A stretch of DNA of 56,624 bases. Source: Gemmatimonadota bacterium (lineage in GTDB: Bacteria; Gemmatimonadota; Gemmatimonadetes; Palauibacterales; Palauibacteraceae). The stretch is taken from NCBI GenBank assembly GCA_023554245.1, contig JAMJQL010000003.1, positions 1 to 56,624 of the forward strand. Direction: 5' to 3'. Every line of letters starts with the position of its first letter. The first letter of the stretch is position 1. Below are positions 1-56,624 of the stretch, one piece after another. The translations under genes and the position numbers were made by a program. Under the pieces are notes generated by a model. It searched no databases. It was not told the DNA's origin and saw nothing but the letters and a program-made list of their open reading frames with translations.

Positions 1-78
1 TACGCTCCCGGCCTCGGAGCCCGTTCTCACCACGCAGAGATGGGATTGAGAGGGAGCTTGACCAGCCACGGATCCGGG

Positions 79-1347
79 ATGGAAGCCGCCTTTCGGATCG
101 AGCAACGGACGCTCGCCAACGGCCTCCGGGTGATCGTACATCCCGATGGTTCGGCACCGCTCGTCGCCACTCACCTCATGTATCATGTCGGAAGCCGCCA
201 CGAGCCGCCGGGCCGGCGTGGATTCGCCCACCTGTTCGAGCATCTGCTCTTTCAGGGATCGGAGAACGTGCCGGAGGGCGAGCACTTCCGGCGGATCCAG
301 GCGGCCGGCGGCACCTTGAACGGCACGACGTGGTTCGATCGCACCAACTACTACGAGACCCTGCCCTCGGGTGATCTGGACCTCGCCCTGTGGCTGGAGT
401 CGGACCGTATGGGGTTCTTCCTCCCCGCGATCACGCAGGAGAAGCTCGACAACCAGCGGGACGTAGTGAAGAACGAGCGCCGCCAATCGTACGAAAACCG
501 ACCCTACGGACTTGCCGTGGAGACGATGCTGGAACTCGCCTACCCACCGGGTCACCCCTACCGGCATCCTACGATCGGCTACATGGAGGATCTGGACGCA
601 GCGTCGCTCGTTGACGTGCGCGGCTGGTTCGAGTCGTGGTACGGTCCGAACAACGCGGTCCTGGTCATCTCGGGCGCCGTCGATCCGGAGGCGGCATTCG
701 CCCGAGCCGAGCACTGGTTCGGGGAGATTCCCGCGCGTGTCGTACCCGAGTCGGTGCCCGTTCCGGTGGTGACGGAGGGGGTGAAGAGTGCGGGCGTCAT
801 CACCGACAGGGTGAGCGTTCCTCGGGTATACCTGATGTTCCACGCCCCGGCATTTCCCGATCCGGAATTCGAGCCGGCCGATGTCCTGTGTTCGCTCCTC
901 TCCGAAGGCAAGAGTTCGCGCCTCTACCGGTCGCTCGTCTACGACGCCCGAATCGCGGCTGATGTGAGCGCCTTCGTCTGGCCCACCGAGTCTGCCGGGA
1001 TGCTCTGGGTGGTAGCCACAGGCCGACCGGGCGTCGAGGCCCGTGAACTGGAATCCGCCATCTCGGAGGTGCTCGAGCCGTTGCGAGCCGACGGCCCCAC
1101 GGAACACGAAATCGAAGGCGCGAGAAACCGGGCGCGCCGACAGTTGTTGCGGCAACTCGACTCCGTGACCCGCCGGGCCGACCTCCTGGCCCATGCTGCC
1201 GTCCTGCGCGGCGATCCGGATTATCTCAACCAGGTCGGAGCGCGGTACGAGTCGATTTCCGGCGCCGAAGTGGCGGCGGCCGCCGCCTCGATCCTCGATC
1301 CCTCCCGGCGGACTGCCGTGCACGTCATTCCCCGGACGGAGGGCTGA
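79..1347 (+). CDS. M16 family zinc metallopeptidase, catalytic partner
   Basis: This is an insulinase/pitrilysin-type (M16) zinc endopeptidase that probably degrades peptides in the periplasm or cytoplasm. The inverted zinc motif HLFEH lies at residues 51-55, and a Glu in the NERRQ segment (about residue 133) sits at the right distance to be the third zinc ligand. The length, about 422 residues, fits one half of a two-subunit M16 enzyme. I place the start at 79, about ten residues before the LANGL motif, as in relatives; an upstream in-frame ATG at 40 is possible and neither has a strong ribosome binding site. The next gene, one base away, is the matching non-catalytic partner. No clear signal peptide is seen from the chosen start. 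Confidence 0.93.
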   Translation: MEAAFRIEQRTLANGLRVIVHPDGSAPLVATHLMYHVGSRHEPPGRRGFAHLFEHLLFQGSENVPEGEHFRRIQAAGGTLNGTTWFDRTNYYETLPSGDLDLALWLESDRMGFFLPAITQEKLDNQRDVVKNERRQSYENRPYGLAVETMLELAYPPGHPYRHPTIGYMEDLDAASLVDVRGWFESWYGPNNAVLVISGAVDPEAAFARAEHWFGEIPARVVPESVPVPVVTEGVKSAGVITDRVSVPRVYLMFHAPAFPDPEFEPADVLCSLLSEGKSSRLYRSLVYDARIAADVSAFVWPTESAGMLWVVATGRPGVEARELESAISEVLEPLRADGPTEHEIEGARNRARRQLLRQLDSVTRRADLLAHAAVLRGDPDYLNQVGARYESISGAEVAAAAASILDPSRRTAVHVIPRTEG

Positions 1348-1348
1348 A

Positions 1349-2704
1349 ATGGCCGTTGCGGACCGGAAGACGCCGCCTCGATCGCGGGCCACGCCACCTC
1401 CGGCGATGCCCGAGTTCCTGGATTTCAGGCTCGCGAGAGATTTTCGGGTGCGTGTCGCGCGGGTCGAGAGGCTCCCGGAGGTCGCGATCCGTCTGGTGCT
1501 GGATGCCGGATCGGCTGCCGAGCCTGCAGCCAGAGCCGGCGTCGCGGCTCTGACCGCGCGCGTCGTCCAGGCCGGTGCCGGAGGACGCACCGCGATGGAG
1601 CTCGCGGAGTGGCTCGACCACATGGGCGCATCGGTGGGAAGCGGCGTGGGTTACGATTCGGCCCGTTTCTCACTCCACAGTCTGTCGGACACGTTGGAAG
1701 ATGCTCTCGATTATCTGTCCACGGTGCTCCTCGCCCCGGATTTCCCCGAAGACGAGATCGCCCGCGTCCGCGCCGAGCGCATGGACGAGGTGCGGCGGAG
1801 CGCCGATGAACCGGTAGAGCTGGCCGGAGAGGCTCTCTCCGAGGCGATATTCGGGTCTCATCCGTACGGGCGCTCGGTCAGGGGCCAGCTCGCGACGCTC
1901 GAGACGCTGCACCGGACGGAAGTGGATTCGTTCTGGCGAAGCTCCTACCGGCCGGGAGAGGCGTTCCTGGTCGCCGCGGGCGATGTCGACCCCGAACGCT
2001 TCGCCGGTCGACTCGAGAGCCGATTCGAAGACTGGCCGCTCGGAGAGCGCCCGGGCGCTGTCGAGGCTTTCAAGGGGCCGGCAGTCGCCGCGGGCGATGT
2101 GATCCTCGTCGATCGACCGGGCAGCGAGCAGTCGGAGATTCGTGTCGGAACGGTGGGACTGGCGCGTGGCCACGAAGACGAGGTTCCCGTGCTGGTGATG
2201 AACGCGATTCTCGGTGGGCTGTTCAACTCGCGGCTCAATTTGAATCTCCGCGAAGACAAAGGGTGGACATACGGAGCGCGCTCGGGCTTCTCTCTGCGCC
2301 GGGCGCCGGGTCCATTCGTCGCCCGGGCAGCCGTGGATACTCCCGTCACCGTCCGGGCCTTCGAGGAAACGCTGGCCGAGATCGCGAGCATGCAGGAGCG
2401 GCCTCCTTCCGACGAGGAGCTGGAGCTCGCCAGGAACGCCCTCATCCTCTCGCTTCCGCGCCAATTCGAAACGACCAGCCAGGTGGCTGCAAAGGAGGCG
2501 GAGCGCGTCGGCTACGGGCTTCCGGCGGACTGGTGGGAGACACTGCCCGCGCGGGTCAGGGCGGTAGAGAAGGAGGACGTGGTCCGGGTCGCCACGAAGT
2601 ACCTGGACCGAAAGAAGTTGACGCTGGTTGCAGTGGGAGATGCGACCCGAATCAGGGAAGACCTGGCGTCCCTGGGTTCGGTTCGGGACCGACCGGAGCC
2701 TTGA
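1349..2704 (+). CDS. M16 family peptidase-like protein, non-catalytic partner
   Basis: This second M16-fold protein, about 451 residues, lacks the HxxEH zinc motif, so it should be the non-catalytic subunit that closes the chamber over substrate. It keeps the R/Y-type segment LREDKGWTYGARSGF in its C-terminal half, which in M16B pairs binds substrate. It starts one base after the stop of the catalytic gene, so the two are surely cotranscribed and probably form a heterodimer. The ATG at 1349 was preferred over a frame opening inside the upstream gene because the residues from there on look like the family N-terminus. A Pro/Arg-rich stretch of about 20 residues precedes the domain. Confidence 0.92.
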   Translation: MAVADRKTPPRSRATPPPAMPEFLDFRLARDFRVRVARVERLPEVAIRLVLDAGSAAEPAARAGVAALTARVVQAGAGGRTAMELAEWLDHMGASVGSGVGYDSARFSLHSLSDTLEDALDYLSTVLLAPDFPEDEIARVRAERMDEVRRSADEPVELAGEALSEAIFGSHPYGRSVRGQLATLETLHRTEVDSFWRSSYRPGEAFLVAAGDVDPERFAGRLESRFEDWPLGERPGAVEAFKGPAVAAGDVILVDRPGSEQSEIRVGTVGLARGHEDEVPVLVMNAILGGLFNSRLNLNLREDKGWTYGARSGFSLRRAPGPFVARAAVDTPVTVRAFEETLAEIASMQERPPSDEELELARNALILSLPRQFETTSQVAAKEAERVGYGLPADWWETLPARVRAVEKEDVVRVATKYLDRKKLTLVAVGDATRIREDLASLGSVRDRPEP

Positions 2705-2729
2705 GCTTCGGGGCTTTTTCGGTTACCTT
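2701..2729 (+). promoter_or_regulatory. Candidate promoter for the NUDIX gene
   Basis: A -35-like TTGAGC (2701-2706) is followed after 17 bases by TACCTT (2724-2729). The -10 match to TATAAT is only partial. The same TTG...TACC(T/C)T arrangement occurs before trpS and before the phage-shock operon, which is the main support. Transcription would start near 2736, upstream of the TTG start at 2775. Confidence 0.3.
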
Positions 2730-2774
2730 TCCGCCTCGACTTCCGTCATACGATCAGACAGCGGACAACGGCCC

Positions 2775-3410
2775 TTGCGAGACGAATCGGGAACGATCGA
2801 GAGTCGTTCCGTGTTCCGGGGGCGGGTGCTCGATCTGAACGTCGAGAGAGTCCGCTATCCCGACGGCAGCGAAGGAGAGCTGGAGATCGTCCGTCACCGC
2901 GGAGCCGCGGCGGCGCTGCCCGTCTTTCGAGCGGGCGAGTGGCCGCGGGGCCCGGGGCCGGCGGTCGTCCTGATCCGGCAGCACCGCCATGCCGCCGGGG
3001 GGCGACTCTGGGAGTTGCCGGCGGGAAAGCTGGACGAAGGGGAGACAGCGGAGTCTTGCGCTGCTCGCGAGCTGGAAGAGGAGACGGGCATCCGGGCGGC
3101 GGAGTTCGTGCCGTTGACGACGATCTGGACGACACCCGGGTTTACGGACGAACGGATTCACCTCTTCCTGGCCATGGGCCTGGAAGAGGGAGAGGAATCG
3201 CTCGAGGCTCACGAGTTCATCGAGCGACACGAGATGACGCTCCGCGAAGCATTGGAGCGGGTGGATTCGGGCGAGATCGACGATGCGAAGACGATGATCG
3301 CCCTGCTGCTGGCGGATCGCCTGATCGGCGAATCCGATCGCGGCGGGCGAGGCAACGGTCCGGGCCGATCGAGTGTCCTAGATACGGGGACAGGATCGAG
3401 CTCCAGTTGA
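2775..3410 (+). CDS. NUDIX hydrolase, ADP-ribose pyrophosphatase-like
   Basis: This is a NUDIX hydrolase, probably cleaving ADP-ribose or a related nucleoside diphosphate derivative. A complete NUDIX box is present (G-x5-E-x7-REL-x-EE-x-GI, reading GKLDEGE then REL and EEETGI), with a downstream acidic region (EEGEESLEAHEF) of the ADPRase type. The start is uncertain: the frame is open back to 2628 inside the M16 gene, but that leader looks non-coding. I chose a TTG at 2775, which gives a 211-residue protein beginning shortly before the conserved FRGRVLDL segment; a GTG at 2811 is the other option. The C-terminal 20 residues are low complexity (Gly, Arg, Ser). Confidence 0.85.
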   Translation: MRDESGTIESRSVFRGRVLDLNVERVRYPDGSEGELEIVRHRGAAAALPVFRAGEWPRGPGPAVVLIRQHRHAAGGRLWELPAGKLDEGETAESCAARELEEETGIRAAEFVPLTTIWTTPGFTDERIHLFLAMGLEEGEESLEAHEFIERHEMTLREALERVDSGEIDDAKTMIALLLADRLIGESDRGGRGNGPGRSSVLDTGTGSSSS

Positions 3411-3489
3411 TGTCGTACGCCCTGCTGTGGAAGCGTTCGAGTTCGACGACGCCGTCCGGGTCGAGTGGACGGGAGAACGTCGGTGATTG

Positions 3490-3509
3490 CCGGATCGCCA
3501 GCGATCCGG
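3490..3509 (+). promoter_or_regulatory. Perfect hairpin just before the sigma factor ribosome binding site
   Basis: An 8-bp perfect stem (3490-3497 with 3502-3509) encloses a 4-base loop (CCAG). It ends six bases before the Shine-Dalgarno AAGGAG (3515-3520) of the sigma factor gene. It could shape translation of that gene or be an mRNA processing site. The rest of 3411-3525 shows no gene and no clear promoter. Confidence 0.4.
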
Positions 3510-3525
3510 TCGATAAGGAGCTGAG

Positions 3526-4167
3526 ATGACGGGAATCCGGCTGGAAAAGACCACTACGCAGCCCGCTGTCGGCAGCGAGTCCGTCGATTTGAAGGCGCTG
3601 GACGACGCGGCACTGGTCGCCGAGTATCTCGGAGGCCGGAGGCGTGCGTTCCATGAGCTCGCGGATCGCTACCATTTGCGGCTGCTGAACTTCATCTATC
3701 GGACCATCGGCGATCGGGATCGTGCTGAGGACCTGGTTCAGGAGACGTTCGTGCGGGTGTATCGTCACCTGCACCGTTTCGACCCGACCAAAAAGTTCTC
3801 GACCTGGATCTACACGATCGCCAGCAATCTCGCCAAAAACGAGCTCAGGAACCGTTCGCGGAATCCGATGGTGCTCTTCCAGGCGATCAAGAAGAACTGG
3901 GAAGCCGACCACAGGCCTCTCCAGTGGGAGGACAACTCCTATTCGCCGGACGACCTGTTCCGGAAGCGGCACCTCCGCGAGCAGGTGGAGCAGGCGGTCG
4001 CCGAGCTTCCCGAGCATCACCGCGTCGTGTTCGTCCTGCGCGAGATGGAAGGCAAGACCTACGAGGAGATCTCCGAGATCACCGGGGTGACACTCGGAAC
4101 GGTGAAGTCACGCCTGAACCGGGCGCGGAACAAGTTCGCGCAGATCATCGGGCCGATGCTCGACTGA
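3526..4167 (+). CDS. RNA polymerase sigma factor, ECF (RpoE-like) family
   Basis: This 213-residue protein has the two-domain plan of extracytoplasmic-function sigma factors. Region 2 lies at about residues 40-110, with the characteristic RAEDLVQETFVRVYRH and FSTWIYTIASN segments for core binding and -10 recognition. Region 4 lies at about 150-205, with the helix-turn-helix YEEISEITGVTLGTVKSRLNRAR for -35 binding. The Shine-Dalgarno AAGGAG is five bases before the ATG. The next gene encodes a zinc-finger anti-sigma, so this factor is probably held inactive until an envelope or redox signal arrives. Its targets cannot be read from this window. Confidence 0.95.
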   Translation: MTGIRLEKTTTQPAVGSESVDLKALDDAALVAEYLGGRRRAFHELADRYHLRLLNFIYRTIGDRDRAEDLVQETFVRVYRHLHRFDPTKKFSTWIYTIASNLAKNELRNRSRNPMVLFQAIKKNWEADHRPLQWEDNSYSPDDLFRKRHLREQVEQAVAELPEHHRVVFVLREMEGKTYEEISEITGVTLGTVKSRLNRARNKFAQIIGPMLD

Positions 4168-4196
4168 CCGCGCGAGGCGCACCGGACGCACGATAC

Positions 4197-4222
4197 CGAA
4201 GGCGGCCTCCGGGCCGCCTTCG
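4197..4222 (+). terminator. Perfect 11-bp hairpin after the sigma factor gene
   Basis: A perfect 11-bp GC-rich stem (4197-4207 with 4212-4222) closes a 4-base TCCG loop 30 bases after the sigma factor stop codon. There is no T-run after it, so intrinsic termination is uncertain. It may attenuate readthrough into the anti-sigma gene or protect an mRNA end. Confidence 0.5.
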
Positions 4223-4297
4223 TGCATCCGGAACGAAGTGCCCCGCTGCCCGGGAACCCGCTTTCCTCAGTCCGGTATCACAGCCACGAACGAAAGT

Positions 4298-4317
4298 GCG
4301 CCCGGAGGCTCGGGCGC
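4298..4317 (+). promoter_or_regulatory. Hairpin in the anti-sigma leader
   Basis: A perfect 7-bp stem (4298-4304 with 4311-4317) has a 6-base loop and lies 52 bases before the anti-sigma start. It is the third strong hairpin around this sigma/anti-sigma pair. The role is unknown. Confidence 0.35.
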
Positions 4318-4369
4318 GAACCACGGGACTCGAAGCACGGAGCGGCTCCGGCCGCGGTCGAACGGAACA

Positions 4370-4933
4370 ATGCACTGCGATTGTGATCGATTCATTCAGG
4401 AATACTCCGAGTACCGCGACGGCGTGCTCACGCCCGACCGGGAGGCGGAGTTTCGCGAACACGTCGCGGCCTGCCCCTGCTGTGCCCGCTACGACAGGGT
4501 GTTGCGAGCGGCTGGTGATCTTCTCGCCCAGTTGCCTTCGGCAGAGCCCCACGACGACTTCATGCCCCGCCTGCAGCACCGCCTCTACAACATCGACGAG
4601 GGACTCGGCGACATGCCGGCGCACCGGTTCGCCGGGGCCGCTGCGCTAGTCGGCGTAGCCGCGGTCGGGATACTGGCCCTGTTCTGGCTTCCCTTCGCGG
4701 CATCGGTTCCGGTGGAGATGCAGCTCGATCCCGTGGCCGCTTACGTTCCGCCGCCGGTGGACGAAGAGGTCCCGAGCCTGTTCCGAAGAGGCCATTTCGT
4801 CGAAGCAGCAGCCGGCCAGGCTCGCATCCTGGAGTCCGGCGCCGTGGTCTGGCAGCCCCGCTCACACGTGCATCCGACCGTGATCCTGGAATCCGGCTCC
4901 TGGGTCCAGGCGTCCGCGTCGTTCGGCCACTGA
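4370..4933 (+). CDS. Anti-sigma factor with zinc-finger (zf-HC2) domain
   Basis: This protein, about 187 residues, is probably the membrane-bound anti-sigma for the factor encoded upstream. Its N-terminus holds the anti-sigma zinc signature HxxxCxxC (His31, Cys35, Cys38), with extra cysteines at positions 3 and 5 that could supply the fourth ligand. A single membrane helix (AALVGVAAVGILALFWL) lies around residues 87-105. The C-terminal part outside the membrane is proline and valine rich, with no recognised enzyme domain. I chose the ATG at 4370 because the zinc-finger domain starts there; the frame is open further upstream but overlaps the hairpins. The gap of 202 bases from the sigma gene is long for such a pair. 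Confidence 0.85.
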   Translation: MHCDCDRFIQEYSEYRDGVLTPDREAEFREHVAACPCCARYDRVLRAAGDLLAQLPSAEPHDDFMPRLQHRLYNIDEGLGDMPAHRFAGAAALVGVAAVGILALFWLPFAASVPVEMQLDPVAAYVPPPVDEEVPSLFRRGHFVEAAAGQARILESGAVVWQPRSHVHPTVILESGSWVQASASFGH

Positions 4934-4952
4934 GCCGGTCGACGCTCCCGGC

Positions 4953-5972
4953 GTGAGTCTCGCCGCCGAGAAGCGGTTCGAACGGATCGTCGCCGGGGAC
5001 TCCCTCGACGGCGCTTTCTTTTTCCACGGTGACGCAGGTCGTCTGCGCGACGAGGCAGCGCGCCGCCTCGCAGATGCAGCCGTCGACCCGGCTACGCGCG
5101 ATTTCAATCTCGACATCTACCGGGGGGCCAGTGTATCGCCAGAGACACTGGCCGCGTCGCTCGCGATGGCGCCCGTGATGGCGTCCCGCCGTGTCGTGGT
5201 TCTCTACGAGGCGGAAAGACTGACCCCGACCGGTTGCAGGGTGGTCGAAGAGACTCTGGACCGTTTCCCTCGTGGCCTGACGCTGATCGTCACTGCCACG
5301 ATTCCCGATCGGTCGAAGAAGAAGTTCTACCTTCGCCTCAAGAAAGACACGACCGCGCTCGAGTGGTCGGCACCGCGAGAGTCGGAAGTACCGGGCTGGC
5401 TGATCGAACGGGCGCAGGAGCACCACGAGGTGAAGCTGCGCGCCGATGCCGCGGAGGCCCTCGCCTCCGCGGTCGGGGCCGATCTCGGTCTTCTCGACGC
5501 CGAGCTGGCGAAGCTGGCGTCCGCGGCGTCCGGCGGGGAGGTGGATCGTGAACTCGTCGGCCGTCTCGTTCCGAACGTGCGTGAAGTCGATCGCTGGGCC
5601 TGGATGAACCTGGTTGGCGACAGGCAATACATGGAAGCGAGACGCCAGTTGCCGTTGCTGCTGGCGATGCCCGGGGAGAACGCGGTGGGGCTGCTGATCG
5701 GCCTGGTCGAGCATCACCTGTTTCTGGGGATCGCAGCCGAAGGCGGCGCGGGAGCCGTGACCGAGGTTCTCGGCCGGGTGGGCAAGCCCTACCTGAGATT
5801 CAAGGCCAGGACCTGGGCCGCTCAGGCCCGACGCTGGACGCCCGCGGAGATCGACGAGGCCCTGGCCCTGCTCCAGGTTGCCGATCGACAGGCGAAGACA
5901 GGTCATACGGATCACGCGGTGATCGAGAATCTGCTGCTCCGTCTGGAGACGCAGCGCATGGGAGTGAGTTGA
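4953..5972 (+). CDS. holA: DNA polymerase III subunit delta
   Basis: This 339-residue protein matches the delta subunit of the clamp loader, which opens the beta sliding clamp at primer ends. Visible family features are the N-terminal FFFHGDAGRLRDEAARR segment, the degenerate ATPase core without a Walker A (delta does not bind ATP), the VVVLYEAERL segment, and the C-terminal collar with the DRQAKTGHTDHAVIENLLL pattern. It starts with GTG 19 bases after the anti-sigma gene and ends one base before the SPOR gene. Delta sequences diverge widely, so the assignment rests on overall pattern and length. Confidence 0.88.
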   Translation: MSLAAEKRFERIVAGDSLDGAFFFHGDAGRLRDEAARRLADAAVDPATRDFNLDIYRGASVSPETLAASLAMAPVMASRRVVVLYEAERLTPTGCRVVEETLDRFPRGLTLIVTATIPDRSKKKFYLRLKKDTTALEWSAPRESEVPGWLIERAQEHHEVKLRADAAEALASAVGADLGLLDAELAKLASAASGGEVDRELVGRLVPNVREVDRWAWMNLVGDRQYMEARRQLPLLLAMPGENAVGLLIGLVEHHLFLGIAAEGGAGAVTEVLGRVGKPYLRFKARTWAAQARRWTPAEIDEALALLQVADRQAKTGHTDHAVIENLLLRLETQRMGVS

Positions 5973-5973
5973 A

Positions 5974-6819
5974 GTGAGGAGACGGGTGGGTTTCCACTCC
6001 AGCGGATGGTTCATTTCCCCTGTCGCCCTTCCCGCTCTGTTCTGCGCCGGGGCCTGCCTCGCGACTCCGGGTAGCGTTCTCGGCCAGTCCGGTGACCCGC
6101 TCGAGGCAGCGGAGCTGGCGGCCGATGCGGGAGACGTCGACCGGGCGAGGCAGTACCTGTCCGAGTGGACGCAGTCCTCCGCGTCCACCGCCACGCGCGA
6201 CGACAGAGGACAGGCCCTGGTCCTGCGCGCCCGCCTGACCGAAGATGCCGATTCGGCGGAACTGGCCTACATGGAGGCAGCGGTCGTCGGCGGTGAGGAA
6301 TACGGGGCCCTCGCTCGCCTTCGCCTGGCGCAGTTGAGGCTGATGAGCGGGCGGGCACGTCTGGCCATCGACGATCTCGACCTGTTGCGCGATGATTTTC
6401 CGGCCAGCGAACGGGTTCCCGAGTCCTGGCTGTGGACCGGATTCGCCTTCGAGTCGCTGGGAGATCCGGCGTCCGCCTGTGCGGCCTGGGCCGAGGCTGC
6501 CGGCAGCGATCCGACGGATCCCGTCAACGTGCAGGCAACGGCCGGACTGTTGGCCTGCTCCGACGATTCCGCCGTGGATGGATCGGCGAGCAGGTATACG
6601 GTCCAGCTCGGAGCATTCGGAACCCGGGGGGCGGCGGACGATGTAAGGGCGCGAGCCTCCAGCGCAGGTTCCGACGCGTGGGTGCAGGAACCCGATGACT
6701 CGACGCCCCTGTACCGGGTCCGGGTCGGCCATTTCTCGCGCAAGGAGGATGCGGCGCGCATGGCGGTCGACCTCCGTTCCCGCGGGCTCGAGGCAATCGT
6801 GGTGGCGGATCGCCCATGA
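5974..6819 (+). CDS. SPOR domain-containing secreted protein with TPR-like repeats
   Basis: This 281-residue protein starts with a basic N-terminus and a hydrophobic stretch (residues 12-30) that looks like a signal peptide, so it should act in the periplasm. Residues about 38-190 form alanine-rich helical repeats resembling TPR or outer-membrane-lipoprotein scaffolds. The C-terminal 75 residues are a SPOR domain (YTVQLGAFG near its start, YRVRVGHFSRKEDAARMA later), which binds denuded peptidoglycan at the division site. It overlaps mutS by four bases (ATGA). The start codon is GTG. The exact role is not known. Confidence 0.85.
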   Translation: MRRRVGFHSSGWFISPVALPALFCAGACLATPGSVLGQSGDPLEAAELAADAGDVDRARQYLSEWTQSSASTATRDDRGQALVLRARLTEDADSAELAYMEAAVVGGEEYGALARLRLAQLRLMSGRARLAIDDLDLLRDDFPASERVPESWLWTGFAFESLGDPASACAAWAEAAGSDPTDPVNVQATAGLLACSDDSAVDGSASRYTVQLGAFGTRGAADDVRARASSAGSDAWVQEPDDSTPLYRVRVGHFSRKEDAARMAVDLRSRGLEAIVVADRP

Positions 6820-9386
6820 CCGGGGCCACGAAGCACACCCCGCTGATCCAGCAGTATCTCGACGTGAAGGCGAAGCACCCGGACTGCATCCTGTTCTTCC
6901 GGGTGGGCGACTTCTACGAGATGTTCTTCGAGGACGCCCAGGAGGGGAGTCGATTGCTCGGCATCACCCTGACCTCCCGGAACAACGGCTCCTCGGACGT
7001 CCCCCTCGCCGGCGTACCTGTCAAGGCACTCCCCGAGTACCTGCCTCGAATGGTGCGCGCGGGGCGCCGGGTAGCGATCTGCGAACAGGTCGAGGACGCG
7101 GCCGGGGCCGAGGGACTCGTCCGGCGCGAAGTCGTGGAGATCGTCACCCCGGGCGCCTCCATCGACGATGTTCTGCTCGATGGCGGCCGCAACAACTTCG
7201 TCGCGGCAGTCGCAGGTGAGAACCCGCTTGGAATTGCGACGGCAGACCTGTCCACCGGCGAAGTGGAGGTCTGGGAGTGTCATCCGGAGGCGCTTGGCGA
7301 TGAGCTGAGCCGAATCGAGCCGGCCGAGCTCCTGGTTCGCTCCTCCGCCGCTGCACCGGATGGTCCCTGGATCGTCACGCGCCGCGAACCGTGGCGGTTC
7401 GAGGCAGATGTCGGTGCCGAGGCCCTGCGCCGGGTCTACCGGACTTCGGGAATCGACGGATTCGGATTCGAGCTTCCCGCGGATCGGCATCTGGTGGCAG
7501 CGGCCGGGGCCATGGCGGCTTATCTGGAGGAGTTGAGACCGGCGGGAGTCGATCATCTTCGGGCGCCGCGCCTGAACCGTATCGGCCGCCACCTTCATCT
7601 GGACGAGATGACCCGCCGCAACCTCGAGATCGTGGAGCCGCTCCGGACGGGTGAAGGCGGAACGCTGGTGGAGGTGCTGGACCGGACCCGAACGCCGATG
7701 GGTCGACGCCTGTTGCGCCGCCGGGTCCTCCGTCCACTGGTCGACCGTGCCTCGATCGAGAGACGGCTCGATGCCGTCCAGGAGCTGGCGGAGGATCGTG
7801 ATCGACGCGCCGATCTGCGCAGTGCCCTGGGCGACATCCGGGATCTGGAGCGCCTTGCCACCCGCGTGGCCCTCGGGCGCATATCTCCGCGCGAAATGCT
7901 GGGACTCGGGCGCTCCCTCGAGCCGTTGCCGGCAGTCGCCGAGGTGTTGTCGAGCGCGAGCGCCCCCCGAATGCGGGAAATCCGGCAGGACTTCGACGAT
8001 CTCGGCGATCTGCGCGGGCAGATCGAGTCGGCGATCGATCCCGACACGCCTGCGACCCTCGCAGCCGGCGGAGTCATCCGGACGGGATTCGATGCGCGGC
8101 TGGATGAGTTGCGCGAGGTCAGGGACGAAGCGGTGAACTGGATCGCCAGGCTCCAGGCGCGTGAGCGTGAAAACACCGGAATTGACAGCCTGAAGGTCGG
8201 ATACAACAAAGTATTCGGTTACTACATCGAAGTGACCCGATCCAACCTCGGCCGGGTTCCCGATCGCTACGACCGAAAACAGACGCTGGCCAATGCCGAG
8301 CGCTTCATCACGCCCGAGCTGAAGGAATGGGAAGCGAAGGTGTTCGATGCTGAGGCCCGGATCGCGGAATCCGAGGCGGAACTGTTCCGGACGCTTCGCG
8401 AGGACCTCGCCACCCACGTTTCACGCGTCCAGGCGACTGCCGAACGGATCGCCGAACTCGACGTCCATGCTTCGTTTGCCGAGACTGCCGAGCGCGACGA
8501 TTACGTTCGTCCGGAACTCAGCGACGACTTCGGCCTCGAAATCGTCGGTGGCCGCCACCCGGTGGTGGAGCGACGGATCGCCCGCGAGGAATTCATTCCG
8601 AACGACTGCCGGCTGGATCGCGACGGTTACGTGATGATTCTCACCGGACCCAACATGGCTGGAAAGTCGACCTTTCTACGCCAGGTGGGGTTGATTGCGC
8701 TGATGGCCCAGGTGGGATCGTACGTTCCGGCCGACGCGGCGCGAATCGGTTTGTGTGATCGGGTCTTCACACGGGTGGGAGCTTCCGACAGCCTGGCGCG
8801 AGGCCAGAGCACCTTCATGGTCGAGATGACGGAGACGGCGACGATCCTCAATGGCGCTACCGACAGAAGCCTCGTGCTGCTGGACGAGATTGGCCGTGGA
8901 ACCTCGACCTACGATGGCGTGGCGATCGCCTGGGCGGTCACCGAGCACATCCACGAACAGCTGGGCGCTCGCACGGTGTTCGCTACGCACTACCACGAGC
9001 TGGTCGAGCTAGCGGACTCGCTGTCCGGTGTCGAGGCATGGAATGTCGCGGTGCGCGAGACGGGTGACGACATCGTCTTCCTGCGGCGACTCGAGCCGGG
9101 TGGCTGCGACCGGTCCTACGGGGTCCACGTGGCCCGGCTCGCCGGTGTTCCGCGACCCGTGATCGACCGGGCCTTCGAAGTCCTGCACGAGCTGGAGGAT
9201 GGACCGGCTGGAGGCACGAGGCTCGCGCACCTGGTGGACCGCGGTCGCAATCAGCTTTCTCTGTTCGGGGGGACCGACCCGGTGCTGGCCCGGAAGATCG
9301 CCGCCGTGGACGTGGACCGGTTGACGCCTCTGGATGCCCTCCTGCTGGTGAGCGAGTGGAAGACACTGTTGGAGGAAGAGCAATGA
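6816..9386 (+). CDS. mutS: DNA mismatch repair protein MutS
   Basis: MutS recognises base mismatches and small loops after replication and recruits MutL. The 856-residue length is standard. The mismatch-reading Phe-x-Glu motif is present (GDFYEMF, Phe33 and Glu35). The ATPase has Walker A GPNMAGKST at 611-619, followed by LLDEIGRGTSTYDG (Walker B and signature) and FATHYHEL. The gene overlaps the SPOR gene upstream and the TonB-domain gene downstream by four bases each. No mutL is in the window. Confidence 0.99.
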   Translation: MTGATKHTPLIQQYLDVKAKHPDCILFFRVGDFYEMFFEDAQEGSRLLGITLTSRNNGSSDVPLAGVPVKALPEYLPRMVRAGRRVAICEQVEDAAGAEGLVRREVVEIVTPGASIDDVLLDGGRNNFVAAVAGENPLGIATADLSTGEVEVWECHPEALGDELSRIEPAELLVRSSAAAPDGPWIVTRREPWRFEADVGAEALRRVYRTSGIDGFGFELPADRHLVAAAGAMAAYLEELRPAGVDHLRAPRLNRIGRHLHLDEMTRRNLEIVEPLRTGEGGTLVEVLDRTRTPMGRRLLRRRVLRPLVDRASIERRLDAVQELAEDRDRRADLRSALGDIRDLERLATRVALGRISPREMLGLGRSLEPLPAVAEVLSSASAPRMREIRQDFDDLGDLRGQIESAIDPDTPATLAAGGVIRTGFDARLDELREVRDEAVNWIARLQARERENTGIDSLKVGYNKVFGYYIEVTRSNLGRVPDRYDRKQTLANAERFITPELKEWEAKVFDAEARIAESEAELFRTLREDLATHVSRVQATAERIAELDVHASFAETAERDDYVRPELSDDFGLEIVGGRHPVVERRIAREEFIPNDCRLDRDGYVMILTGPNMAGKSTFLRQVGLIALMAQVGSYVPADAARIGLCDRVFTRVGASDSLARGQSTFMVEMTETATILNGATDRSLVLLDEIGRGTSTYDGVAIAWAVTEHIHEQLGARTVFATHYHELVELADSLSGVEAWNVAVRETGDDIVFLRRLEPGGCDRSYGVHVARLAGVPRPVIDRAFEVLHELEDGPAGGTRLAHLVDRGRNQLSLFGGTDPVLARKIAAVDVDRLTPLDALLLVSEWKTLLEEEQ

Positions 9387-9799
9387 CCGCCGCCCGGAGC
9401 GCCCGCTTCCTGGCCGCTTGCATGTGCATTGCGGGTTGTGCCGATACGGTGAACCCGGGCCGCACCGGGCTGCGTCTCGGACTCGAGGAAGGCCCCCTGC
9501 GACCTCCGGCGGCCGAAGAATCGGGCGTCTTCGAGTTCCCGCGTGGCGCCTGGGAAAAGGGAATCGGAGGGACCACCGTTCTGAAGATACTGATCGCCGC
9601 CGACGGCACGGTGGACTCGGCCATCGTCCTCGAGTCGAGCGGATACCGGCCCCTCGACTCGGCAGCGGTGGCGAATGCCGGCAAGCTCCGCTACCGACCT
9701 GCGGAACAGGGCGGCGAAGCGGTTCCGATCTGGGGCCGGCTTCCCGTCATCTACCCTCTTCCGGAAGAAGGGAAGTCCGATGGACCCTCGAGTCCCTGA
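9383..9799 (+). CDS. TonB C-terminal domain lipoprotein
   Basis: This small protein, about 138 residues, has a lipobox (IAGC, Cys19) after a short hydrophobic signal, so it should be lipidated and membrane-anchored on the far side of the inner membrane. Residues about 55-130 are a TonB C-terminal fold: the GIGGTTVLKILIAADGTVDSA run, the SSGYRPLDSAA segment and a closing P-x-YPLP. Classical TonB has an N-terminal membrane helix and a long proline-rich arm that span to ExbB/ExbD; both are missing here, so energy transduction is unlikely. It may be a scaffold or interaction protein. It begins with an ATGA overlap on mutS and overlaps the next gene by 20 bases. Confidence 0.8.
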   Translation: MTAARSARFLAACMCIAGCADTVNPGRTGLRLGLEEGPLRPPAAEESGVFEFPRGAWEKGIGGTTVLKILIAADGTVDSAIVLESSGYRPLDSAAVANAGKLRYRPAEQGGEAVPIWGRLPVIYPLPEEGKSDGPSSP

Positions 9800-10838
9800 A
9801 TCGATTCCGCCCGTCGCGTCGGGCCGGACCGGCGAGGTCCACGAGAGCGTGATCGAGGCGATCGGGCGGACTCCCCTGATCCGCCTTCAGCGGTTGACCG
9901 AAGGGATCCGGACCCCGGTATACGTGAAGATGGAGTCGTTCAATCCGGGAGGCTCGGTCAAAGACCGTATAGGCCTGGCGATGATCGAGTCGGCCGAACG
10001 GTCCGGATTGCTGGGTCCCGGAGGAACGGTGGTGGAGGGTACGTCCGGAAACACCGGAGTCGGGCTCGCAATCGTGGCTGCCGTACGCGGCTACCGCTGC
10101 ATATTCACGATCCCCGACAAGATGAGCGCCGAGAAGATCAAGCTGCTCCGTGCCTATGGCGCCGAGGTCGTGATCACTCCGTCGGACGTTCCGCCCGACC
10201 ACCCGGAGTACTATGTCAATGCGGCCCGCCGGATCGCCGAGGAGACTCCGGGAGCGTTCATGGCGGATCAGCACTACAATCCGGACAACCCGGAGGCCCA
10301 CTACAGAACTACCGGACCGGAGATCTGGGGTCAGACGGGGGGGCGGGTAACGCATTTCGTGGCCTCCCCGGGTACCGGCGGGACGATTAGCGGCACGGGC
10401 CGCTACTTGAAGGAGCGGAATCCCGAGATCCGGATCGTGGCAGGTGACCCGGAAGGGTCGATCTACGCGGAGTACTCCCGGACTGGACGGAAGGAACCGG
10501 ATGCGCCGTACCTGGTCGAGGGGATCGGCAACGACAAGCTGTCGGGAACGGTTCATTTCGAGTGGATCGACGAATTCCGCACGGTGGGGGACCCGGAGTC
10601 CTTCGCCATGGCCCGCAGACTGGCGAGAGAGGAAGGGTTGCTGTCCGGCGGATCCACCGGGCTGATCGTGAGCGTAGCCCTCGACGTGGCACGCGAAGTG
10701 GATGATCCGGATGCGTGCATCGTGGCCCTGCTCTGCGACTCCGGCGAGCGGTATCTTTCGAAGGTCTTCGACGAGGAGTGGCTGCGGGAGCATGGCCTGG
10801 AAGGGGTCCTGGATGCGGAAGCAGAATCCAGTGAATGA
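9780..10838 (+). CDS. Pyridoxal-phosphate cystathionine beta-synthase / cysteine synthase
   Basis: This fold-type II PLP enzyme joins a thiol to a serine-type substrate. The Schiff-base lysine is Lys61 in GGSVKDR, and the TSGNTG loop follows at about 88-93. Details favour cystathionine beta-synthase over CysK: the GDPEGSIYAE segment and the late EEGLLSGGSTG segment are of the CBS type. It has only the catalytic domain (352 residues) and no C-terminal regulatory CBS pair. Substrate choice (homocysteine or sulfide, serine or O-acetylserine) cannot be fixed from sequence. The start at 9780 lies inside the end of the preceding gene; a frame opening at 9675 is less likely. No cystathionine gamma-lyase gene is adjacent. 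Confidence 0.9.
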   Translation: MDPRVPESIPPVASGRTGEVHESVIEAIGRTPLIRLQRLTEGIRTPVYVKMESFNPGGSVKDRIGLAMIESAERSGLLGPGGTVVEGTSGNTGVGLAIVAAVRGYRCIFTIPDKMSAEKIKLLRAYGAEVVITPSDVPPDHPEYYVNAARRIAEETPGAFMADQHYNPDNPEAHYRTTGPEIWGQTGGRVTHFVASPGTGGTISGTGRYLKERNPEIRIVAGDPEGSIYAEYSRTGRKEPDAPYLVEGIGNDKLSGTVHFEWIDEFRTVGDPESFAMARRLAREEGLLSGGSTGLIVSVALDVAREVDDPDACIVALLCDSGERYLSKVFDEEWLREHGLEGVLDAEAESSE

Positions 10839-10880
10839 GGGGGCAGGGGTCCGCGTGAACCCAACCGGGGCTCGGGTCTG

Positions 10881-11915
10881 ATGAGCAGGCTCCGCATCGC
10901 GGTTCTGCTCGGGGGCACGAGCGAGGAACGTAAGGTCTCGCTCGCGTCCGGACGGGCGGTGATCGAGGCCCTCCGCAGCCGCGGTCACTCGGTCGTGGCG
11001 GTCGATCCCGCATTCGGTGCGATCCCCGGTGACGAGGAAGATCACTATCTCGGTGGCGCGGTCGGTCCGGCACCGCCCGAGCTCGAGGCGCTCCGCGAGA
11101 TGGGCATGGCGGCGCTCGGCACGGCGCTCGCGGAGCTGCCGGCGGTGCGCGATGCGGATGTCGCCTTCATCGCGTTGCATGGCGGTGACGGAGAGAACGG
11201 GCGGGTGCAGGCGCTTCTCGATGTGGGCGGTGTTCCATACACGGGCAGTGGATTTCTGGGAAGCTCCCTGGCGTTCGACAAGCGCCTTTCGAAGGAGCTG
11301 CTCGCGCAGGCCGGCGTCCCCACGCCCGACTGGGCCAGGCGGGGTGAGGCACCCGGATCGACACTCGGACGCATGGGACTTCCGCTCGTGGTGAAGCCTT
11401 CCTGCGGCGGGTCCACGGTCGGCCTGACGATCGTGCGTCGGGCCGAAGAACTCGGCGCCGCGATCGGACTCGCAGGCCGGTACGATGATGACGTGCTCTG
11501 CGAGGCGTTCGTGCCGGGGCGTGAACTGACCGTGGCGTTGCTCGATGGAGAGCCGCTTCCGGCCGTCGAGATCTTCCCCGGCAACGAAATCTACGACTAC
11601 GAGTCGAAGTACACGCCGGGGCTGTCACGCTACGAGGCGCCTGCCGGGCTCGACTCCGACGAACAGGACCGGCTCGCCGAGCTCGCCGTAAGGTCGTGGG
11701 TTGCGCTGCGTCAGAGATCGTTCAGCCGCATTGATTTCCGCAGGGATGAGAACGGGGAGTTCTGGTGCCTCGAAGCGAATTCGGTTCCCGGCCTCACGGC
11801 TACCAGTCTCGTCCCGAAAGCGGCCGCCGCCGCGGGAATCAGTTTCCCGGATCTCTGCGAGCGGATCGCCGTCTCGGCGGTGGAATTCGATCTCCGGGAC
11901 GAGCGCGGGAGCTGA
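10881..11915 (+). CDS. ddl: D-alanine--D-alanine ligase
   Basis: Ddl makes the D-Ala-D-Ala dipeptide used in peptidoglycan precursors, with ATP. The 344-residue protein has the N-terminal glycine-rich segment (VLLGGTSEERKVSL), the substrate loop HGGDGENGRVQALLD, the ATP-grasp core (LPLVVKPSCGGSTVG) and the C-terminal metal and D-Ala site (FSRIDFRRD...CLEANSVPGLT). It begins 42 bases after the CBS-like gene and is two bases from the rhomboid gene, so it is probably in the same operon. No other mur genes lie in the window. Confidence 0.97.
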   Translation: MSRLRIAVLLGGTSEERKVSLASGRAVIEALRSRGHSVVAVDPAFGAIPGDEEDHYLGGAVGPAPPELEALREMGMAALGTALAELPAVRDADVAFIALHGGDGENGRVQALLDVGGVPYTGSGFLGSSLAFDKRLSKELLAQAGVPTPDWARRGEAPGSTLGRMGLPLVVKPSCGGSTVGLTIVRRAEELGAAIGLAGRYDDDVLCEAFVPGRELTVALLDGEPLPAVEIFPGNEIYDYESKYTPGLSRYEAPAGLDSDEQDRLAELAVRSWVALRQRSFSRIDFRRDENGEFWCLEANSVPGLTATSLVPKAAAAAGISFPDLCERIAVSAVEFDLRDERGS

Positions 11916-11917
11916 AC

Positions 11918-12868
11918 ATGGGCCTCTGGGATCGGTCGTACACGGGAGGTCCGCAGCGCAGGGAGGGAGGAGGATTCGGCGTAGGAGCCGGCAACGGGTG
12001 GAGTGGCGCTGGCCGGCGCGACCCGTTCGCGGCACTGACGCCGTGGGTGAAACGGTTGTTGGCGATCAACTTCGCGATCTGGGCCCTGATGGCGATCGGG
12101 CTCGTTCCGTGGAGTGCCGCTCGAGACCTTCTCGCCTTCTCGGCGGACAGGGTTCTCGTCCGTCCGTGGACGTTCGTGACCTACATGTTCGTCCACGCCG
12201 GGTTCGGTCACCTGTTCTTCAACATGCTGGCGCTGTTCTTCTTCGGACCACCGCTCGAGCGCACCTGGGGCAGTCGCGACTTCATCCGCTACTACCTGGT
12301 GTGCGGGGTGGGAGGATCGGTCGCGGCGTTGTTGCTGGTAAACCTGGTGGGAGTCGCACCGATGGTCGGTGCGTCGGCCGCGATCTTCGGTATTCTGCTG
12401 GCATTCGCCCTCACCTGGCCGGATGCCCCGATCTACCTCTGGTTTCTGTTGCCGATCAAGGCGAAATACTTCGTCGGATTTCTCGCCCTGATGACGCTCT
12501 ACTCGACCATCTCGTCGGGTCGTGCCGCGGGCGGGACCGCGCACTGGGCGCACCTCGGTGGTCTCGTGGCCGGCTGGCTGTGGCTCAGGTTCGGTAACCG
12601 GATCGGTACGTCGGCGGGCCGGGCGATCGGAAAGGCGCGACGCGCGCGCAGCGGCCTCAAGAGCGTCGGCAAGGAGACGAAAGCGGGCGATGCGAAGCGG
12701 AATCAGAAGCGACGATCGAGGTCCGGCGCCTCGAACGACGCCCTCGATGAGGTGAACCGGATTCTGGACAAGATCGGAGAGCGGGGGATGGACTCCCTGA
12801 CGCCGGCCGAGCTCGAGTTTCTCAATGAAATGAGTCAGCAAAAGAGCGACCCGGATCTGAAACACTGA
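11918..12868 (+). CDS. Rhomboid family intramembrane serine protease
   Basis: This multi-pass membrane protein (about 316 residues) is a rhomboid protease that cuts substrates within the membrane. The catalytic pair is Ser153 in GASA and His212 in AHLGG, and the HLFFNM segment (His98, Asn102) supplies the oxyanion site. Six hydrophobic helices can be counted between about residues 43 and 222. A charged linker leads to a conserved C-terminal tail (EVNRILDKIGERGMDSLTPAELEFL) seen in many rhomboids of Bacteroidota-like and Gemmatimonadota-like bacteria. A glycine-rich soluble segment precedes the first helix. I chose the ATG at 11918, two bases after ddl, over an opening inside ddl. Confidence 0.93.
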   Translation: MGLWDRSYTGGPQRREGGGFGVGAGNGWSGAGRRDPFAALTPWVKRLLAINFAIWALMAIGLVPWSAARDLLAFSADRVLVRPWTFVTYMFVHAGFGHLFFNMLALFFFGPPLERTWGSRDFIRYYLVCGVGGSVAALLLVNLVGVAPMVGASAAIFGILLAFALTWPDAPIYLWFLLPIKAKYFVGFLALMTLYSTISSGRAAGGTAHWAHLGGLVAGWLWLRFGNRIGTSAGRAIGKARRARSGLKSVGKETKAGDAKRNQKRRSRSGASNDALDEVNRILDKIGERGMDSLTPAELEFLNEMSQQKSDPDLKH

Positions 12869-12884
12869 GCCGCGTCGATCGACC

Positions 12885-12913
12885 TTTCGGCCTGCCGACG
12901 GCGCGGATAGTAT
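12885..12913 (+). promoter_or_regulatory. Possible promoter for the EF-G-like gene
   Basis: TAGTAT (12908-12913) resembles a -10 box, with a poor -35 (TTTCGG, 12885-12890) at 17 bases. A 6-bp inverted repeat (12891-12896 with 12914-12919) surrounds the -10 and could be an operator or chance. The rest of the 96-base gap is unremarkable apart from the strong Shine-Dalgarno (AGGAGG) before the next gene. Confidence 0.25.
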
Positions 12914-12964
12914 GGCAGGTCTGTCCCTCTTCGTACGACTCCCCAGCCAGGAGGAAAAGGCGCG

Positions 12965-15061
12965 ATGGCCGTCGAATATCGTTCCCCCGACATCAGAAAC
13001 ATCGTCATCCTCGGTCACGGTGGAAGCGGCAAGACTACGCTGACCGATGCGCTGTGCTATATCTCCGGCTCCACCACCCGACGCGGACAGGTCGAAAACG
13101 GCACGGCCCACACCGATTTCACGCAAGAGGAAATCGACCACGGAATATCGATCAACCTCGCGCTGGCCCGGGCCGAGTGGATGGACACGAAGCTCAACCT
13201 CATCGACACCCCCGGGTACCTCGATTTCTTCGGCGAGGTCATGGCGGGCGTGCGGGTCGCGGATGGCGCGCTCGTGGTCGTGGGCGCGACGACGGGAGTC
13301 GAAGTGGGAACCGAGCGCTGCTGGCGAGCGGCCGAGGCCCGTGGTCTTCCCCGGATGGTGTTCATAAGCATGATGGACCGGGAGAACGCCAACTTCGACA
13401 CCGCGTTCCAGCAGGTACGCAATTCGTTCGGCAGCGGGGCGATTCCGGTGGAGGTCCCGATCGGAAGCGGCGACCACTTCACTGGAATCGTGAACCTGTT
13501 CTCCGGACACGCGCACGGATACCGGCCGAATTCCGACAAGGGCGAATACGACCACGTCGAGGTTCCCGAAGAAGTGGCGGCTACCGTCGCCTCTTACCGG
13601 GAGCAGCTCATCGAGTCGATCGCCGCGACCGACGACGAACTGCTGGAAGCCTATCTCGAAGGTGAGGAATTGGACCGGGAGCGGGTCCTGGCCGGAATGA
13701 AGCAGGGAATGGCCCGGGGCGAGTTGTTCCCGGTGTTCTGTGGTTCCGGAGAATCCGGTCGCGGGGCCCGTGCCGTGCTGAAGAAGCTCGTCGAACTGAT
13801 GCCGGCTCCCGACGAGATCGGGCCGGTAGAGGCCACAGACGCACGCGGAAACGACGTGGAGCTGGAACCGAAGGACGATTCGCCGCTGACCGCGCTGGTG
13901 TTCAAGACCACTCAGGAGCCGCGTGTAGGTGAGCTCAGCTACTTTCGCGTGTTCACGGGCAAGGCCGAGGGTGGATCGACGGTCGACAACGCGACCCGTG
14001 GCTCGACGGAGCGGATTTCCCACATCGGGATCCCGGATGCCACGTCCCGGGATGAAGTCGACCGCCTGCACGCCGGCGACATCGGTGTCGTGGCGAAGCT
14101 GAAGGACACGCACACGGGCGACACGCTGAGCACACAGGGAAAGGGACTTTCTCTGCCCGGTATCGCATGGCCGAAAGCCGATATCGCTATCGCGCTCAAG
14201 CCCGCCTCCCGTGGCGAAGAGGACAAGCTGGCGAATGGACTCGCGAAGCTGCACGAAGAGGACCCGACCTTCTCCGCCGCTTTCGATCCGGAGCTCGGAC
14301 AGACGATCGCACGCGGATTGGGCGAGCTGCACCTGAACATCGCCCTGGAGCGCCTGGACCGTAAGTACGGCGTCAAGGTGGAGACCGAGCCGCCGAGGAT
14401 CCCGTATCGGGAGACGATCACGAGGTCCGCCGAGGGGCAGGGACGTTACAAGAAGCAGACGGGCGGCCGAGGGCAGTTCGGTGACTGCTGGCTGCGCATC
14501 AGGCCGCGCGCGCGCGGAGAAGGGTACGAGTTCATCAACAAGATCGTCGGGGGCGCCATTCCCGGTAAATTCATCCCCGCCGTGGACAAAGGTGTGAAGG
14601 AAGCCGCGGATCGCGGGGTGATTTCGGGGTATCCCGTCGTGGACTTCGAGGTGGAGTGTTACGACGGCTCCTATCACTCGGTGGACAGCTCCGAGATGGC
14701 GTTCAAAATTGCCGGTTCGATGGCCTTTCAGAAGGTCGTCAAGGGTGCGAAGCCGATTCTCCTCGAGCCGATCATGACGATCACCGTCAGGGTGCCCGAA
14801 GACTACATGGGAGAGGTGATCGGGGACCTCAATCAGCGCCGGGGCCGGATTCTGGGGATGGACGCGGATGGGCACTGGCAGGAAGTGAAGGCGCACGTGC
14901 CGCTCGCGGAGTTGTACAAGTACTCCACGTCGCTGCGCTCCCTGACCCAGGGGAAGGGCCTGCACGACAGGGAGTTCCGCGGCTACGAGCCGGTACCGTC
15001 CGACGTCGCGCAGAAGGTGATCGCGGAGGCAGAGGCGCTGAAGGAGGCCGAAGGGCACTGA
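12965..15061 (+). CDS. EF-G-like translational GTPase (FusA2 type)
   Basis: This 698-residue protein has the five-domain plan of elongation factor G, which drives translocation or ribosome recycling. G1 is GHGGSGKT (17-24) and G3 is DTPG (81-84). Two GTPase motifs are altered: the G2 threonine is Ser62 (HGIS instead of RGIT), and G4, normally NKMD, reads SMMD (135-138). Domain IV is recognisable (YKKQTGGRGQFGDCW) and domain V follows. It stands beside yebC rather than rpsL/rpsG/tuf, so the housekeeping fusA is probably elsewhere and this is a second, specialised copy. The Shine-Dalgarno AGGAGG lies about ten bases before the ATG. Confidence 0.93.
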   Translation: MAVEYRSPDIRNIVILGHGGSGKTTLTDALCYISGSTTRRGQVENGTAHTDFTQEEIDHGISINLALARAEWMDTKLNLIDTPGYLDFFGEVMAGVRVADGALVVVGATTGVEVGTERCWRAAEARGLPRMVFISMMDRENANFDTAFQQVRNSFGSGAIPVEVPIGSGDHFTGIVNLFSGHAHGYRPNSDKGEYDHVEVPEEVAATVASYREQLIESIAATDDELLEAYLEGEELDRERVLAGMKQGMARGELFPVFCGSGESGRGARAVLKKLVELMPAPDEIGPVEATDARGNDVELEPKDDSPLTALVFKTTQEPRVGELSYFRVFTGKAEGGSTVDNATRGSTERISHIGIPDATSRDEVDRLHAGDIGVVAKLKDTHTGDTLSTQGKGLSLPGIAWPKADIAIALKPASRGEEDKLANGLAKLHEEDPTFSAAFDPELGQTIARGLGELHLNIALERLDRKYGVKVETEPPRIPYRETITRSAEGQGRYKKQTGGRGQFGDCWLRIRPRARGEGYEFINKIVGGAIPGKFIPAVDKGVKEAADRGVISGYPVVDFEVECYDGSYHSVDSSEMAFKIAGSMAFQKVVKGAKPILLEPIMTITVRVPEDYMGEVIGDLNQRRGRILGMDADGHWQEVKAHVPLAELYKYSTSLRSLTQGKGLHDREFRGYEPVPSDVAQKVIAEAEALKEAEGH

Positions 15062-15106
15062 ACGACGCCCGGGCGATCGTAAACGACCGATGGGAGACTG
15101 ACGCAG

Positions 15107-15859
15107 TTGGCGGGACACAGCAAATGGGCGCAGATCAAGCGCCAGAAGGCCGTCACGGATGCCGCCCGCGGGCGCACATTCGGCAAGATGGGGCGGGAGA
15201 TCGCGGTGGCCGCGCGTCTCGGGGGCGGAGATCCGAACTTCAACGCCCGGCTTCGAACGGCGATCGCGGCTGCGAAAGCCGTGAATATGCCGGCCTCGAA
15301 CATCGACCGGGCGATCCAGCGAGGCACCGGCGAACTGCCCGGGATGAGCTTCGAGGAGACGACCTACGAAGGCTACGGGCCGGGCGGTGTCGCGCTCCTG
15401 CTCGAGTGCGTGACCGACAACACGAACCGCACCGTGGCCGAGATCCGTCACCGGATCGAGAAGTCGGGGGGCAACCTCGGCCAGACCGGTTCCGTGGCCT
15501 GGATGTTCGAGCGAAAGGGACAGGTATACGTGGACGCCGGCCGCTTCACGGAAGAAGCCGTCTTCGAGTCGGCGATCGCTGCCGGAGCCGAGGATCTCAG
15601 CACCGACGATGGCACCCACGTCCTGACCACTGCGGTGAGCGACTTCCATGTCGTGCAGGAGGCCCTCTCGGACGCCAACATCGACATCGAGGAGGCCGAG
15701 CTCGCCTGGCTGCCGCAGAACACGATTCGGGTCGAAGGCAAGGAAGCTGACCGTCTCCTCCGGTTGATCGAGGATCTCGAGGAGCACGATGACGTGATGA
15801 AGCTGTGGGCGAATTTCGAGGTCGACGACGAGGCGCTCGCGGCGATGGGAGCGGAATGA
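15107..15859 (+). CDS. yebC: YebC/PmpR family DNA- or ribosome-associated protein
   Basis: This 250-residue protein has the invariant family N-terminus (MAGHSKWAQIKRQK) and the acidic C-terminal domain. Members were described as transcription regulators, and more recent work links them to relief of ribosome stalling at proline stretches. The start is TTG at 15107, fixed by the invariant AGHSKW sequence directly after it. It precedes ruvC, the usual order in many bacteria. The 70-base gap to ruvC holds nested inverted repeats. Confidence 0.97.
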   Translation: MAGHSKWAQIKRQKAVTDAARGRTFGKMGREIAVAARLGGGDPNFNARLRTAIAAAKAVNMPASNIDRAIQRGTGELPGMSFEETTYEGYGPGGVALLLECVTDNTNRTVAEIRHRIEKSGGNLGQTGSVAWMFERKGQVYVDAGRFTEEAVFESAIAAGAEDLSTDDGTHVLTTAVSDFHVVQEALSDANIDIEEAELAWLPQNTIRVEGKEADRLLRLIEDLEEHDDVMKLWANFEVDDEALAAMGAE

Positions 15860-15863
15860 TCGC

Positions 15864-15926
15864 GACGCCGGCCACCTGCCGCGGATCGGATCGGGGGACG
15901 GGGCGCGGCTCCGTCCCCTCGGCGTC
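15864..15926 (+). promoter_or_regulatory. Nested inverted repeats between yebC and ruvC
   Basis: An outer 6-bp stem (15864-15869 with 15921-15926) encloses an inner 8-bp stem (15894-15901 with 15911-15918, 9-base loop). The outer arm ends three bases before the ruvC ATG, so the structure would cover its ribosome binding region. It could lower RuvC translation or be a weak terminator; no T-run follows. Confidence 0.35.
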
Positions 15927-15929
15927 TGC

Positions 15930-16436
15930 ATGAGGGTTCTGGGGATAGATCCCGGTTCGGCGGCGACGGGATTCGGCGTCGTGGATGGCGACTCGCGCCG
16001 GGTGAGCCTGGTGGAGTGCGGCGTGATCCGCCCCAGGCGCGGGGCCGATCTGGCTGACCGGCTGCTCGAAATCCACGATGGGGTTCTCGCCGTGATCGAC
16101 CGGGCCGCGCCCGAGTGCATGGCCGTCGAGGGCGTATTCTACCGCGAAAATCCCCGTACGGCGGTGATTCTGGCGCACGCAAGGGGTGTCGCTCTTCTCG
16201 CCGGCGCCGGGCGTGGACTGCTGGTCGCCGAGTATCCTCCCGCCGAGATCAAGAAGGCCGTCGTCGGCACGGGTCGCGCCACCAAGGACCAGGTGGGCTG
16301 GATGGTGCAGAAGCTGCTCGGTCTCGCCGAGCCTCCCCGTCCCAGCGACGCCGCCGACGGGTGTGCGGCCGCCATCTGCCACATTCTCACCGGCACCGGG
16401 CCACTGGCGGCGCGCCGGGCGGGCATGAGTCGATGA
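15930..16436 (+). CDS. ruvC: Crossover junction endodeoxyribonuclease RuvC
   Basis: RuvC cuts Holliday junctions symmetrically during recombinational repair. The four catalytic acidic residues are in place: Asp7 (GIDPGS), Glu67 (AVEGVF), Asp140 and Asp143 (SDAADG). The length of 168 is normal. Its stop codon overlaps the ruvA start by one base (TGATG), so the two are coupled, and ruvB follows. Confidence 0.98.
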   Translation: MRVLGIDPGSAATGFGVVDGDSRRVSLVECGVIRPRRGADLADRLLEIHDGVLAVIDRAAPECMAVEGVFYRENPRTAVILAHARGVALLAGAGRGLLVAEYPPAEIKKAVVGTGRATKDQVGWMVQKLLGLAEPPRPSDAADGCAAAICHILTGTGPLAARRAGMSR

Positions 16437-17029
16437 TCGGTCGGGTGCGCGGAGCGCTGGTCGAAGTGAAGACCGACCGGGTTACGCTGATGACACCCGG
16501 CGGTGTGGGATACGTTCTGCATGTGCCGACAGGCGTATTCGAAGGACTGCCCGCGATCGGCGAGACGGTCGAGCTCTACGCTACCCTGGCGGTTCGCGAG
16601 GACACGCTCCTCCTGTTCGGATTCGTCACCGACCGGGACCGGGACCTCTTCCTGCGGCTGCGAACCGTGTCGGGAGTCGGGCCGATGCTCTCGCTGGCGA
16701 TTCTCAGCGCGCTGCCCGCCCGCCGGGTGGTGGGAGCGATCCGATCGAAGGAAGCCGCGGTTCTCCAGACCGTGAGCGGGGTCGGGAAGAAGACGGCTGA
16801 GCGCCTCGTGCTCGAGCTCTCTGACAAGCTCGACGATCTCGGGTGGCGTGACGATGGAGTCCGGGCCGGGACCGGGCCCGGAGGCGTGGCGGAAGCACTG
16901 GAAGCGCTGCGGGCCCTCGGATACTCGGCGGCGGAGGCCGAGTCGGCCGTGGCGGCGGCCCGCCGCGAAGCCGCCCCCGAGATTCTCGAGATCGAGGCGC
17001 TGGTCCGGGCGGCGCTGCGTCACCTCTGA
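16436..17029 (+). CDS. ruvA: Holliday junction branch migration protein RuvA
   Basis: RuvA binds four-way junctions and loads the RuvB motor. The 197-residue protein has the N-terminal OB fold (MIGRVRGALVEV), two helix-hairpin-helix elements (LRTVSGVGPMLSLAIL and LQTVSGVGKKTAERLVLEL) and a C-terminal domain III (ALRALGYSAAEAESAV) that contacts RuvB. The ATG at 16436 is fixed by the family N-terminus, although the frame is open further upstream inside ruvC. Confidence 0.98.
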   Translation: MGRVRGALVEVKTDRVTLMTPGGVGYVLHVPTGVFEGLPAIGETVELYATLAVREDTLLLFGFVTDRDRDLFLRLRTVSGVGPMLSLAILSALPARRVVGAIRSKEAAVLQTVSGVGKKTAERLVLELSDKLDDLGWRDDGVRAGTGPGGVAEALEALRALGYSAAEAESAVAAARREAAPEILEIEALVRAALRHL

Positions 17030-17083
17030 TGCTGACGAGGATCGCGGAATGGTGTCTTCCCGGTCTCCGATTACGGAGTTGAA

Positions 17084-18113
17084 ATGACGGAGAGGATAGA
17101 AGTGACGACGCCGGATCCGCTCGCCGGCGAGGAGACCCTGGAGCAGTCGCTCAGGCCCGCCCGGCTGGCGGAATTCGTCGGCCAGGAGAAGGTCAAGGAG
17201 GCCCTGGACGTCTACATACGGGCCGCCCTCGGTCGAGAGGAAGCGCTGGACCATGCCCTGTTCTTCGGACCTCCGGGGCTCGGAAAGACGACGCTGGCGA
17301 TCCTCATGGCGCGTGAGCTGGGGGTGAACATCAAGGTCACGTCCGGTCCGGTGCTCGAGAAGCCGGGAGATCTGGCGGCGCTGCTCACCAATCTCGAGCC
17401 GCGGGACATTCTGTTCATCGACGAGATCCACCGTCTGCGGCCGGTGATCGAGGAGTATCTCTATCCCGCGATGGAGGACTACCGGATCGAGATCCGCCTG
17501 AGCGACGGCGCGCGTGCCCAGACCGTTTCGATGCGGATCGAGAGGTTCACTCTGGTCGGGGCCACGACGCGATTCGGACTGCTCACGGCTCCGATGCGTG
17601 CTCGGTTCGGGGTGGTCGAGCGGCTCGGCTACTACCCGGCGGAAGACCTGCAGAAGATCGTCACCCGGTCGGCGTCGATTCTCGGCGTGCCGGTCCGTGA
17701 GGATGGCGCGAGTGAGATCGCCCGTCGCTCCCGCGGGACCCCGAGGATCGCCAACCGGCTTCTTCGACGGGTGCGAGACTTCGCCGAGGTTCGAGGCGAC
17801 GGCACGGTCGACGGGCCGACCGCCCGCTCCGCCCTCGAGATGCTCAACGTGGACGAGTACGGTCTGGACGAGATGGACGGCCGTATTCTCAAGGCGATCA
17901 TCGAGAACTTCGACGGGGGTCCGGTCGGCCTGAATTCGCTGGCGGTCGCGGTCGGCGAAGATGCCTCGACGCTGGAGGAAGTCTACGAGCCTTATCTGAT
18001 CCAGACCGGATACCTCCAGCGGACCGCGCGCGGGAGAACCGCGACCCGCAGGGCGTTCCAGCGCTTCGGGTATTCCCTGCCGGATACGGAGGGACCGCAA
18101 TCCACCCTGTTCG

Positions 18114-18127
<14 letters not shown>
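17084..18127 (+). CDS. ruvB: Holliday junction branch migration ATPase RuvB
   Basis: RuvB is the hexameric AAA+ motor for branch migration. Walker A is GPPGLGKTT (62-70), Walker B is FIDEIHRL (Asp113, Glu114), and the sensor/arginine-finger region follows ([14 protein letters not shown]). A C-terminal winged helix is present ([25 protein letters not shown]...[10 protein letters not shown]). Its end overlaps queA by 14 bases, so repair and tRNA-modification genes share this operon, as in many bacteria. Confidence 0.98.
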
Positions 18128-20374
<2,247 letters not shown>

Positions 20375-20403
20375 TTCACGACCGACGATGGAGGTGAGGT
20401 ATC

Positions 20404-20730
20404 GTGCCGACAGTACAGATGTTGATCCTGCAGGCCTCGGGCTCTCCGCAGGGGCAGAGCCCGTTCGGCATGTTGTTCATGTTCGCGGCGATTTTCGCGA
20501 TCTTCTATTTCCTGCTGATCCGACCGCAGAAGCAGCAGCAGAAGGCGCACGCGGAAATGGTGGCGCAGCTCTCGAAGGGTGACGAGGTCGAGACGATAGG
20601 CGGAATCGTCGGGAAGATCGTGCACCTGACCGATGACCGCGTGACGATCCGGTCTGCCGGAGACACGCGACTCGAAGTCGAACGATCGAAGGTCGGACGC
20701 AAGTTCACTTCGGGTGGCTCGGACACCTGA
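20404..20730 (+). CDS. yajC: Preprotein translocase subunit YajC
   Basis: YajC is a small partner of SecDF in the Sec translocase. The 108-residue protein has one membrane helix (MLFMFAAIFAIFYFLLI, about 23-39) followed by RPQKQQQK and the cytoplasmic GDEVETIGGIVGKI domain, all typical. It starts with GTG, decided by a very strong Shine-Dalgarno GGAGGTGA (20390-20397) six bases upstream. A TATATT at 20359-20364 could be a -10 box but has no good -35. secD/secF do not follow; def does. Confidence 0.95.
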   Translation: MPTVQMLILQASGSPQGQSPFGMLFMFAAIFAIFYFLLIRPQKQQQKAHAEMVAQLSKGDEVETIGGIVGKIVHLTDDRVTIRSAGDTRLEVERSKVGRKFTSGGSDT

Positions 20731-20732
20731 AG

Positions 20733-21254
20733 ATGGCGGTGAGAGAGATCCGGGTGCTCGGCGACCCGGCCTTGCGAGCGCGATGCGAGGAAGTCGAGAC
20801 GGTGGACGACGAGGTCCGGCGTCTGGTGGACGACCTGATCGATACGATGGAAGCCGCCGACGGGATCGGACTCGCGGCGCCCCAGGTCGGGATTCCGCTG
20901 CGGGTGTTCGTGTACGACATACGGGACCCCGATATCGAACCGGGCGCCCTGATCAACCCCCGCATCGTGGAGGCCGGGGGAACGGTCCGCGACACCGAGG
21001 GCTGTCTCAGCATTCCCGGGTTCGACGAGACGGTGGAGCGGTACGCGACCGTGGTGGTCGAAGGCCTGGACCGAGAGGGGAGAGAGATCCGAATCGAGGC
21101 AGACGATCTGCTCAGCCGCTGTCTGCAGCACGAATACGATCACCTCGACGGTGTCCTGTTCATCGACCGCCTGAGCCCGCTCAAGCGTCGGATGCTGCTG
21201 AACAAGTGGGCCAAGCTGGACGAGTCGGAGAGACGTCCGGCCACCGCCGTCTGA
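20733..21254 (+). CDS. def: Peptide deformylase
   Basis: Deformylase removes the formyl group from nascent proteins. The three motifs are GIGLAAPQVG (44-53), EGCLSIPG (Cys91 is a metal ligand) and QHEYDHLDG (His133, Glu134, His137). The 173-residue length is typical. It begins two bases after yajC and is followed by fmt, which puts the formyl group on initiator tRNA; the pair is a standard unit. Confidence 0.98.
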   Translation: MAVREIRVLGDPALRARCEEVETVDDEVRRLVDDLIDTMEAADGIGLAAPQVGIPLRVFVYDIRDPDIEPGALINPRIVEAGGTVRDTEGCLSIPGFDETVERYATVVVEGLDREGREIRIEADDLLSRCLQHEYDHLDGVLFIDRLSPLKRRMLLNKWAKLDESERRPATAV

Positions 21255-21318
21255 CAGGGCCGAGGTATCCCCCGCGGGGCCCGGCCAACCACCCAACCCT
21301 CACCGCCCGGAGAGGCAG

Positions 21319-22263
21319 ATGCGGATCCTGTTCTGGGGGACTCCCGAATTCGCTGTCCCATCGCTGCGCGCGCTGCAGGAGGAGGGACATGCGGTCCTCG
21401 CAGTAGTGACCCAGCCGGATCGTCCTGCGGGCCGGGGCCGTCAATTGCGCGAAAGCCCGGTGAAAATCGAGGCGGAGAGAGAGGGGATTCCGGTCCTCCA
21501 GCCGGAGAAGCCGCGAGGCGAGGCGTTTCAGGCGGAGATCGAGGCGCTCGAGCCGGATCTCTCGGTCGTCGCCGCTTACGGGCACATCCTGACGGACGAG
21601 GTGCTGGCACTTCCGCGCCTCGGATCGGTGAACGTACATGCCTCGCTGCTGCCCGAGCTTCGCGGCGCGGCGCCCGTGAACTGGGCGATCATTCTCGGAC
21701 ACTCGCATTCGGGCGTCACGATCATGCGGATGGTCAGGGAACTCGATGCCGGGCCGATCCTGTATCGGGTCGCGACGCCCCTGCCCGACGACATCACGGC
21801 GGGCGAGTTGTACCTGATGCTGAGCGAGATGGGGGCGACGGCGCTGATCGAGGCACTCGCGCAGATGGAGGCGGGCGTGCTGGAGGAATCCGAACAGGAA
21901 CACGAGAGGGCGACGTACGCACCGAAGCTGGCCCGGGATGACGCCCGCGTGGACTGGACGCTGGATGCCGGGGAGCTGCACCGCTGGATTCGCGGTTGCG
22001 ACCCGTGGCCGGCTGCCTGGTCGAAGCTCGGCGATCAGCCCGTTCAGATCTTCCGTCCCGAACTCGTCGAGGAAAGCCCGGAGGGGACTTCTCCGGCGGC
22101 GCCCGGGACAGTCGTCCGGGCCGACGTTCGAGGCGGTGTGGAGGTGGCAACGGGAGGCGGCCGACTTCGGATCGGCGAGGTCAAGCCCGCTGGCAAGGGA
22201 CGGATGCCGTCGGCGGCGTGGGTCGGCGGACGAGGCGTGAAGGAGGGCGACCGATTCGATTGA
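21319..22263 (+). CDS. fmt: Methionyl-tRNA formyltransferase
   Basis: Fmt formylates Met-tRNA(fMet) with 10-formyl-tetrahydrofolate. The 314-residue protein has the N-terminal catalytic domain with VNVHASLLPELRGAAPVNWAI (catalytic Asn and His) and MVRELDAGPIL (catalytic Asp), then a C-terminal OB-fold domain. Its end overlaps the TTG start of the TenI-like/ThiS fusion by four bases. In many bacteria rsmB follows directly; here a thiazole cassette comes between. Confidence 0.98.
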   Translation: MRILFWGTPEFAVPSLRALQEEGHAVLAVVTQPDRPAGRGRQLRESPVKIEAEREGIPVLQPEKPRGEAFQAEIEALEPDLSVVAAYGHILTDEVLALPRLGSVNVHASLLPELRGAAPVNWAIILGHSHSGVTIMRMVRELDAGPILYRVATPLPDDITAGELYLMLSEMGATALIEALAQMEAGVLEESEQEHERATYAPKLARDDARVDWTLDAGELHRWIRGCDPWPAAWSKLGDQPVQIFRPELVEESPEGTSPAAPGTVVRADVRGGVEVATGGGRLRIGEVKPAGKGRMPSAAWVGGRGVKEGDRFD

Positions 22264-23114
22264 TCCGACCTCGGAGCGTACCGGGCCTCCACGTGATCTG
22301 TCCGGATGATCAGCTCGAGCGCGAGGATGCGCTGCTGACGATGTCCGCGCTGTGCACTGCGGGCGGTGCCGGACTCGCGCTGCATTTGCGGCCGCGAAGA
22401 GTATCGGCCCGCCGATGTTGGGAACTCGCCCGCGCGCTGTCGCCGATCTCGTCCCGGACCGGTGGATGGATCGTGATCAACGGCCGCACCGACGTGGCGA
22501 AGCTCATCGATGTCGATGCCGTTCAGCTCGGACACGGCGCGTTGCCGATCGATGCCGCCAGGGAACTGCTCGGTGGAGATTGCGCGATCGGGGTATCGGT
22601 TCATTCGGAGGCGGAGGCCTTCCGGGCGGATCAGGCAGGAGCAGACTTCCTGCTGCTGGGTACGATCTTCCCGACGGCGAGTCACCCCGACGAACCGGGA
22701 GCGGGAGTTTCGAGGATCCATGGTTGTTTCGGACTCGAGGCGCCCGTGATCGCGATCGGAGGGATCGACGAGAGCCGCGTTTCTACCGTGATCGAGGCCG
22801 GTGCTTCCGGCGTGGCCGTGATCCGGGCCGTATGGGGCGCGCATGACCCGGCCGACGCAGTTCGGCGGCTGATTGCGGAACTGGAAACCTCACGCTTGAG
22901 GAGCGGGATACGGATGCGCATCGAGGTCAACGGCAAACCGGTCGAGCTGGAATCGAGCGGCACCGTGCAGGATCTTCTCCACGAACTCGGGCTGGATTCC
23001 CGCATGGTGGTGGTCGAGAGAAATCGGGAGATCGTGCGACGCGATGATCTCGAGGCCGTCAGGGTGGCCGAGGGCGACTCGTACGAGATCGTCCAGTTCG
23101 TGGGCGGCGGCTGA
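22260..23114 (+). CDS. TenI/ThiE-like protein fused to sulfur carrier ThiS
   Basis: Residues 1 to about 210 are a ThiE/TenI-type TIM barrel ([43 protein letters not shown]). Residues 219-284 are a complete ThiS, a ubiquitin-like sulfur carrier ending in VGGG, whose C-terminus becomes the thiocarboxylate that feeds ThiG. The barrel looks closer to TenI (thiazole tautomerase): NGR replaces the ThiE NDD, and the ThiE magnesium Asp and pyrophosphate Lys are absent. The residue aligned with the TenI catalytic His122 is Thr135, so activity is uncertain. The start is a TTG overlapping fmt. ThiS might also be made separately from ATG 22914, which has GAGGAG (22898-22903) ten bases upstream. Confidence 0.85.
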
Positions 23115-23172
23115 GTCGATACGGGCGCAGTTTCAACCACTTGCACCCCGGACTCCAGGGGAGGAAAAGGGA

Positions 23173-23976
23173 ATGACGTTACGGACCCTCGAGGATCTGC
23201 CGAGCGGCGATCCTCTCATCATAGCGGAGCGGGAGTTCACCTCCCGTCTGATCGTGGGCACGGGGAAGTACGCGAGCCACGAGGAAACGGTGGACGCGGT
23301 TCGTGCCTCGGGCGCCGAGATGGTCACGGTGGCGGTGCGTCGGGTAGATCTCGACGCGACGAACCAGGAGAGCCTGCTTCACCACCTCGATCCCGAGGAG
23401 TTCTTCCTGCTGCCGAACACGGCCGGTTGCTTCACCGCAGAAGACGCGATCCGCTACGCTCGTCTGGGCCGGGAGGTCGGACTCTCCAGCTGGGTAAAGC
23501 TGGAAGTGATCGGGGACCAGGAGACACTTCTGCCCGATACAGATGCGCTCCTCGAGGCCACGCGGGTTCTCGTCGACGAGGGATTCACGGTTCTGCCCTA
23601 TACGAACGATGACCTGATCACCGCCCTGCGCCTCGAGGAGGCGGGGGCAGCCGCAGTCATGCCCCTGGCTTCGCCGATCGGAAGTGGACTCGGGCTCCTG
23701 AATCCGATCAACATCCGCATCCTCAAGGCGCGTCTCTCGGTTCCGGTGATCGTGGACGCAGGAGTGGGGACCGCCTCCGATGCCTGCCTGACCATGGAGC
23801 AGGGGGTCGACGGGATCCTGATGAACACGGCGCTGGCGGCCGCCGAGCGTCCCGTCCTGATGGCCGGAGCGATGCGGGAGGCAGTCCGAGCCGGTCGCGC
23901 GGCCTGGCTCGCGGGGCGGATGCCGACGCGGGAGTGGGGTGTGCCGTCGAGTCCTTCGACCGGAATGCTCGGCTGA
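23173..23976 (+). CDS. thiG: Thiazole synthase ThiG
   Basis: ThiG condenses 1-deoxy-D-xylulose 5-phosphate, dehydroglycine and ThiS-thiocarboxylate into the thiazole phosphate of thiamine. The active-site lysine lies in [10 protein letters not shown], with the phosphate-binding [12 protein letters not shown] and [11 protein letters not shown] loops after it. The length is about 267 residues. The ATG at 23173 is backed by the Shine-Dalgarno GGGAGGAAA. It lies 58 bases after the TenI-like/ThiS gene, forming a thiazole module; thiF, thiO or thiH for the dehydroglycine and sulfur steps are not in the window. Confidence 0.97.
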
Positions 23977-23983
23977 AGCGGTG

Positions 23984-25330
23984 GTGAGCCGCCGCGATCG
24001 CGGGGCGGGCGGTCCGGGAGTAGAGGTCAGGAGAGCCGCGTTCCGGGTGCTGTCGGATGTGCGAAAGGGCTCATACGCCGATCGCGCGGCCGCAGATCGC
24101 TTCCGCGAACTGACGGGCAGGGACCGGGCCCTGGGGCAGGAAATCGCGTACGGCACGATACGCCTCCGGGATCGCCTCGACGCAGAGCTCTCAGGTCTGG
24201 TCGATCGTCCGCTGACGACCCTCGATCCTCCATTGCTGGACTGGTTGCGGCTCGGTCTCTACCAGCTCCGCGAGACCCGGATTCCGCCGCACGCGGCCGT
24301 GCACGCGACAGTGGAAGGCACGCGCAGCGAATTGGGTCGCGGCCCGTCGGGACTCGCGAATGCCGTGCTTCGACGTGCCGATCGAGAGGCACGCGAGCCC
24401 CCCGTATTTCCCGATCCGGAGACGACGCCCGAGGCGTGGCTGAGCACGTACGGGTCTCATCCCGACTGGCTGATCCGCCGGTGGCTGGCGCGATGGCCGC
24501 TTGCCGACGTACGTAGGCTCGTGGAGAATGACAATCGTGCGCCGCCCGTCACGCTGCGGCTGCTCGAATCCCGGAGCGGGAATCTCGAGCCGGGTGACAC
24601 GGATTCGGAACTTTCGCTCGAGCCGCTGCCGGACTGGCCGGGAATGGTACGGCTCATGGCCGGAGACCCTGCCCGCGTACTGGCACGCAGGAAGGCGATC
24701 GCGCAGGATCCTGCCGCCTCGGCCGTGGTAGAGTTCATCGGACCGGAGATCGAGGGTCCCGTTCTGGACGTGTGTGCGGCGCCCGGAGGCAAGGCTGCCG
24801 CACTCGCACAGCTCGCACCGGGTGCGCGACCCTTCGTCGCAGCCGATGTCGCGGTCGCGCGGACGCGACTCGCGGCCGAGACCCTTCGACGCACCGGGTC
24901 GGACGCCCGACCGGTGGTGATGGACGGGCGCCGACCGGCGATCCGGTCGGCCCGGACGGTCCTGCTCGATGCCCCCTGTTCGGGCACGGGTGTATTGCGG
25001 CGCAGGCCGGACGCGCGATGGCGGATCTCGGAGCGACGTCTGGACTCGCTTCGCGACCTGCAGGCCGAGTTGCTGGATGCCTGCGCCGAGCTGCTCGAGC
25101 CGGGCGGATTGCTGGTGTACGCCACCTGCTCGCTCGAGCCCGAGGAGAACCAGGCGCAGGTGGAATCGTTCCTGTCTCGCCGACCGGAGTTCGAGCGCGA
25201 GCCTTCGACCGGAATGACGGGGCGAGCGGAGAAGTGCCTGACGGAGTGCGGCGACCTGGAGGTCCTGCCCTTCGAGACGGGAACCGATGGGGCTTTTGCG
25301 AGCCGACTGAGAAAAGGCGACAACGGATGA
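23984..25330 (+). CDS. rsmB: 16S rRNA (cytosine967-C5)-methyltransferase RsmB
   Basis: RsmB methylates C967 of 16S rRNA. The N-terminal 140 residues form a NusB-like RNA-binding domain (RRAAFRVLSDVRKGSYAD...) and the C-terminal part is the methyltransferase, with SAM motif DVCAAPGGKAAALA and the two catalytic cysteines in DAPCSGTG and YATCSLEPEEN. I placed the start at the second of two GTG codons (23981, 23984), seven bases after thiG. It overlaps the PASTA gene by four bases. Confidence 0.95.
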   Translation: MSRRDRGAGGPGVEVRRAAFRVLSDVRKGSYADRAAADRFRELTGRDRALGQEIAYGTIRLRDRLDAELSGLVDRPLTTLDPPLLDWLRLGLYQLRETRIPPHAAVHATVEGTRSELGRGPSGLANAVLRRADREAREPPVFPDPETTPEAWLSTYGSHPDWLIRRWLARWPLADVRRLVENDNRAPPVTLRLLESRSGNLEPGDTDSELSLEPLPDWPGMVRLMAGDPARVLARRKAIAQDPAASAVVEFIGPEIEGPVLDVCAAPGGKAAALAQLAPGARPFVAADVAVARTRLAAETLRRTGSDARPVVMDGRRPAIRSARTVLLDAPCSGTGVLRRRPDARWRISERRLDSLRDLQAELLDACAELLEPGGLLVYATCSLEPEENQAQVESFLSRRPEFEREPSTGMTGRAEKCLTECGDLEVLPFETGTDGAFASRLRKGDNG

Positions 25331-26262
25331 CCTACAGGCGGAGGCGGGGACTCAGGCGGAGTCGTCCGTCACAACGCGAGTCGAATACCGCTGGCCCGGG
25401 CCCGTCGGACCCGGTCGGCGAGGGCCGGCCCCCCTCTTCGAACGCATGGAAGCGCTGGCTCGGAACCGGAGTGCTGATTGCGGGGCTGTTTCTCGCCGGG
25501 TACCTCGGTGCCGGTCTCTGGCTTCCCTCCGACAACGCACCGGCCGACGTCGGACCTCTGGTCAGCGTGCCCGAGCTCGTCGGTCTCGATGACCCCGACG
25601 CGCGGCAGAGGCTGGAGAAGGTCGGGCTCGAGTACGGGATTCGATCGACGGTGTCGCACCCGCAGGCGCCCGAGGGCGCGGTGCTGGCACAGAGTCCGAT
25701 TCCCGGACAGTCGGTGCGTCCTGGAGCGCCCGTGGAGGTGACGCTCAGCCGGGGGCCCGAAGCGCATTCGATTCCGGATGTCGCAGGTCTCAGCGAGAGG
25801 CAGGCCTCGATTCTCCTCGAACGGCTCGGATTCCGCGTCGCGGCGGAGACGGCGACGCACCCCAGCGAGGCGGGCCGTGCGATCCGAACCGAGCCGGAAG
25901 CGGGAACCGAGCTGACCGTTCCGGCCGACGTGACGCTCCTGGTCAGTCGAGGCTCACCGCTTACCTCGGTGCCGGTGCTCTCGGGACGATTCATCGATGA
26001 GGCCAGGGGCATCCTGGAATCGTCGGGGCTCGTGCTGGGGGCGATCAGCTACGATCCTCTGTCGGCCGACTCGCCGGGAACGATCGTCGGCCAGTATCCG
26101 CCCGGTGGATACGGACTGAGACGCGGCGACCCGGTCGAGATACGAGTCGCCGGTCGGCCACGAACGGTCGATCGATCACGCATGCGTCCAGTGGACGAGG
26201 ACGGACGGGAACGGGGCGGGCCGGACAGCTCCCCGGATTCCGATGGTCCCGAGGAGCTCTGA
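25327..26262 (+). CDS. Membrane-anchored protein with three PASTA domains
   Basis: This protein, about 311 residues, has a short Arg-rich cytoplasmic N-terminus, one membrane helix (LGTGVLIAGLFLAGYLGAGL, about 40-60) and three tandem PASTA domains outside the membrane, beginning near residues 75, 142 and 213 (VPELVGLDDPDAR, IPDVAGLSERQAS, VPVLSGRFIDEAR). PASTA domains bind peptidoglycan fragments or beta-lactams in PknB kinases and PBPs, but there is no kinase or transpeptidase domain here. The ATGA overlap with rsmB supports the start. Its role is probably cell-wall sensing or scaffolding. Confidence 0.88.
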   Translation: MTYRRRRGLRRSRPSQRESNTAGPGPSDPVGEGRPPSSNAWKRWLGTGVLIAGLFLAGYLGAGLWLPSDNAPADVGPLVSVPELVGLDDPDARQRLEKVGLEYGIRSTVSHPQAPEGAVLAQSPIPGQSVRPGAPVEVTLSRGPEAHSIPDVAGLSERQASILLERLGFRVAAETATHPSEAGRAIRTEPEAGTELTVPADVTLLVSRGSPLTSVPVLSGRFIDEARGILESSGLVLGAISYDPLSADSPGTIVGQYPPGGYGLRRGDPVEIRVAGRPRTVDRSRMRPVDEDGRERGGPDSSPDSDGPEEL

Positions 26263-26268
26263 GCCAGC

Positions 26269-27198
26269 GTGGACCTGCGAGCGGCAGTCTTTTCGAACTG
26301 GGGCTACAAGCTGGCGGCTTTCGTGATCGTATCGCTGCTCTGGCTGAGCCTGAGCGCCGATGAGAGACAATCTCAGCCGGTCCGGACCCTCGTGACCGTC
26401 GAGGTGCTGGACTCGGCCTGGGTGCTGGTGAACGCGCCGACCGAAGTGAGTACGACCTTCCAGGGTCGGAACAGGGACCTCGCGGCCCTCCTGGTCAACG
26501 TGCCCGAGATCCCTATCGTGATCGATTCTGTTCCCGATACCGGGATGCAGGTGGAATTGGATCTCTCGCGGGTGCGATACGACAGAGAGCTCGACGTGCG
26601 TCCCACCTCAGTCGTGCCCCGCTCGCTGGATCTGCAATTCGAACGAAGGGCGGAACGTCGCGTGCCGGTGGTGGCGGAAATCGACGCGATTCCGGCGACG
26701 GGATACACGGTCTTGCGTCCGATCCTGGTTTCGCCGGACACGGTTACCGTTCGCGGGCCCGCATCGGAGGTGGAGAGCATCACGCGGGTTGCCACTCGCC
26801 GCATCCAGCTCGAAGAGGTCTCGAATACGATCATGCGGGACCTGCCGATCGAGCTTCCGACCGGGGTGAGAAGCGTCAGCGTGGATCCGTCTTCTGCGCT
26901 CGTGACGGTCGAAGTCGATTCGCTCCTCATAATGACTCGTCGCGTGCCAGTCCGGTTGATCGGAGCCGGCACCGAGGGGCTCATCGTGACACCGGACAGC
27001 GTGGACGCCGTGATACGCGGGGCGGCACGGGCAGTCCGCCGCAGGCTCGAGGCGCTCGATGTCGTCGAGGTGCGTCCGGAGAGCGTCGAGGACCTCCCGA
27101 CCCGGATTCCCCTGGGCACGGCGATCGCCGATTCGGGCTTCGTTTCCGTGCGCTTCATGCCCGCGGAGGTCTTCGTGCAACCCGGACCGGCATCGTGA
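26269..27198 (+). CDS. YbbR (CdaR-like) domain protein
   Basis: The 309-residue protein has an N-terminal membrane helix (NWGYKLAAFVIVSLLWLSLSA) and several YbbR repeats outside the membrane (motifs such as PVRTLVTVEVL, RVPVVAEI, VTVRGPASEVESI). In Firmicutes the related CdaR modulates the c-di-AMP cyclase CdaA. No cdaA is nearby here, so that role is not implied by context. It starts with GTG and ends overlapping tsaD by four bases (GTGA). Confidence 0.85.
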   Translation: MDLRAAVFSNWGYKLAAFVIVSLLWLSLSADERQSQPVRTLVTVEVLDSAWVLVNAPTEVSTTFQGRNRDLAALLVNVPEIPIVIDSVPDTGMQVELDLSRVRYDRELDVRPTSVVPRSLDLQFERRAERRVPVVAEIDAIPATGYTVLRPILVSPDTVTVRGPASEVESITRVATRRIQLEEVSNTIMRDLPIELPTGVRSVSVDPSSALVTVEVDSLLIMTRRVPVRLIGAGTEGLIVTPDSVDAVIRGAARAVRRRLEALDVVEVRPESVEDLPTRIPLGTAIADSGFVSVRFMPAEVFVQPGPAS

Positions 27199-28313
27199 AG
27201 TCCGCCTCCGGGTTCGGGCCGGTTCTTGGCATCGAATCATCCTGTGATGAGACCTCGGCCGCGGTCGTATCGAACGGCGAGGTGCTAGCCCACGTCATAC
27301 TGTCGCAGGACGCCCATCAGGAATTCGGCGGCGTCGTACCGGAGATCGCGGCTCGCGCCCATCTGCGGCAGCTCGATGCGGTGGTCGAAGCCACTCTCTC
27401 GCAGGCGGGCCTCGACGCCGGGGTTCTATCCGGCGTAGGTGTCACGGCCGGACCCGGCCTGATCGGCGCCCTGCTCGTCGGCCTGAACTGGGCGAAGGGA
27501 TTCGCCTGGGCGCGAGGTCTGCCCCTGCTCGGCGTGCACCACATGGAAGCTCACCTGTTCGCGAACTCCCTGGAATCGCCCGGGGCTCGTCCTCCCTTCG
27601 TCGCGCTGCTGGTCTCGGGCGGGCACACGCTGCTCCTGTTCGCGGAAGAGTGGGGTCGCTACGAACTGCTCGGCGAGACACGCGACGACGCGGCCGGTGA
27701 GGCCTTCGACAAGGTGGCACGCCGGCTCGGTCTCGGGTATCCCGGCGGACCGGAGATCGAGCGCGTGAGCCGCGCGGGAGAAGCCGGGCGGTACACGCTT
27801 CCCCGCCCGATGCTCTCCGGACGGGACTCGCCGGCTGACCCGGCCTACTTCGACTTCTCCTTCAGTGGGCTCAAGACGGCGACCTCGCTTCTGGCCGCCG
27901 AGCTGGAGGCCGAGAAGGACGTGAGTTTCGAGCAACGGGTGCCCGATCTCGCGGCGGAGTTCCAGGCAGCCGTGGTCGATACCCTGGTCGGCAAAGTGAT
28001 CCGGGCTGTCGAGTGGTCGGGCTGTGGACGGGTGCTTCTCGGCGGTGGTGTCGCGCGGAACGGAATCTTGCGCTCCCGGCTCGAGATCGCCCTCGCAACG
28101 CGCGGAGGTGAGCTGTTCGCGCCATCTCTCCGCCTCGCCGCGGACAATGCTGCCATGGTCGCACGTCTCGCGGAACACCGGTTGTCGCTCGGCGAGCGGT
28201 CCGGCCTGGATCTCAACGCCGATCCTTCGCTCGCCTTCCCCGGCCTGGGCAGGCGTGATTCGAATGCGCCGCGGCGCGGGGCGAATCTAGGAGTCACATG
28301 TACCCCGAACTGA
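27195..28313 (+). CDS. tsaD: tRNA N6-adenosine threonylcarbamoyltransferase TsaD
   Basis: TsaD transfers the threonylcarbamoyl group to A37 of ANN-decoding tRNAs to form t6A. The metal-binding HHMEAH is present, with the nucleotide-binding GIESSCDETSAAVV at the N-terminus, VTAGPGLIGALLVG, LVSGGHT and the C-terminal GGGVARN. The 372-residue length is slightly long because of an extra C-terminal tail. GTG start; its end overlaps lgt by 16 bases. Confidence 0.98.
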   Translation: MKSASGFGPVLGIESSCDETSAAVVSNGEVLAHVILSQDAHQEFGGVVPEIAARAHLRQLDAVVEATLSQAGLDAGVLSGVGVTAGPGLIGALLVGLNWAKGFAWARGLPLLGVHHMEAHLFANSLESPGARPPFVALLVSGGHTLLLFAEEWGRYELLGETRDDAAGEAFDKVARRLGLGYPGGPEIERVSRAGEAGRYTLPRPMLSGRDSPADPAYFDFSFSGLKTATSLLAAELEAEKDVSFEQRVPDLAAEFQAAVVDTLVGKVIRAVEWSGCGRVLLGGGVARNGILRSRLEIALATRGGELFAPSLRLAADNAAMVARLAEHRLSLGERSGLDLNADPSLAFPGLGRRDSNAPRRGANLGVTCTPN

Positions 28314-29143
28314 TCACCCTCGACCTCCCGATCCTCGGATCCGTCACGATCACCTCTTTCGGCGTGATGATGGCGCTTTCCTTCCTGACCGGATTCTGGA
28401 TCGTGCGCGTGGAGTTGCGCCGGAAGGGAATGGACGAGGACCTCGCCGGCGATGTGCTGATGGGTGCGATCATCGGCGGGATCGTGGGCGCGAAGATCTA
28501 CTACGTGCTGCTCAACTGGCCTCAGACCGTCCAGGATCCGTTCGGCATGCTCTTCTCGCGAGCAGGCCTGGTCTGGTACGGAGGGTTCATAGGCGGTGCG
28601 ATCGGCGTGATCGTCGCGATCCGCAGGCGCGGAGCGGCGGTTCCGGTTCTCGCCGACATCTGCGCGCCGGCCCTGGCTCTGGCGTATGCGGTCGGACGAA
28701 TGGGGTGTTTTCTCGTCGGCGACGACTACGGACGTCCCACCGAGAGCTGGGTCGGGATCGCGTTTCCCAACGGCAGCCCGCCGAGCACGGCCGGCAATCT
28801 GCGACGGATGTTCGGAGTGGACGTGCCTGCTTCGATTCCCGATTCGGCCGTGCTCGCCGTGCACCCGACACAGCTGTATGAGATCGGCATGTCGCTTCTG
28901 ATCTTCGCGATCCTCTGGCGGCTGCGTCGAGAGCCCTGGCAGGCCGGCAGGCTGTTCGCGCTCTGGCTCGCCCTGGCAGGTGTCGAGCGACTGGTGGTCG
29001 AGTTCTTCCGGGCCAAGGATGACCGCTTTTTCGGATTCCTCACGCTGGCGCAGCTGATCAGCGTCGGCCTGATTCTGTTCGGTGGCTGGCTCTTCGTCCG
29101 GCTCAAGGGTCCGTCGGTCGGGGAATCGTCCCCGGGGACGTAA
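28298..29143 (+). CDS. lgt: Prolipoprotein diacylglyceryl transferase
   Basis: Lgt attaches diacylglycerol to the lipobox cysteine of lipoproteins, such as those at 9383 and 55463. The 281-residue protein has about seven membrane helices, the conserved VWYGGFIGG segment and HPTQLYE. The signature usually written GRxGNFxNxExxGRP reads GRMGCFLVGDDYGRP here, with Cys for the first Asn; I believe this variant occurs in other phyla. The C-terminus ends in a short charged tail. Confidence 0.95.
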   Translation: MYPELITLDLPILGSVTITSFGVMMALSFLTGFWIVRVELRRKGMDEDLAGDVLMGAIIGGIVGAKIYYVLLNWPQTVQDPFGMLFSRAGLVWYGGFIGGAIGVIVAIRRRGAAVPVLADICAPALALAYAVGRMGCFLVGDDYGRPTESWVGIAFPNGSPPSTAGNLRRMFGVDVPASIPDSAVLAVHPTQLYEIGMSLLIFAILWRLRREPWQAGRLFALWLALAGVERLVVEFFRAKDDRFFGFLTLAQLISVGLILFGGWLFVRLKGPSVGESSPGT

Positions 29144-29153
29144 CGAACGGCCC

Positions 29154-31325
29154 GTGCGCCTACCGGCCCGTGCGCTACCCGTTCTGTTTCTCGGCATTCT
29201 TCTCGCCGGGCCGGCTCCACTGCGATCACAGGGGCTGGCCGACCGGGAGATCACAGAGATCACCTTCGAGGGCAACGCGTCGTTCCCGGAGAAGGACCTG
29301 CGTCGGGCGATCCTGACGGACCAGACCCGCTGCAAGAGCTTCCTGTTCCAGTTTCCGTTTCCCTTCTGTCCCCTGACCGACTGGGGCTTCGCACACACGC
29401 GCGAGTATCTGGACGAGGGCGAGCTGCCATTGGACGTAGTGCGGCTCGAGCTCTACTACCGGCAGCGTGGATTCCGCCAGGCGCGTGTCGACACGGTGGT
29501 GACGCGGACGGCTGACAGGGCCGAGGTCATCTTCAAGGTTCACGAGAACGACCCGACGCTGATCTCCAGAATCGACGTCCAGGTGCGGGGCGAGGCGATC
29601 GACTCGGCGGCCGTGGTGTCGGGCCTGCCGATCGGTGTGGGTGATCGGCTCGACCTCGTGGCTCTGCAACAGGGCGAGGCCGCGATCGCCGACGATCTTC
29701 GGCGGGAAGGCTACGTCGACGCGGCGGTGCTGCGGGACTACTTCATTCCGAGGGACTCTCTCGCCGCAGCCGTAACCCTGCGAGTCGATCCCGGTCCACG
29801 AGTCCGTGTCGGCGAAGTCGAGATCCAGGGATCGGCCGACGTCGGGGACGAGGTGGTCTACTCCCTTCTGGACTTCAAGACCGGCGACTGGTTTCGAGAA
29901 TCCAGGGTGATCGAGAGCCAGCGCCGGCTGTTCAACCTCGAGGCATTCCGCTACGCCAACATCACTTCGGAGAGGGCCAGCGATTCGGTGATCGACCTGA
30001 GCGTCCAGGTGGCGACCGCCCCACGCCGGGCCGTGCGCACCGGCTTCGGCGTTCAGACGGACGAATGCGTCGAGCTCCAGGCCCAGCTGATCAACCGGAA
30101 TTTCTTTGGAGGCGGTCGAACGATGCGGGTCACGGGTCGACTCTCGAACCTGCTCGCGAAACAGCTGGACGGGACTTTTCCCTGCAACGGAACGAGCGAT
30201 GACCCGGTCTACCAGGAGCTCAACTGGCTGGTCGACTTCTCGTTTCTGCAGCCTGTCCTGTCGGACAGTCGCAACTCCCTCCAGGCCCGGCTTTTCACGG
30301 AACGCGAGACAGTGCCCGATCTCTACGTCCGAACCTCGGTAGGTGGAGAGCTCGCATTCAACTTCCGCCTCGCGCCCCGGATGTCCCTGCGGCCGTCCTA
30401 CCGGCCGGAGCTGACCTCCTTCGGCGGGCAGTCGGCCGACATCTACTTCTGCGTGAACTTCGGCCTCTGCACCCCCGACGATATCGCGCTACTCACCGAG
30501 AGCAACTGGCTTTCGCCCCTCGGAGTGCTCTGGGCCCTGAACCGGACCGATAGTCCGCTCTGGACCACGTCGGGCTACTACGTGGCCGCCGACGGGGAGA
30601 TGGCTGCGGTATTCACCGGCTCCGACTACCGGTACCTGCGAGCCAGCGTCGAGACCGCCGGGTTCAGGCCGGTGTTCGGAGATGCCGTGCTCGCGATGCG
30701 ATTGCGATTCGGTGGCGTGCAGGGGGTGTCGTCGAGCGTATTCGGTGGCGACGAGGAAGGCGTGGAGATCATCCACCCCACGAAGCGCTTCTTCGCCGGC
30801 GGCCCGCAGAGCGTCCGAGGGTTCGGACTCAACCTGCTCGGTCCGACCGTTCTCGTCATCTCGGATCTGGAGGACTGCGGTGCGTCCAACCTGACGCCGG
30901 AGGAGCTCCAGGCCTGCGCGAATGCCCTGGCCCCGAACGAATTCGATGAACGGCCGGTCGGGGGCAACGCACTCTTCGAGGGGTCGGCCGAGCTCCGATT
31001 CCCGGTCAGCGGTCGGCTCACCGTGGTGGGGTTCATCGACGCGGGCCAGGTCTGGCAGGGAGTGGACGACGACGTTCAGCTCGTAGCCACGCCGGGCGTC
31101 GGAATCCGGTTCAACAGTCCGGTGGGCCCCTTGCGCATGGACCTCGGATACAACACGACCGGAACCAAGTTCAAGCCCGTCGTTGCGGTCCGGTCCGAGA
31201 CGGGGGAGATCGTGGAACTCGAAGACGATGTGCTCTACGACCCGTTCACCTGGGACGATCCTTCGCTCCTGACCGAGGTCTGGCGCCGAATCCAGCTTCA
31301 GTTCTCGATCGGCGAGGCCTTCTGA
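29154..31325 (+). CDS. BamA/TamA-type outer membrane assembly protein (Omp85)
   Basis: This protein, about 723 residues, is an Omp85 family member. It starts with GTG, has a signal peptide (LPVLFLGILLAGPAPLRSQ), then three POTRA-like domains (about residues 30-140, 145-215 and 220-290) and a C-terminal 16-strand barrel. The hallmark L6 loop motif appears as GGPQSVRGFG, and the protein ends in Phe as barrels do. Three POTRAs and an adjacent TamB-like gene favour a TamA-like role in lipid or protein transport, rather than housekeeping BamA with five. Predicted outer loops carry cysteine pairs (FPCNG, YFCVNFGLC, EDCG...ACA), probably disulfides. Confidence 0.88.
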   Translation: MRLPARALPVLFLGILLAGPAPLRSQGLADREITEITFEGNASFPEKDLRRAILTDQTRCKSFLFQFPFPFCPLTDWGFAHTREYLDEGELPLDVVRLELYYRQRGFRQARVDTVVTRTADRAEVIFKVHENDPTLISRIDVQVRGEAIDSAAVVSGLPIGVGDRLDLVALQQGEAAIADDLRREGYVDAAVLRDYFIPRDSLAAAVTLRVDPGPRVRVGEVEIQGSADVGDEVVYSLLDFKTGDWFRESRVIESQRRLFNLEAFRYANITSERASDSVIDLSVQVATAPRRAVRTGFGVQTDECVELQAQLINRNFFGGGRTMRVTGRLSNLLAKQLDGTFPCNGTSDDPVYQELNWLVDFSFLQPVLSDSRNSLQARLFTERETVPDLYVRTSVGGELAFNFRLAPRMSLRPSYRPELTSFGGQSADIYFCVNFGLCTPDDIALLTESNWLSPLGVLWALNRTDSPLWTTSGYYVAADGEMAAVFTGSDYRYLRASVETAGFRPVFGDAVLAMRLRFGGVQGVSSSVFGGDEEGVEIIHPTKRFFAGGPQSVRGFGLNLLGPTVLVISDLEDCGASNLTPEELQACANALAPNEFDERPVGGNALFEGSAELRFPVSGRLTVVGFIDAGQVWQGVDDDVQLVATPGVGIRFNSPVGPLRMDLGYNTTGTKFKPVVAVRSETGEIVELEDDVLYDPFTWDDPSLLTEVWRRIQLQFSIGEAF

Positions 31326-31326
31326 G

Positions 31327-34300
31327 ATGGCGAACAAGGCCCTCTCCGCGGTGTCGCGAGCAGCCGGCCGGCTGGCGGGATCGCTGACCCGGGTCGCACT
31401 CGGCCTGGTCGGTATCGCCTTTCTGACCGCGGCGGGCTCTTTGCTGCTGCTGAGTCAGACGGTGGTCGGTCGGCAGGCGGTCGCGGATCTCGTGGTCGAT
31501 GCCCTCGAGGGCACCGTGAACGGGGGAGTGAGGATCGGACCGATCCTCGGTGGCAATCTGTTCACGCATGCGCTGGTTGAGCGATTCGAAATCACCGATC
31601 CCGACGGCCGCCTGTTCGTCGGAATCGACAGCGTGCGCCTTCACTACAACCCGCTCAGCCTCGCGCTCGGCACGTTCCGCTTCGACGACGTGTCGATGGA
31701 GCGCGTGAGGCTCGTGCTTCGCCAGCACGAGGACGGGCGCTGGAATTTCGACCGGATCTTCGGCGACGAGGAACCCGCGGAGCCCGATACGATCGACGAT
31801 GGTCGACAGGGAAACGATCGCATACTGCTTTCCGATGTGCTGGTCAGGGAGGGAGAAGTCGAGGTACACGTGCCGTGGGCCACGGGCCTCACGGGCGCCG
31901 CCCGGGACAGCGCCGTCGCACAGGGACTGCGGGGAGATCGACTGTGGCGGGTTCGAACCACGGGCCCGGATCGTTACGAGCGGGAGCTGCTGCTCCATCG
32001 ACTTTCCGGCCGGTTTCCGCTGATCCGGATCGTCGACCCGGTGCGACCGCTGCGCTTCGACATGGAGGGCGTATCGGCCGAGGCGGAAGTCGTGACGCAG
32101 ACCCTCGACGTGGTTTCACTGGATGGATCGGTCGAGATCTCCGATACGGTGGACATCCGTCTCGATGCCATCGAGCTCGCCGAGTCGGCGCTGTCGGGCT
32201 CCGGCTGGGTTCACCCGGTGGATCCGGTTCAGTTCGACTTCGATCTCGAAGCCCGCGACGTGGGGTTCGCGGATCTGCAGTGGATTCCGCTGCCTGTTCC
32301 CGCGCGTGGCGGCGGACCGGCAGACCTGCACCTGTTCACCCGCGGCGAGACGATCGTCGTGGAGGCCAGGAACGGCGACATCCGGGTGGACGACTCCCGA
32401 GTGCGGGGAGACTTCACTGCGGCGCTCGAAACCGTGCCCCGGTTCGAACGCCTGGACGTGGATCTCCAGCCGCTGCGTCTCGCCCTCGTAAACGAAGTGC
32501 TCGAGATCGAGGAGGGGCCGGACGGCTTCCTGGAAGGTCCGGTCGAGGGCAGCGGCCCGATCACGCTTCTCACGGTCGACGCAGAGCTCACGATCCGCGA
32601 TCCGCCTTCGACGGAGGAGGCGGCTCCATCGTTCCTGGGAGCGCGGGGAGGAATTGCGATCGTCGAGCCACGTCGCATGTCGGAGCTCGACCTTACCCTG
32701 CGAAGCTTCGAACCGCGCTGGGCGGGTATCGTCGGACTGGATAACGAGTTGCCGGGTCGCGCCACGGGCTCGGCAACGTTCGATGGAATCGCCGGTGGAC
32801 GATTCCGCTTCGACACCGAGATCTCGCACACCCTGCCGGAGCACAAGCCATCGGTGCTGGCAGGCGGCGGAATGGTCGACCTGGAAGGCGACCGCGAGGT
32901 GGATGTCGCGTTCGAATTCGATCCCCTGGTACTGGCGATCGTGGAGCCGGTGCTTCCCGAAGGCGTATCGGTGCTGAGCGAGGTCCGCGGACCGTTCTCG
33001 GCGCGAGGGCCGCTGGACGACCTGAAGATCGAAACCGATCTGGGCACCCCGCGCGGACAGCTCAGCTTTACCGGACAATTCGACCTCGTCTCCGAGCTGC
33101 AGAGCTATGACGCGACCCTGCTCGCCCGGGACATCCAGCTGTCCGAGTGGATCGAATCGGGGCCTGCGACACGGCTCGCGGTCGAAGGACGGGTCTCCGG
33201 GACGGGCACCGATCCGGCCACTCTCGAAGCCCAGTTCGACTTGCGTCTTCTTCCGTCGCTGTTCGAAGGGGCCCGGGTGGATACGAGCATCATCCGATTC
33301 ACCCTCGCAGATGGGCTGGCCCGAGCCGACACCTTCGCGATCCGCTCGCAGGCGGGTGCCGTGGATGGGCGCGGGGCCTTCGGTCTCACCGAGAACACGA
33401 GCGGTTCACTCGTCCTGGACATCGCGATTCCCGACCTGTCGGAGTGGAACGCGTGGACGGTGGAGGGTCGCAACCCGGCGCGGATCGAGGATGACGTGAC
33501 GGAACTGTTCGAGGCTTTTGCGCCGACCGACGAAGGTCCGGTGCCGGAGACTCTGGAGGCGCTTCCCGATACACTGTCGGGAAGTCTCGAGGCGCTGGGC
33601 GTGCTGTACGGGAACGTGGCCGACTTCTCTTTCGGCGGTCGGGCGTTCGCCCGGGATCTCGCCTGGGGGGAAATCCGAACCGACTCGATACAGGTAACGC
33701 TCGACCTTCCAGACCCCACGGACCCCGATTCACTGGTCGCGCATGGTTCTGCGTTCGCGGCGAGCATCTACGGTCGCACCCTCGACACCCTGGACGTCCG
33801 GTGGACGCGTCACACCGCGGAGAGTCACGAGGTCTCCTTCTATGCGCGGCGTGATTCGACGCTGGAGGTGGACTCCAGCAACGGAATCCTGTGGACGGAT
33901 CGCCAGAAGGCCTTCCGACTCGATCGGCTGCATCTCGTCGGTGCGGGTCGCAGCCTGACGCTCGCCGACACGGCCCTCATCACGTACGGAGAGACCGGCC
34001 TCACGGCGAGAGGCGTTCGACTCGACGGCGCCGACGGGACCTTCCTGGAACTGGAAGGCGCGATCCCCGATTCCGGGCAGGCGGCACTCGACCTGACGGC
34101 CCGGAGCCTGCACCTCGAGAACTTCCTGGAAGCGCCGGGCAATCCCCTCGGCCTGAGGGGCACCATCGATATCGACGTTCAGGTTCGCGGAACCGCGGAC
34201 GCCCCCCTCGCAGAGCTGGACGCGACGATCGACGCCCCTTCGATCCGCGGGATCGGATACGAAAGACTGACCACCGATCTGAGCTATGCCGGTCGCCGTC

Positions 34301-35859
34301 TGGCGGTGAACTCGGCGCTGGTGACCAACGACACGGAAATCGCTCGGGTCGATGGCTTTCTCCGTGTCGATCTCTCGTTCCGCGACGTGGAGCGGCGGGT
34401 CCTGGACGAGCCGATCGACCTGATGGTGGTGGTGGACAGCATGCCACTGACCGCGGTCGAGTTGCGGGTCGAGTCTCTCAGAGACGTGCAGGGTTACGCT
34501 CTGGGGAGCTTCCGGGTCACCGGAAAGCCGGGCGAGCTGCGCTTCGACGGCGAGACACGATTCCACGACGCCGCGGCCACGGTGCCTTCGCTGGGAATCC
34601 GGCTCCGGGACGCGATCGGTCGCCTGGTCTTCGCCGGGGCCGATGCCCGGGTCGATACGCTGAGCGTGCGCTCCTCGGCCGGGGGAACGGCCGTCGTCGC
34701 CGGTCACGTGGGGGTCCGGGACCCGACCGACATCACCTTCGATCTCGCGTTCTCGGCCGATCGATTCGTCGGAATGGACCGGCGAACCATGCGAACGACG
34801 ATTGACGGCGCGGGAACGCTCCAGGGTTCCTACACCCGACCCGAGGTGGCCGGCGACTTCCGGGTGTCACGCGGCGAGGTGCAGGCCGAGCGGTTCGTGC
34901 GCGAGAGACAGGTGGTAGACCTGACCGATCCCTCGGTCTACGCGCTGCTGGACACGGTGATCGTACGTGACCAGCGGATTCTCGGCCGGATCGACAACCC
35001 GTTCATGCAGAATCTGAAGCTCGACGTGAACCTCGCGGTCGGACCCGATTTCTGGCTTCGATCGAGCGCCCTCGACGTGGAGCTCTCGGGCGATATCGAG
35101 TTGCACATGGATCGGGCGCGGGGCGACCTGACGGCGCTCGGTACCCTCAACCTGCCCCGGGGGAAATTCAGATACGTGTCGGGCACGGGGACTGATCTCT
35201 CTAGCCTCTATTCCCGCCAGCTGCAGATCGACCGGGGCGCGATCACCTTCGTCGGAACACCGGGTCTGGACCCGAACCTGGACATAGATGCCGAATACCG
35301 GGCCCGTGGCGAGATCGGGCAGGTGACGATTCGGGTGCACGTAGGGGGCTCGGCGCTGTCGCCTACGATGACGACCAGCAGTGATCCGCCTCTGCCCGAG
35401 TCCGATCGGATCTGCTACCTGCTGTTTTCATCGGCCTGCTTCGGTGCCTCGAACCAGGGCGGCCAGTTCGCCACGTCCCTCGTCCGGGAGGGACTCCTGG
35501 GATCGGTGAGCAGCCAGGTCTCCCAGGTCCTCGTCGGAGGCGTCGGCCTGGTGGACTACGTGGATATCCGCTCTTCCGGCGCCACCGAGCGGGAGCTGGA
35601 GACCGGTCAGTCGAACCTCCTGTACGGGACCGAGATCGAGATCGGCCGGTACCTGACTCCGGACCTGTTCGTCAAAGTTACCCAGCCCCTCGGAGGACGG
35701 CTCCCGGGAATGACTGTCGACTGGGCGTTTCTTCCTTCCTGGCGACTGGAATTCAGGACGGAGGACAGATTCAACCGGTACGCCTCTTACGGCTACAGCT
35801 TCAGCACCTACAGTGACCGTACCTGGGGCTTCCTGCTGTTTCGCGAGTGGGCCTTCTGA
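31327..35859 (+). CDS. TamB-like translocation/assembly module protein
   Basis: The 1510-residue protein begins with a membrane helix (about residues 22-42) and continues as a very long beta-rich repeat region, the plan of TamB/AsmA-like bridging proteins that carry phospholipids between inner and outer membranes. The C-terminal 350 residues carry the TamB domain, with the typical PPLPESDRICYLLFSS segment and a final aromatic residue. It starts one base after the Omp85 gene, which it presumably contacts. No catalytic motif is seen or expected. Confidence 0.9.
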   Translation: MANKALSAVSRAAGRLAGSLTRVALGLVGIAFLTAAGSLLLLSQTVVGRQAVADLVVDALEGTVNGGVRIGPILGGNLFTHALVERFEITDPDGRLFVGIDSVRLHYNPLSLALGTFRFDDVSMERVRLVLRQHEDGRWNFDRIFGDEEPAEPDTIDDGRQGNDRILLSDVLVREGEVEVHVPWATGLTGAARDSAVAQGLRGDRLWRVRTTGPDRYERELLLHRLSGRFPLIRIVDPVRPLRFDMEGVSAEAEVVTQTLDVVSLDGSVEISDTVDIRLDAIELAESALSGSGWVHPVDPVQFDFDLEARDVGFADLQWIPLPVPARGGGPADLHLFTRGETIVVEARNGDIRVDDSRVRGDFTAALETVPRFERLDVDLQPLRLALVNEVLEIEEGPDGFLEGPVEGSGPITLLTVDAELTIRDPPSTEEAAPSFLGARGGIAIVEPRRMSELDLTLRSFEPRWAGIVGLDNELPGRATGSATFDGIAGGRFRFDTEISHTLPEHKPSVLAGGGMVDLEGDREVDVAFEFDPLVLAIVEPVLPEGVSVLSEVRGPFSARGPLDDLKIETDLGTPRGQLSFTGQFDLVSELQSYDATLLARDIQLSEWIESGPATRLAVEGRVSGTGTDPATLEAQFDLRLLPSLFEGARVDTSIIRFTLADGLARADTFAIRSQAGAVDGRGAFGLTENTSGSLVLDIAIPDLSEWNAWTVEGRNPARIEDDVTELFEAFAPTDEGPVPETLEALPDTLSGSLEALGVLYGNVADFSFGGRAFARDLAWGEIRTDSIQVTLDLPDPTDPDSLVAHGSAFAASIYGRTLDTLDVRWTRHTAESHEVSFYARRDSTLEVDSSNGILWTDRQKAFRLDRLHLVGAGRSLTLADTALITYGETGLTARGVRLDGADGTFLELEGAIPDSGQAALDLTARSLHLENFLEAPGNPLGLRGTIDIDVQVRGTADAPLAELDATIDAPSIRGIGYERLTTDLSYAGRRLAVNSALVTNDTEIARVDGFLRVDLSFRDVERRVLDEPIDLMVVVDSMPLTAVELRVESLRDVQGYALGSFRVTGKPGELRFDGETRFHDAAATVPSLGIRLRDAIGRLVFAGADARVDTLSVRSSAGGTAVVAGHVGVRDPTDITFDLAFSADRFVGMDRRTMRTTIDGAGTLQGSYTRPEVAGDFRVSRGEVQAERFVRERQVVDLTDPSVYALLDTVIVRDQRILGRIDNPFMQNLKLDVNLAVGPDFWLRSSALDVELSGDIELHMDRARGDLTALGTLNLPRGKFRYVSGTGTDLSSLYSRQLQIDRGAITFVGTPGLDPNLDIDAEYRARGEIGQVTIRVHVGGSALSPTMTTSSDPPLPESDRICYLLFSSACFGASNQGGQFATSLVREGLLGSVSSQVSQVLVGGVGLVDYVDIRSSGATERELETGQSNLLYGTEIEIGRYLTPDLFVKVTQPLGGRLPGMTVDWAFLPSWRLEFRTEDRFNRYASYGYSFSTYSDRTWGFLLFREWAF

Positions 35860-35925
35860 TACATTCCGGGCACGGCCGCCGACGTATGACAATCGCAAGA
35901 ACCTCCAGATCGACGGCTGAGCAAA

Positions 35926-36849
35926 TTGGTTGAGTTTCCGATACCCGATTCCGAACGCTACCTGGTGCTCGTGAATCCGCGGGCCGCCGGGGGGCAGCCG
36001 GCCGCCCTCCGCCGTCGGATCGGCGGTGCCATGTCGGCGCGTGGCGTCCCCTTCGACATCGTCGAAACCTCGACGCCGGAGGAGGGCCTCGCCGTGGTGC
36101 GTACGGCCGCGCTGAGGGGATTCAGGGCGGTTCTCGCCGCTGGTGGAGATGGCACGATCGCGCTGGCGTTGCGCGGCACGGCAGGCAGCACCACTCCGGT
36201 CGGCATCCTTCCTTTCGGTACCGGCAACCAGCTGGCACTGAACTTCGGTATTCCCCTGTCGCTGGAGGAGGCGATCCGAGTCGCGGTCGAGGGCGCGATC
36301 GAGAGAATAGACCTCGGCCGGATCGGCGAAGAGCGGTTCGCGTTGATAGCCGGAGCGGGTCTGGACGCGAGCGTGATGGCGGAGACGACGACCGAGATGA
36401 AGAGTCGACTCGGAGTGCTCGCTTATTTCTACGCCGGTCTCAAGAACGTGGTGACGGCGAAACCGATTACCTACCGGATCACGGCCGACGACCAGGAGAT
36501 CGAGGTCCAGGCGGTGATGGTGCTGCTCGCCAATGCCGGCCTTCTCGGTGCCGGATCGCTTCCGGTGGAAGTGCAGGTCGCCCCGAAGACGTCATTTCAG
36601 GACGGGCTGCTCGATGTGGCGGTATTCGCCCCGCGCCACCTGCCCGACATGGCCGCGATGCTGTGGAAAGTGGCCTTGAAACGCTACTCGGGCGACGAGC
36701 GAATGATCTTTCTGCAGGCGCAGCGAGTCCGGGTGGAGTCAGATCCGCCGGTGGCCGCGCAGGTGGACGGCGAAGCCCGCGGCGAAACACCGATCGAAGC
36801 GGAGATCGATCCGCTCGCCGGCCGCATCATCGTGCCCCGGAATACATGA
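35926..36849 (+). CDS. Diacylglycerol kinase family lipid kinase
   Basis: This 307-residue protein is a DAGK/YegS/sphingosine-kinase-like lipid kinase. The nucleotide-binding GGDGT motif lies at about residues 70-74, preceded by VNPRAAGG and followed by LPFGTGNQLALNFG. The lipid substrate is not evident: diacylglycerol, phosphatidylglycerol or an isoprenoid lipid are all possible. The start is TTG at 35926, chosen because the VLVNPRA strand lies about 12 residues in. The 66-base gap before it holds nothing clear. It ends with an ATGA overlap on lysA. Confidence 0.88.
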   Translation: MVEFPIPDSERYLVLVNPRAAGGQPAALRRRIGGAMSARGVPFDIVETSTPEEGLAVVRTAALRGFRAVLAAGGDGTIALALRGTAGSTTPVGILPFGTGNQLALNFGIPLSLEEAIRVAVEGAIERIDLGRIGEERFALIAGAGLDASVMAETTTEMKSRLGVLAYFYAGLKNVVTAKPITYRITADDQEIEVQAVMVLLANAGLLGAGSLPVEVQVAPKTSFQDGLLDVAVFAPRHLPDMAAMLWKVALKRYSGDERMIFLQAQRVRVESDPPVAAQVDGEARGETPIEAEIDPLAGRIIVPRNT

Positions 36850-38081
36850 ACAACCTGTCCCACGCAGCCCGGCTCTCACCCGACATGCTCAACGCGATCG
36901 CCGACGAGGTCGGAACGCCGGCCTACATCTACGACGTCCTGGCGGTGGAGGCCGGGATCCGGCGGTGGATCGATGCCGTGGGAGACCCTGCGCGGATCAG
37001 CTTTGCCGCGAAGGCGAATACGAATCTGGCCGTGCTGGCGCTGCTGGAACGCAGCGGGGTGGGGATCGAAGTCGCGACGCCCGGCGAACTCGCCCGTGCG
37101 AGAGCGGCGGGATTCCCTGAGGGCAGGATCGTGCTCGGGGGGGTACCCAAGTCCGAATCGGCCGTACGGGCGGGGATCGAGGCGGGGGTGGGAATGATCG
37201 TGCTCCAGTCGGGCCACGAGGTGGAGGCGGCGATCCGGCATGCTTCGAGCTATCCGCATGGCCCGCTGCCGGTCGGACTTCGGGTCCGACCCGGGATCAG
37301 GGCCGGCGCGCACCCTTCGCTCGAAACGGGCCGGGCCGACGCCAAGTTCGGATTCGCGCCGGACCGCATTCCCGAGGTATGGGAGCGCCTCGCGTCGGCC
37401 GATCGCGTCCGGCCCCGGACTCTCGCCTTCCACCTCGGATCGGGGCTGGACGCGGTGGATCCGTACGAGCAGGCAGTCGAGTTGATGCTATCGCTCGTCA
37501 AGTCGCTGGCGGCAACGGGCGCCCCCGTGGCCGAGCTGGATGTGGGTGGAGGGCTGGGCATCGACTATGCGGGCGACAGGGACCCGGAGCCCGCGATGCT
37601 GGTCGAGGCGCTCGCGGCCCGCCTCGAGGGCGTGCCGATCGAGCTCCGGTTCGAGCCGGGTCGCTCGGTGGTCGCGCGTGCCGGCGGTCTACTCACCCGT
37701 GTGCTCTACCGCCGGGAGCGGAACGGGCGACCGGCTCTCGTCTGCGATGCGGGCTATACCGACTTCGCGCGCAACGCGCTGTACGGTGCCGAGCATGCGA
37801 TCGTGCCGGTCGAAGGCGAACTGACGGGCGAGCCGATCGTCGAAGTGCTCGGACCGACCTGCGAATCGGGAGATGTGCTGGGCACGAACCGCCGGCTGCA
37901 TGCGGTCCGGCCCGGAGACCTTCTGCTGCTGCGGGATGCGGGGGCGTACGGTTTCGTCATGGCCTCGAACTACAACAGCCGACCCCGGCCCCCGGAGCTA
38001 CTCGCGAACCGGGATGGCTGGAAAGTGGTTCGCCCCAGAGAGAGCCTCGAAGATCTCTGGCGAGGCGAGGTGATCTCTTGA
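36846..38081 (+). CDS. lysA: Diaminopimelate decarboxylase
   Basis: LysA makes L-lysine from meso-diaminopimelate. This fold-type III PLP enzyme has Lys56 in FAAKAN as the Schiff-base lysine, the HLGSG and [11 protein letters not shown] phosphate-binding segments, [11 protein letters not shown] and the active-site [11 protein letters not shown]. The length is about 411 residues. The start was set at 36846 (ATGA overlap with the lipid kinase). Its end overlaps the TTG start of uvrA by four bases. The DapA-family gene at 47532 is not likely to serve the same pathway. Confidence 0.96.
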
Positions 38082-40921
38082 GCGGTCGATCGGGCAGAGA
38101 CGCGGGCACGGCGGCGGGACAGATCGTCATCAGGGGCGCTCGCGAGCACAACCTGCGAAACATCGATGTCGAGATCCCGCGCAACTCACTGACCGTGGTC
38201 ACCGGTCTCTCCGGGTCGGGGAAGTCCTCTCTCGCATTCGACACGATCTACGCGGAGGGACAGCGCCGGTACGTGGAATCTCTGTCCGCTTACGCGCGGC
38301 AGTTCCTCGGCGTCATGGAGAAGCCGGATGTGGACCGGATCGAGGGGCTCTCACCCGCGATCGCGATCGAGCAGCGCGGTTCGAGCAGGAACCCGCGAAG
38401 CACCGTTGGAACGGTCACCGAGGTCTACGACTACCTGAGACTGCTCTGGGCTCGCACCGGGACCCCTCACTGTCCCTCGTGCGGAAGTCCGGTCCGCCGG
38501 CAGTCAGCCACTCAGATCGCCGCCCAGGTCGCCGGCTGGCCCGAGGGCACCCGCGCGGAGGTCCTGGCGCCCCTGGTGCAGGGACGCAAGGGAGAGTTCA
38601 GGGAGCTGTTCGAGGAAGCACTGCAGGAAGGCTTCGTGCGAGCCCGGGTCGATGGGGAGCTGATCGAGCTCAGCGATCCTCCGAAGCTGAATCGCCGGAT
38701 GAACCACGAGATTTCCGTGGTGGTGGACCGGCTGATGGTCCGGCCCGATGAGAGAGCCCGGATCGCTGAGTCGGTCGAGACAGCGCTCCGGATGGCGGGC
38801 GGAACTGTCGAGTTGCGGACCTACGCCGACGCCGCCGACGTCGAAGGGGAAGCGCACCTGTTCAGCGAGAAGTACGCCTGTGCCAGCTGCGGGATCAACA
38901 TCCCCGAGCTGGAGCCCCGGCAGTTCTCGTTCAACTCGCCTTACGGGGCATGCCCGGACTGCGATGGACTCGGGATCCGGCTGGAACCGAATCCGGAGCT
39001 GGTTCTCGGGGACGACCGCCTGTCGGTGCTCGAAGGAGTGATTCTGCCGTGGGGCGGTCCGACCGGGAGACTGCGGCGCGTCACCCTTCCCGCCGTGGCC
39101 GAGGCGCACGGATTCGACCTGAACACGTCCTGGGGAGCGCTCGAGGATTCGCAGCGCGAGGCGCTGCTGCTCGGAGATCCCGACCTCGAGTGGGAAGGCG
39201 CGCTCGAAAACGTTCGCCGCCTCTATCACGAGACGGAGAGCGAGACCCTGCACCGGCAGCTGCACGAATACATGACCGCCCGCGTGTGCCCGAGTTGCGA
39301 GGGTGGTCGTCTCAGGGCCGAGAGCCGGGCAGTGACGGTGGCGGACGTCCCACTCACGGAGATCGTCGAAGCTCCGGTGGAGGAGGCTCTTACCCTGTTC
39401 GAGCGCCTGCGCGACGATCCCGAGTCCGCCTCCCTCGATGCAGACATCGCGCTCCCGATTCTCAAGGAGGTCTGTGACCGACTGGGATTCATGACCCGGG
39501 TCGGGCTCGGGTACCTGACCCTCGGTCGCTCGGCGGATACGCTCGCCGGCGGGGAGGCCCAGCGGATACGGCTCGCCACGCAGATCGGCAGCCGGCTCGT
39601 GGGGGTGCTCTACGTGCTGGACGAGCCGAGCATCGGGCTGCACCCCAGAGACAACCGCCGCCTGCTCGGCACGCTCGAGAGCCTGCGGGACCTGGGAAAC
39701 ACGGTCCTGGTGGTGGAACACGACGAGGAGACGGTGCGCGCGGCCGACCACGTAGTCGATCTCGGTCCGGGCGCGGGTCGGCGCGGCGGCCGGGTGCTCG
39801 TCTCGGGGGGCGTGGACGACCTGCTCGCTTCAGACGATTCGCTCACCGCGGCCTACCTCCGGGGCGACCGGGAGATCCCGATTCCGGAGGCACGGCGACC
39901 GGGACGCGAGGGTGAGGAACTGACGATTTTCGGTGCCCGGGAGCACAACCTCCGCGGAGTGGATGTCCGCTTTCCGCTAGGCACCTTCATCGCCGTGACC
40001 GGGGTTTCGGGGTCTGGAAAGTCCACGCTGGTCGAGGAGATCCTCTACCGCCGGCTCGCGCGGGAGCTTCATCGGGCTCGGGCGGTGCCCGGCGCGCACG
40101 ACCGGGTGGAGGGAGTCGAGCGGATCGACAAGGTGATCGACGTGGACCAGAGCCCGATAGGACGGACACCCAGGTCGAATCCAGCCACTTACACGGGCGT
40201 GTTCACCCCGATCCGGGACCTGTACAGCAAACTGCCCGAGTCCCGGATCCGCGGGTACCGGCCGGGCCGATTCAGCTTCAACGTGAAGGGCGGTCGCTGC
40301 GAGGCGTGCCGGGGCGACGGACTCGTGAAGATCGAGATGCACTTCCTGCCCGACGTTTACGTGCCCTGCGACGTCTGCAGGGGGAGACGGTACAACCGCG
40401 AGACCCTCGAGATTCTCTGGAAGGGGCGCAGCATAGCCGACGTGCTGGAGATGACGGTCGCCGAAGCGAGGGAGTTCTTCGACGCCGTTCCGACGTTGCG
40501 CACGAAGCTGCAGACACTGTGCGACGTGGGACTCGGCTACATCACGCTGGGCCAGTCGGCGACCACTCTGTCAGGCGGCGAGGCGCAACGAGTGAAGCTG
40601 GCCTCCGAGCTCGCCAAGCGGAGCACCGGGCGGACGCTCTACATCCTCGACGAGCCCACCACCGGTCTCCACTTCGAGGACATTCGGATCCTCCTCGAGG
40701 TGCTGCACCGCCTGGTGGAGAAGGGGAACACCGTGCTCGTCATCGAGCATCACCTGGACGTGATCAAGACCGCCGACTGGATCGTGGATCTCGGTCCGGA
40801 GGGCGGCACGGGGGGAGGTGAGGTCGTCGTGGCGGGCACGCCGGAAGAGGTGGCCTCCCACGATGCCAGCCACACGGGCAGGTTTCTGCGCGAGTCGCTT
40901 GCCGGAAGCGCAGATCGGTGA
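38078..40921 (+). CDS. uvrA: Excinuclease ABC subunit A
   Basis: UvrA finds bulky DNA lesions and loads UvrB. The 947-residue protein has two ABC ATPase modules: Walker [10 protein letters not shown] near residue 43 and GVSGSGKST in the second half, with signatures LAGGEAQRI and LSGGEAQRV. Two zinc modules are visible (CASC...CPDC, and CEAC...CDVC). The start is a TTG that overlaps the lysA stop (TTGA); it lies about 14 residues before the conserved [11 protein letters not shown], as in the family. Confidence 0.98.
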
Positions 40922-40946
40922 CTCCGGTCGCAGACTGTGGTTGGCG

Positions 40947-40976
40947 TTGATTCACGGGGCGAACTGAGGTTACCCT
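40947..40976 (+). promoter_or_regulatory. Candidate promoter for the phage-shock-type operon
   Basis: TTGATT (40947-40952) is followed after 18 bases by TACCCT (40971-40976), like the pattern before the NUDIX and trpS genes. No sigma-54 type GG/GC promoter, as used by enterobacterial psp, was found. The rest of the 166-base gap (40922-41087) shows no gene. Confidence 0.28.
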
Positions 40977-41087
40977 TCGGGCCGGAGACGGTGAGGTTGG
41001 ATGCGCTCACCTGAAACTCCGGGCCTGCCGGTCACGTAGAACGGAACGACACGAGGGCCTGGACCGGAACCGACGCAACGGAAACCG

Positions 41088-41357
41088 ATGACCCCGATTG
41101 TCTGGATTCTGGTGGTGATGTTCGTGGTCGTGCCGGTGGCGGCGGCCGTGGCAAAGCGAATCGAAGCCGGACCCGCTCATCCACCTTCGATTCCGGATGC
41201 GGCGGACCCCGAGCGAATCGCACAGATCGAAGGGCAGATCGACGCTCTCGTGGAGCAAGTACAGGTACTGGCGGAACACCAGGAGTTTCTGACCCGGCTG
41301 CTCGAAGAGAATACGGAGAGCCGACGGGCCGCCCTCACGGAGGATGGAGACCGATGA
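41088..41357 (+). CDS. Small membrane protein with coiled coil, PspB-like in layout
   Basis: This 89-residue protein has one N-terminal membrane helix (IVWILVVMFVVVPVAAAVA, about 4-22) and then a charged helical region (residues 42-80) with a coiled-coil heptad look (IAQIEGQIDALVEQVQVLAEHQEFL). This is the layout of PspB, a partner of PspC in the phage-shock response, and the gene lies just upstream of a PspA gene. Sequence identity to PspB was not recognised beyond the layout. It overlaps the next gene by four bases (ATGA). Confidence 0.75.
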   Translation: MTPIVWILVVMFVVVPVAAAVAKRIEAGPAHPPSIPDAADPERIAQIEGQIDALVEQVQVLAEHQEFLTRLLEENTESRRAALTEDGDR

Positions 41358-41746
41358 TCAGTCGCGAAGACCTCGAGAGCTTCCTGATCCGCACGGAAAT
41401 GGAGTACGAGGAGATTGGCGAGAATCTCTGGATCGTTGACCCGCCCGGAGGGACATCGACCGGAGAGCCGGCCGTGGTGCTTTCCTATTCGCCGCCTCTC
41501 GTCGTATTCAGGGCGAAGATCGGATCGGTGCCAGAGGGCACCGAAGACCGGCTGAAGCTGTACGAACAACTGCTGACCTTGAACGCCACGGATCTGGTGC
41601 ACGGCGCCTACGGCCTTGAGGAGGGCGACATCATCCTCACCGACGCACTGGAGATCGAGAATCTCGACTACTCGGAGTTCCTGGCGTCGCTGGAGAGCCT
41701 CGCGCTCGCCGTGACCTCGCACAGACACACACTCGGACTGGACTGA
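41354..41746 (+). CDS. YbjN-like domain protein
   Basis: This 130-residue acidic protein resembles the YbjN / secretion-chaperone-like fold: an N-terminal helix (REDLESFLI), a strand pair (LWIVDPP...AVVLSYSPPLVVFRAKIG), then a helix (LKLYEQLLTLNATDLVHGAYGLEEGDIILTD) typical of the family. YbjN proteins affect stress tolerance and motility in enterobacteria by unknown means. Its place between the PspB-like gene and pspA suggests a regulator or partner of PspA. Residue-level function cannot be read. Confidence 0.75.
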   Translation: MISREDLESFLIRTEMEYEEIGENLWIVDPPGGTSTGEPAVVLSYSPPLVVFRAKIGSVPEGTEDRLKLYEQLLTLNATDLVHGAYGLEEGDIILTDALEIENLDYSEFLASLESLALAVTSHRHTLGLD

Positions 41747-41753
41747 CAGGGCC

Positions 41754-42647
41754 ATGGGTCTCTTCGAACGGCTGTCCCGGCTTCTCAGGTCGAACATCAA
41801 CGACCTGATCGCGAAAGCGGAGAATCCGGAAAAGATGCTCGTGCAGGTCATCGAGGACATGCGTCGCCAGCTCGCGCAGGCGAAGCAGGAAGTCGCGATG
41901 GCCATCGCGGACGAACGCCGCCTGCGGTCGCAGGTGGAGCAGGAACGGAAGGAAGCGCAGAACTGGGAGCGCCGGGCGCGTCTCGCGATCGGCCAGGAAC
42001 GCGACGATCTCGCGAAGCAGGCGCTGATGCGCGGGCAGGAGCACGCCCGCCACGCCGCCGAGCTCGAAGAGCAGTGGCTCCGCCACCGCGAGGAGACGGA
42101 GCGACTGAAGGACTCGCTGCGCCAGCTCAATGCCAAGATCGAGGAAGCGAAGCGGAAGAAGAACCTGTTGATCGCCAAGCAGAAGCGGGCGCAGGCTCAG
42201 AAGCGCATTCACGAAACGATGGCCGGTCTGCAGGACAAGAGTGCCTTCCGGGCCTTCGATCAGATGGTCGAGAAGATCGAGGAGACGGAGCGCCGGGCGC
42301 TGGCGTCCGCCGAAGTCACCGAAGATCTCCAGGGCGACAGCCTGGAGGCGGAATTCGCCATGCTCGAGGTGGGCGGCGAGTCGGATGTGGAGGACAAGCT
42401 GCTCGCGTTGAAGCGGGACATGGGTCTGCTGGCGGCTGCGGAGCCGGAGGAGCCGAAGGCGCTCGAAGCGGGGGATCCGCCCGAGGTCGCGGAGGCCGAG
42501 GCAGAGCTGGTGGAAGCCGAGATGCTGGAGGCCGAACTCGTCGCGGAGCTCGAGGCGATCGAGGCCGAATCGGGCTCGCCCGCCGCCGGAGACGACGACG
42601 AGACGCCGGCCGAGTCCAGAGAGAAAGCGGAGCACGACAAGGGCTGA
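41754..42647 (+). CDS. pspA: PspA/IM30 family membrane-stress protein
   Basis: PspA/Vipp1 proteins are ESCRT-III-like and coat damaged inner membrane. The 297-residue protein has the typical N-terminus (MGLFERLSRLLRSNINDLIAKAENPEKML) with its amphipathic helix, then long coiled coils to about residue 215. A C-terminal extension of about 70 residues is rich in Glu and Ala, unlike enterobacterial PspA (about 220 residues). It is last in the three-gene operon and converges with queE. Confidence 0.93.
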   Translation: MGLFERLSRLLRSNINDLIAKAENPEKMLVQVIEDMRRQLAQAKQEVAMAIADERRLRSQVEQERKEAQNWERRARLAIGQERDDLAKQALMRGQEHARHAAELEEQWLRHREETERLKDSLRQLNAKIEEAKRKKNLLIAKQKRAQAQKRIHETMAGLQDKSAFRAFDQMVEKIEETERRALASAEVTEDLQGDSLEAEFAMLEVGGESDVEDKLLALKRDMGLLAAAEPEEPKALEAGDPPEVAEAEAELVEAEMLEAELVAELEAIEAESGSPAAGDDDETPAESREKAEHDKG

Positions 42648-42694
42648 ATCCGAGGGCCCGTGGTCCCGCCGGTTTCGGCAGTAATGGGATTCAG
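42644..42694. terminator. Inverted repeat between converging pspA and queE
   Basis: An exact 8-base inverted repeat (42644-42651 and 42687-42694) spans the stop codons of both converging genes, with a 35-base GC-rich loop. It could act as a two-way terminator, but the long loop and lack of T-runs make this weak. Confidence 0.25.
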
Positions 42695-43341
42695 TCGATT
42701 CCCAGAAACTTGTGGGTTTGCAGACTCAGCTTCCACTGCGGGTGCTCGAGGCAGTACGCTACGGCCAGCCGCGTATTCCGCTCCAGCTCGGGCCCATCCA
42801 TCGGCTGCAGGTAGAACTGGTCGAACGCGAGCCGCTCGAATCGGTCGGGGGGCGCTCCTGCCTGCGGATAGACGAGCTTCAATTCATGCCCCCGCCTGAT
42901 TTCGAGGGTCGTTCCCGCCTTCGGACTCACGCAGATCCAGTCGATCCCTTCCGGCGGCTTCACCGTTCCGTTGGTTTCGACCGCGACCTCGAATCCGACC
43001 TCCTGTAGCGCTTTGACGGCGGCGCCGTCGAGCTGCAGCAGCGGTTCGCCTCCCGTGCAGACGACGAGGGGCTTCTGCCCCGGCCGAACTACCCCGGTGT
43101 CGCAGGGCCACGCAGCCGCGACGGCCCCGGCGAGGCTGGCGGGCGTAGCGAACTTGCCGCCACCCGGGCCGTCCGTCCCGACGAAATCGGTGTCGCAGAA
43201 GGGACAGATCGCGTTGCTCCGGTCCTTCTCGTGTCCCGACCAGAGGTTGCACCCGGCGAACCGGCAGAACACGGACGGCCGGCCGGTATTCGCACCCTCT
43301 CCCTGCAGGGTGTAGTAGATTTCCTTTACCGAGTATGCCAT
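42691..43341 (-). CDS. queE: 7-carboxy-7-deazaguanine synthase QueE
   Basis: QueE is the radical-SAM enzyme that makes 7-carboxy-7-deazaguanine, an early step toward preQ1 and queuosine. The 216-residue protein starts with YSVKEIYYTLQGEGANTG, which is diagnostic. Its cluster-binding cysteines are in GCNLWSG and ICPFC, with spacing C-x14-C-x2-C as in the enterobacterial type rather than the common C-x3-C-x2-C. SAM binding is at TGGEPLLQ. It follows the inositol-monophosphatase-family gene by 28 bases on the minus strand. Later pathway genes queA and tgt lie at 18114-20374. Confidence 0.96.
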   Translation of the reverse strand: MAYSVKEIYYTLQGEGANTGRPSVFCRFAGCNLWSGHEKDRSNAICPFCDTDFVGTDGPGGGKFATPASLAGAVAAAWPCDTGVVRPGQKPLVVCTGGEPLLQLDGAAVKALQEVGFEVAVETNGTVKPPEGIDWICVSPKAGTTLEIRRGHELKLVYPQAGAPPDRFERLAFDQFYLQPMDGPELERNTRLAVAYCLEHPQWKLSLQTHKFLGID

Positions 43342-43369
43342 TGGCCGGTCCCGCCGGTTCAGGCTCGAG

Positions 43370-44263
43370 TCAGGATTCGTTTTCGAGATCGTCTTCGAGA
43401 AGCGCGCGGAAGCCGGCTGTCAGGTTCCCGTTCGAGGCGAAGAAGCCTCCGGGGCTGATTCGCCGGCTGACGAAGTCATCCGGATCGCTGCCGCTCCGCA
43501 CGCGCAGGCCGGGCACGTCGAGCGGCTCGAACAGCCCGCCCGATTCCCTGACGATCAATGCGCCGGCCGCCACGTCCCAGGGCATCAGCCAGTACTCGAA
43601 GAAGGCATCCAATCTCCCGCAGGCCAGGTCGCACAGGTCCAGTGCCGCTGCTCCTGCTCTGCGGATTCCGCTGGTCCGGCGCAGCACACGTTCGAACGTC
43701 GCAAGATAGGCCGGCATCACCTCCAGCTTCTTAAACGGAAAGCCGGTACCGACCAGTGCATGCTCGAGCCGTGTGACCCGGGATACCTCGATCGGCGCTC
43801 CGTCCCGGGTCGCTCCGCCGCCGCGGGTCGCCTCGAAGCGTTCTCCGATCGCCGAGTTGAGCACGATCCCGACCACGAGACCCTCGGAATCCTCCGCCGC
43901 AATCGAGACGGCGTACTCCGGGTAGTCGTGCAGCCAGTTCGTCGTGCCGTCCAGCGGGTCGATGATCCAGCGGATCCCGTCTCGCGCGGGTTCGCGATCG
44001 ATTTCCGATCGACCGGAGTCCGAGACCTCTTCACCCGTTCCCTCCTCCGCGACGAACGCGTGATCCGGGTACTCGGAGCGAATGATCTCGACGATCCGAC
44101 GTTCGGCCTCGAGGTCGACCTCGGTGACGAAGTCGGAGCGCCCCTTCTCGCCCCAGTCCGTGGGATCGAGCCGACCGCGGCCCGCCCGATGCGCCTCCGC
44201 CGCGGCCTCGGCGGCACGGCGCGCGACGTCGAGGAGAACGGCTGGCTCGTGGGTCTGACTCAC
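43370..44263 (-). CDS. Inositol monophosphatase family protein
   Basis: This 297-residue protein has the magnesium-phosphatase motifs of the family: VAEEGTG (metal Glu), WIIDPLDGTTNWLH (the central motif), and WDVAAGALIVRESGG near the C-terminus. Substrate could be inositol 1-phosphate, 3'-phosphoadenosine 5'-phosphate, fructose 1,6-bisphosphate or histidinol phosphate; the sequence alone does not decide. An insert of acidic residues (EEVSDSGRSEIDREPARDG) lies before the central motif. It is transcribed divergently from trpS, and queE follows it. Confidence 0.92.
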   Translation of the reverse strand: MSQTHEPAVLLDVARRAAEAAAEAHRAGRGRLDPTDWGEKGRSDFVTEVDLEAERRIVEIIRSEYPDHAFVAEEGTGEEVSDSGRSEIDREPARDGIRWIIDPLDGTTNWLHDYPEYAVSIAAEDSEGLVVGIVLNSAIGERFEATRGGGATRDGAPIEVSRVTRLEHALVGTGFPFKKLEVMPAYLATFERVLRRTSGIRRAGAAALDLCDLACGRLDAFFEYWLMPWDVAAGALIVRESGGLFEPLDVPGLRVRSGSDPDDFVSRRISPGGFFASNGNLTAGFRALLEDDLENES

Positions 44264-44274
44264 TCGGTGCTCGC

Positions 44275-44304
44275 TTGCTCGGGTTCAGTGCGTCCGGCTA
44301 CCTT
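44275..44304 (+). promoter_or_regulatory. Candidate trpS promoter
   Basis: TTGCTC (44275-44280) is followed after 18 bases by TACCTT (44299-44304), in the 122-base divergent gap between the phosphatase gene and trpS. The -10 match is partial, but the pattern repeats at two other operon starts in the window. No leader peptide or tRNA-binding (T-box) structure was seen. Confidence 0.3.
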
Positions 44305-44385
44305 GGCCGGGACCGTCGATCGGCCCCAGAGGCCGGGCGCAGACACGCGATCCGTCGCATCCAGAACTCCGAGACGATCCCACGA

Positions 44386-45372
44386 ATGACCCGCGTATTC
44401 AGCGGAATCCAGCCCTCGGGCGACCTTCACCTGGGGAACTATCTCGGCGCGATCCAGAACTGGGTCGAGCTGACCGACAGGTACGAGTGCATCTACTCGA
44501 TCGTGGACCTGCACGCCATAACCGTACCCTATAGTCCGGCGGCTCTCGAGCAGCGGGTGTTCGACATGGCGGTCGGCCTGCTGGCCGCGGGTCTGGATCC
44601 CGAACGATGCACGCTGTTCGTGCAGTCGGCGGTTCCCGAGCACGCGCAGCTCGAGTGGTTGTTGAACACGGTCACGCCGCTCGGCGAGCTGAGCCGGATG
44701 ACGCAGTTCAAGGACAAGTCGGAGCGCGCGGAGATGGTGAGCGCCGGCCTGCTGAATTACCCGATCCTGCAGGCCGCCGACATCCTGCTCTACCATGCCG
44801 AGCTGGTGCCGGTCGGTGACGACCAGCTGCAGCACCTCGAGTTCACGCGGGAGATCGCGCGGAAGTGGAATGCACGGTTCGGGGACTACTTCCCGGAGCC
44901 GCAGCCGATGATCGGCGGAGGGAAAAGGATCCGCGGGCTGGACGGCGTGTCGAAGATGTCGAAGTCGCGCGACAACACGATTCCCATGCTGGGTGAGCCC
45001 GAGGACACCTGGGCCGCGGTCCGTACCGCGGTGACCGATCCGGCACGGGTCCGGAAGAATGACCCGGGAAACCCCCACGTCTGCAACGTATTCGCGATGC
45101 ACGAGTTCTTCACCGATCCGGAAGAGCGTGAAGAGATCGAGGTCCGTTGCCAGACGGCGACCATCGGCTGCGTGGAGTGCAAGCGGATGCTGGCCGAGGG
45201 GATCTCGGACAGGCTCGCCCCGATTCGGGAGCGTGCCCGTGATCTCCGCGCGAATCCCGATCGAGTGAACGCGATCCTGGCCGACGGAGCCGCTCGCGCA
45301 CGCCAGATCGCCCGCGTCACGCTCGGAGAGGTGTACGATCGAATGGGCCTGGACTACTCGGCGCATGACTGA
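44386..45372 (+). CDS. trpS: Tryptophanyl-tRNA synthetase
   Basis: TrpS charges tRNA-Trp. It is a short class I synthetase, about 328 residues. The HIGH-type motif is GDLHLGN within FSGIQPSGDLHLGNYLGA, and KMSKS is intact. The segment LLNYPILQAADILLYHAELVPVGDDQ is diagnostic for the enzyme. The start was set at ATG 44386, just before the conserved FSGIQPSG; an in-frame ATG at 44275 would add residues unlike the family. It overlaps the next gene by eight bases. Confidence 0.98.
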   Translation: MTRVFSGIQPSGDLHLGNYLGAIQNWVELTDRYECIYSIVDLHAITVPYSPAALEQRVFDMAVGLLAAGLDPERCTLFVQSAVPEHAQLEWLLNTVTPLGELSRMTQFKDKSERAEMVSAGLLNYPILQAADILLYHAELVPVGDDQLQHLEFTREIARKWNARFGDYFPEPQPMIGGGKRIRGLDGVSKMSKSRDNTIPMLGEPEDTWAAVRTAVTDPARVRKNDPGNPHVCNVFAMHEFFTDPEEREEIEVRCQTATIGCVECKRMLAEGISDRLAPIRERARDLRANPDRVNAILADGAARARQIARVTLGEVYDRMGLDYSAHD

Positions 45373-46417
45373 GTCGGACGGATCCCGCCGCACTCTCCTC
45401 ATCTGGATGCACTCGGATCGCTACCCGGCCTGGAGGATTCCGGACGAACTGGTGGGACTGCTGGCGGCAGACGGTGGAGACGAGTGGGCGGTGCAGTCGA
45501 TTCGCGTCTCCGCCGACGCCGGCGGCGACGGGCCCGACAGGGCGCCCGCTGCGGTGCTCGCCGCGATCGGCGGCGCCGAGGTCTATTTCGGCTATGGCAT
45601 CACGCGCGAACTGCTGGAATCGGCTGCCGAACTCCGCTGGTTTCACTCGGGAGCCGCTGGCGTTGGCGGCAGCCTGAGGGCCGGAATGCGGGATCGTGGG
45701 GTGACGATGACCAACTCCGCCGGGATCTACGCCGATCCACTGGCCGAGTGGGTGATCGGCGCGATGCTCCATTTCGCACGGGGCTTTGACATCGCGACTC
45801 GCGCCATGCGGGAAGGGGAGTGGCCCTACGAGGCACTCGCCGGCGAGTCGAGCCCGCTTCGGGAAATCGCGGGAAGCTCGGTGGCGGTCGTCGGATACGG
45901 CGGGATCGGACGCGCGATCGGGATGCGTGCGAAGGCGCTCGGGATGCGGGTGATCGCGGTGCGCGCCCGTCCCGGACGGGAGATTCTCCCCGAGGTGGAC
46001 CTCGAGCTCGGACCGGACGGGCTTCGAGAGGCTCTCGCCAGTGCGCATTACGTGGTGCTGGCGCTGCCCGAGACCGATCGGACACGGCTAATGCTCGGCA
46101 GCGACGAACTGGCCACCATGCGCCCGGACGCCGTCTTGATGAACCTCTCCCGGGGTGGCATCGTTGACGAGGCGGCGCTCTCCGAAGCCCTGGGCAACGG
46201 AGCTCTCCGCGGGGCGGCGCTCGACGTGTTCCAAACCGAGCCGCTTCCTCCCGACAGTCCTCTCCGCGAGCATGGCAACGTCCTGTTCACGCCGCACGCG
46301 GGGTCGATCAGCGCCCGGTACTGGGACCGGCAGGGCGCGCTGATGCGCCGGAATTTCGCCAACTGGCGGGCGGGTGAGCCGCTCGTGAACCAGGTCGACA
46401 AGGAGCGCGGCTACTAG
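45365..46417 (+). CDS. D-isomer-specific 2-hydroxyacid dehydrogenase
   Basis: This 350-residue enzyme reduces a 2-oxoacid to the D-2-hydroxyacid or the reverse. The nucleotide-binding loop is GYGGIG (177-182). The next strand ends in AVRARPG with arginines instead of the usual Asp, which suggests NADP(H) preference. The catalytic Arg263 (LSRGG), Glu292 (TEPLP) and His311 (TPHAG) are in place. Glyoxylate, hydroxypyruvate and phenylpyruvate are all plausible substrates. It overlaps trpS by eight bases, and its stop shares a base with the start of the PilT-like gene. Confidence 0.9.
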   Translation: MTESDGSRRTLLIWMHSDRYPAWRIPDELVGLLAADGGDEWAVQSIRVSADAGGDGPDRAPAAVLAAIGGAEVYFGYGITRELLESAAELRWFHSGAAGVGGSLRAGMRDRGVTMTNSAGIYADPLAEWVIGAMLHFARGFDIATRAMREGEWPYEALAGESSPLREIAGSSVAVVGYGGIGRAIGMRAKALGMRVIAVRARPGREILPEVDLELGPDGLREALASAHYVVLALPETDRTRLMLGSDELATMRPDAVLMNLSRGGIVDEAALSEALGNGALRGAALDVFQTEPLPPDSPLREHGNVLFTPHAGSISARYWDRQGALMRRNFANWRAGEPLVNQVDKERGY

Positions 46418-47535
46418 TGCAGCGACTCGTCAAGGCGGCCGTGGACCGTGGCGCGAGCGTCCTCCACATCAAGGCGGGAGACGTATTCCGGGCCCGGATC
46501 GACGGAAATGTCGTGAAGCTGTCGAGCCAGGTGTTCACACCCGACGAGACGCGGAAGATAGCGCTTCAGCTCATCCCGACCGAGCGCGACCGGGAGCGGA
46601 TCGATCAGCTCACCGACTACGATACCTCCTGGGAGCTCGCGGGTGTGGGCCGTTTCCGGATCAACATTCTCCGGCAGCGGGGCGCGCACATGATCGTCAT
46701 GCGTGTGATTCCATGGAGCGTACCCAGCCTCGAGGATCTCTACCTGCCGCCGGTGCTCGGCGAGATCGCCGAAATGAAGCACGGCCTGGTGATCGTCACC
46801 GGTGCCGTCGGATCGGGTAAGAGCACCACGCAGGCCGCGATGATCGGGCGGATCAACCAGCGGCAGAAGAAGCACGTCGTAACCCTCGAGGATCCGATCG
46901 AGTACCTGCACGACGATGACCAGAGCACGATCACCCAGCGCGAGGTCGGTGTGGACACCGGTTCCTTCCGCAGCGGGCTGCGCGCGGCCCTGCGACAGGA
47001 CGCGGACGTGATCCTGATCGGAGAAATGAGGGACCGCGAGACGATGGAGACCGCGATCCGGGCCGCCGAGCTGGGGCAGCTGGTGATCTCCACCCTGCAT
47101 TCTCCCTCGGCCCTCGGCGCGTTGAGTCAGATGATCACCGCATTTCCCGAGGACGAACGCGAGATCGGCCGGATGCGGGTGGCCGACACGCTCCGTGCCG
47201 TGGTCGCGCAGAAACTCCTTCCACGCAAAGACTCGGACCGGCTGATTCCGGCTGTGGAGGTGGTTCGGATCACGGGAGCGGTGCGCGACTGTATCCTGCA
47301 CGGGAAGCCGAGCGAGGAGATCATCGAACTGACCGAGCAGGGAAGCGCCGCCTACGGCACGCAGACCTTCCAGCAGCACCTCGAGAGACTGGTCGAGATG
47401 GACCTCGTTGAATACGAGGTGGCGAAGGCTGCGGCGACCAGTCCGAGTGATTTCGAACTCATCATGCAGACGTTGTCCGATGAACGCGGTCGGCTGGGAG
47501 AGATTCCCGTGGCGGGCGAGGAGCGAGGCGGGTGA
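46417..47535 (+). CDS. PilT/PilU-type twitching motility ATPase
   Basis: This 372-residue protein is a hexameric secretion/retraction ATPase of the PilT group, which pulls back type IV pili. Walker A is GAVGSGKST (129-137, where PilT usually has GPTGSGKST). The Asp box (VTLEDPIEYLHDDD), the Walker B region (DVILIGEMRDRET) and the His box (GQLVISTLHS) are all visible. The C-terminal AIRNLIRE motif of PilT appears weakly as AVRDCILHG. The start is GTG sharing one base with the upstream stop, and GTGA overlaps the aldolase gene. No pilus structural genes are nearby. Confidence 0.92.
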   Translation: MQRLVKAAVDRGASVLHIKAGDVFRARIDGNVVKLSSQVFTPDETRKIALQLIPTERDRERIDQLTDYDTSWELAGVGRFRINILRQRGAHMIVMRVIPWSVPSLEDLYLPPVLGEIAEMKHGLVIVTGAVGSGKSTTQAAMIGRINQRQKKHVVTLEDPIEYLHDDDQSTITQREVGVDTGSFRSGLRAALRQDADVILIGEMRDRETMETAIRAAELGQLVISTLHSPSALGALSQMITAFPEDEREIGRMRVADTLRAVVAQKLLPRKDSDRLIPAVEVVRITGAVRDCILHGKPSEEIIELTEQGSAAYGTQTFQQHLERLVEMDLVEYEVAKAAATSPSDFELIMQTLSDERGRLGEIPVAGEERGG

Positions 47536-48443
47536 AGCTCGAGGGCGTCTACCTCCCGGTCACCACTCCCTTCGACGCGAGCCGCGGCGAGCTCGATCTC
47601 GACGGGTTCGCCCGCAATCTCGACGCCTGGGGGCGGTACCCGGTCGCGGGCTACGTGATCGCGGGCTCGACGGGTGAAGCGCCGTTGCTGACCGAGGCCG
47701 AAATCGTGGCGCTCACGGCGCGCGCTCGCGACGAAGTGGGCGAGTCGGCCGCCGTGCTGACCGGCACGGGTCTCGAGTCGACCCGCGCGACGATCCGACT
47801 GGGACGCGAGGCGGCCGCGGCAGGCGCCCGGGCTCTGCTCGTCCGGCCGCCATCCTACTACAGGGGCCGAATGACGCCCGAGGCGCTTCGCGTACATTTT
47901 CTCGAAGTGGCCGACGCGTCGCCCGTTCCGATCTTGCTGTACCACGTGCCGAAATTCGTGCCGGTGGGGCTGGAGCCCGACCTGGTGGCGGAGCTGGCAG
48001 GACACGACAACATCATCGGCATCAAGGACTCCTCCGGGGACATCCACGGGCTCGGGGCGCTGTGCACGGCATGCGCCGACAGGGCGACGGTGCTCGTCGG
48101 GGCCGGCACACACCTCTATTCGGGGCTCGAGATCGGAGCCGCCGGAGGCATCGTGGCAGTCGGACTTCTGGCGCCGGAAGCCACTACGGGGCTGTACCAG
48201 GCCTGGCGTGACGGCAGGGGATCCGAAGCGGGACGGATACAGGAACGGATCGGACCTCCTCACAAGCGGGTCGTCGGCACCGCCGGCGTACCCGGGATCA
48301 AGCATGCACTGGACCTTCTGGGCCGGGTCGGCGGGCGACCCCGTTCCCCCCTGATTTCTCCATCCGAAGCCGTCCGCGCTGAAGTGGCCGAGGCCCTGGT
48401 GGCCGCCGGACTCATCGAGCGCGACATGGCGACCGGAGGCTGA
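47532..48443 (+). CDS. DapA-superfamily aldolase, HOGA-like
   Basis: This 303-residue protein is a class I (Schiff-base) pyruvate aldolase of the DHDPS/NAL group. The lysine is Lys165 in IGIKDSSGD and the tyrosine is Tyr137 in LYHVP. The arginine that binds diaminopimelate-pathway substrate in true DapA (in the VPxRT segment) is missing, the segment reading VPKFV. Several stretches (PSYYRGRM, GVPGIKHALDLLG, GGRPRSPL) instead resemble 4-hydroxy-2-oxoglutarate aldolase (HOGA), which gives pyruvate and glyoxylate. I therefore avoid the dapA symbol. GTG start, coupled to the PilT-like gene. Confidence 0.85.
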   Translation: MKLEGVYLPVTTPFDASRGELDLDGFARNLDAWGRYPVAGYVIAGSTGEAPLLTEAEIVALTARARDEVGESAAVLTGTGLESTRATIRLGREAAAAGARALLVRPPSYYRGRMTPEALRVHFLEVADASPVPILLYHVPKFVPVGLEPDLVAELAGHDNIIGIKDSSGDIHGLGALCTACADRATVLVGAGTHLYSGLEIGAAGGIVAVGLLAPEATTGLYQAWRDGRGSEAGRIQERIGPPHKRVVGTAGVPGIKHALDLLGRVGGRPRSPLISPSEAVRAEVAEALVAAGLIERDMATGG

Positions 48444-49751
48444 ATGTTCAAGGATTCGAGTCGTTGTATCGTGATCGTCGGAGCCCAATGGGGCGACGAG
48501 GGCAAGGGCAAGATCACCGATGTGCTGGCCGAGCAGGCGACGCTGGTCGCCCGCTACCAGGGCGGTGCCAATGCGGGACACACGGTGCTCGTGAAAGACG
48601 AGGAGTTCATCCTGCACCTGATCCCGTCCGGCGCTCTCGTGCCCGATGTGAAATGCGTGCTCGGAAACGGCGTGGTCGTGGACCCCTGGACGCTGCTCGA
48701 CGAGATCGACGTCCTCGAAGGCAGGGGCATCGGGATCACGGAGCGACTGATCGTCTCCCGGCGGGCGCACCTCGTCATGCCATACCACCGGATGCTGGAC
48801 GGCGCCCGGGAGAGCCTCCGGGGCGAGGCGAAGATCGGTACCACCAAGCGGGGCATCGGACCGGCCTACCGTGACAAGGTGGCCAGAACGGGCCTGCGTG
48901 TCTGCGATCTCGAGGACCTGGTGGGGTGCGAGTCGATCGTCCGGGCTGCGTGTCAGGCGGCGAACGGGCTCCTGCAGAGCTGGGACCTCGCGGACCGGGC
49001 CGATCCCCGTCGGATCATGGCCGACCTCGAGGCGATCGTACCGAGGATCCTGCCACTCGCGGGAGACTCCGGTGCGACCCTGCTGAAGGAGTTGAACGAC
49101 GATGGGCGGGTACTGCTCGAGGGAGCCCAGGGATCGCTGCTCGACGTCGACCACGGCACCTATCCGTACGTCACTTCGTCCAATACGACCGCGGGGGCGG
49201 CCGCCGCAGGTGTCGGAATCGGGCCGACCCTGATCGACGGTGTGCTCGGCGTGGTCAAAGCCTACACCACGCGGGTCGGGAACGGACCGCTGCCAACCGA
49301 GTTACAGGGTGACGAAGCCGACCTCCTGCGCAGGCTCGGAGCAGAGTTCGGAGCCACCACGGGCCGGCCCCGACGCCCGGGCTGGTACGACGGGGCCGTA
49401 GTGCGGCACGCGGCCGCGGTCAACGGGCTGACGGCTCTCGCGGTGACCAAGCTCGATGTCCTCGATACGTTCGAGGAACTGAAGCTCGGCACCGGCTACA
49501 CGCTCGACGGCGGGCAGCTCGAAATATTCCCCGACAGAGCGCCGGACCTCGGACGGGTGGAGCCCGTCTACGAGACCACGGCCGGCTGGGGCTCGGATAC
49601 CACCGGAGCACGGAGTTGGGAGGACCTTCCCGGTGCGGCCCGGACATACCTCGAACGGATCGAGGCGAATGCAGAAGTGCCGATCCGCTACGTTTCGGTG
49701 GGCTCGGCCCGCGACCAGATCGTGAGGGTGCCGATTCCGCGCGTTGCCTGA
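48444..49751 (+). CDS. purA: Adenylosuccinate synthetase
   Basis: PurA joins aspartate to IMP with GTP, the first committed step to AMP. The 435-residue protein has VGAQWGDEGKGKITD (P-loop with catalytic Asp), GGANAGHTV (catalytic His), GTTKRGIGPAYRDK, EGAQGSLLDVDHGTYPYVT and KLDVLD. It begins directly after the stop of the aldolase gene with no spacer, so it is probably cotranscribed with it. The promoter for the ffh operon overlaps its end. Confidence 0.98.
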   Translation: MFKDSSRCIVIVGAQWGDEGKGKITDVLAEQATLVARYQGGANAGHTVLVKDEEFILHLIPSGALVPDVKCVLGNGVVVDPWTLLDEIDVLEGRGIGITERLIVSRRAHLVMPYHRMLDGARESLRGEAKIGTTKRGIGPAYRDKVARTGLRVCDLEDLVGCESIVRAACQAANGLLQSWDLADRADPRRIMADLEAIVPRILPLAGDSGATLLKELNDDGRVLLEGAQGSLLDVDHGTYPYVTSSNTTAGAAAAGVGIGPTLIDGVLGVVKAYTTRVGNGPLPTELQGDEADLLRRLGAEFGATTGRPRRPGWYDGAVVRHAAAVNGLTALAVTKLDVLDTFEELKLGTGYTLDGGQLEIFPDRAPDLGRVEPVYETTAGWGSDTTGARSWEDLPGAARTYLERIEANAEVPIRYVSVGSARDQIVRVPIPRVA

Positions 49752-49772
49752 TCCCGATTCCCGCTTTATACT
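49744..49772 (+). promoter_or_regulatory. Predicted promoter of the ffh operon
   Basis: A -35 TTGCCT (49744-49749), a 17-base spacer and a -10 TATACT (49767-49772) make the best sigma-70-type match seen in the window. It overlaps the end of purA and would start transcription near 49779, giving a leader of about 130 bases for ffh. Confidence 0.6.
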
Positions 49773-49811
49773 TCTAGGCTCTCGGATTCCCGGGTCGCGG
49801 CGCGCGGCCCG

Positions 49812-49861
49812 GCGTCCGACGGACGCGAGCGCGGCAACGCGACGGCGCGTCTTTTGATTTT
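49812..49861 (+). promoter_or_regulatory. Two hairpins and a T-rich run in the ffh leader
   Basis: A 6-bp stem with 3-base loop (49812-49826) is followed by a 5-bp stem with 4-base loop (49837-49850) and then a T-rich stretch CTTTTGATTTT. The second hairpin plus T-run has the form of a weak intrinsic terminator or attenuator. An 11-base sequence GCGTCCGACGG occurs twice, at 49812 and 49872. Confidence 0.35.
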
Positions 49862-49911
49862 CGGGGACGTTTGCGTCCGACGGTCGAAAAGACGGGAAGA
49901 GGGCGAGGCGG

Positions 49912-51258
49912 ATGTTCGAGCAGCTGGGCGAGCGCCTGGATGGCGTGTTTCGCGGGTTCCGCAGTCGGGGGGTCCTGACCGCCCCGATGCTGCGCGAGGG
50001 CCTGCGCGAAGTGCGCCGAGCACTGCTCGAGGCCGACGTCAACTTCCACGTCGCCAAGGACTTTCTCAAGCGCGTGGAAGAGCGCGCCGTTGGAGAGGAC
50101 GTCCTGAAGTCGGTGAAGCCGGGCGAGCAGGTCGTCAAAATCGTACATGACGAGTTGATCGAGGTGCTCGGCGGGGAAGAGGCCTCCGCGTTTCGAGAGG
50201 CCGCGGTTCCGCCCACGGTCGTGATGCTGGTCGGGCTCCAGGGCTCGGGAAAGACGACCAGCGCCGGAAAGCTGGCTCTGCGACTGGCGCGCGACGGGAA
50301 GAGGCCGCTCCTGGTGGCCTGCGACCCGTACCGGCCGGCGGCCGGAGAGCAGCTCGCCACGCTCGGAGCTTCGATCGATGTTCCGGTCGCGTTCGAGCCC
50401 GGCGAGAAGGACGTCGTAGCCGTCGCCACTCGAGCGGTGGACGCGGCGAGACGCGAGGGACGCAGTCACGTGATCCTCGACACCGCGGGCCGACTTCAGG
50501 CCGATGCGGAGTTGATGGACGAGATCGCGCGCCTGCGGGCGGCCCTGACTCCGGATGAGGTTCTGTTCGTCGCCGACGGAATGACCGGGCAGGAAGCCGT
50601 CAGGATCGCCGAGGGATTCAACGAGGCGGTCGGGATCACGGGTGTGATCCTCACCAAGATGGATGGCGACGCGAGGGGCGGCGCCGCGCTGTCGATTCAT
50701 GGCGTGATCGGCGTCCCCGTGAAGTTCGTCGGTGTCGGTGAGAAGGTCGAGGATCTGACTCCGTTCGATCCGAAACGGATGGCGGGACGGATCCTGCAGA
50801 TGGGGGACATCGTCGGGCTCGTCGAGAAGGCGCAGCAGACGATCGACACCGAAACGAGCCAGCGGCTCGAGAAGAAGGTCCTCGGAGGACAGGAGTTCGA
50901 CCTCGAGGACTTCCTGCAGGCGATGCAGCAGATCCAGAAGATGGGTCCGCTGGAGGGCCTGCTGAAGATGATACCGGGCGTCAAGCCCAAGATGCTGGAC
51001 GGGGTCGAAGTGGACCCGAAGCGCATCAGGCACATGGAGGCGATCGTACTCTCCATGACCCCGGAGGAACGGAAGCGTCCCGAGATGCTGAACGGGTCGC
51101 GACGGGCGCGCGTCGCCCGGGGATCCGGCAGGCCGGTTCACGAGGTGAACCGACTGCTCAAGCAGTTCAAGGAGATGCGGAAGACGATGAAGCAGATGCG
51201 GAAGCTCGCGCCCCGCCTGGCGGCGGGTGGCGGTGGGCTCGACGGTCTGCTTCGCTGA
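49912..51258 (+). CDS. ffh: Signal recognition particle protein Ffh
   Basis: Ffh binds signal sequences at the ribosome and, with FtsY, brings ribosomes to the Sec translocon. The 448-residue protein has the N domain (MFEQLGERLDGVFRGF), the GTPase P-loop GLQGSGKTT, the DTAGR switch and TKMDGDARGG, and a C-terminal methionine-rich M domain (MQQIQKMGPLEGLLKMIPG) with the RNA-binding helix-turn-helix near SRRARVARGSG. It leads a classic translation cluster that continues with rpsP, rimM, trmD and rplS. Confidence 0.98.
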   Translation: MFEQLGERLDGVFRGFRSRGVLTAPMLREGLREVRRALLEADVNFHVAKDFLKRVEERAVGEDVLKSVKPGEQVVKIVHDELIEVLGGEEASAFREAAVPPTVVMLVGLQGSGKTTSAGKLALRLARDGKRPLLVACDPYRPAAGEQLATLGASIDVPVAFEPGEKDVVAVATRAVDAARREGRSHVILDTAGRLQADAELMDEIARLRAALTPDEVLFVADGMTGQEAVRIAEGFNEAVGITGVILTKMDGDARGGAALSIHGVIGVPVKFVGVGEKVEDLTPFDPKRMAGRILQMGDIVGLVEKAQQTIDTETSQRLEKKVLGGQEFDLEDFLQAMQQIQKMGPLEGLLKMIPGVKPKMLDGVEVDPKRIRHMEAIVLSMTPEERKRPEMLNGSRRARVARGSGRPVHEVNRLLKQFKEMRKTMKQMRKLAPRLAAGGGGLDGLLR

Positions 51259-51313
51259 CTCTTTCGAGAACATTCGGAGCCGGCGAAAGCCCGGAAAAGG
51301 ACGACGTACAGGC

Positions 51314-52171
51314 ATGCCCACGACGATTCGACTTCAACGCACCGGCCGGAAGGCACAGGCCTCGTTCCGCATCGTCGTCTCCGACTCAGCCGAGTCGCGT
51401 GACGGCCCGGCGATCGAGACGATCGGCACCTACAACCCGCGGACCCGGCCCTCGCTGATCCGGCTCGACGCCGCCGCAGCCCTGAACTGGCTGCACGAAG
51501 GCGCGGCTCCGAGCGACACGGTAGTCTCGATTTTCCGCAAGACAGGTGTCTGGGAGAAGTTCAAGTCCGGAGCCACGGCGGAGTCCCTCGAGGAAACCGT
51601 GATCGAACTCGGTCCGCCGGAGGGACAGCGAAGCACTTCTCGCCGAGCCGAAATCGCTGCCGAGGCGCAGAAGCAAGCCGCCAAGCGCCGCATGGAAGAG
51701 AAGGCCGTGGCCGAGGCGGCCGCTAAGAAGGCCGCCGCCGACGCGGCCGCAGCGAAGAAGGCCGAAGAGGAGGCTGCGAAGGCCGCCGCCGAGGCAGAGG
51801 CCGCCGAAGCAGAGGCCGCGTCCGAGGTCGGGGCGGAGGCTGCTGAAGAAGAGCCGGCAGCGGACGAAGCCGACGAGGCAGCCGTGGAGGCAGAGGCCGA
51901 GGAGACCGTCGACGAAGCCGCAGAGGCGGAAGAAGCAGCCACCGAGGCGGAGAGCGAAGAGCCTGCTGCCGAGGCCGCGCCCGAAGAGGTAGAGGAGCCG
52001 GCGGTGGAAGCCGCCGACGAGCCGGCTGCCGAAGCGGAGGATGAGGCTGCAGAGCCGGCTGCCGAAGCGGAAGCGGCCGAAGAAGAGACGGAAGAGACTG
52101 AAGAGGCCGCCGACGAAGCCACAGAAGAGACCGAGAAGGCCGTCGAAGCGGAAGAGAAGAAGAAGGACTGA
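51314..52171 (+). CDS. rpsP: 30S ribosomal protein S16 with long acidic C-terminal tail
   Basis: Residues 1-86 are a normal S16 (MPTTIRLQRTGRKAQASFRIVV..., IGTYNPRT, GVWEKFKSG), which binds 16S rRNA in the body of the small subunit. After that the reading frame continues for about 199 residues of low-complexity sequence: first Ala/Lys/Glu-rich and probably helical, then almost purely Ala/Glu, ending in a small Lys cluster (EEKKKD). Usual S16 is 80-90 residues. The position between ffh and rimM is canonical. The tail has the same GC bias as its neighbours and no internal stop or obvious start of another gene. Its function is unknown. Confidence 0.95.
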   Translation: MPTTIRLQRTGRKAQASFRIVVSDSAESRDGPAIETIGTYNPRTRPSLIRLDAAAALNWLHEGAAPSDTVVSIFRKTGVWEKFKSGATAESLEETVIELGPPEGQRSTSRRAEIAAEAQKQAAKRRMEEKAVAEAAAKKAAADAAAAKKAEEEAAKAAAEAEAAEAEAASEVGAEAAEEEPAADEADEAAVEAEAEETVDEAAEAEEAATEAESEEPAAEAAPEEVEEPAVEAADEPAAEAEDEAAEPAAEAEAAEEETEETEEAADEATEETEKAVEAEEKKKD

Positions 52172-52210
52172 AGCCGTTCGGGACCTGGCGGCCCGCACGA
52201 GCAACCGCAC

Positions 52211-52729
52211 GTGGACCCGATCGTCGTGGGGCGCCTCCGGAAGGCGCACGGATTGGACGGTGAGATTCTGGTCAGCCCCGAGACGGGCGATCCAGAACTC
52301 GTGTACGTCCCCGGCCGGGTGTTCGGCCTGACCGGATCTGCGCTCCCGGGCGGAAAACGAAGCCTGACGCTGCGGACGGCCCGACCTCACAAGGGCGGCT
52401 ACCTGCTGCGATTCGCTGAGATCGGAGATCGCGAGCGGGCCGAGAGCCTGAAGGGACACGAGATCACGGTCCCGGCGGATACGCTCCGACCCCTGGAGAG
52501 AGGCGAATTCTTTCTCCACGAGCTGGTTGGATTCGAGGTAGTGCAGGACGATGACGAGCGGGTCGGTGAGGTGGTCGAAGTCTACGAGCTCGGCGAACAG
52601 GTGCTTCTCGGAGTCGAAGTGGGCGGGCAGGAGAAACTGCTTCCGCTGAACCGCGAGCTGGTTCGCGTGGTCGACCGGGAAGCGGGACGGATCAGCATCG
52701 ATCCACCTCCCGGCCTGCTCGAGCTGTAA
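52211..52729 (+). CDS. rimM: Ribosome maturation factor RimM
   Basis: RimM helps assemble the 30S head with S19. The 172-residue protein has the N-terminal beta-barrel (VVGRLRKAHGLDGEILV) and the C-terminal PRC-barrel (FFLHELVGFEVVQDD...LLPLNRELVRVVD). GTG start, 39 bases after rpsP, in the usual order before trmD. Confidence 0.96.
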   Translation: MDPIVVGRLRKAHGLDGEILVSPETGDPELVYVPGRVFGLTGSALPGGKRSLTLRTARPHKGGYLLRFAEIGDRERAESLKGHEITVPADTLRPLERGEFFLHELVGFEVVQDDDERVGEVVEVYELGEQVLLGVEVGGQEKLLPLNRELVRVVDREAGRISIDPPPGLLEL

Positions 52730-52770
52730 CTCGACTCGGGTGATGCAGGCTGGGGAAACCGGGAGAGACC

Positions 52771-53487
52771 GTGCGGATCAACGTCGTGACGATCTTTCCG
52801 GATTTCTTCGAGGCGCCGCTCGGAACGAGCATTCCGGGCCGCGCGGAGACGGCAGGGGTCGTCCAGTACCGTGTCGTGGACCTGCGTGACTTCACGCGCG
52901 ACCGGCACCGGACGGTGGACGACGAGCCGTACGGAGGCGGGGCCGGCATGGTGATGAAGCCGGAGCCCTTCTTCGAAGCCATGGACGCACTGGCGCCGGC
53001 AGGACCGATCGTCCTGCTCAGCCCGCGCGGCCGTCGGTTCGACCACGAGACCGCCGTGCGGTACTCGCTCGAGCCCGAGTTGACGCTGCTGTGCGGTCAC
53101 TACAAGGGCGTAGACGAGCGGGTGGCGGTGGGTCTCGCGACGGAGGAACTGTCGATCGGCGACTACGTGTTGTCGGGCGGCGAGCCGGCCGCGCTGGTGG
53201 TGGTCGATGCCGTGGTCCGGCTGCTGCCGGGCGCGATGAGCGACCACGAATCGGCCGCTGGAGACTCGTTTTACGACGGGCTGCTGGCCCCGCCGGCCTA
53301 CACGAGGCCGGCGGAGTACAGGGGGATGAAGGTCCCGGAGGTGCTCCGATCGGGCGATCACCGGCGTGTGGCCGAGTGGCGTCACGCGGAAGCCGAGAAA
53401 ACAACGCGGCTCCGCAGACCGGAATTGCTGGAAACGGACGATGGGGAATCGCAGGGTGGTGACCCCATGGACGCGACAGATGACTGA
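52771..53487 (+). CDS. trmD: tRNA (guanine37-N1)-methyltransferase TrmD
   Basis: TrmD methylates G37 of tRNAs reading CNN-type codons, which prevents frameshifting. The 238-residue SPOUT enzyme has the GGGAGMVMKPEPF segment, LLCGHYKGVDERV and the knotted SAM site GDYVLSGGEPAALV. It begins with GTG 41 bases after rimM. The promoter predicted for rplS overlaps its stop codon. Confidence 0.97.
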   Translation: MRINVVTIFPDFFEAPLGTSIPGRAETAGVVQYRVVDLRDFTRDRHRTVDDEPYGGGAGMVMKPEPFFEAMDALAPAGPIVLLSPRGRRFDHETAVRYSLEPELTLLCGHYKGVDERVAVGLATEELSIGDYVLSGGEPAALVVVDAVVRLLPGAMSDHESAAGDSFYDGLLAPPAYTRPAEYRGMKVPEVLRSGDHRRVAEWRHAEAEKTTRLRRPELLETDDGESQGGDPMDATDD

Positions 53488-53512
53488 CAGAGGCCGGAAC
53501 GACGACTAGATT
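53484..53512 (+). promoter_or_regulatory. Predicted internal promoter for rplS
   Basis: CTGACA (53484-53489) matches the -35 consensus at five of six bases and is followed after 17 bases by TAGATT (53507-53512). Transcription would start near 53519, giving rplS its own short leader in addition to operon readthrough. Confidence 0.5.
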
Positions 53513-53515
53513 GAT

Positions 53516-53538
53516 GGGCTGACCCGAATCGGCAGCCC
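53516..53538 (+). promoter_or_regulatory. Hairpin before the rplS ribosome binding site
   Basis: A 6-bp outer stem (53516-53521 with 53533-53538) and a 3-bp inner stem (53524-53526 with 53530-53532) are separated by a 2-base bulge. The Shine-Dalgarno AAGGAG follows within six bases. It may be an autoregulatory L19 leader, by analogy with leaders in other phyla, but no known leader consensus was recognised. Confidence 0.35.
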
Positions 53539-53554
53539 CGGAAGGAGCGGTACA

Positions 53555-54070
53555 GTGGATCCGAGAATCGCGGAAATCGAGAAGCAGCAGGTTCGTTCCG
53601 ACCTGCCTACCTTCGCGCCGGGCGACACCGTCCGGGTGATGGTCCGGGTCGTGGAGGGACAAAAGGAGCGCATCCAGGCGTTCGAGGGGATCTGCATCGC
53701 CCGCCGTGGCGCCGGCCTCAACGCGACATTCACCGTCCGGAAGATCTCCGGCGGTGTCGGCGTCGAGCGGATCTTTCCCGATCACTCGCCATCGATCGCC
53801 GGCATCGAGGTCATCCGTCGCGGACACGTGCGCCGGGCGAAGCTCTACTACCTGCGGGAGCGTCGCGGCAAGCGCGCGCGGGTGCGGGAGCGTCGCTGGT
53901 GGGAGGGTGGTAACGTCGCGCCCGAGGCTCCGACCGCGGCCGAAGTCGTCGAGGCGGCAGCCGAGATCGCGGAAGAGGAAACCTCCGCGGCTGCCGAGGT
54001 GGAGGAAGTGGCGGTGGAAGCCACCGAGGAAGCGGCCTCTGACGACACGCCGAAGTCCGCCGACGCGTAG
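53555..54070 (+). CDS. rplS: 50S ribosomal protein L19 with acidic C-terminal tail
   Basis: Residues 1 to about 117 are a normal L19 ([47 protein letters not shown]), which sits at the subunit interface. A tail of about 54 residues, rich in Ala and Glu, follows; usual L19 is about 115 residues. The tail resembles the much longer one on S16 in this same operon. GTG start with AAGGAG upstream. Confidence 0.95.
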
Positions 54071-54119
54071 CCACTGTTCGACGGACGTTCGAGTTCCGTC
54101 GGGAAAGGCTGATCGACGA

Positions 54120-54755
54120 ATGGCCCGCACGGCTCCCACCGACCTCGAGAGGGACGGCTGGGAGCGCGGGCTTCGTCACATCGCGGGGGTGGATGAAGCT
54201 GGATGCGGTCCCGTCGCGGGCCCGGTGGTGGCCGCGGCCGTGGTGCTCCACCCGTTTCGACGGGCCCCTGCCCGGCTGCACGGGGTCAACGACAGCAAGA
54301 CGTTGTCGCCCGATGTTCGAAATCGATTGGCGGAGGTGATTCGCGAGACCTCGCTGTCCTGTTCGGTAGGGGCGGCGTCTCCCCGGGAGATCGAGAGGCT
54401 GAACATCCGCCGGGCCACCGCCCTCGCGATGCGCCGGGCCGTGGAGCGCCTTTCGGTGGAACCGGACCGACTGCTCGTGGATGGCCTGCCGGTGCCCGAG
54501 CTCGGGGAGCACGAGGCGATCGTGGGCGGCGACATGCGTTGCATTTCGATCGCCTGCGCCTCCATACTCGCGAAGGTCGTGCGCGATCAGCTGATGGAGC
54601 GACTGGATCGCCGCTATCCCGAATACGGGTGGGCCAGCAACAAGGGGTATCCGACTCCGCCGCACCTCGCTGCGATCCGAGAGCATGGTCCAACCGCGCA
54701 CCACCGGGCCACCTGGGCCCCGATACTCCAGCACGAGCTTCGGCTCGAGGCCTGA
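54120..54755 (+). CDS. rnhB: Ribonuclease HII
   Basis: RNase HII removes misincorporated ribonucleotides and RNA primers from DNA. The 211-residue protein has the active-site segment GVDEAGCGPVAGPVV (Asp25, Glu26; most relatives read DEAGRGP), LLVDGL with the third acidic residue and ASILAKVVRD with the fourth. It lies 50 bases after rplS, a frequent neighbour. I set the start at ATG 54120 although the frame is open into rplS. Confidence 0.96.
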   Translation: MARTAPTDLERDGWERGLRHIAGVDEAGCGPVAGPVVAAAVVLHPFRRAPARLHGVNDSKTLSPDVRNRLAEVIRETSLSCSVGAASPREIERLNIRRATALAMRRAVERLSVEPDRLLVDGLPVPELGEHEAIVGGDMRCISIACASILAKVVRDQLMERLDRRYPEYGWASNKGYPTPPHLAAIREHGPTAHHRATWAPILQHELRLEA

Positions 54756-54756
54756 T

Positions 54757-55176
54757 ATGCATTCGGAGCACTTGCGCAACGTCCAGCTGTCCTGGGTCGC
54801 CTTCGGCTGGTTCGCCGGTCTGGCGATCGCCACGGGCATCGCTCTTTTCCTCGTGGCGAGCGGAGTCCTGAGCCCGGCCGGGGAAGGAAGCGGGATCTGG
54901 CTCACCGTGGCGGTCGGTGTCGGCTGGTTCGTAGGAGGGTTCACCACCGGCTACAAGACAGCGGCGGCTCCCATTCTGCACGGCACTGCGATCGCCCTGT
55001 TCACCTTCGTCGCCTGGTTCCTGTTGAACCTGGTGTTCGGCGGACTCACTACGGGGGCCAGCGCCTGGGAGTTGCTCGGAGGACGAGCTACGGCGCTGGC
55101 GCTGCTCGAGCAGGCAGTCGCCGCAATCGCCGGCTGTTGGGCGGGCTACCGGTATGCTCCGCTGCGGGTGGAGTGA
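54757..55176 (+). CDS. Unrecognised four-helix membrane protein
   Basis: This protein, about 139 residues, has four predicted membrane helices (near residues 13-35, 46-65, 73-94 and 111-130) with glycine-rich turns (GWFVGGFTTGYKTAAAP). The pattern resembles small four-helix families such as TIGR04086, but I do not recognise it with certainty. ATG 54757 lies one base after rnhB. The gene overlaps the next one by four bases (GTGA), so the two are probably made together. Confidence 0.75.
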   Translation: MHSEHLRNVQLSWVAFGWFAGLAIATGIALFLVASGVLSPAGEGSGIWLTVAVGVGWFVGGFTTGYKTAAAPILHGTAIALFTFVAWFLLNLVFGGLTTGASAWELLGGRATALALLEQAVAAIAGCWAGYRYAPLRVE

Positions 55177-55409
55177 ACGTCTGTCCTCTCTGCCACCGGG
55201 GCCTTCCCGGCGCCGGCACGACAGCGTTCGTGCCGGTGAGCCCCGTCATCTACCCGGGGGTGGCGGGCCTCGAGGTCCACGATGCGTGCCTGGCGGCGGC
55301 GCGTCGTGGGGAATTCGACGTACCTCGGCCCCGGAGCTCCCTCCCGGCGATAGCCGGTCTGGCCCTGCTCGCGCTGGTCACCGCAACGCTACTGATCTTC
55401 GTCACCTGA
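55173..55409 (+). CDS. Small CxxC protein with C-terminal membrane helix
   Basis: This 78-residue protein starts with a GTG that overlaps the upstream stop. It begins VNVCPLCHRGLPGAG, a CxxC pair followed by His, with one more His and Cys at HDACLAA; these could bind zinc. A C-terminal membrane helix (LPAIAGLALLALVTATLLIFV) would anchor it with the cysteine domain in the cytoplasm. I do not recognise a family. The coupling to the four-helix protein suggests joint function. Confidence 0.6.
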   Translation: MNVCPLCHRGLPGAGTTAFVPVSPVIYPGVAGLEVHDACLAAARRGEFDVPRPRSSLPAIAGLALLALVTATLLIFVT

Positions 55410-55462
55410 ACCACGGCCGGGGCAAGGCAACGCGGCCCGGAATGCACCACGGAGGAACGGGA

Positions 55463-55951
55463 ATGTACGCTCGCACCCATCGGTCTCGGCGCCAGGCAGC
55501 GAGACGAGAGTCTTCACTTATCCGCGCACTGTTCGTCGCCTTCGCGGTACTCGTGCTCGGCGCCTGTGCGTCGGGCTTCGAGACCGTGCAATCGGAGAAC
55601 CGGGCGAAGCTGTACCGGCTCGAGCCGGGGCAGACCCGCGAGCAGGTACTCGAAGAGATGGGTACCGAACCCCAGGAATACAACAAGGGCGTGTTCGGCC
55701 AGAGCGGAATCGTACCGAATCCGTACGACCAGGAAGTGCACGAGATGGGCAGCGACAAGATCGAGATCTTCTACTATGCCACGAACATCAAGAACACGGA
55801 CGGCCTGATCACGAAGGACGAGCTGACGCCCCTGGTGCTGGTGGATGATTTCCTCGTGGGCTGGGGCTGGACCTATCTGGATGGATTCGTGGAGGACAAC
55901 GATCTCATCCTGACCGGACCCCGTGTGTCGGTGTCGCCTTCCGGATCCTGA
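55463..55951 (+). CDS. Lipoprotein with BamE/SmpA-like (DUF3192-like) domain
   Basis: This protein, about 162 residues, has a long basic N-terminus, a hydrophobic signal (IRALFVAFAVLVL) and a lipobox LGAC (Cys35), so it is lipidated. After that comes a BamE-like start: a helix with NRAKLYRLEPGQTREQVLEEMGTEPQ, then strands. BamE itself supports outer-membrane barrel assembly; the closest match I recall is the DUF3192 group, whose role is unknown. The ATG at 55463 is chosen because GGAGG lies seven bases upstream; an in-frame ATG at 55442 lacks this. Confidence 0.78.
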   Translation: MYARTHRSRRQAARRESSLIRALFVAFAVLVLGACASGFETVQSENRAKLYRLEPGQTREQVLEEMGTEPQEYNKGVFGQSGIVPNPYDQEVHEMGSDKIEIFYYATNIKNTDGLITKDELTPLVLVDDFLVGWGWTYLDGFVEDNDLILTGPRVSVSPSGS

Positions 55952-56065
55952 TCAGGGGGCGCCGGGCTGGCGCGCATCGCCCGGTTGATTCATCCATGGA
56001 ACGTTGCCTGGCGACACCCGTATGTCGCTGGGAGTTCGAAATTCGATATCGGCAAGGGAGGCCAC

Positions 56066-56521
56066 GTGCGCATCAGCGACATTCTCCGCGAGAAGGGCAG
56101 CGAAGTAGCGACGATCGGAGCGGGTCGTTCCGTGCATGATGCCGTGAGAGTGTTGAACGAACATCGGATCGGTGCACTGGTGGTCACCGACGACGACGGT
56201 TCCGTCAACGGAATCGTCAGCGAGCGCGACCTCCTTCGCACCGCCTCCGAGACATGGGACAGTGGGGCCGAGCGGGTCGAGCGACTGCGTGACCGGCCCG
56301 TCGTCGCGATCATGACCCGGGATGTGATCTGCGCCGTTCCCGACGACGACCTGGATTACGCGATGGGGATCATGACCCAGAACCGGATCCGGCACCTTCC
56401 GATCGTCGAGGAAGGCAAGCTCGTCGGGATCATCTCGATCGGCGATGTCGTACGAACCTGCCTCAACCAGGCGACGTACGAGAATCGGATGCTGAAGGAC
56501 TACGTGAGCGGTGCGACCTGA
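56066..56521 (+). CDS. Protein with two CBS domains
   Basis: This 151-residue protein is a single Bateman module: two CBS domains at about residues 5-65 and 78-140 (AVRVLNEHRIGALVVTDDDG...GIVSERDLL and DYAMGIMTQNRIRHLPIVEEGKLVGIISIGD). Such modules bind AMP, ATP, SAM or NAD and regulate partners; no enzyme domain is attached. The start at GTG 56066 is decided by AGGGAGG just upstream, over an ATG at 55985. A 6-bp hairpin (56011-56028) lies in the gap before it. Confidence 0.9.
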   Translation: MRISDILREKGSEVATIGAGRSVHDAVRVLNEHRIGALVVTDDDGSVNGIVSERDLLRTASETWDSGAERVERLRDRPVVAIMTRDVICAVPDDDLDYAMGIMTQNRIRHLPIVEEGKLVGIISIGDVVRTCLNQATYENRMLKDYVSGAT

Positions 56522-56584
56522 GCCGTTCGAGGTGCGCTGTATCGCGACATGCCGGGACGATGTACGATGGTCTCGGCATTTCCT

Positions 56585-56624
56585 GACCGGGTAGCTCAGC
56601 TGGCAGAGCAACGGACTTTTAATC
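56585..56624 (+). tRNA. tRNA-Lys(TTT), 5' part
   Basis: The last 40 bases read as the 5' part of a tRNA: a 7-base acceptor strand (GACCGGG), T8-A9, a D arm with GCTC/GAGC, and the 5' half of the anticodon stem ACGGA followed by loop CTTTTAA, giving anticodon TTT (56618-56620). The gene runs off the window. A TACGAT at 56563-56568 could be its -10 box. Confidence 0.95.

Follow-up and report, generated by a model that had tools for sequence, protein, structure and literature searches.

Ribosomal protein S16 (bS16) is ordinarily tail-less and 82-90 aa long, as in E. coli and Bacillus. In the window, the whole 56,624-nucleotide stretch of contig JAMJQL010000003.1 analyzed here (Gemmatimonadota bacterium, assembly GCA_023554245.1), the rpsP gene encodes a protein with the same core fold and gene setting but of 285 residues. 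This raises the questions of whether the extra sequence is real, how widely it is distributed, and what it may do on or off the ribosome.

The rpsP gene and the anatomy of its product

The open frame of rpsP (Table 1) bore out a first-pass annotation that had counted 199 residues past residue 86 and had described a long, partly helical and mostly Ala/Glu tail; the tail is real and has this character. The core was classed as bS16 by Pfam PF00886 (Ribosomal_S16, residues 9-67, 62.8 bits against a cut-off of 27) and by the TIGR00002 profile (residues 4-80, 87.5 bits against a cut-off of 45.3). A model of the protein compared with a structure library retrieved ribosomal chains at Z 11.8-15.6 among the 50 matches listed, mainly through model residues 2-88. 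The gene lies after ffh and before rimM-trmD-rplS-rnhB; rpsP-rimM-trmD-rplS is a typical gene order, and it is present in the window. A single S16 gene was matched in the assembly (2.93 Mb, 92% complete).

The annotation had also stated that no second start or stop lies within the tail. The tail indeed contains no in-frame stop, but an in-frame ATG is found at residue 126, and a mechanical open reading frame (ORF) of 96 aa begins at position 52041 in another frame; neither points to a second gene. A second gene inside the tail was rejected, since the only candidates were this out-of-frame ORF (52041-52331) and antisense ORFs, which we took as by-products of GC-rich coding DNA. A 377-aa antisense ORF opposite rpsP (51386-52519, minus strand) is most likely such a by-product. 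A frameshift or assembly error, which had been named as an outcome that could overturn the annotation, was ruled out by open tails in relatives with diverged DNA; the same frame is open in a same-genus relative with 33% synonymous differences in the core, which speaks against a frameshift error. The protein is a bona fide bS16, and its C-terminal extension has two stages and occurs across the order.

Table 1. Coordinates of the S16 and L19 features in the window.
Feature	Position	Strand	Description
rpsP frame	51314-52171	+	ATG to TGA, no internal stop, 285 residues
bS16 core, residues 1-80	51314..51553	+	PF00886, TIGR00002; AlphaFold2 pLDDT 90-97 (blocks of ten)
Conserved proximal extension, residues 81-112	51554..51649	+	consensus GPPxGxxxTSxR
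Predicted long helix, residues 110-176, Ala/Lys/Glu-rich	51641..51841	+	pLDDT 86-98 over 111-170
Low-confidence acidic Ala/Glu stretch, residues 177-257	51842..52084	+	pLDDT 37-52 per ten-residue block
C-terminal part ending EEKKKD, residues 258-285	52085..52168	+	predicted helix 258-284, pLDDT 64-84 over 261-285
Acidic Ala/Glu tail of L19, residues 116-171 (56 residues)	53900..54067	+	A+E 55%, net charge -16

The AlphaFold2 model, which was built from 29 sequences and had a pTM of 0.47, predicted a strand at residues 95-99 within the proximal segment and no secondary structure for residues 177-257. Long helices are readily over-predicted in Ala/Glu/Lys-rich sequence. Conservation was examined in an alignment of 29 members of the window's family, three of which were cut in the tail. 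The proximal segment showed no deletion relative to the window in any member and a two-residue insertion in three. GP at residues 100-101 and T(S/T)(Q/R)R at residues 108-111 were present in 29/29 members and G104 in 28/29, and the mean frequency of the top residue was 0.65 over residues 81-96 and 0.75 over residues 97-112, versus 0.78-0.84 in the core. Among the 26 uncut members, the gap fraction was 0 in the core and the proximal segment and rose to 23%, 37% and 53% going along the distal part; with the cut members included, it was 24-55% past residue 112. A search of the PDB with the proximal segment alone yielded no significant match, the single one up to E 10 being at E 3.3. Being conserved, the proximal segment is a more plausible place for a specific contact than the distal part, and that contact would most likely lie within the 30S subunit.

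The first-pass annotation had suggested that the tail might bind a cytoplasmic partner or organize ribosomes. The conserved proximal motif and the helix predicted in the window's S16 would suit a docking platform of this kind, but the distal part is gapped and variable, and the helix region is richer in Pro/Gly in genera g2-g5, with 5-16 such residues in the members shown versus 0-2 in the seven sequences from g1, g6 and g7. Opposite charges at the spacing of helical salt bridges (i to i+3/i+4) were also counted. The count in the window's helix was matched by 52 of 2000 shuffles and the counts in six relatives by 152-1536 of 2000; none of the seven sequences had an excess at the 1% level, and such counts lend no support to a designed helix of the single alpha-helix (SAH) domain type. 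We therefore consider a platform for a specific partner, or an organizer of ribosomes, quite improbable. Because tail length, repeats and sequence shift between related species, binding of a cytoplasmic partner is unsupported for the distal part.

Long S16 tails across the phylum and in solved ribosomes

The survey of S16 lengths that had been proposed as a check on the annotation found long proteins in much of the phylum and throughout the order. S16 was matched in 35 of the 43 genomes of the order, and all 30 complete, unmasked proteins were 151-285 aa long with a net-negative tail (-0.05 to -0.51 charge per residue), so that S16 has two to three times its ordinary length in the window and its relatives; the number of S16 proteins with a stop is 31 if one masked protein is included. 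The wider survey covered 121 complete S16 proteins in eleven families, and 64 of them were at least 126 aa long; the 121 had been fetched and picked by score and family, not randomly, from the 276 S16-bearing genomes among 298. By family, proteins of at least 126 aa made up 26/26 in f1, 4/4 in f2, 0/24 in f3, 3/28 in f4, 6/6 in f5, 16/17 in f6, 4/4 in f7, 0/3 in f8, 1/2 in f9, 1/1 in f10 and 3/6 in f11. The longest unmasked S16 that was read had 316 aa (G051, f5). The phylum thus offers a natural comparison between f3, with S16 of 82-123 aa, and f1 and f5, which reach 285-316 aa. Eight of 129 rows (3 f1, 2 f2, 3 f6) had been dropped as cut by a contig end or N-masked. L005 (f4, cut) and L038 (136 aa) are absent from the survey, and genomes already counted seem to recur as loci L032-L037 and L039, with equal lengths and proteins.

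The first-pass annotation had further proposed that the tail might be trimmed, so that it would be made and then cut off and mature ribosomes would carry a short S16. Nothing direct favors this; part of the tail is of low confidence in the model, like disordered chains, but it would be surprising for long negative tails to be kept throughout the order if they were always discarded, and we regard removal as very improbable.

Tail chemistry varied by family and was acidic in most. The sole f10 genome had a basic tail (+0.15 per residue), one f5 member was at +0.03, and three long f11 tails were near neutral, two of them with Lys/Glu-rich repeats. Since the chemistry differs across the phylum, charge may matter in some lineages only, or nowhere. 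Two f7 tails (L242 = G032, L257 = G223) were rich in Ala, Ser and Val, with AVSSAASAVAGAVSS among their repeats, in contrast to the Glu-rich tails, and one f11 S16 of 292 aa (L243, G009) contained many near-identical EEPKA repeats.

Long S16 tails were known before from Bacteroidota (188-192 aa) and Actinobacteria (147-162 aa); the kind of tail is therefore already known, and its size and acidity are extreme here. The window's S16 missed the cut-off of NF011094/PRK14521, which we take to be the long bS16 of Bacteroidota (108.6 vs 209 bits), and that of NF011093/PRK14520, presumably the long bS16 of Actinobacteria (103.2 vs 165 bits). In a phmmer search of the PDB, the top matches were P. gingivalis S16 (9i5v, 192 aa) and two S16 entries of 188 aa, 9zcd and F. 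johnsoniae 7jil; C. acnes and mycobacterial S16 (147-162 aa) were matched as well. Proteins of the Bacteroidota type, which are among the three best PDB sequence matches, resemble the window's S16 in that a long tail of Ala/Glu/Lys comes after the bS16 core, and their solved chains are much shorter than the protein; they differ in length (188-192 vs 285 aa) and in tails that were near neutral in the three loci read (L041, L087, L089). With chain length taken as the residues with coordinates, the S16 chain held 85 of 188 residues in F. johnsoniae (7jil), 118 (9i5v) or 97 (9i5x) of 192 in P. gingivalis, 113 of 156 in M. smegmatis (5o5j), 128 of 147 in C. acnes (8cwo), and 113 (7msc) or 85 (5v93) in a mycobacterial S16 of 162 aa. 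Long bS16 tails are thus present in several phyla, and structures leave much of them unseen.

According to the structure papers, the bS16 site is the interface of the 16S 5' subdomains, where h15 and h17 lie (PMC5591316), the S16 extension of M. smegmatis reaches uS4 (PMC6133939; PMC5876184), and the 65-aa extension of C. acnes bS16 binds uS4, with its C-terminus lacking density and a shorter h17 discussed alongside (PMC10085706). As described there, the Actinobacteria type (M. smegmatis, M. tuberculosis and C. acnes) is like the window's S16 in its C-terminal extension, which is partly ordered on uS4 and otherwise unseen, but it is only 147-162 aa long, and C. acnes pairs the extension with a short h17, whereas h17 is of full length here. 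The end of the S16 extension lacks coordinates in homologous ribosomes, which makes the earlier proposal of a tail projecting from the body of the 30S subunit plausible. A literature search by title and abstract, in a collection from which subscription journals are mostly absent, found nothing on S16 tails in Gemmatimonadota, and among the literature on long bS16 tails it found no functional test.

Composition and divergence of the distal tail

Residues 113-285 are 72% Ala+Glu with a net charge of -52, and the S16 core is slightly basic (+4); in the neighboring genes and cores compared with the tail, Ala+Glu was 16-19%. The tail as a protein query against its own genome recovered only S16 itself (150 of 420 candidates scored), and a codon pattern was therefore used in its place. 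The 2.93-Mb assembly was scanned for ten consecutive Ala/Asp/Glu codons, with the reversed pattern as the control. The scan gave 12 overlapping matches, corresponding to 8 separate runs, and the control gave 1. The S16 tail held 7 of the 12 matches and 4 of the 8 runs: three matches, in the stretch of residues 177-257, begin at 51911, 52025 and 52058, and the other four (51782-51819) overlap one another within the helix. Two further runs were in frame within other likely genes, where by eye we take one to lie in a MutL-like linker and the other at the C-terminal end of a GPP34-like protein, and the frames of the remaining three matches (two runs) were judged by eye to be non-gene.

We compared substitutions in the tail and in the core. 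A same-genus pair had pS values of 0.33 (core) and 0.72 (distal tail). Over the pairs compared, distal synonymous differences reached up to 0.78 per site with the frame still open. Of nine pairs, eight had a distal pN/pS of 0.21-0.54, and the ratio was undefined for the closest one; core pN/pS was 0-0.19. As a control, codons were shuffled in one partner of each pair, which gave pN/pS of 0.43-0.73; the observed distal value was under the shuffled mean in all six pairs tested, one of them within the spread (0.54 vs 0.59 +- 0.07). Since the control itself reached such values, composition alone yields part of the signal, and because low-complexity alignment also biases pN down, the signal of selection is weak. 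RNA-level constraint on the tail was rejected, given that synonymous divergence in the same-genus pair was higher in the distal tail than in the core. Rfam at the gathering threshold had no match anywhere in the window.

These results bear on the possibility that the distal tail is nearly neutral, with GC-rich repeat DNA in the last part of a highly expressed gene expanding without loss of frame, while selection purges harmful versions only. Such a history would fit the presence in the tail DNA of tandem repeats 9-33 bases long, the variation of length and repeats between related species and of chemistry between families, and the absence of S16 of at least 126 aa from f3 and f8. It fits less well with long negative tails in 30/30 complete order members read, with half of the separate Ala/Asp/Glu runs of the genome sitting in rpsP, and with pN/pS under the codon-shuffle mean in 6/6 pairs. 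We hold it to be a real but minor possibility.

As an interpretation of the observed length, order-wide presence, conservation pattern and charge, we favor, with a probability of roughly 55%, a proximal part docked on the 30S subunit and a distal part exposed to solvent as an acidic bristle, which would be retained for its bulk charge or length and have no specific partner. Residues 81-112 would pack against the core of S16 and the surface of the 30S body; we infer this docking from their conservation, the predicted strand and a comparison with the S16 of mycobacteria and C. acnes, whose extension touches uS4. Beyond residue 112, a helix would extend into solvent, followed by a disordered, strongly acidic chain, both off the negative rRNA surface. 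The distal part would turn over through in-frame gain and loss of repeats and would be held in the order only to its bulk features (long, acidic and Ala-rich), and its most likely role would be that of a generic charged bristle, acting in solubility, spacing or crowding of the ribosome.

16S rRNA helices and the acidic tail of L19

The C. acnes structure paper interprets its bS16 extension as standing in for a shortened 16S h17 (PMC10085706), and the extension present in the window's S16 could be read in the same way. Helix lengths in the 16S 5' domain were obtained for 39 genomes by alignment to E. coli rrsH (154 searched, 40 matched, and the weak match G165 excluded). We found that h17 was 68 bases long in all 15 genomes with S16 of at least 147 aa (67 in E. 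coli), and likewise in the nine family members with readable 16S, the window's genome among them. In the 24 genomes with S16 of at most 132 aa, h17 was 44-59 bases in 17 and 68 in 7. A short h17 was therefore found only with S16 of at most 132 aa, a pattern that runs opposite to the C. acnes idea, although it comprises only 1-2 independent changes and 16S contigs in draft genomes could be misplaced. Replacement of h17 is contradicted here and is hardly credible as an explanation of this tail, and the idea from C. acnes is not extendable to all long S16 proteins. An h17 of 44-46 bases together with S16 of 84-87 aa was seen in f3 species (L205, L215 and L222; G107, G088 and G148).

S16 length was correlated with the length of h17 (Spearman +0.69) and of h10 (+0.68), and none of the within-family h17 or h10 correlations that could be computed was significant. 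h10 was 49-55 bases in 15/15 long-S16 genomes and in two f11 genomes with S16 of 110-115 aa, and at most 46 in the other 22. On the 16S tree, the S16 class changes two times and the h10 class once, and a tie between long S16 and enlarged h10, being inseparable from kinship, was rejected. With no significant within-family correlation and only two changes of S16 class, the association proves nothing past the contradiction of h17 replacement. Within f1, h6 length was inverse to S16 length (rho -0.72, p 0.03, nine genomes). The 16S matches in many draft genomes (L199-L210, L217-L222) end at model position 546 or 873; these ends lie near or at contig ends or inside contigs and possibly reflect masking or assembly breaks.

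The window encodes a second ribosomal protein with an acidic tail, L19, in which the Pfam domain ends at residue 113 and the core has a charge of +13. L19 was matched in 36 of the 43 order genomes, and 30 loci were read: 15 were 149-249 aa long with acidic tails, 14 were 113-123 aa, and one listed as 295 aa resulted from a wrong start choice, its end resembling the short ones. The lengths of S16 and L19 were correlated (rho 0.70, p 0.0002, 23 genomes, kinship uncorrected), with rho 0.58 for 24 genomes when G165, whose masked S16 is of uncertain length, was included.

Acidic tails on both proteins could point to a role before assembly, in which the tail would be a built-in chaperone or RNA mimic keeping free S16 soluble. 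The strong negative charge beside the slightly basic S16 core and the tail on the more basic L19 are in keeping with this role, but the S16 core is weakly basic, the tail is missing in some species, and tails are basic or neutral in other families of the phylum, which makes it unlikely. An extension of the favored acidic bristle to both subunits (S16 on the 30S, L19 on the 50S) would give an acidic corona that sets ribosome spacing or interactions in the cell, with the S16 GPPxGxxxTSxR segment anchored near the enlarged h10. This extension is a speculative one to which we give little credence; it would apply to tail-bearing Gemmatimonadota, in which GPPxGxxxTSxR would be a lineage-specific docking segment. 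By group, the L19 loci read that had acidic tails came from genera g1, g2 (2/12 members) and g3-g7 of the family, and family f2 had 0/5.
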